This document shows positions 1 through 38,982 of a DNA stretch of 38,982 nucleotides, one piece after another. The notes beneath the pieces were generated by a model. That model saw nothing but the letters and a program-made list of their open reading frames with translations. It ran no database searches and was not told the origin of the DNA. Source of the DNA: a virus; IMG/VR virus record IMGVR_UViG_3300046323_000172, positions 1 through 38,982 of that record. The stretch is one strand, 5' to 3'. Each line of letters opens with the position of its first letter. The stretch's first letter is position 1. Both the position numbers and the translations under genes were made by a program.

Positions 1-116
1 CGGAATAGGTAGCGCGCAGGAATGTAACAAAGCAATTAAAAGAGATGTTATTGAAGCGTACAGGGAAACAAGTTACTATAAAACCGTTAAAGAAAAATTC
101 GGCATCAATTACGCTG
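1..116. repeat. Terminal direct repeat, left copy
   Basis: These 116 bases are identical to the last 116 bases of the window (38867-38982). The reading frame of the minor head protein runs without interruption from the right copy into the sequence after the left copy. The contig is therefore a circularly closed or terminally redundant genome of about 38,866 bp. A repeat this short that lies inside a gene is more likely the overlap of an assembled circular map than a true long terminal repeat, but that cannot be decided from sequence. Confidence 0.97.
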
Positions 117-697
117 AAGCCGTAGCCGAAAAGGTAGCAAAACAATATTACGAAAAAGTTTCAAGCGGGACTTTGGCGTGGAGTACAAATGTGGGATATG
201 CTAAATTTGGCGATATGGGCGGAATTGATTTGTCCAAATATAGAGGCGTTTTTATTAATGCAAACGAAGCAAAAAGTAAAATTACGCTTGACGCAACCGT
301 TCAACACAACGCTAAAACTGGATGGTTTACAAAGAGCGCATCGGATTTTAGTTATATAATGGATCACGAGCTTGGCCACGAAATTGACAAGTTTTTGGGA
401 ATGAAACAAGACCCTAGATTTATAGCGATTTATGAAAGGGAACACAAAGCAGGAATTGAAAAATTGTCTGAAAGATTAAGCAGATACGGGGCTACGGCTG
501 GTAATAGACCAAAAAATAGACCAGATGAAATGATTGCTGAAGCGTGGGCGGAATTTGTTACATCGCCAAAACCTAGGGAATTATCGAATGAAATAGGCGA
601 ATTAATGCTTAAAAAATACTACGAAACACACAAAGCAGATGTTGGCGTGGCTTTTGAAAGTTGGAAAACCGAATCCTTAAAACTATTGAAAAAATGA
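1..697 (+). CDS. MuF-type minor head protein, C-terminal part with zinc metallopeptidase domain
   Basis: This is the 3' part of the gene that starts at 37869; joined over the terminal repeat the protein is about 564 residues. This part carries a zincin signature: HELGH (about residues 455-459 of the joined protein) followed by EID. A candidate third zinc ligand lies in the AEAWAE segment near residues 513-517. The N-terminal part is an SPP1 gp7/Mu gpF-like minor head protein. Such proteins sit at the portal and can enter the cell with the DNA, and MuF proteins are known to carry C-terminal enzymatic or toxin domains. The metallopeptidase could process head proteins or act on host targets; its substrate is unknown. 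The stop overlaps the next start (ATGA at 694). At the window edge the frame begins at base 2. Confidence 0.85.
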   Translation, partial: GIGSAQECNKAIKRDVIEAYRETSYYKTVKEKFGINYAEAVAEKVAKQYYEKVSSGTLAWSTNVGYAKFGDMGGIDLSKYRGVFINANEAKSKITLDATVQHNAKTGWFTKSASDFSYIMDHELGHEIDKFLGMKQDPRFIAIYEREHKAGIEKLSERLSRYGATAGNRPKNRPDEMIAEAWAEFVTSPKPRELSNEIGELMLKKYYETHKADVGVAFESWKTESLKLLKK

Positions 698-864
698 TAT
701 ATATTGAGCCGATTTGCATAAATTGCAAACACTACGATTTACAAACGAGCACTTGCGCGGCATTTCCCGAACAAATACCGGATGAAATATATTTAGGGGA
801 CAACGACCATTCAAAGCCGTTGCCCGAACAAAAGAACGATATTGTTTTTGAACTTAAAAAATAA
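694..864 (+). CDS. Small Cys-rich protein next to the MuF gene
   Basis: A 56-residue protein. The start ATG at 694 overlaps the stop of the MuF gene (ATGA), which is preferred over an upstream TTG at 661. It begins MIYIEPICINCKHY, with a CxxC pair and a third Cys followed by AFPEQIPDEI, then GDNDHSKPLP. The Cys and His residues suggest a small metal-binding fold. Similar short proteins with CKHY...C.AFP...IP.EI are common beside phage portal/minor head genes, but no function is known to me. Translation is probably coupled to the MuF gene. Confidence 0.75.
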   Translation: MIYIEPICINCKHYDLQTSTCAAFPEQIPDEIYLGDNDHSKPLPEQKNDIVFELKK

Positions 865-869
865 AGAAA

Positions 870-1232
870 ATGACAATTAACGAATTTGTAAAAAATGCGT
901 TTGAAATTAGAAACCAAGCGCACCTTTGGCACTGGATGACTAGGCTAGACCCCGAACATAGAGCGCTAGGCGAATTTTATGATTCTTGGCTAGAATTAAC
1001 GGATACGTTTATTGAAACGTTCGCAGGTAAATATCAGCGCCCTGATATGGGCTTTGTTTGCCAGTCGTTACCGTACACCGAGGGGACTTCCCTGCCTTAT
1101 ATGCAAAAAGTAGCCGTTTTTATGCAATCAACAGACGTGCGCTCTATTGCGCCTGATTCTGATTTGCAAAATATTTTAGATGAAATGACGGCGCTTGCAA
1201 ACCATACATCTTACCGTTTAACTTTATTGTAA
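870..1232 (+). CDS. Putative ferritin/Dps-like helical protein
   Basis: A 120-residue protein, predicted all-helical. The N-terminal segment has the HLWHWMTRLDPEHRALGEFYD pattern followed by LTDTFIETFAG. This resembles the first helices of Dps/ferritin-like proteins (HW...H..L...YD....D.F.E) that occur in aquatic phage genomes. If the fold is right it could bind a metal or bind DNA, but the residues seen are not enough to claim ferroxidase activity. It sits in the head operon and overlaps the next gene by one base (TAATG). It could instead be a head-associated protein of unknown role. Confidence 0.55.
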   Translation: MTINEFVKNAFEIRNQAHLWHWMTRLDPEHRALGEFYDSWLELTDTFIETFAGKYQRPDMGFVCQSLPYTEGTSLPYMQKVAVFMQSTDVRSIAPDSDLQNILDEMTALANHTSYRLTLL

Positions 1233-1564
1233 TGGAATTAACAACATCAAACAAACCTACCAAACAGGCGCCGTATGATTGGAGCAAGTACGACCGCACG
1301 TATAACAACGCGATCGATTTAGTTGCGCAATGTGTGGGATACCACCGGCAATCGATGAAGCCTTTGCGCTCAATTACGTTAAAAGAATCATATTACCACC
1401 TTTTCAAAAAAGGGCTTGAAATTTTAATGAAAAAGCAGGGCGCAAAATTTGAAGAACAAAGCAAAATGACGTTTGACGGCGTTGAAATAAAATGCGGTTC
1501 AGCGTTTCAATTCGAATCAATTGTTTGTGAGTATTATTCAACGGTTGAACAAATAAATGACTAA
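1232..1564 (+). CDS. Hypothetical protein of the head operon
   Basis: A 110-residue soluble protein that I do not recognise. It has no signal peptide or membrane segment. It starts on the stop of the preceding gene (TAATG) and its stop overlaps the next start in the same way, so it is clearly part of a translationally coupled head/connector operon. Its position between the minor head protein and the gpG-like protein suggests a role in head completion, but that is only positional inference. Confidence 0.6.
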   Translation: MELTTSNKPTKQAPYDWSKYDRTYNNAIDLVAQCVGYHRQSMKPLRSITLKESYYHLFKKGLEILMKKQGAKFEEQSKMTFDGVEIKCGSAFQFESIVCEYYSTVEQIND

Positions 1565-2010
1565 TGCCGAATAAATTTGAACTTGATAAATTACTAAATA
1601 GCGTTTCCCGTGTCAAACGGGAGGTGCCTATTGTGTTAGCAAACCAAGCTCAAAATTATTTCGTATCTTCGTTTAGAAAGCAGGGATGGTCAGACACGGG
1701 CGCGTGGAAAGAAGTAAACCGTCGAATTGAAGGAACGCCGGAATATAAATACCCAGCGTTTAAGGGGTTAAGTAGGAGAACAAAACCAATATTAGTGATG
1801 AGCGGAAGGCTACGCAGGGCGGTAAGTGGTAGCATAAGAGAAGCCACGTTTGAGCGTATTCGCTTAGTTGTCGCTTTGCCTTATGCCGCAGCGCAAAACT
1901 ACGGGAATAACAAATTAGTCGCGCGTAAATTTATGGGCGATAGTCGCGAACTTCGCGAAAAGCAATTGAAATTAATAAAGACTTCATTTGATAAGGCTTT
2001 CAACGTATAA
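1564..2010 (+). CDS. Phage virion morphogenesis protein (Mu gpG / tail-completion type)
   Basis: A 148-residue basic protein. It shows the pattern of the phage virion morphogenesis family: an N-terminal helical part, then F..QGW.DTG.W..V, ILVMSGRLRRAVSGS near the middle, then LPYAAAQNYG and a closing ARKFMGDS segment. Family members act at the head-tail interface or in tail completion in Mu- and P2-like phages. The gene follows a Mu-like portal, MuF and connector set, in keeping with that role. The start ATG overlaps the previous stop. Confidence 0.8.
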   Translation: MPNKFELDKLLNSVSRVKREVPIVLANQAQNYFVSSFRKQGWSDTGAWKEVNRRIEGTPEYKYPAFKGLSRRTKPILVMSGRLRRAVSGSIREATFERIRLVVALPYAAAQNYGNNKLVARKFMGDSRELREKQLKLIKTSFDKAFNV

Positions 2011-2015
2011 AAGAA

Positions 2016-2600
2016 ATGAGCGGAATTAAAGCCCCTTTATTGGACATTTTAAACAAGCTGGCGACGGTGGATGTTACAAATGGCGACGGTCAAGTCGTCA
2101 AATTGTATTCGCGTGTATGGAATAATCAGCTAACAAGCGAAAGAGATGCGAAAATATACGACTATCCTAAGCCTGCGGCGTTTGTCGAATTTATTACACC
2201 CGTTACGTTTACAGAAATGGGCGGTAATTTTGGGAATGCTGATATAGGCGTTAACGTTCATTTGATTCACGAATATTACAACGCAGACGGCACGTTTGAG
2301 CAAGATTTACTGGTGTTTGATTTACGAGATAAAATCGTAGCATTATTGAGCCAGTTTAAGCCTACGGCCTGCGGTCTTATGGTTCGCGTTAATGAACAAC
2401 AAGATTTTGACCACGATAATTTATACCATTACATCGTCGGCTTTGCGGTTAATTTCGTTGATAGCAAATCAAGCCCATACGATCCGGCAGCGGGCAAATA
2501 CATTGATTCGGCGGTGCCTACTTCTTTGCAATTAAACACGGCAAAAGCGCAACAACCGGTTTTTACTAATTCACATCAAAATTATAACATTAAAAAATAA
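2016..2600 (+). CDS. Putative tail terminator / tail-completion protein
   Basis: A 194-residue protein with no membrane segment. The core (about residues 50-150) alternates strands and helices, including ADIGVNVHLIHEYY, LLVFDLRDKIVALL and YHYIVGFAVNF. This arrangement is typical of gpU-like tail terminators that cap the tail tube at the head junction. It lies between the gpG-like protein and the baseplate J-like gene, and overlaps the latter by one base. The assignment is by pattern and position, not by a diagnostic motif. Confidence 0.5.
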   Translation: MSGIKAPLLDILNKLATVDVTNGDGQVVKLYSRVWNNQLTSERDAKIYDYPKPAAFVEFITPVTFTEMGGNFGNADIGVNVHLIHEYYNADGTFEQDLLVFDLRDKIVALLSQFKPTACGLMVRVNEQQDFDHDNLYHYIVGFAVNFVDSKSSPYDPAAGKYIDSAVPTSLQLNTAKAQQPVFTNSHQNYNIKK

Positions 2601-3445
2601 TGGCACGTTCCGTCGCAGAAATACAAACCCAAATGCTCGATAACATTGCGGCAGACGCAACGTTGGGGACATTACTTACATCAACTAGCAAGCGGGCAAT
2701 TTACCGCCTTTACACGTACATTGTGGCCGTGGGAATTAATGCGCTGGAGCAATTAATTGACATTTTTAAAACTTCGGTAGAAACTACCGCCGCCGCCGCA
2801 AGCCCTGCGACGGCTTCTTGGTTACAAGACCAAATTTTGAAGTTTCAATATAGCGCAACAAACCCGCAGGTTTTGCAGCTTATCAATTTTGCGCCAGCTT
2901 ATCCAATTGTTGACCCGACGTTAAGAATTATTTCGCGGTGTAGCGTAACGACAAACCTTTCAAACCAAGTTATCGCAAAAGTGGCGACAGGGACAACACC
3001 GGCGGCGCTTACAACCGATCAACTTTCTTCGCTTCAATCTTACGTAAATTTAATAGGCATCGCAGGCGTAAATTATTTGTGTACGTCTTCCGCTTCGGAT
3101 AAAATATACGTTCAGGCAAACATTTTCTATCAAGGTCAATATAGTTCGGTAATTTCGGCCAACGTGCAAGCGGCCATCGTTTCATTTTTGGCAGCGATTC
3201 CGTTTAATGGCAAAGTAAAGGTTTCGGATTTAGAAACGGTAATTAGAAGCGTTACAGGCGTGAACGATGTGGTTTTGGTAAACGTACGAACGCGCGACGA
3301 TAGTACGGCGTTAAGTTCAGCAAGTTACCTAGTCCAAAATCAGCAAGTTATTGGGCGCCAGTGGGCAACAATTGCGGGTTATATTGTAGCAGAAACAACA
3401 ACGGGAAACACTTTAGCTGATTCCCTTAATTTTATCGCTGAATAA
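2600..3445 (+). CDS. Baseplate J-like protein
   Basis: A 281-residue protein. The N-terminus (DNIAADATLGTLLTSTSKRAIYRL...LEQLIDIFK) matches the opening of P2 gpJ/Mu gp47 baseplate proteins. The C-terminal half has the family layout of VQAAIVSFLAAIPFNGKVKVSDLETVIRS and a GVNDVVLVNV segment. It should form part of the baseplate wedge that couples receptor binding to sheath contraction. It is followed directly by an I-like protein, the usual J-I order. Confidence 0.75.
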   Translation: MARSVAEIQTQMLDNIAADATLGTLLTSTSKRAIYRLYTYIVAVGINALEQLIDIFKTSVETTAAAASPATASWLQDQILKFQYSATNPQVLQLINFAPAYPIVDPTLRIISRCSVTTNLSNQVIAKVATGTTPAALTTDQLSSLQSYVNLIGIAGVNYLCTSSASDKIYVQANIFYQGQYSSVISANVQAAIVSFLAAIPFNGKVKVSDLETVIRSVTGVNDVVLVNVRTRDDSTALSSASYLVQNQQVIGRQWATIAGYIVAETTTGNTLADSLNFIAE

Positions 3446-4113
3446 TGAGTATTTACGATATTGATTATAGCAAACTAGCGACGCAAACGCTACCGCCCGA
3501 CAAAAGGTTTACCAAAATGGTGGCCTTTGTTAAGATATTGCTTTCGCCTTTGCAATACCTAAACAACCTTTGGTTTGTGGGGTATAGAACGGGAACGGCG
3601 GCACCGGCTTACGCTTCGGGTACTTATGCAAAATATGCGCAGGTCAAATACAATAAAATTGTTTATGAATCCCTAATAGCGGGAAACACCGCGCTACCGA
3701 CTGACACCACAAAATGGAAAGTCGTACAGGAAAACTTTATCGGCCTATTTGAACGCATCACATACAATGGCCAAAAATTGGTTTTAGAATATGCGCTAAA
3801 CAAATGGTTTGGCACAACGTTTCGCCAGCCGCCTTCGGTTAGTGATATTTACATTTCTACAAATTCAATAGGTACGCCTTTTTTCCGTGTTGGAAACGTG
3901 GAGGCGATTAGTAGTTCATCAAGAAACGACGGGTCAAGCGAATTTGTAATAAATAGCTACACGGTAGCGCTACAATACAATTTTACTATATTCGTACCCG
4001 TTGCGGTTTATAATGCCTTAGACCCGTTGATGGCAAACAATGAAGCTATTTTTAGAGCATTCGCAAATAAATACATTCCCGCAGGGCTAACATACAATAT
4101 TACAACTTACTAA
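3445..4113 (+). CDS. Baseplate/tail protein I-like with carbohydrate-binding-like insert
   Basis: A 222-residue protein directly after the J-like gene, the place of P2 gpI/Mu gp48. Residues about 55-94 form a small aromatic module (YASGTYAKYAQVKYNKIVYESL...DTTKWKVV). It resembles chitin-binding/CBM5-12-type repeats (Y..G..V.Y....Y......W). Similar modules occur twice in the connector protein at 35609. The C-terminal part (about 100-222) is likely the baseplate domain. The module may lend weak binding to cell-surface or environmental glycans. Confidence 0.6.
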   Translation: MSIYDIDYSKLATQTLPPDKRFTKMVAFVKILLSPLQYLNNLWFVGYRTGTAAPAYASGTYAKYAQVKYNKIVYESLIAGNTALPTDTTKWKVVQENFIGLFERITYNGQKLVLEYALNKWFGTTFRQPPSVSDIYISTNSIGTPFFRVGNVEAISSSSRNDGSSEFVINSYTVALQYNFTIFVPVAVYNALDPLMANNEAIFRAFANKYIPAGLTYNITTY

Positions 4114-4114
4114 A

Positions 4115-4885
4115 ATGAGAAAATTAGTCACAACAGACATCACAAATTCGGTCGGTTTCCCTGTAAAAGCGGGAACCCTTAACCACATCCAACTAGCATA
4201 CCAAGAAGCGCTCACGGCTTTAGCTAATAGCATAATCGGCCGTTTGCCGGATTCTTCAAATTGCTACATTTTATTTGGTTGCAAAAATACCGGTTCGGGG
4301 ACTTCTTATGTTATCAGCGCCGGCGCAATTTATTACAATGGCGAAGTTTATTTAGTTGATGCGGTTTCATTTACGGCAGCAAGCGGACAAACGGCGGTGC
4401 TTAATTTTGTGACAACAAATTACACGACAAACGCCGATCCGGTAACGTTTACCGATGGGGTAGCGCATAACGTGCATACAATTCAAAAAATCGCCATCGC
4501 TTCCGGTGTTAGCGGTTCGGGTGTTTGCGATTACGCAAATACTTTAACGCCTTTAGCGCTGGTAAACGACCAACAGGCGACTTTGCCGTCTACGTACACG
4601 GTTAATTTTAAGCAAGACAAGGCAACGTTTTTCGCTGCGGCTTCGGTTGACACAAACATCACTTTTGATTTCACAAACGCGGTAGCTGGCACGGTAATTC
4701 GTTTAAAATGGACGTATGGTTCAGGGCGCGCGCTTACAATTACCGCGCCTTCGGGTTCTACGGTTATAAAAGACGGCGGGAACCTTTCGGCCGTGGCTTC
4801 CGCAAATAATCTTTTGTATTGCATTTACTTAGGCAAAAACGAAAGCAATAATCACGAGGTGTCGTACACTTTAAAGCAATTCTAA
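4115..4885 (+). CDS. Short tail fibre / receptor-binding structural protein
   Basis: A 256-residue protein rich in Ser, Thr, Gly and Asn. The N-terminus (TDITNSVGFPVKAGTLNHIQLAYQEALTALA) is of the type that attaches short fibres to the baseplate. It is followed by beta-rich segments (SAGAIYYNGEVYLV) and a C-terminal jelly-roll-like tail. It sits after the J/I-like genes, where Mu- and P2-like phages place fibre genes. The exact receptor cannot be inferred. Confidence 0.65.
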   Translation: MRKLVTTDITNSVGFPVKAGTLNHIQLAYQEALTALANSIIGRLPDSSNCYILFGCKNTGSGTSYVISAGAIYYNGEVYLVDAVSFTAASGQTAVLNFVTTNYTTNADPVTFTDGVAHNVHTIQKIAIASGVSGSGVCDYANTLTPLALVNDQQATLPSTYTVNFKQDKATFFAAASVDTNITFDFTNAVAGTVIRLKWTYGSGRALTITAPSGSTVIKDGGNLSAVASANNLLYCIYLGKNESNNHEVSYTLKQF

Positions 4886-5277
4886 TGATTAAGCGATACG
4901 CGAACGTAATAGGCGAAGTAGCAGGCGGGGGAACTCCCTGCTATTTTTCATCATTTACCAACCAAACAAGCGGGGCTTCTTTTTACCAAGAAGATGCAAC
5001 GATTACGGGGGCGGCTGGCGCTTTGGTAACGCTCCAAGTTACGGGCTACGATACGGATAATTTGACGCCTGCTTTTTATATTAATACACAAATTCGTGTT
5101 TTAAACGGAATTGTTTACGTTACGCTAGACGGAACGGGACACGTTACTATTCCTTTACGCGTTGAAGGTAACGCGGCGGAAACTGGTACCCATTTATTTG
5201 GAATTGTAACAATTGTCGGCGTTTCAAGCGGTAGCCCATCGGGTTTAGTTTCGAGAACGGTTTCCAAGATTTTTTAA
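4885..5277 (+). CDS. Probable fibre-associated beta-sandwich protein
   Basis: A 130-residue beta-rich protein with a Gly-rich N-terminus. The body (TLQVTGYDTDNLTPAFYIN, then VTIPLRVEG and FGIVTIVGVSSGS) looks like a single Ig-like or fibre-tip domain. It overlaps the previous fibre gene by one base, so it is likely co-translated and virion-associated. I do not recognise a family. Confidence 0.5.
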   Translation: MIKRYANVIGEVAGGGTPCYFSSFTNQTSGASFYQEDATITGAAGALVTLQVTGYDTDNLTPAFYINTQIRVLNGIVYVTLDGTGHVTIPLRVEGNAAETGTHLFGIVTIVGVSSGSPSGLVSRTVSKIF

Positions 5278-5293
5278 TCTAAATTAGCCCCAA

Positions 5294-5503
5294 ATGGCAA
5301 ACGAAAGAAAAGTAAGCACATCGCTACAAAGGCACATTCAGGCTTACCCATCGCCTAAGTATTTTTTATTAGTGGAGGCAATGAGCAAAGCGGATGCAAT
5401 CAGCAAAAGCGAAGTCGTAAACAAAGCACTTAGGGAATATTTCGACAGGATGCCTGAACAGGAGCGGCAAAGGATAGTTAATGTAAGTAAAAATTCATAT
5501 TAA
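5294..5503 (+). CDS. Small ribbon-helix-helix-like DNA-binding protein
   Basis: A 69-residue protein. The segment KADAISKSEVVNKALREYF matches the first-helix/turn/second-helix pattern of ribbon-helix-helix (CopG/Arc-like) proteins (..SKSE.V..ALREY.). RHH proteins bind DNA as dimers. It lies alone between the fibre genes and the prohead protease, with short gaps on both sides. It could regulate the structural genes or be a moron gene. The upstream strand part is weak, so the family call is moderate. Confidence 0.5.
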   Translation: MANERKVSTSLQRHIQAYPSPKYFLLVEAMSKADAISKSEVVNKALREYFDRMPEQERQRIVNVSKNSY

Positions 5504-5567
5504 AAATTGAATTTAGGTAAGTTACAAAGGGGTCACAGGTAAATAACGTTTCTAATTTTAGAGTGAA

Positions 5568-6713
5568 ATGATGTACAATTATATCCAAAATATCGAAAGT
5601 GAAGAGCCGATTATGCTAATTAATCGCCATATCGGCTATGATGAGCAGGAAGGTATGGGAATTGATGGCGCGGTATTTCAGCAAGAATTGATGTTACTTG
5701 ACACAATGGGCAAGAAACGAATTCAGGTTTGGATTAATTCGGGGGGTGGTATGGTGATGGATGGTTACAATATTTGTAACGCTATCCTAAAATCTAACAC
5801 GCCAGTCGACACTTATTGTATGGGAATGGCCGCAAGTATTGCCGGCGTAATTTTCCAAACAGGCCGTAAAAGAATAATGGCCGATTATGGTATTTTGATG
5901 TATCATAACCCGTACGCAGGCGACAAAACAAATAGCCCAATGTTGGAATCTATGAAAGATTCTTTAAACACGCTTATTTGTAACCGTTGCGCAATGGATT
6001 CGAAGGCGGTTCAAGAAATGATGGATAATACTTCATTTATTGAGCCGGAAATGGCAAAGGCTTTAAAGCTATGCGATGAAATAGAAGTTACGCAAAAATT
6101 GAATACTAAATATATGCCTAAAACGCAGTCAGATTCGGCGGCGTTTCATTTAGCGGCAAATAAGGTTTTGAATAAAATTTTAACAAATCAAACTAACAAA
6201 ATGCAAAAGGTTTTAAACAAACTTAGCTTGGCGGACGATGCAAACGAAGAAAGCATCTTACAAGCGATCGAAAGCATTGAGAACAAGTCAGCGGAAGCTA
6301 TGGAAATCGTCAACAAAAAATCGGCGGAAGAATTAGACAAAATGAAGTGCGACTTGGAGGAAATGGAAAACAAGTATAACGCAGCTAAGAAGGAATTCGA
6401 AGATTGCAAAAACGAGTTAGACGCTATCAACGAAGCTAAAGCAAAAGTTGAAGAACAAATGGCGGAGGACAAAGCTAAAAACTTAGTCGAAGAATCAGTT
6501 CAGGACGGAAAAGTTAAAAACGAAGTAGCTACCATCGAAGCGTGGACGGCTAAAGCGAAATTAGATTTCGAAGGAACTAAAGCGTTATTAGATGGCATCG
6601 CGGTAAACAAATCGTCGGTAAAAATCAAAATTGCAAACAAAGAAACCGAAGGCGTTGAGAAATTCCCTAGCGTAGCTTTAGCAATGGCGCAAATCAGTAA
6701 TTCTCTTAAATAA
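5568..6713 (+). CDS. ClpP-type (S14) prohead protease fused to scaffold domain
   Basis: A 381-residue protein. Residues about 1-175 are a ClpP-like serine protease: INSGGGMVMDGYNI oxyanion region (56-69), catalytic Ser90 in GMAASIAG, His113 in MYHNPYAG, and a likely Asp170 in the KLCDEI segment. Residues about 200-310 are Lys/Glu-rich and predicted coiled coil, the usual scaffolding region of protease-scaffold fusions. The C-terminus is compact. The enzyme should drive capsid assembly and then degrade the scaffold and itself inside the prohead. It lies directly before the major capsid gene, as expected. Confidence 0.88.
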   Translation: MMYNYIQNIESEEPIMLINRHIGYDEQEGMGIDGAVFQQELMLLDTMGKKRIQVWINSGGGMVMDGYNICNAILKSNTPVDTYCMGMAASIAGVIFQTGRKRIMADYGILMYHNPYAGDKTNSPMLESMKDSLNTLICNRCAMDSKAVQEMMDNTSFIEPEMAKALKLCDEIEVTQKLNTKYMPKTQSDSAAFHLAANKVLNKILTNQTNKMQKVLNKLSLADDANEESILQAIESIENKSAEAMEIVNKKSAEELDKMKCDLEEMENKYNAAKKEFEDCKNELDAINEAKAKVEEQMAEDKAKNLVEESVQDGKVKNEVATIEAWTAKAKLDFEGTKALLDGIAVNKSSVKIKIANKETEGVEKFPSVALAMAQISNSLK

Positions 6714-6744
6714 ACGTATTTTTTAACAACAAAATTTTAATAAG

Positions 6745-7764
6745 ATGGCAGAAGCCTTAATTATTCAAGACCAAACATACGCAGGTGAGGCGGCTTCCTA
6801 CTTCATCACGCGTCCGGTTATCGAAATGGACACAACTAAGAAAGGTTGTATTCACGTAGAAGACGGAATCAAGAAGCAAAAAACAATTCCACGTATTGAA
6901 GTTGCTAACTTCATTCAACGCCGTGCAGCTACCCCAACAAATCAGGGTACTATCACCGTTGATGGCCGTGTTTTAGTTCCACAAGATTTGATGCTTTATT
7001 TAGAGTTCAACCCTCGTGATTACGAAGCGCACTGGTTCGCGGTTCAATTGGAGCCTAAATTGTTAGACCGTCAATTGCCACCAACTGCGGAAGAATTTAC
7101 AATGTTACAAACGATGAAGCGTTTGAACGAATTCTTTGAAAAAGCAACTTGGAGAAGCCGTTTAATTTTCGATCCATTATCTTCTAGCTACGCTACACCG
7201 GCTTCAAAAGGACAACCTGCATCAGATGCTAGTTATTTCTATTTTGATGGCTTAATGGCGAAGTTATTAGGTTCATCTGAAACCATCCAAATCACTTCCC
7301 CAGCTACTTTAGTCGCAGGAACTGCGGGTTCAGGCGAAGAAAACATCGGTTTAGCTTTCGGACGTGTTTACGCAAAAGTTCCACAAGCGATTTTATTTAA
7401 GTACGGTTCAAAAGGTTTGAAGTTCCACGTTTCATACGCAACACAACAAATCTTCGAAGAATTCTTGACAACTCAATTGTACAAGAACAACGATACGACT
7501 GAAAAAGGTATCAACCGCTACAAAGGATACGATGTTGTGCCTTTGGCTGGTATGCCAGACAACACAATCGTAGCTTGTGTAACTTCACCGGATTTAGAAT
7601 CTAACCTTTGGTTAGGTGTTAACTCAACTTCTGATGAGAACGGCTTACAATTAGCACGTTTACAGAACAACTCTGAATTGTTCTTCATCAAAGGTTTGTT
7701 CAAAATGGACACGCAAGTTGGTTTCCCTGATTTCGTTGTTTTATACACGACAATCACTGCTTAA
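6745..7764 (+). CDS. Major capsid protein
   Basis: A 339-residue protein downstream of the protease/scaffold gene, the canonical place of the capsid gene. Its codon use is the most biased in the window (CGT for Arg, TTC, AAC, GTT, CCA), as expected for the most abundant virion protein. It has no membrane segment. Segments such as PRIEVANFIQ, VLVPQDLMLYLEFNPRDYE and the closing GLFKMDTQVGFPDFVVLY fit an HK97-fold capsid of the kind found in Bacteroidota phages. It is followed by a perfect intrinsic terminator. Confidence 0.85.
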   Translation: MAEALIIQDQTYAGEAASYFITRPVIEMDTTKKGCIHVEDGIKKQKTIPRIEVANFIQRRAATPTNQGTITVDGRVLVPQDLMLYLEFNPRDYEAHWFAVQLEPKLLDRQLPPTAEEFTMLQTMKRLNEFFEKATWRSRLIFDPLSSSYATPASKGQPASDASYFYFDGLMAKLLGSSETIQITSPATLVAGTAGSGEENIGLAFGRVYAKVPQAILFKYGSKGLKFHVSYATQQIFEEFLTTQLYKNNDTTEKGINRYKGYDVVPLAGMPDNTIVACVTSPDLESNLWLGVNSTSDENGLQLARLQNNSELFFIKGLFKMDTQVGFPDFVVLYTTITA

Positions 7765-7780
7765 TTAAGTTTAAAAATTC

Positions 7781-7806
7781 AGAGGGGCTTTAATTAGCCC
7801 CTCTTT
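7781..7806 (+). terminator. Intrinsic terminator after the capsid gene
   Basis: A perfect 9-bp stem AGAGGGGCT / AGCCCCTCT (7781-7789 with 7796-7804) encloses the loop TTAATT and is followed by a short T run (TTTAAAA). It lies in the 56-base gap between the capsid gene and the decoration-like gene. The weak T tract suggests partial termination, which would lower expression of downstream tail genes relative to capsid, or an RNA 3'-end stabiliser. Confidence 0.8.
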
Positions 7807-7820
7807 AAAACATCCATATT

Positions 7821-8186
7821 ATGCCAAATTCATTTCGTTTTGTTCGCGGTGCAAACCAAGACAACACACTAAGAGCATCAACGCAAGACGCCAAAGCGGT
7901 AGCTTACGGCGCTACGATTGCTATCGTTCCATCTGAATCGCAAAACTTATTCCAAGTTGCGCAATTAACAGGAGCGGCAACTATTAACGCAACGGTTACC
8001 CAATTATATATCGGTGACATCGTTCGCATTTTGTTATCGGCTGACGCAACAAACCGCGTAGTTACTTTCGGTACAGGTTTCGTATCGGCTGGAACGGTAA
8101 CGGTTACGGCTTCAAAAGCTGCTTTCGTTGACTTTATGTTTAACGGCGCTGCTTTGCAAGAAATGGGTCGTGCAATCACGGCTTAA
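7821..8186 (+). CDS. Probable capsid decoration / head-associated protein
   Basis: A 121-residue beta-rich protein (VTQLYIGDIVRILLSADATNRVVTFG, then TVTVTASKAAFVDFMFNG). The codon bias is like that of the capsid gene, so high expression is likely. Its position directly after the capsid gene is typical for decoration or head fibre proteins. No family motif is recognised; the role is inferred from position and composition. Confidence 0.55.
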   Translation: MPNSFRFVRGANQDNTLRASTQDAKAVAYGATIAIVPSESQNLFQVAQLTGAATINATVTQLYIGDIVRILLSADATNRVVTFGTGFVSAGTVTVTASKAAFVDFMFNGAALQEMGRAITA

Positions 8187-8206
8187 TTAATTAAATAATT
8201 CGACCA

Positions 8207-8407
8207 ATGGCTAAAAATTCTAAAAATGTATTAGAATCGGTTGAAAGCGTTAAAGCGGTAGTTTGTCTCAATGCCGAGGCGGTTGCTTCGGTATTGGCAC
8301 AATACCCACACGTTCACACGATTCACGTAAACAAAGAAGGAGAATGGAGCTTTATGCCCCGCCCCGCTTTTATTGCGTACACACGCGAGGAAATTTTGAA
8401 CGGTTAA
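8207..8407 (+). CDS. Small hypothetical protein between head and tail genes
   Basis: A 66-residue protein of unknown function. It starts MAKNSKNVLE and has a conserved-looking core HTIHVNKEGEWSFMPRP ending in a helical YTREEIL segment. Similar short proteins occur in Bacteroidota phages between capsid and tail genes. It could be a head-tail joining or capsid accessory protein. The overlapping frame at 8263 is not supported. Confidence 0.55.
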   Translation: MAKNSKNVLESVESVKAVVCLNAEAVASVLAQYPHVHTIHVNKEGEWSFMPRPAFIAYTREEILNG

Positions 8408-8426
8408 TTAAAAAACCAAACACAAT

Positions 8427-9947
8427 ATGTCACTTAATAACATCACATTCAACTTAGGTCAAGGCGGTTTAGGCCGTCCGTTGGCTGGAGAAGATTATAT
8501 TTCGGGATTATTGTTTTATTCTGCGACGTTACCTCAAGGGTTTTCGTCATCTGACAGAATCAAACAATTCTTCTCGGTAGCGGATGCGGAGGCAAAGGGT
8601 ATCGTTGGCAATTATAGCGACGAAACACAAGCCACGGGATCGTTATTAGTAACCGCAGCGGGAGCGGCGGGGGATAGCGTAGAAATTAGAGTCGACGAGC
8701 CATTAGGCAAAACGATTGTTATTGGTAGCTATACCCGTTCATCGACTGATTCAACGGTTAATCTAGTAGCGACTGGAATCGCGGCAGCAATCAACGCAGG
8801 AACCGCAACACACGGTTACTCTGCAACGGCTGCAACGGCAACGGTTACAATCAAAGCGCGCAAAGGCTTAGGTATTTTCTTGAATTCAGGAACGCCTATC
8901 ACTTACGGTATCGTTGGAACGGTAGCTTTCACGGTTACTCAATTTTCGGGCGGTGTGGCTTCGGTATTCAAAACGATGCACTATCACATTTCTGAATATT
9001 TCCGCATTCAGCCAAAAGGTAATTTATTCGTAGGAATCTACGCGGTGCCTTCGACGTACACGTTCACTGAAATTGCAACAATTCAAAACTTTGCAAACGG
9101 TAAAATCCGTCAGATTGGTGTATTCAAAAACGGCGCAGCTTTTGCAAGCGCAGATATTACAACTATTAACGGGGTTTGTTCTTCTTTAGTAGCCGCACAC
9201 AAGGAAATCGTTGCCCTTTACGGCGCTGATATTTCTGCGGTTAGTGATATTTCAACAATTGCAGATTTATCGGCCTTATCGGCAAATTTAGTTTCTGCCG
9301 TTATCGGTCAAGACGGCGCCGCTTTAGGTGCTTCCATCTTCTACGCTACCGGAAAATCAGTAACTACCCTAGGCGCTACGTTGGGAGCGGTTGCGAAAGC
9401 AAAAGTTTCCCAGTCAATCGCTTGGGTTGCACAATTCAATATTTCGAACGGCGTTGAGTGCGACGTGTTAGCGTTTGCTAATGGTGTGGCGTTCTCAAAT
9501 TCATCGGTTACCGATGGTTTGTTGACTTCATTACAAGATAAGCGTTACATTTTCCTTCGCAAATTTGTAGGCGTTGCCGGAAGTTATTTTAACGAAAATA
9601 GTTCAGCTATTGCGGTGTCTAGCGATTATGCTTATATTGCAGACAATAGAACAATTCAAAAGGCGACACGCGGTATTTATACCAACCTAGCGCCGGCTTT
9701 AAATAGCCCGATTGTTTTGAATGCTGACGGAACTATTAGCGATGAAGCGATTGCGTACTTCACAGGTTTAGCGGAAGAGCCATTAATCCAAATGATTCGC
9801 GACGCGGAATTGAGCGGTGAGCAGGTAGTTATCAACTCAACTCAAAACATTTTGAGCACTGGGATTTTGGTGATTTCGGTTAACCTTGTTCAAGTAGCGA
9901 CAGGACGTAATATTCAAGTAAATATCGGTTACTCTGTATCCGTTTAA
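8427..9947 (+). CDS. Tail sheath protein
   Basis: A 506-residue protein. The C-terminal part shows the sheath signature order: FVGVAGSYFNENSSAI, SDYAYIADNRTIQKATRGIY, then LNSPIVLNADGTI and a closing strand region VVINSTQNILSTG...LVQVATGRNIQVNIGY. The middle (about 60-180) holds an inserted Ser/Thr/Ala-rich domain with VTVTIKARKGLGIFLNSG. The sheath polymerises around the tube and contracts to push it through the envelope, which defines the phage as a myovirus. It is followed directly by the tube gene, the standard sheath-tube pair. Confidence 0.85.
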   Translation: MSLNNITFNLGQGGLGRPLAGEDYISGLLFYSATLPQGFSSSDRIKQFFSVADAEAKGIVGNYSDETQATGSLLVTAAGAAGDSVEIRVDEPLGKTIVIGSYTRSSTDSTVNLVATGIAAAINAGTATHGYSATAATATVTIKARKGLGIFLNSGTPITYGIVGTVAFTVTQFSGGVASVFKTMHYHISEYFRIQPKGNLFVGIYAVPSTYTFTEIATIQNFANGKIRQIGVFKNGAAFASADITTINGVCSSLVAAHKEIVALYGADISAVSDISTIADLSALSANLVSAVIGQDGAALGASIFYATGKSVTTLGATLGAVAKAKVSQSIAWVAQFNISNGVECDVLAFANGVAFSNSSVTDGLLTSLQDKRYIFLRKFVGVAGSYFNENSSAIAVSSDYAYIADNRTIQKATRGIYTNLAPALNSPIVLNADGTISDEAIAYFTGLAEEPLIQMIRDAELSGEQVVINSTQNILSTGILVISVNLVQVATGRNIQVNIGYSVSV

Positions 9948-9958
9948 ACGAAAAAAAA

Positions 9959-10381
9959 ATGCCAGTTACACCATTAATTAACGGCGTAAACTATTCTTGG
10001 AGCAACGTCAAACTTAATTTGTTTGGCGTTGTTGTGAATGGTATTACTGAAATCTCTTATAGCCGTAAACAAACAAAAGAGAATAACTACGGAGTGGGCG
10101 TTGATCCGGTAAGCCGTGGTTATGGTAATGTAGAAAACGAGGCCAGCATTTCGATTTATCGCGATGAATGGCAGCGTATTATCGCCGCAGCACCAAATAA
10201 AGACCCGTTATCAATTAAACCTTTTGATATTCAAGTTTTATTTGGTGGTAGTTCAGTTCAATTCGCACAAGATACGTTAAAGGCTTGTGAGTTTATGAAT
10301 GACCCTTTTGAGGCGAAACAAGGCGATTCTAAATTCATCGTTAAGCTGGATTTAGTTGTTGGCTTAATTCAACATCAATAA
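9959..10381 (+). CDS. Tail tube protein
   Basis: A 140-residue protein directly after the sheath gene. The fold pattern is that of a tail tube/gp19-like beta barrel: VKLNLFGVVVNGITEISYSR at the N-terminus, EASISIYRDEWQRII in the middle, PFDIQVLFGG and LKACEFMNDPFEAKQGDSKF near the end. It forms the rigid inner tube through which DNA passes. Position and size both agree with the role. Confidence 0.8.
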   Translation: MPVTPLINGVNYSWSNVKLNLFGVVVNGITEISYSRKQTKENNYGVGVDPVSRGYGNVENEASISIYRDEWQRIIAAAPNKDPLSIKPFDIQVLFGGSSVQFAQDTLKACEFMNDPFEAKQGDSKFIVKLDLVVGLIQHQ

Positions 10382-10392
10382 AAATTAAAATA

Positions 10393-10749
10393 ATGGCTGA
10401 AAAAATTGAAGAAGTTAAGGCAGCGGCGCAAGCCAAAGCCCTAGAATTATCGACGCAATTAAATACCAAGGTTCATCCCTTGGTATTTACTGCGCAAGAC
10501 GAAAGCGAACCGGTAGTCGGCTTCGTAAAAGAACCTAGCAGGGCGGTTAAAATGGCCGTAATGGACAAAAGCCTTGTAGGTATGTATTCCGCATCGGGCG
10601 AAATGCTAGACGTTATTCTTTTGAAAGAATATAGCGACGCAAGAATTTATTCGGAACGATCGGAAGACGACAAATATTACCTAGGCGCCGTGATGGCGGT
10701 TTACGAGTTAATTAAGGTTTCAGTCAATGTGGCTGATAAAAAAAAATAA
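10393..10749 (+). CDS. Tail assembly chaperone, short (G-like) form
   Basis: A 118-residue protein between the tube and tape-measure genes, the position of the tail assembly chaperone. It ends in Lys codons formed by a run of nine A followed by TAA (10747-10749). Beyond the stop, an open -1 frame continues for 57 codons up to the tape-measure gene and has no suitable start of its own. This is the layout of the lambda G/GT and P2 E/E+E' chaperones. The short form should coat the tape measure together with the frameshifted long form. Confidence 0.75.
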   Translation: MAEKIEEVKAAAQAKALELSTQLNTKVHPLVFTAQDESEPVVGFVKEPSRAVKMAVMDKSLVGMYSASGEMLDVILLKEYSDARIYSERSEDDKYYLGAVMAVYELIKVSVNVADKKK

Positions 10750-10919
10750 TTGACCGTTATAGGATTGATGAAGACGCGTCGGACGAAAGCAAAATTAGTG
10801 CTCTTATCCGATGCGTTTTGCATACTGACCCTGACCTAATGACCGACGAAGAATTTTATCGGGCTTGGTTTCAAGTAAAGTATTTTATGTCCTTGGCGTA
10901 TCAAGTTAAATTTGATTAA
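10393..10919 (+). CDS. Tail assembly chaperone, long form by -1 frameshift (GT-like)
   Basis: After slippage on the A run, translation from the -1 frame would give an extension IIDRYRIDEDASDESK... to ...AYQVKFD, ending at TAA 10917-10919. The fusion is about 175 residues. The extension is coding-like: it keeps an open frame up to three bases before the tape-measure start and has acidic N- and aromatic C-terminal parts (EEFYRAWFQVKYFMSLAY), as T domains of such chaperones do. No ATG lies near its beginning. The coordinate span contains one -1 shift at about 10746, so it is not a single frame. Confidence 0.72.
10740..10746 (+). promoter_or_regulatory. Slippery heptamer for -1 frameshift
   Basis: The heptamer A AAA AAA lies within nine consecutive A (10738-10746), in the right phase (X XXY YYZ), and is directly followed by the zero-frame TAA. 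A-rich heptamers are known -1 shift sites in phage tail chaperone genes. A downstream pseudoknot was not identified by eye. Confidence 0.7.
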
Positions 10920-10921
10920 AA

Positions 10922-12541
10922 ATGTCACAACAAGTCGTCTACGAATTAAGCATTAAGGATTTATTTACGAACAAATTAAATACGGCAAACAATGCGGTAA
11001 ATAAATTTGAATCATCGATGAACCGCGCGCAAAGTTCGGCGATGTCGTTGGGCGCTGCCTTGGGTGTTACTTTTGGTATCGCTGGCGTTGTGGCCTTTGG
11101 CCGTAGTATGCTAGATGCGGGAATGAAAGTAGAAAATGCGGCAACGGGTTTGACTACTTTGTTAAAAGATAGCGCGGAGGCGCAGGAAGTCATCGCAAAC
11201 ACGATGAAAGATGCGCTTGAAACGCCTTTTTCATTTGAAAGTTTATTGCAGGCAAATAAGGCCATTATTTCGGCCGGTGTTGAATCAGATAAAGCCCGCG
11301 TTGATGTTCTTAACCTTGCCAACGCAATCGCGGCCACAGGGGGCGGGAATGACGAATTAAACCGTATGGTCGTCAACCTTCAACAAATCAAAAACGCAGG
11401 CAAGGCCACGGCTATGGATATTCGCCAGTTCGCTTATGCCGGTGTAAATATTTACAAAGTTCTTTCGGATGCAACAGGCCAACCTATTGCGAAAATTCGC
11501 GAAATGGGCGTTTCTTATGATATGCTTACAATGGCATTAAAAAAGGCGCACGATGAAGGTGGAATTTATTACAATGGCCTCGAAAATATGCAGAAAAATA
11601 CTAGCGTTCAAATTTCCAATTTAGGCGATGGGATTTTTCAATTATCGGTAAAAATGTTTGACGATTTAAAACCGGCTATTGATTCAAGTATTTCTTCGCT
11701 TCAAGGCTTAATAAAATCGTTATCCGAAGGTTGGGACTGGCTTGTAAGAAATGGCGATGCGGTTAAGGCTTTAGCCACAGGCGCCGCGGTTTCATTCGGT
11801 TTATACAAAGGTTATTTATTGACTACAATGGCAATACAGGCCACGCAAACCGTAATTACTTACGGGCAAATTGCGGCGATGTATGTGTTGGGGACGGCGT
11901 ACGATACGGCTTCAATTGCTACAAAATTATTAGCTGCGGCGCAATATGCGCTTAATGCGGTTATGATGGCAAACCCAATCGGCTTAATTGTTGTCGGCAT
12001 AGGCGCCCTAGTCGCTGGCATCGTTTACGCTTACAACCATTTTGAAAAGTTTAGGGGTATTGTGTGGGCGACTTGGGAAGTGTTAAAAGAATTTGGCCGC
12101 ACGGTAGCAAATATTTTTGTGGGTGTAGGCAAAACAATTGTCGGCGCAATTACATTTAATCCTGCAATGGTTACCGAAGGCGCGGCGCAAACCATCGAAG
12201 CGGTGCGAGGCGCTGGAGAACGTATAGGACGCGCGGCACAGGAAGGATATGAAGCTGGAATCGCTGACTTTCAAAAAGGAAAAGCAACAATTAAAGCGCC
12301 TACCAATGTTTCGCCAAAAGGTGGCAAAGGTGCAGGCGCAAACGCCCCTACCCTACCATCGGAAACAAAAGGCGCAAAGGGACAAAAAGCGGTAACGATA
12401 AATATTAAGATTCAGGATTTAGTCAGAGAACTAAGTATTAACACCGTCAATATGAAAGAAGGGGCGGGTAAACTGCGCGAAATAATCGCAGAAACGTTGA
12501 TGGCGGCGACTAATGATGCACAATTAATTTCAGGGCAATAA
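10922..12541 (+). CDS. Tail tape measure protein
   Basis: A 539-residue protein. The N-terminal third is the TMP domain: coiled-coil SIKDLFTNKLNTANNAVNKFE, then a hydrophobic GAALGVTFGIAGVVAFGR, then the LLKDSAEAQ...LETPFSFESLLQANKAI and MDIRQFAYAGVNIYKVL segments. Hydrophobic helices follow around 280-320 and 350-370 (NPIGLIVVGIGALVAGIVYA). The C-terminus is Lys/Gly-rich. It sets tail length and helps DNA cross the inner membrane. At about 0.15 nm per residue the tail would be around 80 nm, short for a myovirus. Confidence 0.88.
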   Translation: MSQQVVYELSIKDLFTNKLNTANNAVNKFESSMNRAQSSAMSLGAALGVTFGIAGVVAFGRSMLDAGMKVENAATGLTTLLKDSAEAQEVIANTMKDALETPFSFESLLQANKAIISAGVESDKARVDVLNLANAIAATGGGNDELNRMVVNLQQIKNAGKATAMDIRQFAYAGVNIYKVLSDATGQPIAKIREMGVSYDMLTMALKKAHDEGGIYYNGLENMQKNTSVQISNLGDGIFQLSVKMFDDLKPAIDSSISSLQGLIKSLSEGWDWLVRNGDAVKALATGAAVSFGLYKGYLLTTMAIQATQTVITYGQIAAMYVLGTAYDTASIATKLLAAAQYALNAVMMANPIGLIVVGIGALVAGIVYAYNHFEKFRGIVWATWEVLKEFGRTVANIFVGVGKTIVGAITFNPAMVTEGAAQTIEAVRGAGERIGRAAQEGYEAGIADFQKGKATIKAPTNVSPKGGKGAGANAPTLPSETKGAKGQKAVTINIKIQDLVRELSINTVNMKEGAGKLREIIAETLMAATNDAQLISGQ

Positions 12542-13218
12542 TGGATATTAAACCAATTAGACCGGATGATTTGGTAATTAAGGGCGTTCCTGTAACGCAA
12601 TTATTACGCGAATACAACGTCCAAGATATTAGAACGATTACTTTAGCGCAAGCCGTGAGCGGGTTAAGCGAAAGGCTAGTTAATAGAACTTTGCCAGTGC
12701 CAAACGCGCCACAATTTAGCGATAAAATTAATCAAGCGGCATCGCCCGATCCTGAACTTTATAAGAGTGCGCTTGGTACCCCAGTCGTGATTGATTTGGC
12801 CTTCGAAAGCGTAACTTATAAAGATTTCGTTTCGGGCAAAACATTAAGAACACCAAACGTAAAGTTTGAAACAATTCTTTGCACGGTTACACAGGCCAAG
12901 AAAATCATTAAAACCGAAATTCAAGGCCGCGACGGTACCGTTAAAGAATATATCGGAATGGATGACTATCAGGTTTCAATCAACGGTATTATCGTAGGCG
13001 AAAACCGCGTTTACCCCAAATCGGTAGTATTACAATTAAAGGCCGTTTTAGATGCGCCGGTTCCGGTTCCGGTTGTTTCTGATTTCTTAAACAATTTAGG
13101 GGTTTTTAATATTGTGATAGGTGATTACACCTTGCCACAAGTGGCGGGCGGGTATTCAAAACAAGACTTTTCGATTAATGCGATTAGCGATGCACCGGTA
13201 GAAATTTTGTATTCTTAA
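12541..13218 (+). CDS. DUF6046-like tail/baseplate protein
   Basis: A 225-residue protein that overlaps the tape measure stop (TAATG). It shows the pattern I associate with DUF6046: PVVIDLAFESVTYKDF, then KFETILCTVTQAKKIIKTEIQGRDGTVKEYIGMDDYQVSINGI split over two strands, VYPKSVVLQLKAVL and SDFLNNLGVFNIVI. Such proteins follow the tape measure in Bacteroidota phages and are probably baseplate hub-proximal or tube-initiation components. The exact role is unknown. Confidence 0.65.
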   Translation: MDIKPIRPDDLVIKGVPVTQLLREYNVQDIRTITLAQAVSGLSERLVNRTLPVPNAPQFSDKINQAASPDPELYKSALGTPVVIDLAFESVTYKDFVSGKTLRTPNVKFETILCTVTQAKKIIKTEIQGRDGTVKEYIGMDDYQVSINGIIVGENRVYPKSVVLQLKAVLDAPVPVPVVSDFLNNLGVFNIVIGDYTLPQVAGGYSKQDFSINAISDAPVEILYS

Positions 13219-13229
13219 AATAAAAGGCT

Positions 13230-14486
13230 TTGTATAGGGTTCTCACTAAAATAACATTCACTCAACAACCAACGGCAGCAAACGCAACCCGTAAAGGCGT
13301 TCTTGTGTATGATTTTTGCCACGAATTCGATATACTGACGACGTGGGATTCGTTAACGGATGACGGAAGCATAACGCTACCGAAAAACATTTTTATAAAG
13401 GATAAAGACGGTAATAAATTTTCCCTAGGCGGCACAAACCAAAATATAGGTGGCTTTGATAACCCAAACCCGTTTTTTTTAAAGGGCGATAAAATTAAAA
13501 TCGAATGGGGTTACGCTTATTATGACAAACGCGGAAACGAAATAGCGCCAACTGCGGTACTTTACGAAGGGTTTATAAGCGAAGTTTCATCCAAAAAGCC
13601 GTTTGTTTTAAAGGTTGAGGATAATATGTACCTGCTTAAAAAGGCGCAAGCCGTAGGCGGAAATAATGGCTATTTTTCGGCCAAAAAATATACCGTTGAA
13701 ACAATGCTCGCGGAAATGCTTAAAAATGCGGGGCTTTCGTTTACGGTAAATAAAACCACGTCCACGGTTATGGGCGATTTCATTACAAAAAACGAAACCA
13801 TCGCCGAAGTTTTGGCACGGTTACGAAAAGAATTTCACTTTGAAGCATATTTTAAGGGCGACGAGCTTCGCTGCGGTTCATTCCGTTATTTACCCGAAGA
13901 CGCACTAATTTTACCCGATGGCAAAACAAGAACAACGTTTCCCTTTTTTAAATTTCAGGGGAATATTATTAGCGATGATTTGGAGTATAAGCGTAAGGAT
14001 GACCTTACTTTGTCTGCGGTGGCGACTAACACAATCGAGGAACCGACAGGCAAAACCACAAAGGACGGCCACGCCAAAACAAAATCTAAAAGATTAGAAG
14101 TTCTCGTAACATTCGAGAACGGCAAAGAAACTGCGCGCGTCACCGTTGGAACGAGGGATCAGCCATTACCTCCGAACTCCGGTGGCGAACGTAGAACGTT
14201 GCATTTTTTAGGCGCAAAAACTACGGCCGAACTGGCAACGCTTGCCGAAAATGAATTACGGAAATACTATTACACTGGCCTCCGCGGGAAATTTGTAACT
14301 TTTGGGTTTCCATTTGTTCAAGTTGCTAATTATATCAATGTTATTGACCCGATATTACCCGAAAGAAACGGGCGCTATGTAGTCAAATCCGTAAAATATA
14401 CGGGCGGCGTTGATGGCCTCCGCCAAGAAATAGAACTTGATTATTTAATATTTCGAATTGACGAAAAAGGAAACCAAATAGTATGA
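13230..14486 (+). CDS. Baseplate hub protein (gpD / late control D-like), TTG start
   Basis: A 418-residue protein. It has hub-type features: FDILTTWDSLTDDGSITLPKN, DKIKIEWGYAYY, VLYEGFISEVSSKKPFVLKVED, then the domain YTVETMLAEMLKNAGLSF...ETIAEVLARLRKEFHFEAYF and a closing YVVKSVKYTGG. These fit P2 gpD/T4 gp27-like hubs that carry the spike. An in-frame stop lies at 13221-13223 and no ATG follows before the conserved part, so TTG at 13230 is the most likely start. The 3' end overlaps the spike gene by 4 bases. Confidence 0.75.
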   Translation: MYRVLTKITFTQQPTAANATRKGVLVYDFCHEFDILTTWDSLTDDGSITLPKNIFIKDKDGNKFSLGGTNQNIGGFDNPNPFFLKGDKIKIEWGYAYYDKRGNEIAPTAVLYEGFISEVSSKKPFVLKVEDNMYLLKKAQAVGGNNGYFSAKKYTVETMLAEMLKNAGLSFTVNKTTSTVMGDFITKNETIAEVLARLRKEFHFEAYFKGDELRCGSFRYLPEDALILPDGKTRTTFPFFKFQGNIISDDLEYKRKDDLTLSAVATNTIEEPTGKTTKDGHAKTKSKRLEVLVTFENGKETARVTVGTRDQPLPPNSGGERRTLHFLGAKTTAELATLAENELRKYYYTGLRGKFVTFGFPFVQVANYINVIDPILPERNGRYVVKSVKYTGGVDGLRQEIELDYLIFRIDEKGNQIV

Positions 14487-15106
14487 GCGTAGAAAGGGCA
14501 ATTGTCGAATCAATTCAGCGAATTACCGGAACGCAATTAGCGGACAAAATTGCTATTTATTCGGCGACGGTGGATAGCGTTGATTTGGCGGCTAGGACGT
14601 GCAATGTAACCACACTAAGCAGTCAAGGCGAAATGACCATCGAAGGCATTCAGCTTATGGCGTCAGTCGATGACGGCTTGCTTTTAGTTCCTGTCATCGA
14701 TAGCACGGTTATTGTAACTTACACGACGTTTAACAAGCCTTTTATTTCTTTATTTAGTGCAATTGAAAAAGCCGTTTTAATTGTAGGGGATAACAATGTT
14801 TCCTTTGAAATGGATAATTTGGGTATTTTGCTAGAAATAGCAAACACAAAGCTATCTGTAAAAGATGGCATCACCCAATTTAACGACGGTTCGCTTGGTG
14901 GTTTAGTCAAAATAATTGACTTAACGACGAAGCTAAACAACTTAGAAAACAAGGTTAACGCCTTGCTTTCGGCGTTTAATACCCACACCCACATTTTAAC
15001 GCTTACAAGCGGAACGGGTACGGCAGCGCCAACGACTAGCCCAGTTACCGGAACGCTTACGCCAACGGTTCGGGGCGATATTGAAGATACGAAGATAACG
15101 CACTAA
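14483..15106 (+). CDS. Baseplate spike / gpV-like protein
   Basis: A 207-residue protein. Residues about 25-100 look like the OB fold of gpV/gp45 spikes (IAIYSATVDSVDLAARTCNVTTL, VPVIDSTVIVTYT). Then comes a predicted short triple-helical part (LTTKLNNLENKVNALLSAF). Near the end is the motif FNTHTHILTLTSGTGTAAPTTSP, a HxH plus Ser/Pro stretch seen in many phage spikes and linked to metal binding. It sits between hub and gp25-like wedge genes. Confidence 0.75.
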   Translation: MSVERAIVESIQRITGTQLADKIAIYSATVDSVDLAARTCNVTTLSSQGEMTIEGIQLMASVDDGLLLVPVIDSTVIVTYTTFNKPFISLFSAIEKAVLIVGDNNVSFEMDNLGILLEIANTKLSVKDGITQFNDGSLGGLVKIIDLTTKLNNLENKVNALLSAFNTHTHILTLTSGTGTAAPTTSPVTGTLTPTVRGDIEDTKITH

Positions 15107-15408
15107 TGGCAAACCAAGATTTAGCCCTTTACGGAAACGATTTATTAATCCAAAACGGGGATTTGGCCATAATGGAATCAGATACCCAGCACATCGCTGA
15201 TACGATTAACGCTTTTGCGGGTTGGTGGAAACAATACCCACAAGACGGCATCGGCATTTTTCAATATTTGAATTCAGCCGGCCAAGAGCAGGCGTTGAAA
15301 CGTCAAATTATGATACAACTTACGGCCGATGGCTATCAGGTAGCAAACCCTGAAGTTTCGGTAAACGCAGCCGGCCAAATGACTATTAACCCGAACGCTA
15401 CCGTATGA
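15106..15408 (+). CDS. gp25-like baseplate wedge protein
   Basis: A 100-residue protein with the gp25/gpW pattern: an early DLALYGNDLLIQNGDLAIMESDTQHIADTINA segment in two parts, then GWWKQYPQDGIGIFQYLNS and LKRQIMIQLTADGYQV. In T4 the homologue belongs to the wedge core that triggers sheath polymerisation. The start overlaps the spike stop (TAATG) and the stop overlaps the next start. Confidence 0.75.
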   Translation: MANQDLALYGNDLLIQNGDLAIMESDTQHIADTINAFAGWWKQYPQDGIGIFQYLNSAGQEQALKRQIMIQLTADGYQVANPEVSVNAAGQMTINPNATV

Positions 15409-15983
15409 CGAACTACACCGCAATAGCAGGACAAAGTATTTACGATGTATGTTTACAAACGTACGGTTCGCTAGATTTTTTATACAAATTAATGCAAGAC
15501 AACGCAATCGCCGGCCTTAACGTCGACGTTTTGAGTGGTCAAAAATTTGTTTGGGATGAAACGCTGGTAGTCAATCAACAATTAAACTCGGCCTTTGCCG
15601 CAAGTGGTATAAATTATGCGACTTCTTCTTCTACTCTTGGTAGCGTTTTTTTTGTGGAAACAATCCAAGGCGGGCAAATCATTCAGCCTAACCCAACCCC
15701 AACCGGTGGAAGCGGTGGCGGAGGCGGCGGCGCTTATTCTATTACTTTGGGGACTTCATTTACTAGCAACGTAGACAACGCGACGGTAATTACACCGCTT
15801 GATATTAACGGAAATACGTTGGTAGGCGTTGACATTGTTCAAATTGAAAAGGAAACCAAACCTATGGTTGCGGCTGATTATAGCTGGAATAAAGCGACGG
15901 GCGTTCTTACATTATTAAACGGCAATACCTGCGACCAAGGGATGACGTTATTTATTTTATATTCGAAAATTATCACGGCCTAA
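15405..15983 (+). CDS. LysM/gpX-like tail protein with Gly-rich linker
   Basis: A 192-residue protein. Residues about 1-50 (YTAIAGQSIYDVCLQTYGSLDFLYKLMQDN, then VLSGQKFVWDE) look like a LysM/tail protein X domain. A Gly-rich linker (about 101-109) joins it to a C-terminal domain that is beta-rich (VDIVQIEKETKPMVAADYSWN). LysM-type domains in tails stabilise the hub or bind peptidoglycan. The C-terminal domain may anchor the long fibre encoded next. Confidence 0.6.
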   Translation: MTNYTAIAGQSIYDVCLQTYGSLDFLYKLMQDNAIAGLNVDVLSGQKFVWDETLVVNQQLNSAFAASGINYATSSSTLGSVFFVETIQGGQIIQPNPTPTGGSGGGGGGAYSITLGTSFTSNVDNATVITPLDINGNTLVGVDIVQIEKETKPMVAADYSWNKATGVLTLLNGNTCDQGMTLFILYSKIITA

Positions 15984-18900
15984 TGAAAAAAATATTTTTA
16001 TTTCTTGTAATTTTTGCACTATCATTCGGGGCTAAAGCGCAAAGCTGGACGCCTATTTTTGGTAAACAACGCTTCGCTTCAGGGCTTGGTATTCCGACAA
16101 AAGATTCAACGTATTTCGCGGGTTCTGCGGATTCTTCGCTTATTTATATAAACCCAAAAGATGCGGGTTTATATTACAAATATAAAGGTTATCATAAAAA
16201 AGTAGGCACGGGAACGGTTTCTTCGGTTGGCCTGACTATGCCTTCGGCTTTTAGCGTTTCGGGTTCGCCTATTACAAACAACGGCTCGTTTATTGTTACC
16301 GGTGCCGGTTCAATTACGCAATACATTCGGGGCGATGGTTCGCTGGCTACATTAAACACGGCGGCAGTTCCCGAATCAGGAAACCTTTATTACACAGATG
16401 CGCGCGCAAGGGCAGCAATAAGCGGAACTAGCCCCATAAGCGTGACTTCGGGCGTTGTTTCTATTTCTCAGTCAAACGGTTCGACGAATGGGTATTTAAG
16501 CGCTACCGATTGGACGGTTTTTAATTCAAAACAAACGGCTTTAAATGGGACGGGCTTTGTTAAGCAATCAGGAACGACAACAAGCTACGATAATACAACT
16601 TATTACCCAGCTTCAAACCCTAACGGCTACACATCAAATACGGGAACGGTTACAAGCGTAGCTCTAACCGCACCCTCAGCGTTTACCGTTACAGGTTCGC
16701 CCGTTACAACTTCGGGAACTTTAGCGCTAGGCGCGGCAGGCAATTCGACGCAATACATCGACGGTTCGGGTTCGCTACAAACGTTTCCTACTATGCTTTC
16801 GTCTGATAATTTAATTAAATTAGTCAGAAACCAATCGGGCGCAACAATGACGGCCGGTACAATTGTTTACATTGATGGCGCAACAGGAAACAAGCCAACA
16901 ATCGCCAAAGCACTAGCGACAAGCGACGCCACATCGGCACAAACTTACGGCGCAGTTCAGGCCGATATTGCTAATAACGCTGACGGGTATATTGTTGTGA
17001 TTGGTAATATTAACAACTTAAACACAAGCGGTTTAACGGAAGGCGCGCAGTTGTATTTATCATCAACAACGGCGGGAACCTATACAACGACAAAACAATA
17101 CGCCCCAGCGCATTTAGTTTATGTGGGTATTGTATTACGCGCACACCCTACGCAGGGAATTATAGGCGTAAAAATTCAAAATGGATACGAATTAGACGAG
17201 CTTCATAATGTGGCCGCACAAACGCCATCAAACAATGACGGCCTTTTTTACGAATCATCAACTAGCCTTTGGAAAAATAAAAGCATTGCAACTGTTTTAG
17301 GCTATACACCCGAGCAACCGTTAACGTTTAGCGCGCCTCTTTCGCGTTCAGTAAACACGGTTTCAATTCCTGCGGCGACGGGTTCAGTAAACGGGTATTT
17401 AAGTTCGACCGATTGGACTACGTTTAACGGCAAACAAAACGCTATTACCCTAACAACTACGGGATCAAGTGGTTCGGCTACATTCGTTTCAAATACTTTG
17501 AACGTGCCAACCTATACGCTTGCTGGCTTAGGCGGTCAGCCACAACTAAACGGCACCGGTTTTGTAAAGGCCAGCGGAACGACAATAAGTTACGATAATA
17601 GCACATATTTAACGACAAGTTTGGCTTCTTCAACTTACGTTCCTTTTACGGGTGCAACAACAGATGTAATTTTAGGGCCAAGTAAATTAAAAGCATTTAG
17701 TGTTTACGCTGAAGGTAGTGGCGGATTTGGCGGGGCAATGCAAATCAAACAATATGCAACTGCAACAATTAATGAAGCCGGATATTCTTCTATTGGAACT
17801 TTAACAAATGGAATATTTTATTTTGCATCTGCAACAACTGCTCCAAATTTCAAAAACTTTGCTTTAAACCCTAGCGGATTAACTGACAACACATTAAGAA
17901 CATACACGCTACCTGATGCAAGTGGAACTATTGCGCTAACAAGCGGTTTAACGGGCTTTGTTTCGGGATCAGGCACAAGCGGACAAGTTCCTTTATTTAA
18001 TGGAACGCAAAGCGTAACAAATAGCCAAATTTACGACAACGGTAATACCGTTTCGATTGGTAATTCAGTCACATCGCCGAATAGATTAGTTTCGTTTTCA
18101 ACAAACGCCAGCGGGTTTGCGATTTTAGGTAGCGGTTCAGGTGGCGCCGGCGGTGTTTACGCCGCGGTTACATCCGGAACGGGTAATATGTTTCAGGGTA
18201 GCACTTCAAACGGGGGGTATCATATTGTTGACAACGCGGGAAATACTTACATTTCCGGCAAAGTTGGAATAGGAACTTTTAGTTCTTCTTCTTATAATTT
18301 AAACGTAGTTGGTACGGGTTATTTTTCAGGAACATTGACCGCAGGTGGAAGTTCGGCGATTACAATTAGTAGCAGCGATATTTACACACCAAACGCAAAT
18401 AGTGAAGATGATTTATTAGTTAATAGATTTGGATATAATGGCGGAACGACGCAATTCAGAAATTTTAGAGTATATGATGGGAAAACAAATGTAATTTTTA
18501 GAACATTTGGAAGTTCGGGAAATGTTGCAATAGGAAGTAATACCGATGCAGGGTACAAACTTGATGTAAATGGTACATTTAGAAGTACGTCAACCGAAGC
18601 CGTAAGATATTACATACCCGGAACTCCAAGCAATACATTGCAAGCGGCTGGATCCCCATTTATTTATTTTCAAGGTGGGGGTGTATCATATACAACAATT
18701 CAACAGGGCGTAGGTAAATTACTATACTGGTCATTTGATGGTTCTTCTTGGAATCAAACTTTTACATTTGACAAAAGCGGAGATTTTTCTAATACTGGAA
18801 ACATTTATGCAGGAGCCAGTTTTAGAACCGACGGCGGAACGGTAAAGGTAGGAGCGGGAAGTAATAATTATTATTCGCAAATATCCACGGCTTACAATTA

Positions 18901-19729
18901 CCCTTATGTTGATTCTTATTTTGATGCGGTAGCCGGTGCTAGTTATGAAGGTAAATTAAATTTTAGGACTAGCACAGGAGGAGGCTCATTGTCTACAAAA
19001 ATGACTATTTTAAATTCCGGCAACGTAGGCATCGGAACGACTTCGCCGAGTTATTTACTAGATGTTCAATCAGGTTCAGCGCCATTTTTAAGATTAAGAC
19101 ATACAGGAGCAGGAGTCGGTTATTATTCTCAATTATTATTTGAAACTGCAAACACTTATTCAGGAACATCGCAAGCATATATAAGAGGCGTTTCCACAAA
19201 TGCAGGAAATAATGATATGTCATTAGTTTTTGCGACAAGTTCGGGTGTAGCGGCAGTTTCTGAAAAAATGAGAATAACAGAAACAGGAACAATGATTAAT
19301 TCAGGAAACAGAATGCAGCAACTTTCTTTTTATGGAAGTTCTCAAAGATTTGTATTTCAATCTGCATTCGATAACCCCACGGCAACTATATTTAGCTGGA
19401 CTGATGGGGGAGCTTATGCTCAAACAATGATAAAAGTTACCGTAATTCAAAATACCGTTACCGGCTCAACAGGAAATTCGAGCATTTGGAGTGAAGGATA
19501 TGCTATGATTGCAAATAATCCAAGCGGGGTTGTTGCTCAGGCAACCGTTTCTTCTATGGTTGTAAAAGGAAGTTTTGGTAGTCCCAATGTGGGAACTTTA
19601 TCTTGGGATTCATCAAATAATTTAAGATACACTGCAAATAGGGCATCTAATTATGATGGATATGTAGTTTTAGTAGAATATGGATCTAATACAAATCAAG
19701 GGTATAAACCAACATTATACGTAAATTAA
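15983..19729 (+). CDS. Long tail fibre with N-terminal Sec signal peptide, mosaic
   Basis: A 1248-residue protein. Residues 1-20 form a typical Bacteroidota signal peptide (MKKIFLF...FGAKAQ, cleavage expected after AKA). After it come two copies of a repeat containing GTVtSV.LT.PSAF.V.GSP (about 76-125 and 221-269), two copies of NGYLS.TDWT.FN.KQ, and three fibre repeats VGIG/VAIG...LDV.G near residues 760, 850 and 1015. These repeats are typical of phage fibres. Base composition alternates between GC-richer and AT-richer blocks after about 17.65 kb, with AGA/GGA codons replacing CGC/GGC. That points to recombination of receptor-binding segments. An exported fibre is unusual, since virions assemble in the cytoplasm. 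Confidence 0.85.
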   Translation: MKKIFLFLVIFALSFGAKAQSWTPIFGKQRFASGLGIPTKDSTYFAGSADSSLIYINPKDAGLYYKYKGYHKKVGTGTVSSVGLTMPSAFSVSGSPITNNGSFIVTGAGSITQYIRGDGSLATLNTAAVPESGNLYYTDARARAAISGTSPISVTSGVVSISQSNGSTNGYLSATDWTVFNSKQTALNGTGFVKQSGTTTSYDNTTYYPASNPNGYTSNTGTVTSVALTAPSAFTVTGSPVTTSGTLALGAAGNSTQYIDGSGSLQTFPTMLSSDNLIKLVRNQSGATMTAGTIVYIDGATGNKPTIAKALATSDATSAQTYGAVQADIANNADGYIVVIGNINNLNTSGLTEGAQLYLSSTTAGTYTTTKQYAPAHLVYVGIVLRAHPTQGIIGVKIQNGYELDELHNVAAQTPSNNDGLFYESSTSLWKNKSIATVLGYTPEQPLTFSAPLSRSVNTVSIPAATGSVNGYLSSTDWTTFNGKQNAITLTTTGSSGSATFVSNTLNVPTYTLAGLGGQPQLNGTGFVKASGTTISYDNSTYLTTSLASSTYVPFTGATTDVILGPSKLKAFSVYAEGSGGFGGAMQIKQYATATINEAGYSSIGTLTNGIFYFASATTAPNFKNFALNPSGLTDNTLRTYTLPDASGTIALTSGLTGFVSGSGTSGQVPLFNGTQSVTNSQIYDNGNTVSIGNSVTSPNRLVSFSTNASGFAILGSGSGGAGGVYAAVTSGTGNMFQGSTSNGGYHIVDNAGNTYISGKVGIGTFSSSSYNLNVVGTGYFSGTLTAGGSSAITISSSDIYTPNANSEDDLLVNRFGYNGGTTQFRNFRVYDGKTNVIFRTFGSSGNVAIGSNTDAGYKLDVNGTFRSTSTEAVRYYIPGTPSNTLQAAGSPFIYFQGGGVSYTTIQQGVGKLLYWSFDGSSWNQTFTFDKSGDFSNTGNIYAGASFRTDGGTVKVGAGSNNYYSQISTAYNYPYVDSYFDAVAGASYEGKLNFRTSTGGGSLSTKMTILNSGNVGIGTTSPSYLLDVQSGSAPFLRLRHTGAGVGYYSQLLFETANTYSGTSQAYIRGVSTNAGNNDMSLVFATSSGVAAVSEKMRITETGTMINSGNRMQQLSFYGSSQRFVFQSAFDNPTATIFSWTDGGAYAQTMIKVTVIQNTVTGSTGNSSIWSEGYAMIANNPSGVVAQATVSSMVVKGSFGSPNVGTLSWDSSNNLRYTANRASNYDGYVVLVEYGSNTNQGYKPTLYVN

Positions 19730-19736
19730 TTTTAAA

Positions 19737-19913
19737 ATGAAGAAATGCAATCAATGTAATAAAGAATATGACAAAAAAAACGTCAACATTATTTTTCCAT
19801 TACAAAATAATATGTGTTCTGAATGTGGTAATTTATTGTCTGAATTAGAAATTCAAGAACTTAATCAAAAAATAACTAACTTAGAAGCCAAATCAAACAA
19901 TAATCCAAAATGA
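19737..19913 (+). CDS. Small zinc-ribbon-like protein with coiled coil
   Basis: A 58-residue protein starting MKKCNQCNKEYD, with a second CSECG knuckle about 25 residues later and a C-terminal helix rich in Leu, Glu and Asn (LLSELEIQELNQKITNLE). The CxxC...CxxC pairs suggest a zinc ribbon. It lies directly after the fibre and overlaps the next gene (ATGA). The composition is AT-rich like the fibre's 3' end, so it may have come in with it. It could be a fibre chaperone or regulator; no function is recognised. Confidence 0.65.
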   Translation: MKKCNQCNKEYDKKNVNIIFPLQNNMCSECGNLLSELEIQELNQKITNLEAKSNNNPK

Positions 19914-20167
19914 AAAAAGCATTTTTAATCGTTTCCCTTTTTGCTTTACTAGCTTTCACGGCTGAAAAATTTGTAGTTGTAAAATTTACAGAGCCAGAAA
20001 TTCAGTACCACTGGCAATCAATGAACCAAATAAAAGCCATTGTTGACCAGTCAAACTTACCCCACAATCAAGCGTTATTTGTAATTAAATCGATTGATTC
20101 GCTACAAAAAAGCATCCAAGTAAACGCCAAAATTGATTCGACAACATTAAAACCAACAAAAAAATAA
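19910..20167 (+). CDS. Small exported or membrane-anchored protein
   Basis: An 85-residue protein with a hydrophobic N-terminus (MKKAFLIVSLFALLAFTAEK) that can act as a signal peptide or a single membrane anchor. The rest is a soluble, helical segment (YHWQSMNQIKAIVDQSN...VIKSIDSLQKSIQ). It overlaps both neighbours by a few bases. Presence in the periplasm is predicted; the role is unknown. It could help the exported fibre, or block superinfection. Confidence 0.6.
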   Translation: MKKAFLIVSLFALLAFTAEKFVVVKFTEPEIQYHWQSMNQIKAIVDQSNLPHNQALFVIKSIDSLQKSIQVNAKIDSTTLKPTKK

Positions 20168-20556
20168 TGAAAAAAGTATTATTTATTTTATTTGCCTTGT
20201 TAGCGTTTGGCGCAAAGGCACAATTTGCCGGAAGCGGTCAAAAGGTATATTCTAAAGCAATAGGCGATTCTATTGTAGTGCCTGCGGGTGCTATTGAAAT
20301 TCTGCCTGTAATTGCCAGCGCTAAAGGCGATACGGCGGTTTCGTTAACGTGGCGCGCGCTAGATGTTAAGCGCGTTGATACGACGGCGGGTTGTAACACT
20401 TATGTCGTTTTATTTGACAAAAAAGGCGGTTTTGTATCTGATTTTAATCAGCCTATTCCCGCTTTAGTTGTAAACGTGTGGGGAGTTGACCCGTGGCCGA
20501 TTGACGACTACATATTCCAAAAAAACCCACGCTTTAAACGCGTAATTAAAAAATAA
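20167..20556 (+). CDS. Small secreted protein with Sec signal peptide
   Basis: A 129-residue protein. Residues 1-19 are a clear signal peptide ending FGAKAQ, almost the same as that of the long fibre. The mature part (about 110 residues) is a beta-rich domain with SIVVPAGAIEILPVIASA and SLTWRALDVKRV, followed by VVNVWGVDPWPIDDYIF. I do not recognise the family. It forms a three-gene exported set with the fibre and the 19910 gene. Confidence 0.65.
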   Translation: MKKVLFILFALLAFGAKAQFAGSGQKVYSKAIGDSIVVPAGAIEILPVIASAKGDTAVSLTWRALDVKRVDTTAGCNTYVVLFDKKGGFVSDFNQPIPALVVNVWGVDPWPIDDYIFQKNPRFKRVIKK

Positions 20557-20585
20557 TATTCACTTAGCCCCTCCCCTTTTCTGAA

Positions 20586-21071
20586 ATGAAAGGTATTTTA
20601 TCCGTCGCACTATTATCACTTATTAACGTGAAACTGAATTTTTTACCCACAGGCACGTTGATGGTCGCGATGGGCGCTTGTATTACCTTGGATTTCTTTA
20701 CAGGGGTAATAAAGGCCACGTTTCTGCACGAAGCGCGAACTTCGGAAGGGTACAGGAAGACGGTTATTAAATTTATGCAATACGGCGGGGCGGTATGCGT
20801 ATCAATGGTGATGAAATATTTAATGGTGATGAAGGGCGATGCAGATTTTGCGCTATTCGTGCCGTTTTTGGATTACTTAAATAATGGGCTTTTGTTCTTT
20901 ATCATATTTATTGAAGTGACTTCAATTTTAGAAAATATGTACGCAATTGACCGCGATAGTCCTTTCGCCCATTACATTATTAAGCCCCTTTTGAAATTGA
21001 TGACTTTTGCGATAAAGAATAATTCATTTGTGGAGGCGTCAAAGAAAGTCGGAAAGACCGACGATAATTAA
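20586..21071 (+). CDS. Phage holin
   Basis: A 161-residue protein with three or more hydrophobic segments: about 5-40 (including TLMVAMGACITLDFFTGVI), 68-82 and 98-115 (LLFFIIFIEVTSILEN). The motif DFFTGVIKA...R.S.GYRKTVIKF and E.TSILEN fits the phage holin family common in Firmicutes and Bacteroidota phages. It should form lesions in the inner membrane that free the endolysin at the end of infection. It is the first gene of the lysis cassette. Confidence 0.8.
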   Translation: MKGILSVALLSLINVKLNFLPTGTLMVAMGACITLDFFTGVIKATFLHEARTSEGYRKTVIKFMQYGGAVCVSMVMKYLMVMKGDADFALFVPFLDYLNNGLLFFIIFIEVTSILENMYAIDRDSPFAHYIIKPLLKLMTFAIKNNSFVEASKKVGKTDDN

Positions 21072-21088
21072 ACTAAACAATTTGTAAA

Positions 21089-21247
21089 ATGAAAAATTGG
21101 AAAACAACTTTAGCCGGTATCATTGTAGGCGGCGTAGCAGCGGCGACGGCGTTGGGATGGATTACCGCAGAGGTAGGCCAGTCAATCTTAGGAATTGCGG
21201 CAGCGGTTGGGTTAATTTTAGCCAAAGACGGCTCAACAATCAAATAA
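21089..21247 (+). CDS. Small two-helix membrane protein, possible second holin
   Basis: A 52-residue protein, starting MKNWKTTLAGIIVGG. Two hydrophobic segments (LAGIIVGGVAAATALGW and SILGIAAAVGLILA) are joined by a short loop with WITAEVGQ. The end is charged (KDGSTIK). It lies between the holin and the spanin-like gene. It may be a holin partner, antiholin or pinholin. The start is in front of an AT-rich leader and follows the holin stop by 17 bases. Confidence 0.65.
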   Translation: MKNWKTTLAGIIVGGVAAATALGWITAEVGQSILGIAAAVGLILAKDGSTIK

Positions 21248-21250
21248 TTT

Positions 21251-21276
21251 AAGGGGGCGCAAGCCCCTTTAATCTT
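21251..21276 (+). terminator. Intrinsic terminator inside the lysis cassette
   Basis: The stem AAGGGG / CCCCTT encloses a short loop (GCGCAAG), with one bulged G if the next C-G pair is included. A T-rich stretch (TTTAATCTTTT) follows. It lies between the small membrane protein and the spanin-like gene and probably reduces rather than blocks downstream expression. Confidence 0.6.
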
Positions 21277-21282
21277 TTCAAA

Positions 21283-21894
21283 ATGAAAACAATTTACAAC
21301 ATCATTCTTTTGGCGCTGACGGCTTTATTTTTGCTTGCGGGGTGCAACTATCAATCGCGGGTAAACAAAGCCAAACAAGTGGTATTAATGGACGCACAGG
21401 CGCGACACGAAATATTTTTACGCGAGTTGGAATTATACCCGTGTTCAAACGATAGCATCGTTCAAACTTTTTCAGGCCAAATTGATTCGGTAACACTGGC
21501 CGAATACCTTAGTAATTTTAAAGCGCACGTTTTGAAAAACAAAGTAAGTCTTGATACGTTGCCTAAAATATTAAAGGATGCCTACGAATTAGGCTACAAA
21601 GACGCAAGCGACAAATACTTAGCGGTAAAGGTTCCTAAATGCAACCCGACGTTTGTAAAAGTAACGGTAAAGGATAAGCAAAAGGAAAAAATACTAGGTG
21701 ATTCGCTTGTTGCTAGAAACGCAATGATCGGCGCGCGCGATGCTGAAATCTTCGTTTTAAACAACGAAATTGATCGAATGCGGGAAGATGCAAAGGCGGC
21801 ATCAAATAAATGGGTGTGGCGCTTTATTTTGGCCGTTGTGATAGGGCTTATTTCAAACGCCGCTTGGGCGTATTTTAAAATATTCAAATTATGA
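21283..21894 (+). CDS. Single-chain spanin candidate (lipoprotein with C-terminal TM)
   Basis: A 203-residue protein. The N-terminus is a lipoprotein signal with lipobox LLAG|C21, so the mature end should be acylated and placed in the outer membrane. The central part (about 22-175) is helical and charged. Residues about 178-200 (VWRFILAVVIGLISNAAWAYF) form one C-terminal membrane helix. An acylated N-terminus plus a C-terminal membrane helix is the defining topology of u-spanins such as T1 gp11, which fuse inner and outer membranes at lysis. It lies between holin and endolysin and overlaps the latter by 4 bases. Confidence 0.72.
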   Translation: MKTIYNIILLALTALFLLAGCNYQSRVNKAKQVVLMDAQARHEIFLRELELYPCSNDSIVQTFSGQIDSVTLAEYLSNFKAHVLKNKVSLDTLPKILKDAYELGYKDASDKYLAVKVPKCNPTFVKVTVKDKQKEKILGDSLVARNAMIGARDAEIFVLNNEIDRMREDAKAASNKWVWRFILAVVIGLISNAAWAYFKIFKL

Positions 21895-22424
21895 GCGTAA
21901 AGAATTTTTACCCCGAAAAACCGGTTATGCCGTTTCGGTCTTATAAAATCGAAATGTCGGTAATTATTGCGGCCATTCGCGCGGTCGATTACCCGCTGGA
22001 AGTTAAGCGCACGGCTTACGTTTTAATTCGTAACGAATCAGCCAACGGCAAATCGGTAATTAACGGAACCAATTTTTGTGGCGCGCAGTCAGATAGTGGC
22101 CGCTGGCCTTCGAAGTTTGACAATATGATACAGGGTACGTGCAACCGTAAAGAAAACGGAAACACAAACCGCGTACGTGGGTTCTTGGTGTTTACTAGCG
22201 TGGAGGCGGGCGTTGACTTTGTTTGCGATCGGGTACAAAGCAAGGGAATATTTATAGGCGAAAAAGTTGCGGGCAGGTTCCACAAAGGCGAAGTAAAAAC
22301 GCCGGAGCAGTTGGCCGATGCGTATCAAGACGAATGGGTAAAAGGCGCAGATGTAAAGCCTACCACGTTAGAAATGAAAAATTTCGTTTCAATGTACAAA
22401 CAAGCGTGCGAATTATTTGAGTAA
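21891..22424 (+). CDS. Endolysin, lysozyme/glycosidase-like
   Basis: A 177-residue soluble protein without a signal peptide, in the lysis cassette after holin and spanin. The segment RTAYVLIRNESANGKSV holds a candidate catalytic Glu49 after a helix, as in lysozyme-like folds. It is followed by GTNFCGAQSDSGRWP and then RGFLVFTSVEAGVDFVCDRV and PEQLADAYQDEWVKG. It should cleave peptidoglycan. The class (muramidase, glucosaminidase or transglycosylase) cannot be fixed by eye. It is the last gene before a strong terminator. Confidence 0.65.
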   Translation: MSVKNFYPEKPVMPFRSYKIEMSVIIAAIRAVDYPLEVKRTAYVLIRNESANGKSVINGTNFCGAQSDSGRWPSKFDNMIQGTCNRKENGNTNRVRGFLVFTSVEAGVDFVCDRVQSKGIFIGEKVAGRFHKGEVKTPEQLADAYQDEWVKGADVKPTTLEMKNFVSMYKQACELFE

Positions 22425-22452
22425 TTTTTTTTCATAGTTCATAGGATAAATA

Positions 22453-22462
22453 GGTTTAGGTG
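22453..22462 (+). promoter_or_regulatory. Reverse-complement copy of the early leader motif
   Basis: GGTTTAGGTG here is the exact reverse complement of CACCTAAACC at 22576-22585, just before the next gene's start. The pair flanks the terminator and promoter. A similar pair (TGGTTTAGAA at 25121-25130 and TTCTAAACCA at 25276-25285) flanks the terminator and promoter at 25.2 kb. Confidence 0.6.
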
Positions 22463-22467
22463 TTTGA

Positions 22468-22498
22468 AACCCCTTTGGCATTGCTAGAGGGGTTTTTT
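22468..22498 (+). terminator. Strong terminator closing the late operon
   Basis: The 9-bp stem AACCCCTTT / AGAGGGGTT (22468-22476 with 22486-22494; one G-T pair) has a loop GGCATTGCT and a T tract reaching 22498. It is the clear end of the late transcript that runs through the structural and lysis genes. Confidence 0.85.
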
Positions 22499-22521
22499 GT
22501 TTTAATAAATTTATAATTTTA

Positions 22522-22553
22522 TTTGTTTAGTAATTTACGTTTTACTATTTTTG
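22522..22553 (+). promoter_or_regulatory. Early promoter P1 with operator-like palindrome
   Basis: The -33 box TTTG (22522-22525) and -7 box TATTTTTG (22546-22553) are 20 bp apart, a full match to the Bacteroidota consensus. The palindrome TAGTAA (22528-22533) / TTACTA (22542-22547) lies between the boxes and reaches the first bases of the -7 box, an ideal place for a repressor. The same layout occurs at 25222-25253. An AAATTTATAAT stretch upstream is shared too. Confidence 0.8.
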
Positions 22554-22575
22554 GTTATTCTTAAACGGGGAAACC

Positions 22576-22586
22576 CACCTAAACCC
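22576..22586 (+). promoter_or_regulatory. CCTAAACC early leader motif, copy 1
   Basis: CACCTAAACCC lies 7 bases before the ATG of the 22594 gene. Related copies precede the genes at 25294, 25586 and 25717. It is not a Shine-Dalgarno sequence; it may be a translational or RNA-binding element. Confidence 0.6.
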
Positions 22587-22593
22587 ATAAAAA

Positions 22594-22854
22594 ATGGAAA
22601 AGTACACCCACATTATTAACGAATTTTTTACCGCCAACGGGCTAAACGTTGACGATTTTTTTGTGATTAACATTTGGACGCGGCAAAATGAAATTGATTT
22701 TCAAGGTTGGTCAAACGCCATATCGCGCCAAAAATTAGTCGATATTGGTGCGCAGTTCAAAACGTTTGGCAAAGGTGCTTCCGCGCACGAAACTTGTAGC
22801 ATTATTTATTTAAGTTTTCAGTTTCGCTTTTGTTTTACGTTTCAATCATTATGA
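22594..22854 (+). CDS. Hypothetical early protein
   Basis: An 86-residue protein, the first gene after promoter P1. It starts MEKYTHIINEFFTANGLNVDDFF and is acidic in its first half; the last 18 residues (SIIYLSFQFRFCFTFQSL) are hydrophobic and aromatic and look unlike the rest. Its stop overlaps the next start (ATGA at 22851). No family is recognised. As a first early gene it may act on host functions. Confidence 0.6.
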   Translation: MEKYTHIINEFFTANGLNVDDFFVINIWTRQNEIDFQGWSNAISRQKLVDIGAQFKTFGKGASAHETCSIIYLSFQFRFCFTFQSL

Positions 22855-23246
22855 GCATAGAAAAACAACGGTTTAACCGTATTAAAATGCTGACGTATTT
22901 TGCCCTATGCCAAAACTTAATCAATTTTGTTGATGCGGAATGGACAGGCCACCCAGCAAATAGGCAGGCCGTCAAATCAGCTTCAAAAGTTCAGCTTCGC
23001 GAACTAGAAAAAGCTATGACGGTATTGTTTCCGACTAACTTAAACGATGTACGAGACGGGGGCGATGTCATTGACACGTTTATAAATGCTACCGATGCAA
23101 TGGAGCAATTTTTTGTTTTAGGTATGCACTTGGATGAAATGGCGGAAGAAAATAAAAAAGAATTAAACGATAAAATCGATAAATTATTAATTTCCTACGG
23201 GATTGATTTTTGGAACAAACCAATGTCAAGCCTTTGGGCTAAATAA
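22851..23246 (+). CDS. Hypothetical early helical protein
   Basis: A 131-residue soluble, mostly helical protein (MSIEKQRFNRIKMLTYFALC..., QLRELEKAMTVLF, AMEQFFVLGMHLDEMAEE). The start at 22851 overlaps the previous stop and is preferred over a TTG at 22830. No family is recognised. Confidence 0.6.
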   Translation: MSIEKQRFNRIKMLTYFALCQNLINFVDAEWTGHPANRQAVKSASKVQLRELEKAMTVLFPTNLNDVRDGGDVIDTFINATDAMEQFFVLGMHLDEMAEENKKELNDKIDKLLISYGIDFWNKPMSSLWAK

Positions 23247-23250
23247 AAAA

Positions 23251-23631
23251 ATGATGAAAAATATTTTTAAAGAAAACGATCGTGTATTTCACATTTCTTA
23301 CGGATGGGGAAGCGTAATAAGCGAAGGTGATGTAACGGCGGGAGTTAAATTTGATAATGACGAAAAACCTATTTTAATTTTTGGGTTAGATTTGCTTTCA
23401 TTTACCGAATATAAACTTGACGGAATTAGCCAAGAACGCCCACCCGAACAATTACCAGAACGTGGGCAAGTTGTATGGGTTAAGGATGAAGAAGACGACG
23501 AATGGGAAGTTACTCATTTTGTTAAAAAAGACGATAAATATTTTGGAACGTGGGAAGGAAACCCTTTTAATGGCCATTTTACAACTTGGAAATATATGAC
23601 AACTAAAAACCCCTACCTAAATGAAAACTAA
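23251..23631 (+). CDS. Conserved phage protein with SH3-like segments
   Basis: A 126-residue acidic protein. The first half (FKENDRVFHISYGWGSV...VTAGVKFDNDE) has the pattern of a small SH3/Tudor-like barrel (GDRVF...GWG.V...V.FD). The second half (RGQVVWVKDEEDDEWEVTHF...FGTWEGNP) repeats a similar theme. Proteins with this two-part layout recur in Bacteroidota phages. The start ATG at 23251 follows an A-rich leader and is preferred over the upstream TTG at 23203. Confidence 0.6.
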   Translation: MMKNIFKENDRVFHISYGWGSVISEGDVTAGVKFDNDEKPILIFGLDLLSFTEYKLDGISQERPPEQLPERGQVVWVKDEEDDEWEVTHFVKKDDKYFGTWEGNPFNGHFTTWKYMTTKNPYLNEN

Positions 23632-23833
23632 TTTAGAATCAGGAATTACACAGGCTGCGGCTTGCGATACTTGCGAAAACGTATTGATGGCGACTATTGT
23701 TATTGCAGCAATTATAATAGCTGCAACGCTTTACGTTTATTTTCAGGAAAAGAAAGAGAAAGAAATGTTTTACGGCCAACCAAAAGGCGACGATTTGGAT
23801 AACTGGGATGAATTTGATAAATGGGTACAATAA
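23621..23833 (+). CDS. Small single-pass membrane protein
   Basis: A 70-residue protein. The N-terminus has AACDTCEN (CxxC), then a membrane helix (about 22-41, LMATIVIAAIIIAATLYVYF) and an acidic cytoplasmic tail (DDLDNWDEFDKWVQ). It overlaps both neighbours. The function is unknown; small membrane proteins of this kind in early regions often alter host envelope or defence functions. Confidence 0.6.
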   Translation: MKTNLESGITQAAACDTCENVLMATIVIAAIIIAATLYVYFQEKKEKEMFYGQPKGDDLDNWDEFDKWVQ

Positions 23834-24051
23834 TGGAAGGTCGCAAAATAATAAACCGCAGTCACACGGTTTTACGTTACATTGTGGCAAAGTATTTCTT
23901 TTTAACATATTGCCCCAGCGTTTCAAATTATAGCCACAAGCTACGGGGTAAAGACGGCAATAATAAGCCGATTGATTTTTCGGTGGCAGATAAAACAAAA
24001 ATTCGCGCGGCGCTTGATTGTATGGTGGCCGATATTAAACGCGATTTGTAA
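23833..24051 (+). CDS. Small basic hypothetical protein
   Basis: A 72-residue protein. The start ATG at 23833 overlaps the previous stop (TAATG); an in-frame ATG also lies at 23821. It is basic at the N-terminus (MEGRKIINRSHTVLRYIVAKYF) and ends in a helix (KTKIRAALDCMVADIKRDL). No family is recognised. Confidence 0.55.
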   Translation: MEGRKIINRSHTVLRYIVAKYFFLTYCPSVSNYSHKLRGKDGNNKPIDFSVADKTKIRAALDCMVADIKRDL

Positions 24052-24053
24052 TT

Positions 24054-24100
24054 TACATTTGTGAATATTGGGGCGGCATTACGTTATTTAGTGCCGTCCT
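24054..24100 (+). promoter_or_regulatory. -7-like box followed by leader hairpin
   Basis: TACATTTG (24054-24061) matches the -7 consensus TAnnTTTG, but no TTG lies 19-21 bp upstream. Downstream the sequence GGGCGGCA pairs with TGCCGTCC (8 bp, one G-T pair) around a 13-base loop. There is no T tract, so it is a leader hairpin rather than a terminator. It precedes the metallophosphoesterase start by about 12 bases. Confidence 0.45.
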
Positions 24101-24111
24101 AAATTCATAAG

Positions 24112-25104
24112 ATGGCACAATTATCATTTAAAAAAATAGAAATTGAACAAGATTTCTATTCTTCAAACCTGAATTTATTAAACTTTTGCAAAGCAAATTT
24201 TGAGCATTACGGCTATGTTAGCGCGTACAGGTTCCAAAAGCAGATGCAAAAATACGGCATCACTTTAAGAAGTCGCACAGAATATCACTTGTCCCACAAA
24301 CCCGAAGCGAAAACAGAAACTTTTGATTTTTCAGAAGTGGACGATTTCGGAATCGAACCAGCAATAGGGAAAGATTATGTTTCTGCGCGGCTTCCTGAAG
24401 CAATTAAACGCATTGGAATACTATCCGATATTCACGTTCCTTTTCATTCAATGGAGGCGCTTATATGCGCAATTAAATACCTGAAATCAAAAAGTATCGA
24501 ATGCCTGTATTTGAACGGGGACGTTTTTGATTTTTACAGCATTTCACGCCACGAAAAGGAGCGCGACCTTCGCGATCTACCGCGCGAAATTGAAATGTGT
24601 CGAAACTTCTTGGTTAAAATTCGCGAAATATTCCCGAAAATTCCTATTTACTTTAAAATGGGGAACCACGAAAACCGCTGGCAAAGGTACCTAAATGATC
24701 AGGCGGAAGAATTCGCCCAGTTGCACGAAATGCAATTTGAACAATTCTTTAGGCTGGATAAACTAAAAATTGATTTTGTGCCTGACTGGCAAGGTTTCGA
24801 AATGGGTGATTTGCTAGTAGTTCACGGCCACGAAATTATGGCCGGCGGTATGAACCCTAGCCAAACGACGTTTAATAAAACGTTCTGCAATACATTACTA
24901 GGCCACGTTCATAGAACAACGGCCACGACAAAAAAAACAGGCTTTAAAGAATACATCCACACCTTTTCTACTGGATGCCTTACTTACCTTTCGCCCAAAT
25001 ATTACCCTTACGCCCAGCATAATCACGGTTTCGCGTTTGTAGAAATTAAAGACGGTGCGGCAAAAGTTGAAAATTTGATGATAAAAGACGGGAAAATAGT
25101 TTAG
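24112..25104 (+). CDS. Calcineurin-like metallophosphoesterase
   Basis: A 330-residue protein. Residues about 100-310 hold the metallophosphoesterase motifs in order: DIH (106-108), GDVFD (136-140), GNHE (184-187), HGH (238-240) and GHVH (264-267). These bind two metals and cleave phosphoesters. The N-terminal 100 residues are helical (NLLNFCKANFEHYGYVSAYRFQ) and look like a DNA- or protein-binding arm. In phages such enzymes lie near replication and recombination genes and may act as nucleases or phosphatases. A terminator follows directly. Confidence 0.85.
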   Translation: MAQLSFKKIEIEQDFYSSNLNLLNFCKANFEHYGYVSAYRFQKQMQKYGITLRSRTEYHLSHKPEAKTETFDFSEVDDFGIEPAIGKDYVSARLPEAIKRIGILSDIHVPFHSMEALICAIKYLKSKSIECLYLNGDVFDFYSISRHEKERDLRDLPREIEMCRNFLVKIREIFPKIPIYFKMGNHENRWQRYLNDQAEEFAQLHEMQFEQFFRLDKLKIDFVPDWQGFEMGDLLVVHGHEIMAGGMNPSQTTFNKTFCNTLLGHVHRTTATTKKTGFKEYIHTFSTGCLTYLSPKYYPYAQHNHGFAFVEIKDGAAKVENLMIKDGKIV

Positions 25105-25139
25105 TTTTGTAAAATCATAGTGGTTTAGAACAGAAAATT

Positions 25140-25171
25140 AAAGGCTTGGGGCGTTGCTCTAAGCCTTTTTT
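25140..25171 (+). terminator. Intrinsic terminator after the metallophosphoesterase
   Basis: The stem AAAGGCTT / AAGCCTTT (25140-25147 with 25161-25168), extended inward by GGGC/GCTC with one G-T pair, is followed by six T. It ends the first early transcript. Confidence 0.88.
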
Positions 25172-25221
25172 GTGCCTAAAAAATAAATTTTATAAAATAA
25201 TTATAAATTTATAATGTTTTT

Positions 25222-25253
25222 CTTGTCTAGTAAATTTCCGTTTACTACCTTTG
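25222..25253 (+). promoter_or_regulatory. Early promoter P2 with operator palindrome
   Basis: The -33 box CTTG (25222-25225) and -7 box TACCTTTG (25246-25253) have 20 bp between them. TAGTAAA (25228-25234) and TTTACTA (25241-25247) form a perfect 7-bp inverted repeat with a 6-bp spacer TTTCCG between the boxes. The geometry is base-for-base the same as P1. The leader has a hairpin AATAGC / GCTATT (25260-25277). Probably one repressor controls both promoters. Confidence 0.82.
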
Positions 25254-25275
25254 TTTCACAATAGCAACGGAGCTA

Positions 25276-25288
25276 TTCTAAACCACCA
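25276..25288 (+). promoter_or_regulatory. CCTAAACC-like leader motif, copy 2
   Basis: TTCTAAACCACC lies a few bases before the ATG at 25294. Its first ten bases are the reverse complement of TGGTTTAGAA at 25121-25130, upstream of the preceding terminator. Confidence 0.55.
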
Positions 25289-25293
25289 AAAAA

Positions 25294-25533
25294 ATGACAA
25301 CTTACAAGGCTTACAAAACTTCATTCGGAAAACAAAACTGGACGGTAATTGTTGCAAACGGAAAATTTAATTACGTTTCATTAGGTAAAGAAACTTACTT
25401 GCGCGTTCCATTTTACAAAGATTTTAATTCATTTGAAAAAGCTATTGAAAATTACAAAGACGTTAAAATTAAATTGTTTTTAGAATTGATAAGCATTGGA
25501 ATGGTTAACCCAACTTCTCAAACAATTGCATAA
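25294..25533 (+). CDS. Hypothetical early protein
   Basis: A 79-residue protein, first gene after P2. It starts MTTYKAYKTSFGKQNWTVIV, has a short beta part (GKFNYVSLGKETYLRVPF) and a helical end. No family is recognised. Confidence 0.6.
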   Translation: MTTYKAYKTSFGKQNWTVIVANGKFNYVSLGKETYLRVPFYKDFNSFEKAIENYKDVKIKLFLELISIGMVNPTSQTIA

Positions 25534-25569
25534 AAATAAAACCCGAGCTGGAGCGGATTCTTCGGCAAA

Positions 25570-25580
25570 CCTAAACCCCC
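25570..25580 (+). promoter_or_regulatory. CCTAAACC leader motif, copy 3
   Basis: CCTAAACCCCC lies 5 bases before the ATG at 25586. It supports that short frame as a real gene. Confidence 0.55.
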
Positions 25581-25585
25581 ATAAA

Positions 25586-25696
25586 ATGAAAAATTATTTA
25601 AAAACATTCAGCAAGCAGGACGCAAAAGATTTGATTCTTGCTTTGGCCATTTTATTAGCCGGCATTACGGCGCTTTACTTGGTAGAATATTTATAG
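25586..25696 (+). CDS. Small single-pass membrane protein
   Basis: A 36-residue protein: a basic N-terminus (MKNYLKTFSKQDAKD) and one membrane helix (LILALAILLAGITALYLVEYL). The ATG at 25586 is chosen over a TTG-type upstream extension at 25496 because the upstream part overlaps the previous gene and because the CCTAAACC leader motif stands just before it. The role is unknown. Confidence 0.55.
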   Translation: MKNYLKTFSKQDAKDLILALAILLAGITALYLVEYL

Positions 25697-25699
25697 TAA

Positions 25700-25709
25700 C
25701 CTAAACCCC
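25700..25709 (+). promoter_or_regulatory. CCTAAACC leader motif, copy 4
   Basis: CCTAAACCCC lies 7 bases before the ERF gene start at 25717, in the 20-base gap after the small membrane protein. Confidence 0.55.
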
Positions 25710-25716
25710 TTCAGAA

Positions 25717-26340
25717 ATGAAAAACTTAATTAAATCAGTTATTGCCGTAATGAACGAAGTCAAAGGGATTGAAAAATCTATGACGGTTGGAAACGGTAAT
25801 TCTTCTTACAAGGGCGTTCCCGACAAAGAAGTAAAAAAGATTTTAGGCGCAGCAATGGCAAAGAATGGCCTTTGTTTATTGCCTACTGGTGTAAAGCCAA
25901 CGATCAAAATTGAACGCTGGGAAGAAACGGATAGCTACGGGCGTACAAAAACCAAACAAACGGTATTTACCGAAGTGACGACAACTTACCTGCTTATGCA
26001 CGAAAGCGGCGAATCACAAGAAATTTGCGGCTATGGCCACGGCGTTGATGCGCAAGATAAGGGCGCAGGAAAGGCCACAACTTACGCGCTCAAATACGCT
26101 TTGCTTTATAGCTTCTTAATTCCGACGGGTGATATTGACGATACGGACGCGGTTCATAGCCAAGACGTGCCAGTAAGACAAGATTCGATGAATATTGCAA
26201 GCTGGAAGTCAGGAATTAACGCCTGCGAAACCGTAGAAGCGCTAAACGCTTTGTATAAAGAAAAAGCCTCAATTATTAACAACAACGCCGAAGTCTTGGC
26301 GCTATTTGCAGAACGTAAACAAACCCTTTTAAATAACTAG
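25717..26340 (+). CDS. ERF-family single-strand annealing recombinase
   Basis: A 207-residue protein. The diagnostic ERF core is present: GYGHGVDAQDKGAGKATTYALKYALLYSF in two parts, then PTGDIDDTDA. The N-terminus (NEVKGIEKSMTVG...YKGVPDKEVKKIL) also fits. ERF proteins anneal complementary single strands in phage recombination and can circularise terminally redundant genomes, which fits the redundancy seen here. A helical protein and an SSB-like protein follow, a usual recombination set. Confidence 0.85.
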   Translation: MKNLIKSVIAVMNEVKGIEKSMTVGNGNSSYKGVPDKEVKKILGAAMAKNGLCLLPTGVKPTIKIERWEETDSYGRTKTKQTVFTEVTTTYLLMHESGESQEICGYGHGVDAQDKGAGKATTYALKYALLYSFLIPTGDIDDTDAVHSQDVPVRQDSMNIASWKSGINACETVEALNALYKEKASIINNNAEVLALFAERKQTLLNN

Positions 26341-26343
26341 AAT

Positions 26344-26811
26344 ATGAAAAATGAATTAATGGCCGTTGATGGCCAAATCCTTGACCTAAACAAAAAAGAA
26401 ATTGCAACAATGGCCGAAAATTTTATTTCGGCTAACGCAGATTCGTTTAACACCCTAAAGGTGGCGGCGCAATTGGCCAAATTTGAACTATTTGTCAGCG
26501 AAGTAGGGAAACACCTTAAGGAACATCTTTTTAACGATTTGCGCCAAAATAAAGATAGCAAGGTTTCGGCCTACGGTGTTGACTTTTCAGAAATGGAAGG
26601 CGGCGTAAAATACGACTACACGGAGACGCCCGATTGGGTTAAGTTGCAGGATCAAATAGACGCGCTAAAAGAAAAGCAAAAAGAAATTGAAGCTACCTGT
26701 AAAACGTTGAAATTTAAGGTTTCAATTTTGGACGAAGAAACGGGCGAATTGCACGATTTTTACCCGCCGGCAAAATCTTCAACAACTACAATTAAGAAAA
26801 TAATCAAATAA
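26344..26811 (+). CDS. Helical protein of the recombination operon
   Basis: A 155-residue, mostly helical protein with a coiled-coil stretch (WVKLQDQIDALKEKQKEIEATCKTL) and an N-terminal helical domain. A Gly-rich turn (YGVDFSEMEGGVKYDY) separates them. The small gap to the ERF gene implies co-expression. Its place between annealing protein and SSB-like protein suggests a recombination or nuclease-control partner. No family motif is visible. Confidence 0.55.
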   Translation: MKNELMAVDGQILDLNKKEIATMAENFISANADSFNTLKVAAQLAKFELFVSEVGKHLKEHLFNDLRQNKDSKVSAYGVDFSEMEGGVKYDYTETPDWVKLQDQIDALKEKQKEIEATCKTLKFKVSILDEETGELHDFYPPAKSSTTTIKKIIK

Positions 26812-26830
26812 CAAATAAACAAAAAAAGCA

Positions 26831-27139
26831 ATGGCTAATGACAAAATTTTCGCAAACGGTTTTTTATTCAAAAGAAATGACAACGCCCCTCAATTTGTAG
26901 TGGGGGCAATTTCAATAAAAGCCGATGAAGCGATTCAATTTATTGAGCAATACGCTAAAAATGGTTGGGTAAATTTAAAGGTAAACCAAGCGCAAAGCGG
27001 AAAATATTACATTGAATTAGATACGTGGGAAGCGAAAGGCGGAGCGCCTGCACAGGCACCGGCAAAAGCCCCAGCGCCAAAAGCCCAACCACAAACAATT
27101 CATTTGGAACCGGAAGCAAGCGACGACCTGCCATTTTAA
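26831..27139 (+). CDS. SSB-like protein with acidic C-terminal tip
   Basis: A 102-residue protein. Residues 1-70 are a compact beta domain (FANGFLFKRNDNAPQFVVGAISI...YYIELDTWEA), then a Pro/Ala/Lys linker (about 71-90), then the acidic tip EASDDLPF. Domain, flexible linker and a D-D-x-P-F end are the layout of single-strand binding proteins, whose tip recruits replication and repair partners. The N-domain lacks an obvious standard SSB motif, so this is a functional analogue by architecture. It follows ERF, in agreement. Confidence 0.7.
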   Translation: MANDKIFANGFLFKRNDNAPQFVVGAISIKADEAIQFIEQYAKNGWVNLKVNQAQSGKYYIELDTWEAKGGAPAQAPAKAPAPKAQPQTIHLEPEASDDLPF

Positions 27140-27149
27140 AATTTAAGCG

Positions 27150-27326
27150 ATGAAAAAAATGAAAGCATACGCGCAAATCGCAGATGAATTAAACGAGAAG
27201 GGCATTTTGCCCTCTCGTGCGCGAAAGTTTACCGCCGGCACCGTTTACCAAGCGGTAATGGGAAATATTGACTACCCTGTAATAAGAAAACGTTTTAACG
27301 AATTAATGGCAGAAAATGGAAAATAA
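27150..27326 (+). CDS. Small helix-turn-helix-like protein
   Basis: A 58-residue basic protein. The core YAQIADELNEKGILPSRA followed by KFTAGTVYQAVMGN resembles the C-terminal HTH of serine recombinases (ia..LN..GI..r....t..TV..i). It is too short to be a recombinase, so it is probably a DNA-binding regulator. It overlaps the next gene by 11 bases. Confidence 0.55.
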   Translation: MKKMKAYAQIADELNEKGILPSRARKFTAGTVYQAVMGNIDYPVIRKRFNELMAENGK

Positions 27327-27567
27327 CGAAGTAAAAATAGGAATGAAAGTTATTCCGCATTCTAAAAGCTATGCGCAAGACTTACATAATTCGCAACACT
27401 GGAAAATGGCACAAGAAAAAGGCCGAAATTACCTTTTTGTAAATTATATACACCTTTCACACACTCACGGAAAAGTTTTTGTTTTAAGTTTTGAACCAAC
27501 AAGCCCGCCCAGCGGGGCAACAGGCGACTTTTTTATAGCAAGCGATTTTGACCCATTAGAAGATTAA
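27316..27567 (+). CDS. Hypothetical early protein
   Basis: An 83-residue soluble protein (MENNEVKIGMKVIPHSKSY...). A segment MKVIPHSKSYAQ...NYLFVNYIHLSH suggests a small beta domain. It has no known family. The start overlaps the previous gene. Confidence 0.55.
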   Translation: MENNEVKIGMKVIPHSKSYAQDLHNSQHWKMAQEKGRNYLFVNYIHLSHTHGKVFVLSFEPTSPPSGATGDFFIASDFDPLED

Positions 27568-27570
27568 AAG

Positions 27571-27873
27571 ATGGAAAATCTGACAAGTGATCTAAAAAAC
27601 AAATTGCGGATACCTTTAACGTTTGAAGAATATCACGCTATAAACCCACAGGTTTACTCCAAGTTTTGTATGTACACCGAAATGCTAATTAAGGCAGGGC
27701 GCAAGAAATTAGGCGCAAAAGCAATAATGGAACGGTGCCGGTGGGACACAATGATTGAAACGGTAGGTATTTTTAAAATAAACAATAATTATACCGCGGC
27801 TTATTCTAAAAAATTCGAACAAGACCACCCACAATTTAAGGGCATTTTTGAGCACCGAATAAAAAGGAATTAG
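27571..27873 (+). CDS. Conserved phage protein of unknown function
   Basis: A 100-residue protein. The pattern FEEYHAINPQVYSKF...GRKKLGAKAIMERCRWDT...FKINNNYTAAYSKKFEQDHPQFKGIFEHR, read in parts, is one I associate with a widely spread phage protein of unknown function (NP.VY..F....I..G....GAK.I.ER.RW...........IN....AYY...F...HP...G.F..R). It closes the operon before the structured RNA; a -7 box begins right after its stop. Confidence 0.65.
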   Translation: MENLTSDLKNKLRIPLTFEEYHAINPQVYSKFCMYTEMLIKAGRKKLGAKAIMERCRWDTMIETVGIFKINNNYTAAYSKKFEQDHPQFKGIFEHRIKRN

Positions 27874-27881
27874 TATATTTG
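27874..27881 (+). promoter_or_regulatory. -7 promoter element for the structured RNA
   Basis: TATATTTG is a full match to TAnnTTTG, beginning at the base after the stop of the 27571 gene. The nearest upstream TTG is 23 bp away rather than 19-21, so the -33 part is weak. Transcription would start about 7-10 bases downstream, just before the structured RNA. Confidence 0.6.
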
Positions 27882-27887
27882 TAAACA

Positions 27888-27978
27888 ATAAGCGACGGGG
27901 GTAGGAGTTCGTCGGTTATTTTAGGGTTAAAAAACCAAAAAGCCAGCTTTGCACTCCTACGCAGACTGGCTTTTTTTT
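27888..27978 (+). ncRNA. Structured RNA with predicted kissing-loop and terminator
   Basis: Three hairpins in about 90 bases. H1: CGACG/CGTCG (27893-27897 with 27910-27914), 12-base loop containing GTAGGAGT (27901-27908). H2: GGTT/AACC (27925-27936). H3: AAAAAGCCAG/CTGGCTTTTT (27937-27946 with 27966-27975), running into eight T, a strong terminator. Its top is closed by TGC/GCA so that the apical loop is exactly ACTCCTAC (27953-27960), the full complement of GTAGGAGT in H1. This predicts an 8-bp kissing interaction. No ORF uses the segment. It could be a free small RNA or a leader that controls read-through into the gene at 27987. Confidence 0.7.
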
Positions 27979-27986
27979 GTTTAAAA

Positions 27987-28142
27987 ATGGAAAATAAAAA
28001 TACAAAGGCACCTAGAACAATTCTTTGTAATTGGTGCAATAAAAGAAGATTATTTTCAAACGGTTACTATTTAGGCAAAAGCCCCAACGGAAAAGAATAT
28101 TTCATTTGTTCTAAATGTAATTTAATTAAAGACATAGTTTAA
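27987..28142 (+). CDS. Small zinc-ribbon protein
   Basis: A 51-residue protein with ILCNWCNKRR and FICSKCNLIK knuckles, i.e. CxxC...CxxC. The start lies 9 bases after the terminator T tract of the structured RNA, so its expression needs read-through of that hairpin or a processed transcript. It is followed by the replication initiator after 2 bases. The role may be regulatory; it is not identified. Confidence 0.6.
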   Translation: MENKNTKAPRTILCNWCNKRRLFSNGYYLGKSPNGKEYFICSKCNLIKDIV

Positions 28143-28144
28143 TT

Positions 28145-28858
28145 ATGAAATACTACCTACACGATTCGACTTCATTTAACGATGAAAAAATCACTGAATT
28201 ATACCTAGAATTTGGGTACGAAGGGCTTGGTTTATTTTATACAATTCTTGAAAAATTAGCCCTTCAAGAGAAACCAATTAAGACAAAAATCCTTAAACAT
28301 CAATTAAATGTTGGCAAAAAATTAGAAAAATGTTGGGATTTTATGGAAAAAATTGAACTTATTTCTTCAATAAATGGCGAAACTTTCAACGAACAACTTC
28401 TAAATTTTAGTAAAAAGTATCAAGTCAACAAGGAGAAAAACGCGGATAAAGTCGCAGAATGGCGTAAAAGTAAAAAAAGTAACGAAAATGTAACCGGTTA
28501 CGAACCTGATTGTAACGCCACTAAAGTAAATAAAGTAAAATCAATTAAAATAAAAGAAAGTAAACACTTTGATTTTTTTTGGGAGGCGTTTAATAAAAAA
28601 ATAGATCGCGCTAAATGTGAAAACGTTTGGTCTAAATTAACCGAAGAAGAAGTTCAAAAAATTGTGGCAACCGTTGACCAATATGTTTTGGCAAACCCTG
28701 AAATCAAATTCAGGAAAAATCCTTTAACTTACCTAAACGGAAAATGCTTTAATGACGAAATAGTTTTTTATCCTAAACCCCAAAACAATGGAAATTTCAA
28801 CAATGAACAAAAACTCGGAACTAGCGCCGCAAGAATGGAAGCCGCGCGAAATTTCTAA
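28145..28858 (+). CDS. DUF4373-type replication initiator / replisome organiser
   Basis: A 237-residue protein. The N-terminal 100 residues have the DUF4373 winged-helix pattern: HDSTSFNDEKITELYLEFGYEGLGLFYTILE, then KHQLNVGKKLEKCWDFMEKIELIS. A Lys-rich linker (about 105-140) follows. The C-terminal domain (FWEAFNKKIDRAKCENVWSKL...NPLTYLNGKCFND) is DnaD-like. Such proteins bind the origin and help load the helicase. Short AAAGTAA repeats lie in the linker DNA, as in initiators that carry the origin inside the gene. The next gene overlaps by 71 bases. Confidence 0.75.
   Translation: MKYYLHDSTSFNDEKITELYLEFGYEGLGLFYTILEKLALQEKPIKTKILKHQLNVGKKLEKCWDFMEKIELISSINGETFNEQLLNFSKKYQVNKEKNADKVAEWRKSKKSNENVTGYEPDCNATKVNKVKSIKIKESKHFDFFWEAFNKKIDRAKCENVWSKLTEEEVQKIVATVDQYVLANPEIKFRKNPLTYLNGKCFNDEIVFYPKPQNNGNFNNEQKLGTSAARMEAARNF
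28467..28563 (+). repeat. AAAGTAA iteron-like repeats inside the initiator gene
   Basis: Five AAAGTAA copies begin at 28467, 28476, 28523, 28532 and 28557. Two pairs have the same 9-bp step. They fall in the AT-rich linker between the DNA-binding and C-terminal domains of the initiator, the place where lambda-type origins lie. The linker encodes many Lys residues, so part of the pattern could be coding. Confidence 0.45.
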
Positions 28859-29549
28859 AGGAAACGCTCACGCCATAATTGCCGCACAAAGCGCCGAAAG
28901 TTTACGCACACGGGACGAAAACGACATTAAACAGGTATTGCGTTACGCAATGGTTTTAGTCGGCTTACGTGGCAACAATTTCCCGACTGACGAAGAAAAA
29001 TTTGTTTTGTTAAACTTTGTTCGAAATAATTTTGGAAACCAAACGCCCGAAGAAATAAAAATTGCGTTTGATTACGCGGTTGCGGGGAAGCTAGAAGTTG
29101 ATGCGAAATGTTACGAATCATTTTCGTGCGAATATTTCGGCCGAATTATGAAGGCTTATATTGAATACGCAAGGCTTGAAACTAAAAACGTTGTAAAGGC
29201 CATAGAATTACCAAAGCCAGCGCCCAGCGTCGAAGAAATTAAAGCAATGGTTATAAAATCAGCAAATATGTACATCGCTGAAATGATCCGTTGCAAAGAA
29301 GCCAAAATAGAAATGAATTGGATTGCCGGTGGCCTTTCTTATTTGTACGATTATTTAGTTGACTTCAAAATTTGGGATTGCCCTGAAACGGTGCGCGAAG
29401 AAATACGATTTAGAATCAATCCAAATTGGAAACAAAACCCGCGCGAAAAAATGTTTGTTGCAAGCTGCAAGGCTGAGGCTTACAAACGGTTTATTTCTGA
29501 TTTGGTAGAAATGGGAATGAGTTTAAACGAAAACGGCGAAATTGTATGA
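28788..29549 (+). CDS. Replication-associated protein, possible helicase loader
   Basis: A 253-residue, mainly helical protein without a visible Walker A motif. It overlaps the initiator gene by 71 bases and is therefore likely to act with it. Segments such as VLLNFVRNNFGNQTPEEIKIAFDYAVAGKLEVDAKCYESFSCEYFGRIMKAY, read in parts, resemble proteins that follow DUF4373-type initiators in Bacteroidota phages. Starts at 28788 or 28803 are both possible. The helicase-loader role is a positional inference. Confidence 0.5.
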   Translation: MEISTMNKNSELAPQEWKPREISKGNAHAIIAAQSAESLRTRDENDIKQVLRYAMVLVGLRGNNFPTDEEKFVLLNFVRNNFGNQTPEEIKIAFDYAVAGKLEVDAKCYESFSCEYFGRIMKAYIEYARLETKNVVKAIELPKPAPSVEEIKAMVIKSANMYIAEMIRCKEAKIEMNWIAGGLSYLYDYLVDFKIWDCPETVREEIRFRINPNWKQNPREKMFVASCKAEAYKRFISDLVEMGMSLNENGEIV

Positions 29550-29776
29550 GAACTAAATTAATTTTAAGCGCATTTTTTTTGATAGGATGCGCAATAGTAT
29601 GTTTTTCTTTTATTATGGCCAAGAAGCCAAAGCAAAGCGGCAAAATCAAAGCGTTACAAAATGAAACAGACAACGGCGACGCATTTATGATGGATACGTT
29701 TGAGCCGATTGAAGATTTTGAGATGATTTATTTTGATGAAAATAAAGGTTTGATTCAATTAAAAATTAAAAAATAA
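29546..29776 (+). CDS. Small membrane-anchored protein
   Basis: A 76-residue protein with an N-terminal hydrophobic helix (LILSAFFLIGCAIVCFSFIM) and an acidic tail (DAFMMDTFEPIEDFEMIYFDEN). The Cys in the helix is not in a good lipobox, so a membrane anchor is more likely than a lipoprotein. It overlaps the previous stop (ATGA). Confidence 0.55.
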   Translation: MRTKLILSAFFLIGCAIVCFSFIMAKKPKQSGKIKALQNETDNGDAFMMDTFEPIEDFEMIYFDENKGLIQLKIKK

Positions 29777-29982
29777 TGACAACAGAAAGATTTAAAAACA
29801 ACCTGCGCCTAAAAATTATTGAAAAAATGAAAGAGCGAAAAATAACAAACCAAGATTTAGCCGAGGCGGTCGATGTTTCGCTTACTTGTGTTAGGCAATG
29901 GGTTTCAGGCAAACATACGATTTGCTTTGAATTAGGATTACAGGTGTGTACTTATTTAGATATTGATGTTTATGAAATCTAG
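29776..29982 (+). CDS. XRE-family HTH regulator, small
   Basis: A 68-residue protein consisting of one HTH domain: LRLKIIEKMKERKITNQDLAEAVDVSLTCVRQWVSGKHT, read in parts, has the usual Q/DLA....VS...V..W..G pattern, and the end IDVYEI is typical. It could bind the early operator palindromes. It has no C-terminal dimerisation or cleavage domain, so it is more Cro-like than CI-like. Confidence 0.75.
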   Translation: MTTERFKNNLRLKIIEKMKERKITNQDLAEAVDVSLTCVRQWVSGKHTICFELGLQVCTYLDIDVYEI

Positions 29983-30160
29983 AGAAATAATATATTTTCA
30001 ACCCGAAGGCATTAAGCCTAAATATTGCGAAGCTGGTGTTATTATGGAAAATGACCCCGATCACATTTGGTTTAATGAAGCTGAATGTAGCTGGACTGGA
30101 GTAGTTCATATTAATAAATCATTAGAAGATATTTATGATGAAATTTATGGAGAATTTTAA
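29972..30160 (+). CDS. Hypothetical protein between two HTH genes
   Basis: A 62-residue acidic protein. The start ATG at 29972 overlaps the end of the XRE gene; TTG/ATG codons a few bases upstream are also in frame. The core IWFNEAECSWTGVVHINKS is not recognised. It overlaps the next HTH gene at its end, so all three genes are coupled. Confidence 0.5.
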   Translation: MKSREIIYFQPEGIKPKYCEAGVIMENDPDHIWFNEAECSWTGVVHINKSLEDIYDEIYGEF

Positions 30161-30350
30161 CCAACGCTTCGGCCGAAAAATGGCTATTGCTATGGCAGAA
30201 AAAAAGATAAGTCAAATTGACCTTGCTTACGAAATTAATACAACGCAGTCGGCGATTTCGGGTTACGTTTCCGGAAAAAATGCGCCGCGCCTTGCAACCG
30301 CTTTAAAAATTTGTGCTTACCTTGGCATTGATTTAGAAGTTTTTATTTAA
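30135..30350 (+). CDS. XRE-family HTH regulator, second copy
   Basis: A 71-residue protein (or 67 from the ATG at 30147). A single HTH domain is seen: MAIAMAEKKISQIDLAYEIN, then TTQSAISGYVSGKNAPRLATALKIC, then LGIDLEVFI. It is related in layout to the 29776 protein but not a recent duplicate. A pair of small XRE proteins may form a simple switch or control early/late timing. Confidence 0.75.
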   Translation: MMKFMENFNQRFGRKMAIAMAEKKISQIDLAYEINTTQSAISGYVSGKNAPRLATALKICAYLGIDLEVFI

Positions 30351-30362
30351 AACCGAACCGAT

Positions 30363-30650
30363 ATGAAACAATTATTATTTAAAATTAGAAACTTTTTTGT
30401 TCCTTACCCAAAATACAGAATTGCCGAAAAAATAGTAAATAGAACTATTGAAATAGGCGAAAGGCATTTAATTAATACAGATTTGCATTATGAAAATACG
30501 TCAAAAACCGTTTTTGTAGTTCAAGAAAAATCAAAAAAAGGTTTTTATTTTGATGAAAATAGTTTTCATACATTTCGAGGCGCGAAATCTTATATTGATG
30601 CCAAAATAAAGGAAGGTTCGGAAATTGTTTGGATTTACTATAACGTATAA
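30363..30650 (+). CDS. Hypothetical protein
   Basis: A 95-residue basic protein (MKQLLFKIRNFFVPYPKYRIAEK...). It has a beta-strand centre (KTVFVVQEKSKKGFYF) and no membrane segment. It is not recognised. It is AT-rich like its neighbours and sits directly before the VRR-NUC gene. Confidence 0.5.
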   Translation: MKQLLFKIRNFFVPYPKYRIAEKIVNRTIEIGERHLINTDLHYENTSKTVFVVQEKSKKGFYFDENSFHTFRGAKSYIDAKIKEGSEIVWIYYNV

Positions 30651-30998
30651 ATGAGAAGCGACGAAGAACACCGAATTCAAGTAGCAATTTGCAATTACTT
30701 AAACTGGCAGAAAGTGCCATTTTACGCGGTGCCAAATGGCGGACTTCGTACTTTAGGCGTAGCAAAAAAGCTAAAGGCTGAAGGCCAAAAGGCGGGCGTT
30801 GCTGATTTGTGTTTAATGGTTCACAATAAAACGTGGCACGGTTTATACTTAGAAGTCAAAACCGAAAAAGGCCGATTATCGGAAAATCAAAAAGAATGGT
30901 TTCCTAAATGCGTTGAAGCTGGATATTTTTACCACATTGTCCGTTCGGTTGACGACGTGGTTAAAATACTGAAAGATTTTAAGGCAGATTTGATTTAG
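30651..30998 (+). CDS. VRR-NUC domain nuclease
   Basis: A 115-residue stand-alone VRR-NUC protein. Motifs: HRIQVAICNYLNW, then VPNGGLRT (about 28-34), KAEGQKAGVADLCL with Asp52, LYLEVKTEKGRLSENQ with Glu68, Lys70 and Gln80. This is the PD-(D/E)xK core of a family that includes structure-specific nucleases. In phages it probably resolves branched DNA from recombination or before packaging. Its stop TAG shares bases with the first base of the tRNA-like gene. Confidence 0.85.
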   Translation: MRSDEEHRIQVAICNYLNWQKVPFYAVPNGGLRTLGVAKKLKAEGQKAGVADLCLMVHNKTWHGLYLEVKTEKGRLSENQKEWFPKCVEAGYFYHIVRSVDDVVKILKDFKADLI

Positions 30999-31086
30999 TC
31001 AGGTGGCGTAATGGTAGACGGATGCATCTCGTAAGAACTGCATGCCCATAGAGGTTACAGGTTCGAATCCTGTCCTCGACTAACCA
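30997..31086 (+). tRNA. tRNA-like gene with altered 3' end
   Basis: A T arm ACAGG-TTCGAAT-CCTGT (31057-31073) and a D loop AATGGTAG within CGT/ACG are clear. The 5' acceptor strand AGTCAGG (30997-31003) pairs with CCT-C-GACT (31074-31081) with one bulged C. The same 3' end occurs without the bulge at 31584-31590 (CCTGACT), beyond the HNH gene. The anticodon arm is not canonical: CTCGTAA (31028-31034) looks like an anticodon loop (CGT, Thr), yet the bases on either side pair poorly, and GCAT/ATGC would enclose a 14-base loop. It may be a defective, unusual or tRNA-mimic gene. Confidence 0.6.
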
Positions 31087-31093
31087 ATATGTA

Positions 31094-31119
31094 TAGGAGT
31101 AGTAGAAATATTACTCCTA
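31094..31119 (+). other. Hairpin downstream of the tRNA-like gene
   Basis: TAGGAGTA (31094-31101) and TACTCCTA (31112-31119) form a perfect 8-bp stem with a 10-base loop. No T tract follows, so it may be a 3' processing or stability element rather than a terminator. Confidence 0.6.
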
Positions 31120-31123
31120 ACTA

Positions 31124-31154
31124 TTGGATTATTTAATAAAGGTTCGTATATTTG
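31124..31154 (+). promoter_or_regulatory. Promoter of the HNH gene
   Basis: TTG (31124-31126) and TATATTTG (31147-31154) are 20 bp apart, a full match to the Bacteroidota promoter. The HNH gene starts 21 bases downstream, so the mobile unit has its own promoter. Confidence 0.75.
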
Positions 31155-31175
31155 TGACTACAAAATAATAGATAT

Positions 31176-31577
31176 ATGAAAAGATTTTTTGATAAGGTAG
31201 ATAAGACTTATACTTGTTGGTTGTGGACGGCTGGAAGTAGAGGAAAAGCGGGTTATGGTGCATTCAAAATAAATGGTAAAGTAGTAGATTCTCATAGAGT
31301 GTCGTATATTATTCATAAAGGGGAGATACCAACAGGGATGTATGTTTGCCATACTTGTGACAATAGAAAATGTGTTAATCCTGAACATTTGTTTTTAGGT
31401 ACAGCAAAAGATAATCATCAAGATGCTGTTGATAAAAATAGAATTATATTTGGATGGAATACTGAAAAATTAAAGAAACATCCAAGTAGAGGTGCTTATT
31501 TAAGGGGATGCAGATGTAATGAATGTAAAGCTATTAACACAATGATGGCTAAAAGATATAGGGCAAGTTTGAAGTAA
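31176..31577 (+). CDS. HNH homing endonuclease
   Basis: A 133-residue protein. The HNH_3-type core is present: [33 protein letters not shown], then [20 protein letters not shown] (His59, Cys61, Cys66, Asn68, His71) and KDNHQD. The C-terminus has GCRCNECKA, probably a small zinc knuckle for DNA binding. It should nick or cut DNA to spread itself. Codon use (AGA, ATA, GTA, GGT) is much more AT-rich than in the neighbours, which marks it as foreign. It is framed by repeats of the tRNA 3' end. Confidence 0.85.
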
Positions 31578-31583
31578 TCCTGT

Positions 31584-31735
31584 CCTGACTACCGTACCTA
31601 CTGTAGCATTAAAAATGTTGTCCGAGCTGCAGACAGGTGGACAAACTCATACGCTACGAGTCGAACAGGGTTAAGAAATAACTCTAGGAAGCGTAAAAAA
31701 TACCGACAGCACGGAAAGACGGCAAATTTTAACCC
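31584..31735 (+). ncRNA. Structured non-coding segment after the HNH gene
   Basis: No credible ORF covers this stretch. Helices seen: GTAGC/GCTAC (31603-31607 with 31653-31657) closing a junction; CATT/AATG (31607-31617); TTGTCC/GGACAA (31618-31623 with 31639-31644); AGGGTTA/TAACTCT with loop AGAAA (31667-31685, one G-T pair). GACT (31587-31590) can pair with AGTC (31659-31662), in competition with the tRNA acceptor strand. It could be an RNA of its own, an intron remnant or an extension of the tRNA precursor. No known family is recognised. Confidence 0.4.
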
Positions 31736-31749
31736 TTAATTATTAACCT

Positions 31750-31962
31750 ATGGCAGAATTAACACCAAAAGAAAAATGCGATGAAATTGTAAATTATATT
31801 CGCGATTCACATTTTAAGGCATACGGCAAAGTTTTTAAAAAAGCCGTAATTGATGAAGCCTCCGCAAACGTTGTACTTGTTATCAAAAGCCGGCTAATTG
31901 ATGGGCTGGATGTTACATATTGGAGAAAAGTAAAAAACGAAATTGAACTTAGACGAAATTAA
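31750..31962 (+). CDS. Hypothetical protein
   Basis: A 70-residue basic, helical protein (MAELTPKEKCDEIVNYIRDSHF..., then VVLVIKSRLIDGLDVTYWRKV). No family is recognised. It is the first gene after the structured segment. Confidence 0.55.
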   Translation: MAELTPKEKCDEIVNYIRDSHFKAYGKVFKKAVIDEASANVVLVIKSRLIDGLDVTYWRKVKNEIELRRN

Positions 31963-31963
31963 A

Positions 31964-32185
31964 ATGGCAACTGAAAACAAACCCGATTTAGTTAATTCGC
32001 CTCCGCATTACATAAGCAAAGGCGGCATCGAATCTATTGACGTAATAGAATCATTTGAACTAGGCTTTAACCTAGGAAACGCAATTAAGTACATTTTGCG
32101 GTGCGAAAACAAAGGCAACAAAAAACAAGACTTGGAAAAAGCCCGCTGGTATTTGAATCGCGAACTTGATAAATTTGTAGGGTAA
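31964..32185 (+). CDS. DUF3310 protein (T7 gp1.7-like)
   Basis: A 73-residue protein. The family motif is clear: VNSPPHYISKGGIESIDVIESFELGFNLGNAIKYILRCENKGN, read in parts, then DLEKARWYLNREL. DUF3310 proteins include T7 gp1.7, a nucleotide kinase active on dGMP/dTMP in T7; the compact version here may differ. The ATG at 31964 is preferred over an upstream one at 31943, since the conserved part begins soon after. Confidence 0.85.
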   Translation: MATENKPDLVNSPPHYISKGGIESIDVIESFELGFNLGNAIKYILRCENKGNKKQDLEKARWYLNRELDKFVG

Positions 32186-32283
32186 TGGAGGACAGGCTAA
32201 TTACGTTCGGCTATATTGTGGCCGGCTTTGAAACCGCATTTATCATTTTTATGGTTTGGAAAATATACCACGAAAAGAAATGA
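32185..32283 (+). CDS. Very small single-pass membrane protein
   Basis: A 32-residue protein: MEDRLITFGYIVAGFETAF, a helix IIFMVWKIY, and a charged end HEKK. It starts on the stop of the DUF3310 gene (TAATG) and overlaps the next start (ATGA), which supports it as real. The role is unknown. Confidence 0.5.
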   Translation: MEDRLITFGYIVAGFETAFIIFMVWKIYHEKK

Positions 32284-32534
32284 AAACAGAATTAAGCCCT
32301 AACCAAGTTATGGCCGTGGAATGGATTGACGCCCAGCTACAAAAACCAAACAATAAATTTTACCTTGGTGGCGGGGTTTATGTTAACGATTTGCACGAAT
32401 GCCTAGCAACGCAAAAGGATCGAATTGTATTTGGTTGCGAAACCGTGCAACGGGCTTCTTTTAGAACTACGAAAAAGATTAAAGATTATTTGTTAAAAAA
32501 CCAAGGCAATAATGAAGCCGAAACAATAAAATAA
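32280..32534 (+). CDS. Hypothetical protein
   Basis: An 84-residue protein. The start at 32280 overlaps the previous stop (ATGA). It has a GGGVYVNDLHECLATQ centre and a basic C-terminal helix (TTKKIKDYLLKNQG). It is not recognised. It directly precedes the methyltransferase. Confidence 0.5.
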   Translation: MKTELSPNQVMAVEWIDAQLQKPNNKFYLGGGVYVNDLHECLATQKDRIVFGCETVQRASFRTTKKIKDYLLKNQGNNEAETIK

Positions 32535-32541
32535 CAAACCA

Positions 32542-33729
32542 ATGTCCGAACAATTAACAATTAAAACCGTAAAAATCGGTTTAATTAAAAACAACCCGAA
32601 AAACCCCCGAATTTGCAAAGACGACAAATTCAAAAAGCTCGTCAAATCAATTCAAGGATTCCCTGAAATGCTGGCAAAACGCCCGCTTGTTTGTTTTACA
32701 GATACGGACGGTAAATTTGTAGTATTGGGCGGGAATATGCGGTTAAAAGCGGCGCAAGAATGCGGGCTTAAAGATTTGCCTATTATGCTGGCCGATGAAT
32801 GGAGCGAAGAACAAAAAAACGAATTCTTAATTAAAGACAACGTCGGTTTTGGGGAATGGGATTGGGATGATTTGGCAAACAATTATGATGCTGACCAGCT
32901 TATGGATTGGGGGCTTGATATTCCAAATTTTGAAATTAAAGATTTAGGAACCGCTGAAGAAGATAATTTTGACGTTCCCGAAGGTGGAATTGAAACTGAT
33001 ATAGTTTTAGGGGATTTATTCGAAATAGGCGATCATCGATTACTTTGTGGAGATTCAACAGATAGCGATGCAGTTGCAAAATTAATGAATGATAAAATTG
33101 CAAATTTGGTTTTTACTGATCCTCCTTATGGGGTAAGCTATCAATCAAATATGAGGACAAAATCTGAAAAATTTGAAGTTTTAAAGAACGATAATGTTTT
33201 TATTACCGAATGGATTAATAATTTACCTTTATTTTCAGTCGGATTTGTATTTGTTTGGACAAGCTGGAAAGTTTTAAAAGAATGGATTGAATTTTGCGAA
33301 CCAATTGGAGATTTATCAAATATCATAATTTGGAATAAAGGCGGTGGGGGAATTGGAGATTTGAAAAAAACATTTTTAACTGATTTTGAAGTTGCACTTG
33401 TTTATCATAGAGGCGCAGAAATTAAAGGTAAAAGATTGGGGAGCGTTTGGAGCGTTGGAAAAGATGGCGCAAACAAATATTTGCATCCTACTCAAAAACC
33501 GGTAGAACTTCCTGCTATGGCAATAGAAAATTTAACAATTTCAAATGAAATTATTTTAGATTTATTTTTGGGTTCAGGTACAACTATGGTTGCAAGTCAA
33601 CAATTAAACCGTAAATGCTATGGAATGGAATTAGACCCAAAATATTGTCAAGTGATTGTTGATAGAATGATAAAACTTGATCCATCTTTGGTTATAAAGA
33701 AAAACGGTCAGCCATATAAAGCTGATTAA
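32542..33729 (+). CDS. ParB-like domain fused to beta-class DNA methyltransferase
   Basis: A 395-residue protein. Residues about 5-110 are a ParB/Srx-type domain (KIGLIKNNPKNPR, VVLGGNMRLKAAQECG, DEWSEEQKNEFLIKDN). Residues about 150-390 are a methyltransferase: DPPYG (193-197), then FLGSGT (342-347) near the end with HPTQKPVELP before it. The order catalytic motif first, FxGxG last makes it beta class; DPPY suggests N6-adenine. It likely protects phage DNA from restriction or alters regulation. The base composition becomes AT-richer from about 32.96 kb on, so the two halves may have different origins. Confidence 0.85.
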   Translation: MSEQLTIKTVKIGLIKNNPKNPRICKDDKFKKLVKSIQGFPEMLAKRPLVCFTDTDGKFVVLGGNMRLKAAQECGLKDLPIMLADEWSEEQKNEFLIKDNVGFGEWDWDDLANNYDADQLMDWGLDIPNFEIKDLGTAEEDNFDVPEGGIETDIVLGDLFEIGDHRLLCGDSTDSDAVAKLMNDKIANLVFTDPPYGVSYQSNMRTKSEKFEVLKNDNVFITEWINNLPLFSVGFVFVWTSWKVLKEWIEFCEPIGDLSNIIIWNKGGGGIGDLKKTFLTDFEVALVYHRGAEIKGKRLGSVWSVGKDGANKYLHPTQKPVELPAMAIENLTISNEIILDLFLGSGTTMVASQQLNRKCYGMELDPKYCQVIVDRMIKLDPSLVIKKNGQPYKAD

Positions 33730-33756
33730 TATTTTACAACGGATAAACAACGGATT

Positions 33757-34065
33757 ATGGCAACACGAAAAGGAAATATTGCAAACTTAAAAAACTTCCC
33801 AAAGGGCGTTTCAGGGAACCCGAACGGAAGGCCGCGCAAATTGCCCCAGCTTGACCAATTGTTGGCAGAAGTGCTAGGCGAAGAAAAGGACGGTATTACG
33901 GCGGCACAGGCTATTTTAATGAAGCTACGCCAAAAGGCTACAAGCGGCGATGTTAGGGCGGCGGAAATTATGCTAGACCGTGCATACGGAAAAGCAAAAC
34001 AACCTTTGGATATTGTTGAGCGCACTATTATTGTGGAGGCGCCGATAGACGACGACGATGATTAA
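33757..34065 (+). CDS. Terminase small subunit-like (DUF5681)
   Basis: A 102-residue protein that lies directly before the large terminase gene, with which it overlaps by 8 bases. The N-terminus has FPKGVSGNPNGRPRKLPQ, the DUF5681 signature, then a helical part (AAQAILMKLRQKATSGDVRAAEIMLDRAYG) and an acidic tail. DUF5681 proteins often take the place of the small terminase that recognises the packaging site. Confidence 0.75.
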   Translation: MATRKGNIANLKNFPKGVSGNPNGRPRKLPQLDQLLAEVLGEEKDGITAAQAILMKLRQKATSGDVRAAEIMLDRAYGKAKQPLDIVERTIIVEAPIDDDDD

Positions 34066-35497
34066 AGTACAATGGCCAAGAAAGTGGCGCTATATTATTA
34101 ACGAAAAATTCGTACCGTTGACTAAAATATTCGACAGGTATGTAATTTTGTACGGATCCCGTGGTTCGTCAAAATCGGATTATATCGCCAAACAATTGGT
34201 TTATAATTGCCTTACACACAAGTATTTTAAGTGCATTTTATATCGAAAGAAATACAATACCATACAGGAATCAAGCTACGAAAACATCAAACAAACGATT
34301 TTAACGCTTGGGCTTCAAGAATTATTCACGTTTAAAGTTTCCCCGTTGGCTATTGTTTGCATAAACGGGAACCGGTTTATTGCTCGCGGTGGTGATGACG
34401 CGGCCAGCTTGAAATCAATTAAAGACCCGACCTGCGTTTGGTATGAAGAAGACGTGCCGGATGAACAGGATTTTGCAACAATTACGCTAACCATACGTTC
34501 GGGCAAGGCCGACCGCCTGCAAGAGTATTTTTCAATAAACCCCGAAATTGAAGGCGATTTTACCGACAATTGGTTTTGGAAAAGATTCTTTGAAGGGCGC
34601 CACGAATTATCCTACCGTTCAGTCACTAGTATTGAAGTAGAAGGGCGAACGGTTGATTATGGCGTAACGGTGCATCATTCCGTTTATCAGGACAACAGGT
34701 GGCTACCCGATGCGGTAAAGGCGCAGATTGAAAGCTACAAAGAAACAAACACCTACCTTTATTCGGTTTACGCTAAAGGGCTATGGACGCGCAAGGAAAC
34801 GGGCGGTAATTTTTACAAGCTATTCCAACGCGCAAAGAACACGGCACCGGCACAATACAACCGCGGCCTACCGTTACACGTTTCGTTTGACTTTAACGTA
34901 AACCCTTATATGACCTGCACAATTTGGCAACTGGAAGGCAAGAAAGCCACGCAGATAAACGAAATTTGTTTAGGCACACCTCAGAACCGCACGGAGAACG
35001 TTTGCAGGGAATTAATACGGCAATATACAGGCCACGACGCGGGGATGTTTATTTACGGAGATCCGGAGGGAAAACACGAAGATACACGAACGGAAAAGGG
35101 TTACAACGATTTTGTAATTATCGTTCGCGCGCTTGCAATATTCAAGCCCAGCCTCCGCGTTGCAAATTCAGCGCCGCCAGTGGTGATGCGTGGTAATTTT
35201 ATAAACGCCGTATTTGCACACAATCAACAGGGCTTAGAATTTGTGATAGGCGAAAATTGCGCCAAATCAATTTCGGATTATATGTACCTAAAAGAAGCGG
35301 CAGACGGTACGAAGGCAAAAATCAAAGAAAAGAACCCCGAAACCGGTGTCAGTTATGAAAAATATGGCCACACGTCCGATGCAAATGATTACTTGCTTTG
35401 TTACGCTTTTGCTTCCGAATTTACAATGTATCAGAAAGGCGGCGTTTCCCGCCCTATTACCATCGGGTCAAATAACGCTTCGAAAAACTCCTATTAG
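34058..35497 (+). CDS. terL: Terminase large subunit
   Basis: A 479-residue protein. The ATPase domain has Walker A GSRGSSKS (33-40) and Walker B VWYEED (127-132). The RNase H-like nuclease domain shows FDFNVNP (277-283), YGDPEGK (333-339) and a late DAND motif (HTSDANDYLL). It should cut concatemers and drive DNA into the prohead. The type of packaging (cos or headful) cannot be inferred from sequence alone. Confidence 0.92.
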   Translation: MIKVQWPRKWRYIINEKFVPLTKIFDRYVILYGSRGSSKSDYIAKQLVYNCLTHKYFKCILYRKKYNTIQESSYENIKQTILTLGLQELFTFKVSPLAIVCINGNRFIARGGDDAASLKSIKDPTCVWYEEDVPDEQDFATITLTIRSGKADRLQEYFSINPEIEGDFTDNWFWKRFFEGRHELSYRSVTSIEVEGRTVDYGVTVHHSVYQDNRWLPDAVKAQIESYKETNTYLYSVYAKGLWTRKETGGNFYKLFQRAKNTAPAQYNRGLPLHVSFDFNVNPYMTCTIWQLEGKKATQINEICLGTPQNRTENVCRELIRQYTGHDAGMFIYGDPEGKHEDTRTEKGYNDFVIIVRALAIFKPSLRVANSAPPVVMRGNFINAVFAHNQQGLEFVIGENCAKSISDYMYLKEAADGTKAKIKEKNPETGVSYEKYGHTSDANDYLLCYAFASEFTMYQKGGVSRPITIGSNNASKNSY

Positions 35498-35524
35498 CAA
35501 ATAAATTAAATTTATCCAAAAAAA

Positions 35525-35556
35525 TTTGTGAAAATTCTGCGGAAAGGTTAATATTG
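35525..35556 (+). promoter_or_regulatory. Candidate late promoter after terL
   Basis: TTTG (35525-35528) and TAATATTG (35549-35556; one mismatch to TAnnTTTG) are 20 bp apart in the 111-base gap after the terminase gene. It faces the connector, portal and the rest of the structural genes. The weak -7 box could need an activator. The near-start palindrome ACTAA/TTAGT lies downstream around 35590-35602. Confidence 0.6.
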
Positions 35557-35608
35557 TTGTAATAAAATCGAAATATTTCAGTTTTTATTTACTAAAAATT
35601 AGTGCTCT

Positions 35609-36490
35609 ATGCCTTATTTAATCGCAAAAGACCTCAATAAACAAATACAGGGCGAAAATTTAAACCAAGTTATTGGGGGCGATTCTAGCATCCTAAGCGC
35701 TGCGGAACTTACGGCAATCGAGGAAGCCAAAAGCTATTTAGTGCAACGTTACGATACATCGCAGGAATTTAAGGATTTGAACGAGTGGAGTAAGTCATCT
35801 ATTTACAAACCAACCGACCGTGTTTACCTTAATGCCACGGCTTATTCATTAAAAACCTATGCGGTTGGCGATTTGGCTTTACAGGCTGGAATCGTTTACA
35901 AATGCACGACGGCCATCACAACGGCCGAAGCGTTTAACCCTGTAAAATGGGCTTTATTAGGTTTGCAATACGATATTTTTTACGCAGTTTACCCGAAGCC
36001 GTTATTTAATTTTGATGGGATGTATGCGGTAGGCGATCAAGTATATTGGGAAGGCAAAATTTACGCTTGCAAAATTCAAACGCAACCGTACTCACAGACT
36101 ACCCTATTGCAATACCGCGAAATAGACAACGTGCCATCGCTTAACATTGTGCCAAACAACGTTAACAACGGGGCTATTTATTGGGGTTTTCTTTCTGATT
36201 ATACGGTTCCGGTAAACACCGATATTTTAAATTCGACGTATTGGGCTAAGGGCGACAATAGAAGCCAGCAATTACTTACCACGGTGGTAGATATTGCGCT
36301 TTATCACGTTCATAGCCGTATTAGCCCGCGCAATATTCCTGACCTTCGCGTGAAACGTTATGATGACGCCCGCAACTGGTTAAAAATGGCTTCCCGTGGC
36401 GAAATCACGGCAAGTATTCCAATGTTACAACCCACAAAAGGCGGTCGTATTCGTTACGGCGGCGGCATAAAGCAGATTAACACATATTAA
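35609..36490 (+). CDS. gp36-like head-tail connector with carbohydrate-binding-like inserts
   Basis: A 293-residue protein, twice the usual length of Mu gp36/DUF1320 proteins. The split core is visible: AIEEAKSYLVQRYDT at the N-terminus and LLTTVVDIALYHVHSRISPRNIPDLRVKRYDDARNWLKMASRGE, read in parts, at the C-terminus. Between them lie modules rich in Trp/Tyr: YSLKTYAVGDLALQAGIVYKC...W (about 79-118) and MYAVGDQVYWEGKIYAC (about 138-154). They resemble CBM5/12 chitin-binding repeats. The inserts probably face outward at the head-tail neck. Confidence 0.7.
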   Translation: MPYLIAKDLNKQIQGENLNQVIGGDSSILSAAELTAIEEAKSYLVQRYDTSQEFKDLNEWSKSSIYKPTDRVYLNATAYSLKTYAVGDLALQAGIVYKCTTAITTAEAFNPVKWALLGLQYDIFYAVYPKPLFNFDGMYAVGDQVYWEGKIYACKIQTQPYSQTTLLQYREIDNVPSLNIVPNNVNNGAIYWGFLSDYTVPVNTDILNSTYWAKGDNRSQQLLTTVVDIALYHVHSRISPRNIPDLRVKRYDDARNWLKMASRGEITASIPMLQPTKGGRIRYGGGIKQINTY

Positions 36491-36492
36491 TT

Positions 36493-37869
36493 ATGGCAGG
36501 AATTAGAGATATTTTAAACGTTCGAAATTGGGGCTTTAATACCACAAATACGGGGGATTCTACGAATTTAGGTAAAGACCATTCCAAAACGGCTCAAAAC
36601 CTTTCGAACTATATTACACCCGTTCAGCTTCAACGTTTACGCACTGACGTTTCAATGTGGCGCGACGCGGTAGCGGAGGCAGAACGCGCTTATTACCCTT
36701 TCAGGGTTAAGATGCAGCGTGTTTTTATTGACACGATTTTAAACGGCCACGTTTTCGCCCTTATGGAGCGAAGAAAGGATTTAACATTATTACGCAAATT
36801 TGAAATTTCAGATGCGAAAGGGAAAAAAAGCGAAGAGCTTACGGAATTCTTTGCCAACGCGCCTTGGTTTGGCGATTTTGTCAATTATAGCCTTGACGCT
36901 TTATTCTTTGGTTATAGCCTTATTTCTTTGGGCGATATTGAAGGCGGAAAATTAAAAGATGTTTCAATAGTTCCCCGCTGGTATGTTTCACCCGATCGCG
37001 AACAAGTAGGTTCATTCATTTACGCAACTTCAGGCGCAAATTTTACCGAGGAACCGTACAATGACTGGCACATTTATGTAAAAACCAAATCAGATAACGG
37101 CGTTTCGCCGGTTGGTTACGGTTTGATGTATCAAATTGCTCTTTATGAAATTTTCCTACGCAATACGCTAGGCTTTAACGGCGATTTTATCGAATTGTTT
37201 GCGATGCCTTACCGTGTGGGTAAAACTACTAAGACGGAAGAAAAGGAACGCGCAGAATTAGAGAATGCGATTAAAAATATGGGTTCGGCTGGTTACGCCA
37301 TCATAGACCCAATGGATGAAATCGAATTCTTAGAAGCCAAAACTTCGGGCAACGGTTATAAGCCATACGAAAACCTTGAGAAACGGTGCGAGGACAAAGT
37401 TTCTAAAATCATTTTAGGCCACGCAGACGCAATCGATAGCACGGCGGGTAAGTTAGGCGGAGGCCAAGGCGAAGATAGCCCAGTGGCGCAGGCGCTAGAA
37501 GATAAGCAAACAAAAGACGGTCGTTTTATTGAAAACATCATCAATAACGAATTATTGCCACGCCTTAAAAAGCTAGGTATTGTAAACGTGCCGGATGGGT
37601 TTACGTTTAAATTCTTAAACGATGGCGAAGCGCAGGAGCAAAGACAAAGCGAAGACGCGAGCAATTTAATAACGGCACAAATTGCCCAAACTATGAAGAA
37701 CGCAGGGCTTCAAATGGATGCGGAATATTTTGCAGAACGCACAGGCATAAAAGCGGAAGCGGTAGAACCTGCCCCAGCGGTAGCGGTAACCGACAAAAAC
37801 AATAAAGAAGATTTGCGGAATAATTTGCAAGTAAAGAACCGTTTAATCGACCTTTATAAAGAGGCGTAA
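36493..37869 (+). CDS. Portal protein, Mu gp29 / DUF935-like
   Basis: A 458-residue protein. Features of DUF935-type portals: MQRVFIDTILNGHVFALMERRK, then FGYSLISLGDIEGG, VPRWYVSPDR, LGFNGDFIELFAMPYRVGKT, and later KIILGHADAID...KLGGGQGEDSPV. It forms the dodecameric channel at one vertex of the head. The MuF-type minor head gene starts on its stop codon (TAATG), as is usual for portal-MuF pairs. Confidence 0.85.
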   Translation: MAGIRDILNVRNWGFNTTNTGDSTNLGKDHSKTAQNLSNYITPVQLQRLRTDVSMWRDAVAEAERAYYPFRVKMQRVFIDTILNGHVFALMERRKDLTLLRKFEISDAKGKKSEELTEFFANAPWFGDFVNYSLDALFFGYSLISLGDIEGGKLKDVSIVPRWYVSPDREQVGSFIYATSGANFTEEPYNDWHIYVKTKSDNGVSPVGYGLMYQIALYEIFLRNTLGFNGDFIELFAMPYRVGKTTKTEEKERAELENAIKNMGSAGYAIIDPMDEIEFLEAKTSGNGYKPYENLEKRCEDKVSKIILGHADAIDSTAGKLGGGQGEDSPVAQALEDKQTKDGRFIENIINNELLPRLKKLGIVNVPDGFTFKFLNDGEAQEQRQSEDASNLITAQIAQTMKNAGLQMDAEYFAERTGIKAEAVEPAPAVAVTDKNNKEDLRNNLQVKNRLIDLYKEA

Positions 37870-38982
37870 TGAAATACACGCAAAATCAATTTAAATCTTT
37901 GCTAGATGGCATCTATGACGGTTCGATAACCGAATACGATTTGCCGCAAGATTTGTATTTGGCCATTGCGGACTATTTAAAAAAGGGTTTGTATGAGGGA
38001 TTCGGAAACACGCTATCGAAGCTATCCGAAAACCTTGCAAACGGCGGCGGAAGTTTAAACGATTTAGAATTGTTGGCAGAATTGCGCTCTAACATTTATA
38101 TGTTTAGCGCGGCCAAAACGTTTCAGCAAGTTAAGGAGATGACTTCGGCGCTAGTTAATGAAGACGGCGTCGTGCGTTCGTTTTCAGCGTTCAAAAAAGA
38201 GGCGATTAATATATTTGGCCTGTATAATGAAACGTGGCTTAAAACCGAATACAACACGGCAATAGGCCAAGCGCAGGAGGCCATTAAATGGCAAAGAATA
38301 GAAGAACAAAAAGATGTCCTTCCGTATTTGAAATATCTGGCGGTACTAGACCCGCATACTTCAATAATTTGCCGTCCGCTGGATGGTATTGTGGCGAAGG
38401 TTGGCGACCCTATTTGGGCAAAAATTGCCCCGCTAAATCATTTCAATTGCCGGTGTTTACTTTTGCAGGTTGACGAAGAAGAAGGACGCAAAGAATTAAC
38501 GCCTGACGGCGATAAATTAAAGCGTGTCGATCAGGTCGAAGCAGAAATGCAACCCGTATTTAAAATGAACGCCGGAAAAGATGGCTATATTTTTAAAGGC
38601 GACCACCCTTATTTTGAAGTCGCAAAAAAGGACAGGGAATTCGCAAAAAATAACTTTGATTTGCCTATTCCAAAAATGGACAACAAAGGCCAAAGTTTGA
38701 CGCCTGAATTTATGCCAGCCAAAAACATTAAGGAGGCGGCGCAATACGCCAAAGATGTTTTAGGTGTCAAATATGCCGATTTTAAGGGCGTAAATATTGA
38801 TATAGCAAATGATATGAATAAAGGGCTATTTAATACAAAGGTATTGATGCCCGAAATTAAAGTAAACGGAATAGGTAGCGCGCAGGAATGTAACAAAGCA
38901 ATTAAAAGAGATGTTATTGAAGCGTACAGGGAAACAAGTTACTATAAAACCGTTAAAGAAAAATTCGGCATCAATTACGCTG
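37869..38982 (+). CDS. MuF-type minor head protein, N-terminal part
   Basis: This is the 5' part of the gene that continues at position 1. It opens MKYTQNQFKSLLDGIYDG and has the gp7/gpF core near residues 120-200: TEYNTAIGQAQEAIKWQRI, LAVLDPHTSIICRPLDG and APLNHFNCRCLLLQ, the last being the conserved CRC motif. A spacer (about 200-400) leads to the metallopeptidase domain. The frame is open to the window edge and matches the frame at position 2. The start ATG at 37869 overlaps the portal stop. Confidence 0.87.
   Translation, partial: MKYTQNQFKSLLDGIYDGSITEYDLPQDLYLAIADYLKKGLYEGFGNTLSKLSENLANGGGSLNDLELLAELRSNIYMFSAAKTFQQVKEMTSALVNEDGVVRSFSAFKKEAINIFGLYNETWLKTEYNTAIGQAQEAIKWQRIEEQKDVLPYLKYLAVLDPHTSIICRPLDGIVAKVGDPIWAKIAPLNHFNCRCLLLQVDEEEGRKELTPDGDKLKRVDQVEAEMQPVFKMNAGKDGYIFKGDHPYFEVAKKDREFAKNNFDLPIPKMDNKGQSLTPEFMPAKNIKEAAQYAKDVLGVKYADFKGVNIDIANDMNKGLFNTKVLMPEIKVNGIGSAQECNKAIKRDVIEAYRETSYYKTVKEKFGINYA
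38867..38982. repeat. Terminal direct repeat, right copy
   Basis: Identical to positions 1-116. When the two copies are merged, the MuF gene is continuous and the unit length is 38,866 bp. Confidence 0.97.

Follow-up and report, generated by a model that had tools for sequence, protein, structure and literature searches.

An RNA with two mutually complementary hairpin loops, one in its own terminator, lies ahead of phage replication initiator genes

Why would a phage RNA of ~90 nt carry two hairpin loops that are complementary to each other, the second of them inside an intrinsic terminator, just ahead of a replication initiator gene? The RNA that raises this question lies at 27887–27978 in the IMG/VR virus record IMGVR_UViG_3300046323_000172, whose full 38,982 nucleotides (positions 1 to 38,982) were analysed and are here called the window. 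A -7 box, three hairpins, the positions of both loops and a terminator with eight T had been proposed from the letters of the DNA, and all of these are borne out by the sequence and by the MFE fold, in which the three-hairpin structure has an energy of -33.9 kcal/mol (z = -4.1) that 0 of 200 shuffles equalled. Promoter, hairpins, T-run and loop-loop match are thus all present in the one locus, and we regard the three-hairpin kissing structure as near certain. Its parts and the genes that follow, all on the + strand, are:

27847..27850, +, possible -33 element TTTG, read from the sequence, 23 nt 5′ of the -7 box
27874..27881, +, -7 box TATATTTG of the Bacteroidota TAnnTTTG type, read from the sequence and kept in relatives with unrelated upstream genes
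27887..27920, +, hairpin H1, from the fold and covariation
27901..27908, +, kissing strand GTAGGAGT in the H1 loop, from covariation, with the conserved core at 27901–27907
27925..27936, +, small hairpin H2 (GGTT-AAAA-AACC), from covariation
27940..27972, +, terminator hairpin H3, from the fold and covariation
27953..27960, +, kissing strand ACTCCTAC in the terminator loop, from sequence and covariation
27971..27978, +, intrinsic-terminator T-run of eight T, read from the sequence
27987..28142, +, 51-aa CxxC...CxxC zinc-ribbon-like ORF, its ATG 8 nt 3′ of the T-run
28145..28858, +, replication initiation protein with a weak Lin1244_N-like N-terminus, from PHROG and Pfam

H1 consists of an outer stem (27887–27891/27916–27920) and an inner stem (27893–27898/27909–27914), and two G-U closing pairs determine whether its loop counts 10 nt (GG + 8) or 8 nt; the match, originally described as covering one whole apical loop, therefore does not do so in both hairpins. 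The 5′ end of the RNA is predicted to fall at H1 or just before it. In the promoter columns of 33 non-redundant upstream regions, the relatives carry a TTT(T)G ~20 nt 5′ of a -7 box that follows the TAnnTTTG consensus reviewed for Bacteroidota (PMC7366714). The position 5′ of a small zinc-ribbon gene and a replication initiator was correctly called: the small ORF has no match in Pfam or PHROG, and the initiator matches the phrog_270 replication initiation protein (E = 2.5e-8) and, under the cut-off, PF14297 (E = 5e-4).

No known family had been recognised for this RNA, and Rfam 15 gave 0 matches to the window at the gathering threshold, with only matches far below the cut-off once the threshold was relaxed. 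The RNA nevertheless has many relatives, and its family, absent from Rfam, extends to well over a hundred contigs of uncultured phages. Taken by itself, the terminator-hairpin 25-mer has exact matches in 45 IMG/VR contigs; a two-loop pattern matched 61, and a pattern in which N replaced the terminator loop matched 71. Every match of this last, loop-blind search that has its upstream sequence present also has the matching H1 loop, and besides GTAGGAG/CTCCTAC the search returned the loop pairs GTCGGAG/CTCCGAC (23 contigs) and GTGGTAG/CTACCAC (3). A strict descriptor, which asks for a 7-mer in one hairpin loop that can pair with the loop of a second, T-tailed hairpin, recovered the window RNA and its relatives and found no match in shuffles of 21 phage records; a looser kissing descriptor gave ~0.18 matches per shuffled window strand. 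The search with a covariance model that had been recommended was carried out with a model built without the kissing pairs (R1); it aligned 84 loci, 73 of them distinct, in which both the stems and the loop pairing are compensated. The window RNA belongs to this type A, with compensated H1, H2 and terminator stems and compensated loop-loop pairing, and scores 101 bits (E = 7e-19) against a model for which it was itself among the building sequences. Type A copies occur once per phage record, and no second type A copy was seen.

Nearly all carriers are uncultured, and DNA similarity revealed no relatives among cultured phages and plasmids. The exact pattern was found in none of the bacterial genomes of 85k species, and R1 gave three weak matches in 395 Bacteroidota genomes, all plain terminators that lack an H1 loop partner. 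Tenacibaculum phage JQ (MT002873.2, about 35,950–36,060; locus L430, 2150–2260) has a candidate kissing leader 5′ of an initiator homologue, in which the H1 loop CATCCTAC is complementary over 9 nt to GTAGGATG in a T-tailed hairpin (the pair is also given as GCATCCTAC/GTAGGATGC); its H1 is weak and differs from the MFE fold, and it stands as a candidate only. The promoter type, the initiator relatives and phage JQ indicate that the hosts are probably Bacteroidota. No published report of the kissing RNA turned up in the literature covered, outside which lie most subscription journals.

Two further observations concern individual records. In the window itself, the interval 25103–25290, between a metallophosphoesterase gene and the ORF at 25294, has a -7-like TAGTTTTG followed by GGTTTAGAA and a strong terminator (AAAGGCTT..AAGCCTTTTTT), the 3′ arm of which, CTCTAAGCC, could pair with GGTTTAGA; a distal TTCTAAACC likewise pairs with GGTTTAGAA, the fold has z = -4.5, and the whole looks like a conventional attenuator or leader. 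The weak model match at 25111–25171 is an unrelated terminator and not a family member, and another at 4160–4226 in the record of the closest relative (L058) may be the same site. The 59,277-bp record IMGVR_UViG_3300027969_000114 (L044, L047) has loci that match two ~29.6-kb records of 3300009164, _000250 and _000251, and is probably a joined assembly of two phages, not a single genome.

The decisive evidence for the loop pairing comes from the way it varies. The 8-bp kissing loop originally proposed has a 7-bp core (columns 17–23) that is conserved throughout, with 511 of 511 cells paired over 73 distinct sequences in an alignment blind to kissing; the eighth pair of the window forms in only 43 of the 73 and is hence optional. 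Homologues that keep the primary sequence and lose the pairing had been named as the refuting case, and the opposite was found, namely 62 two-sided changes in the core and 0 one-sided ones, counts that are of sequences and not of independent events, although the changes do occur on differing stem backgrounds. GTCGGAG, for instance, sits on two terminator backgrounds, AGCCAG/CTGGCT and GCCTG/CAGGC. If the kissing partner is shifted by 1–3 columns, pairing falls from 95% to 30–65%. The hairpins themselves are supported in the same manner, H1 by two-sided changes in 11 of 11 pairs (98.1% of cells paired), H2 in 4 of 4 (94.5%) and the terminator stem H3 in 9 of 12. The loop types in the type A alignment are GUAGGAG, GUCGGAG, GUGGUAG, GUGAGAG and GUCAGAG, and the linker between the kissing loops measures 14–21 nt, mostly 17–20. 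Because pairing is kept while the loop letters change, we take it to be real, and the pattern of changes leaves very little doubt that it is under selection; together with the empty shuffles, it also upholds the contention that the loop match exceeds chance.

The DNA 5′ of initiator genes also contains RNAs that share this plan but are unrelated in sequence. Among these, type B has an H1 of the form AATCGC-[8-mer]-ATTATA-GCGATT, which contains the pyrimidine strand, and its purine strand lies in the inner loop of the terminator, after two purines. A pattern with six variable loop letters gave 38 matches, one a clear non-member, and the loops are perfectly complementary over 8 nt in 37 of 37 members, with four kissing 8-mers (CTCACTAC in 22, CTCTCGAC in 7, CTTCTCAC in 6 and CTCCTTAC in 2). 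Twenty distinct rows had 160 of 160 cells paired and 39 two-sided changes; these rows were picked with a relaxed complementarity filter, and the unbiased count is therefore 37/37. Type C comprises GTCGTAT/ATACGAC and GTCGGAT/ATCCGAC, which are one compensated pair apart, and in nearly all of types A–C the purine strand begins with GU. Single loci with loop matches of 6–10 bp were also seen (L227, L230, L231, L233, L234 and L235). The initiator leaders of L233 (~1373–1463), L234 (~1179–1263) and L171 (~1380–1480) have scaffolds unrelated to types A–C and show 9–11 nt of complementarity between the loop of an upstream hairpin and a downstream hairpin, in one case with a G-U pair. The only phage contig seen with two copies is L052, where a second RNA of the same plan (9270–9360, - strand, loop pair GTCGTGG/CCACGAC) lies just 5′ of an HNH endonuclease gene, and the loops of the two copies differ; the same contig has, at 6395–6916 on the - strand, an ORF with a tandem GNARVSGNA-type repeat that looks beta-helix-like.

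What the RNA might do is suggested by where it lies. Whatever the upstream gene, a -7 box of the TAnnTTTG type directly abuts H1, and a co-directional ATG mostly follows 8–12 nt 3′ of the T-run across several unrelated downstream gene families. The gene that follows is mostly the replication initiator or else, as in the window, a small gene just 5′ of it, and the initiators have at least four different N-terminal families, two of which match Lin1244_N to differing degrees and one HTH_36. A kissing RNA was detected within 1.5 kb 5′ of 133 of 155 initiator loci, as against 2 of 775 Markov shuffles, with the terminator loop at most 100 nt from the initiator ATG in 110 of the 133; a few initiator loci are without a detectable one, and the TGGCATA matches in this search are coding-sequence artefacts. 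The initiators (28145–28858 in the window; L001–L091 among relatives) are also modular, with at least four N-terminal domains on a few shared C-terminal tails (..GTSAARMEALRKW), and their domain swap point falls directly behind the RNA. No -7 box fits between T-run and start codon, and as the terminator stands directly before the gene, any transcript that reaches the gene must read through it, whatever its promoter. The position of the terminator is direct evidence, at the level of sequence, of a gate, though not of the regulation of that gate.

The loops also differ where little else does, which the original prediction had not foreseen. Loci were compared where each of the two 250-nt flanks shares at least 85% identity; of the 147 such pairs, 37 carry unlike loop types, and in 5 of these 37 a type A RNA stands against a type B RNA, that is, an unrelated one; L025 and L274, for example, are 88% and 93% identical in their flanks and 53% in the RNA. 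Upstream identity with different loops reaches 98.8% (L072/L170) and 98.2% (L260/L396). A single metagenome, 3300020043, holds five loop types: GTAGGAG (L030/L037), GTCGGAG (L083), GTGAGAG (L307/L308), CTCCTTAC (L335) and GTGGTAG (L408). Duplexes are predicted to have energies of -7.0 to -12.4 kcal/mol when both strands come from one type, and across types they almost always fall short of about -7, GUCGGAGU with ACUCUGAC (-10.2 kcal/mol) being one exception; on this calculation the loop types would be largely orthogonal.

The anatomy favours a leader or attenuator, since unrelated initiator genes mostly start ~8–12 nt 3′ of the T-run, and we consider that role probable. More tentatively, and as the fullest reading that we prefer, the locus may be an attenuator-type leader of the initiator operon that also yields a released RNA and takes its signal from homotypic loop pairing, probably in trans. 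Transcription would start at H1, pass H2 and normally stop at H3, and the released ~90-nt RNA would expose its two mutually complementary loops; the initiator operon, ~10 nt beyond, would be expressed only when RNA polymerase reads through. The H1 or H3 loop of a released RNA could kiss a nascent leader or another released copy and so change termination, such that initiator output would depend on the number of genomes of the same loop type in the cell and the loop sequence would serve as a specificity password. The fold, the covarying loop pairing, the position ahead of the initiator, the terminator in the path of transcription and the loop changes between near-identical flanks are seen in the sequences; that the RNA is transcribed and terminated in vivo, that kissing regulates the gene, that it does so in trans, and in which sense, are inferences. 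The original prediction had offered a free small RNA and an attenuator as alternatives; the two are mutually compatible and look the same by sequence. It had also suggested a ligand as a possible input, and no support was found for a small molecule: outside the loop strands and their preceding GG there is no invariant unpaired core of the kind a riboswitch would have, the kissing strands vary as matched pairs, and loop diversity argues for RNA-RNA specificity instead.

Action in trans by homotypic loop pairing, as copy control or superinfection immunity, is favoured because the swap pattern resembles that of immunity or incompatibility regions. It is possible, if doubtful, that the family is a self-recognition system of immunity or copy number, in which each phage type would own one pair of matching loops, the RNA of a resident phage would silence the initiator only in phages that share its password, and the passwords would have been diversified by negative frequency-dependent selection. 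Against a trans password, matched loop variants are also expected from compensatory drift of a purely intramolecular pairing, cassettes could be exchanged as a by-product of recombination at the initiator gene, itself modular and subject to swaps of its N-terminal domain, and both loops sit in one molecule, where pairing in cis is the simplest geometry if the 14–21 nt linker spans the distance. Loop types that are common and nearly invariant, such as GTAGGAG, which occurs in half of the distinct loci, are unlike the outcome of a strict arms race, and the few initiator loci in which no such RNA is detected also speak against the preferred reading.

The main rival is that H1 and the terminator loop kiss only within the same nascent RNA and set termination efficiency, stability or leader processing, which we judge somewhat unlikely. 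Both loops are on one transcript, the linker is short and of conserved length, H2 between them is conserved, and each phage record has one copy, all of which speaks for such pairing. By a rough estimate from a 12-pair H1, a kiss of 7–8 pairs and a terminator of ~13 layers, however, the linker would have to bridge ~33 stacked pairs, which is strained with H2 folded, if not impossible. Pairing in cis alone also offers no reason for the swaps of loop type between near-identical phages, nor for the missing one-sided (G-U) intermediates, which make up 0 of 62 kissing changes as against 27 of 198 H1-stem changes in cells that are not independent of one another.

A free small RNA whose target is a protein or another RNA of phage or host, with the terminator as a mere 3′ end and the downstream gene incidental, would account for the RNA's own promoter, strong terminator and compact 5′ and 3′ hairpins of the sort typical of stable small RNAs. 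We think it distinctly unlikely, as the loops, its obvious seeds, change freely as matched pairs, so that no fixed host target fits, and a constant place ~10 nt 5′ of the initiator operon across unrelated genes would not be expected. Trans targets elsewhere in the phage were rejected, since the loop 7-mers are near expectation, without clear enrichment, in most of the 21 records (one record is an outlier), in a count where the strand of a match is ambiguous because the motif reads alike on both strands. Pairing of the loops with 16S rRNA is likewise ruled out by their freely changing sequences; ACTCCTAC is part of the conserved 16S 338F site.

A direct part in replication, as primer, origin transcription or initiator loading and not gene regulation, would suit an RNA that nearly always adjoins the initiator, and kissing of ColE1 RNAI and RNAII does control a primer; it is nonetheless very improbable here, with several unrelated initiator families following the RNA, sometimes a small gene in between, and a strong terminator that ends the RNA before the gene. 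That the RNA multimerises as a structural element, for instance a packaging ring like that of phi29 pRNA, is scarcely credible, for although two complementary loops in one RNA permit head-to-tail multimers, the RNA lies in the early replication region and not beside terminase, overlaps the transcription gate and varies in loop type.

Set beside known systems, the preferred reading of a leader with a released RNA finds partial counterparts. The phi29 pRNA also has two complementary loops in one phage RNA, and differs in position, in promoter and terminator context and in the coupling to an initiator. Type III toxin-antitoxin loci (ToxIN, CptIN) share the order of promoter, structured RNA, terminator and ORF; here the ORFs downstream are initiators and the RNA is no repeat array. 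Judged by sequence features, the kissing RNA works most like the P4 CI RNA and the pT181-type attenuators and lacks a defining feature of each, and because of this we file it under neither. The CI RNA of P4, a small RNA that originates in the replication-operon leader, pairs with complementary sequences of that leader (seqA/seqC) and prematurely terminates the replication genes (PMC4825925); pairing within a replication-operon leader is found here as well, as is specificity from short complementary stretches, but the CI RNA arises by leader processing and has its targets on either side, whereas here a promoter of its own is predicted at H1 and the only complementary partner lies inside the same ~90-nt RNA, in an intrinsic terminator. 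A sequence relation between the two was looked for through Rfam, with no match at the gathering score. In pT181 (RNAI/repC leader) and pIP501 (RNAIII), kissing hairpins decide the attenuation of the initiator, and changes in loop and upper stem give orthogonal types (PMC3753616). A terminator between promoter and initiator gene and kissing-hairpin specificity are shared, at the sequence level, but their partners come from opposite DNA strands, whereas both partners here are on the + strand in the same RNA, and the opposite-strand cmsearch matches simply mirror these hairpins. The Gifsy-1 prophage RNA IsrK, with a small RNA and a longer messenger as its two isoforms (PMC4825925), is similarly a phage RNA that is both small RNA and leader; it is not known to have kissing between a leader hairpin and a terminator, and the gene concerned is the antirepressor anrP and not an initiator.

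If the leader role is true, widespread uncultured phages, probably of Bacteroidota, would control their initiator by an RNA lock that conserves nothing but the self-complementarity of its loops, a feature that escapes searches by sequence or by ordinary covariance. Should the RNA act in trans, the family would be a protein-free immunity or incompatibility system, and nature would have supplied many orthogonal kissing attenuators that could be used as parts. As an evolutionary case, it also shows cleanly how RNA-RNA specificity has diversified in phages.
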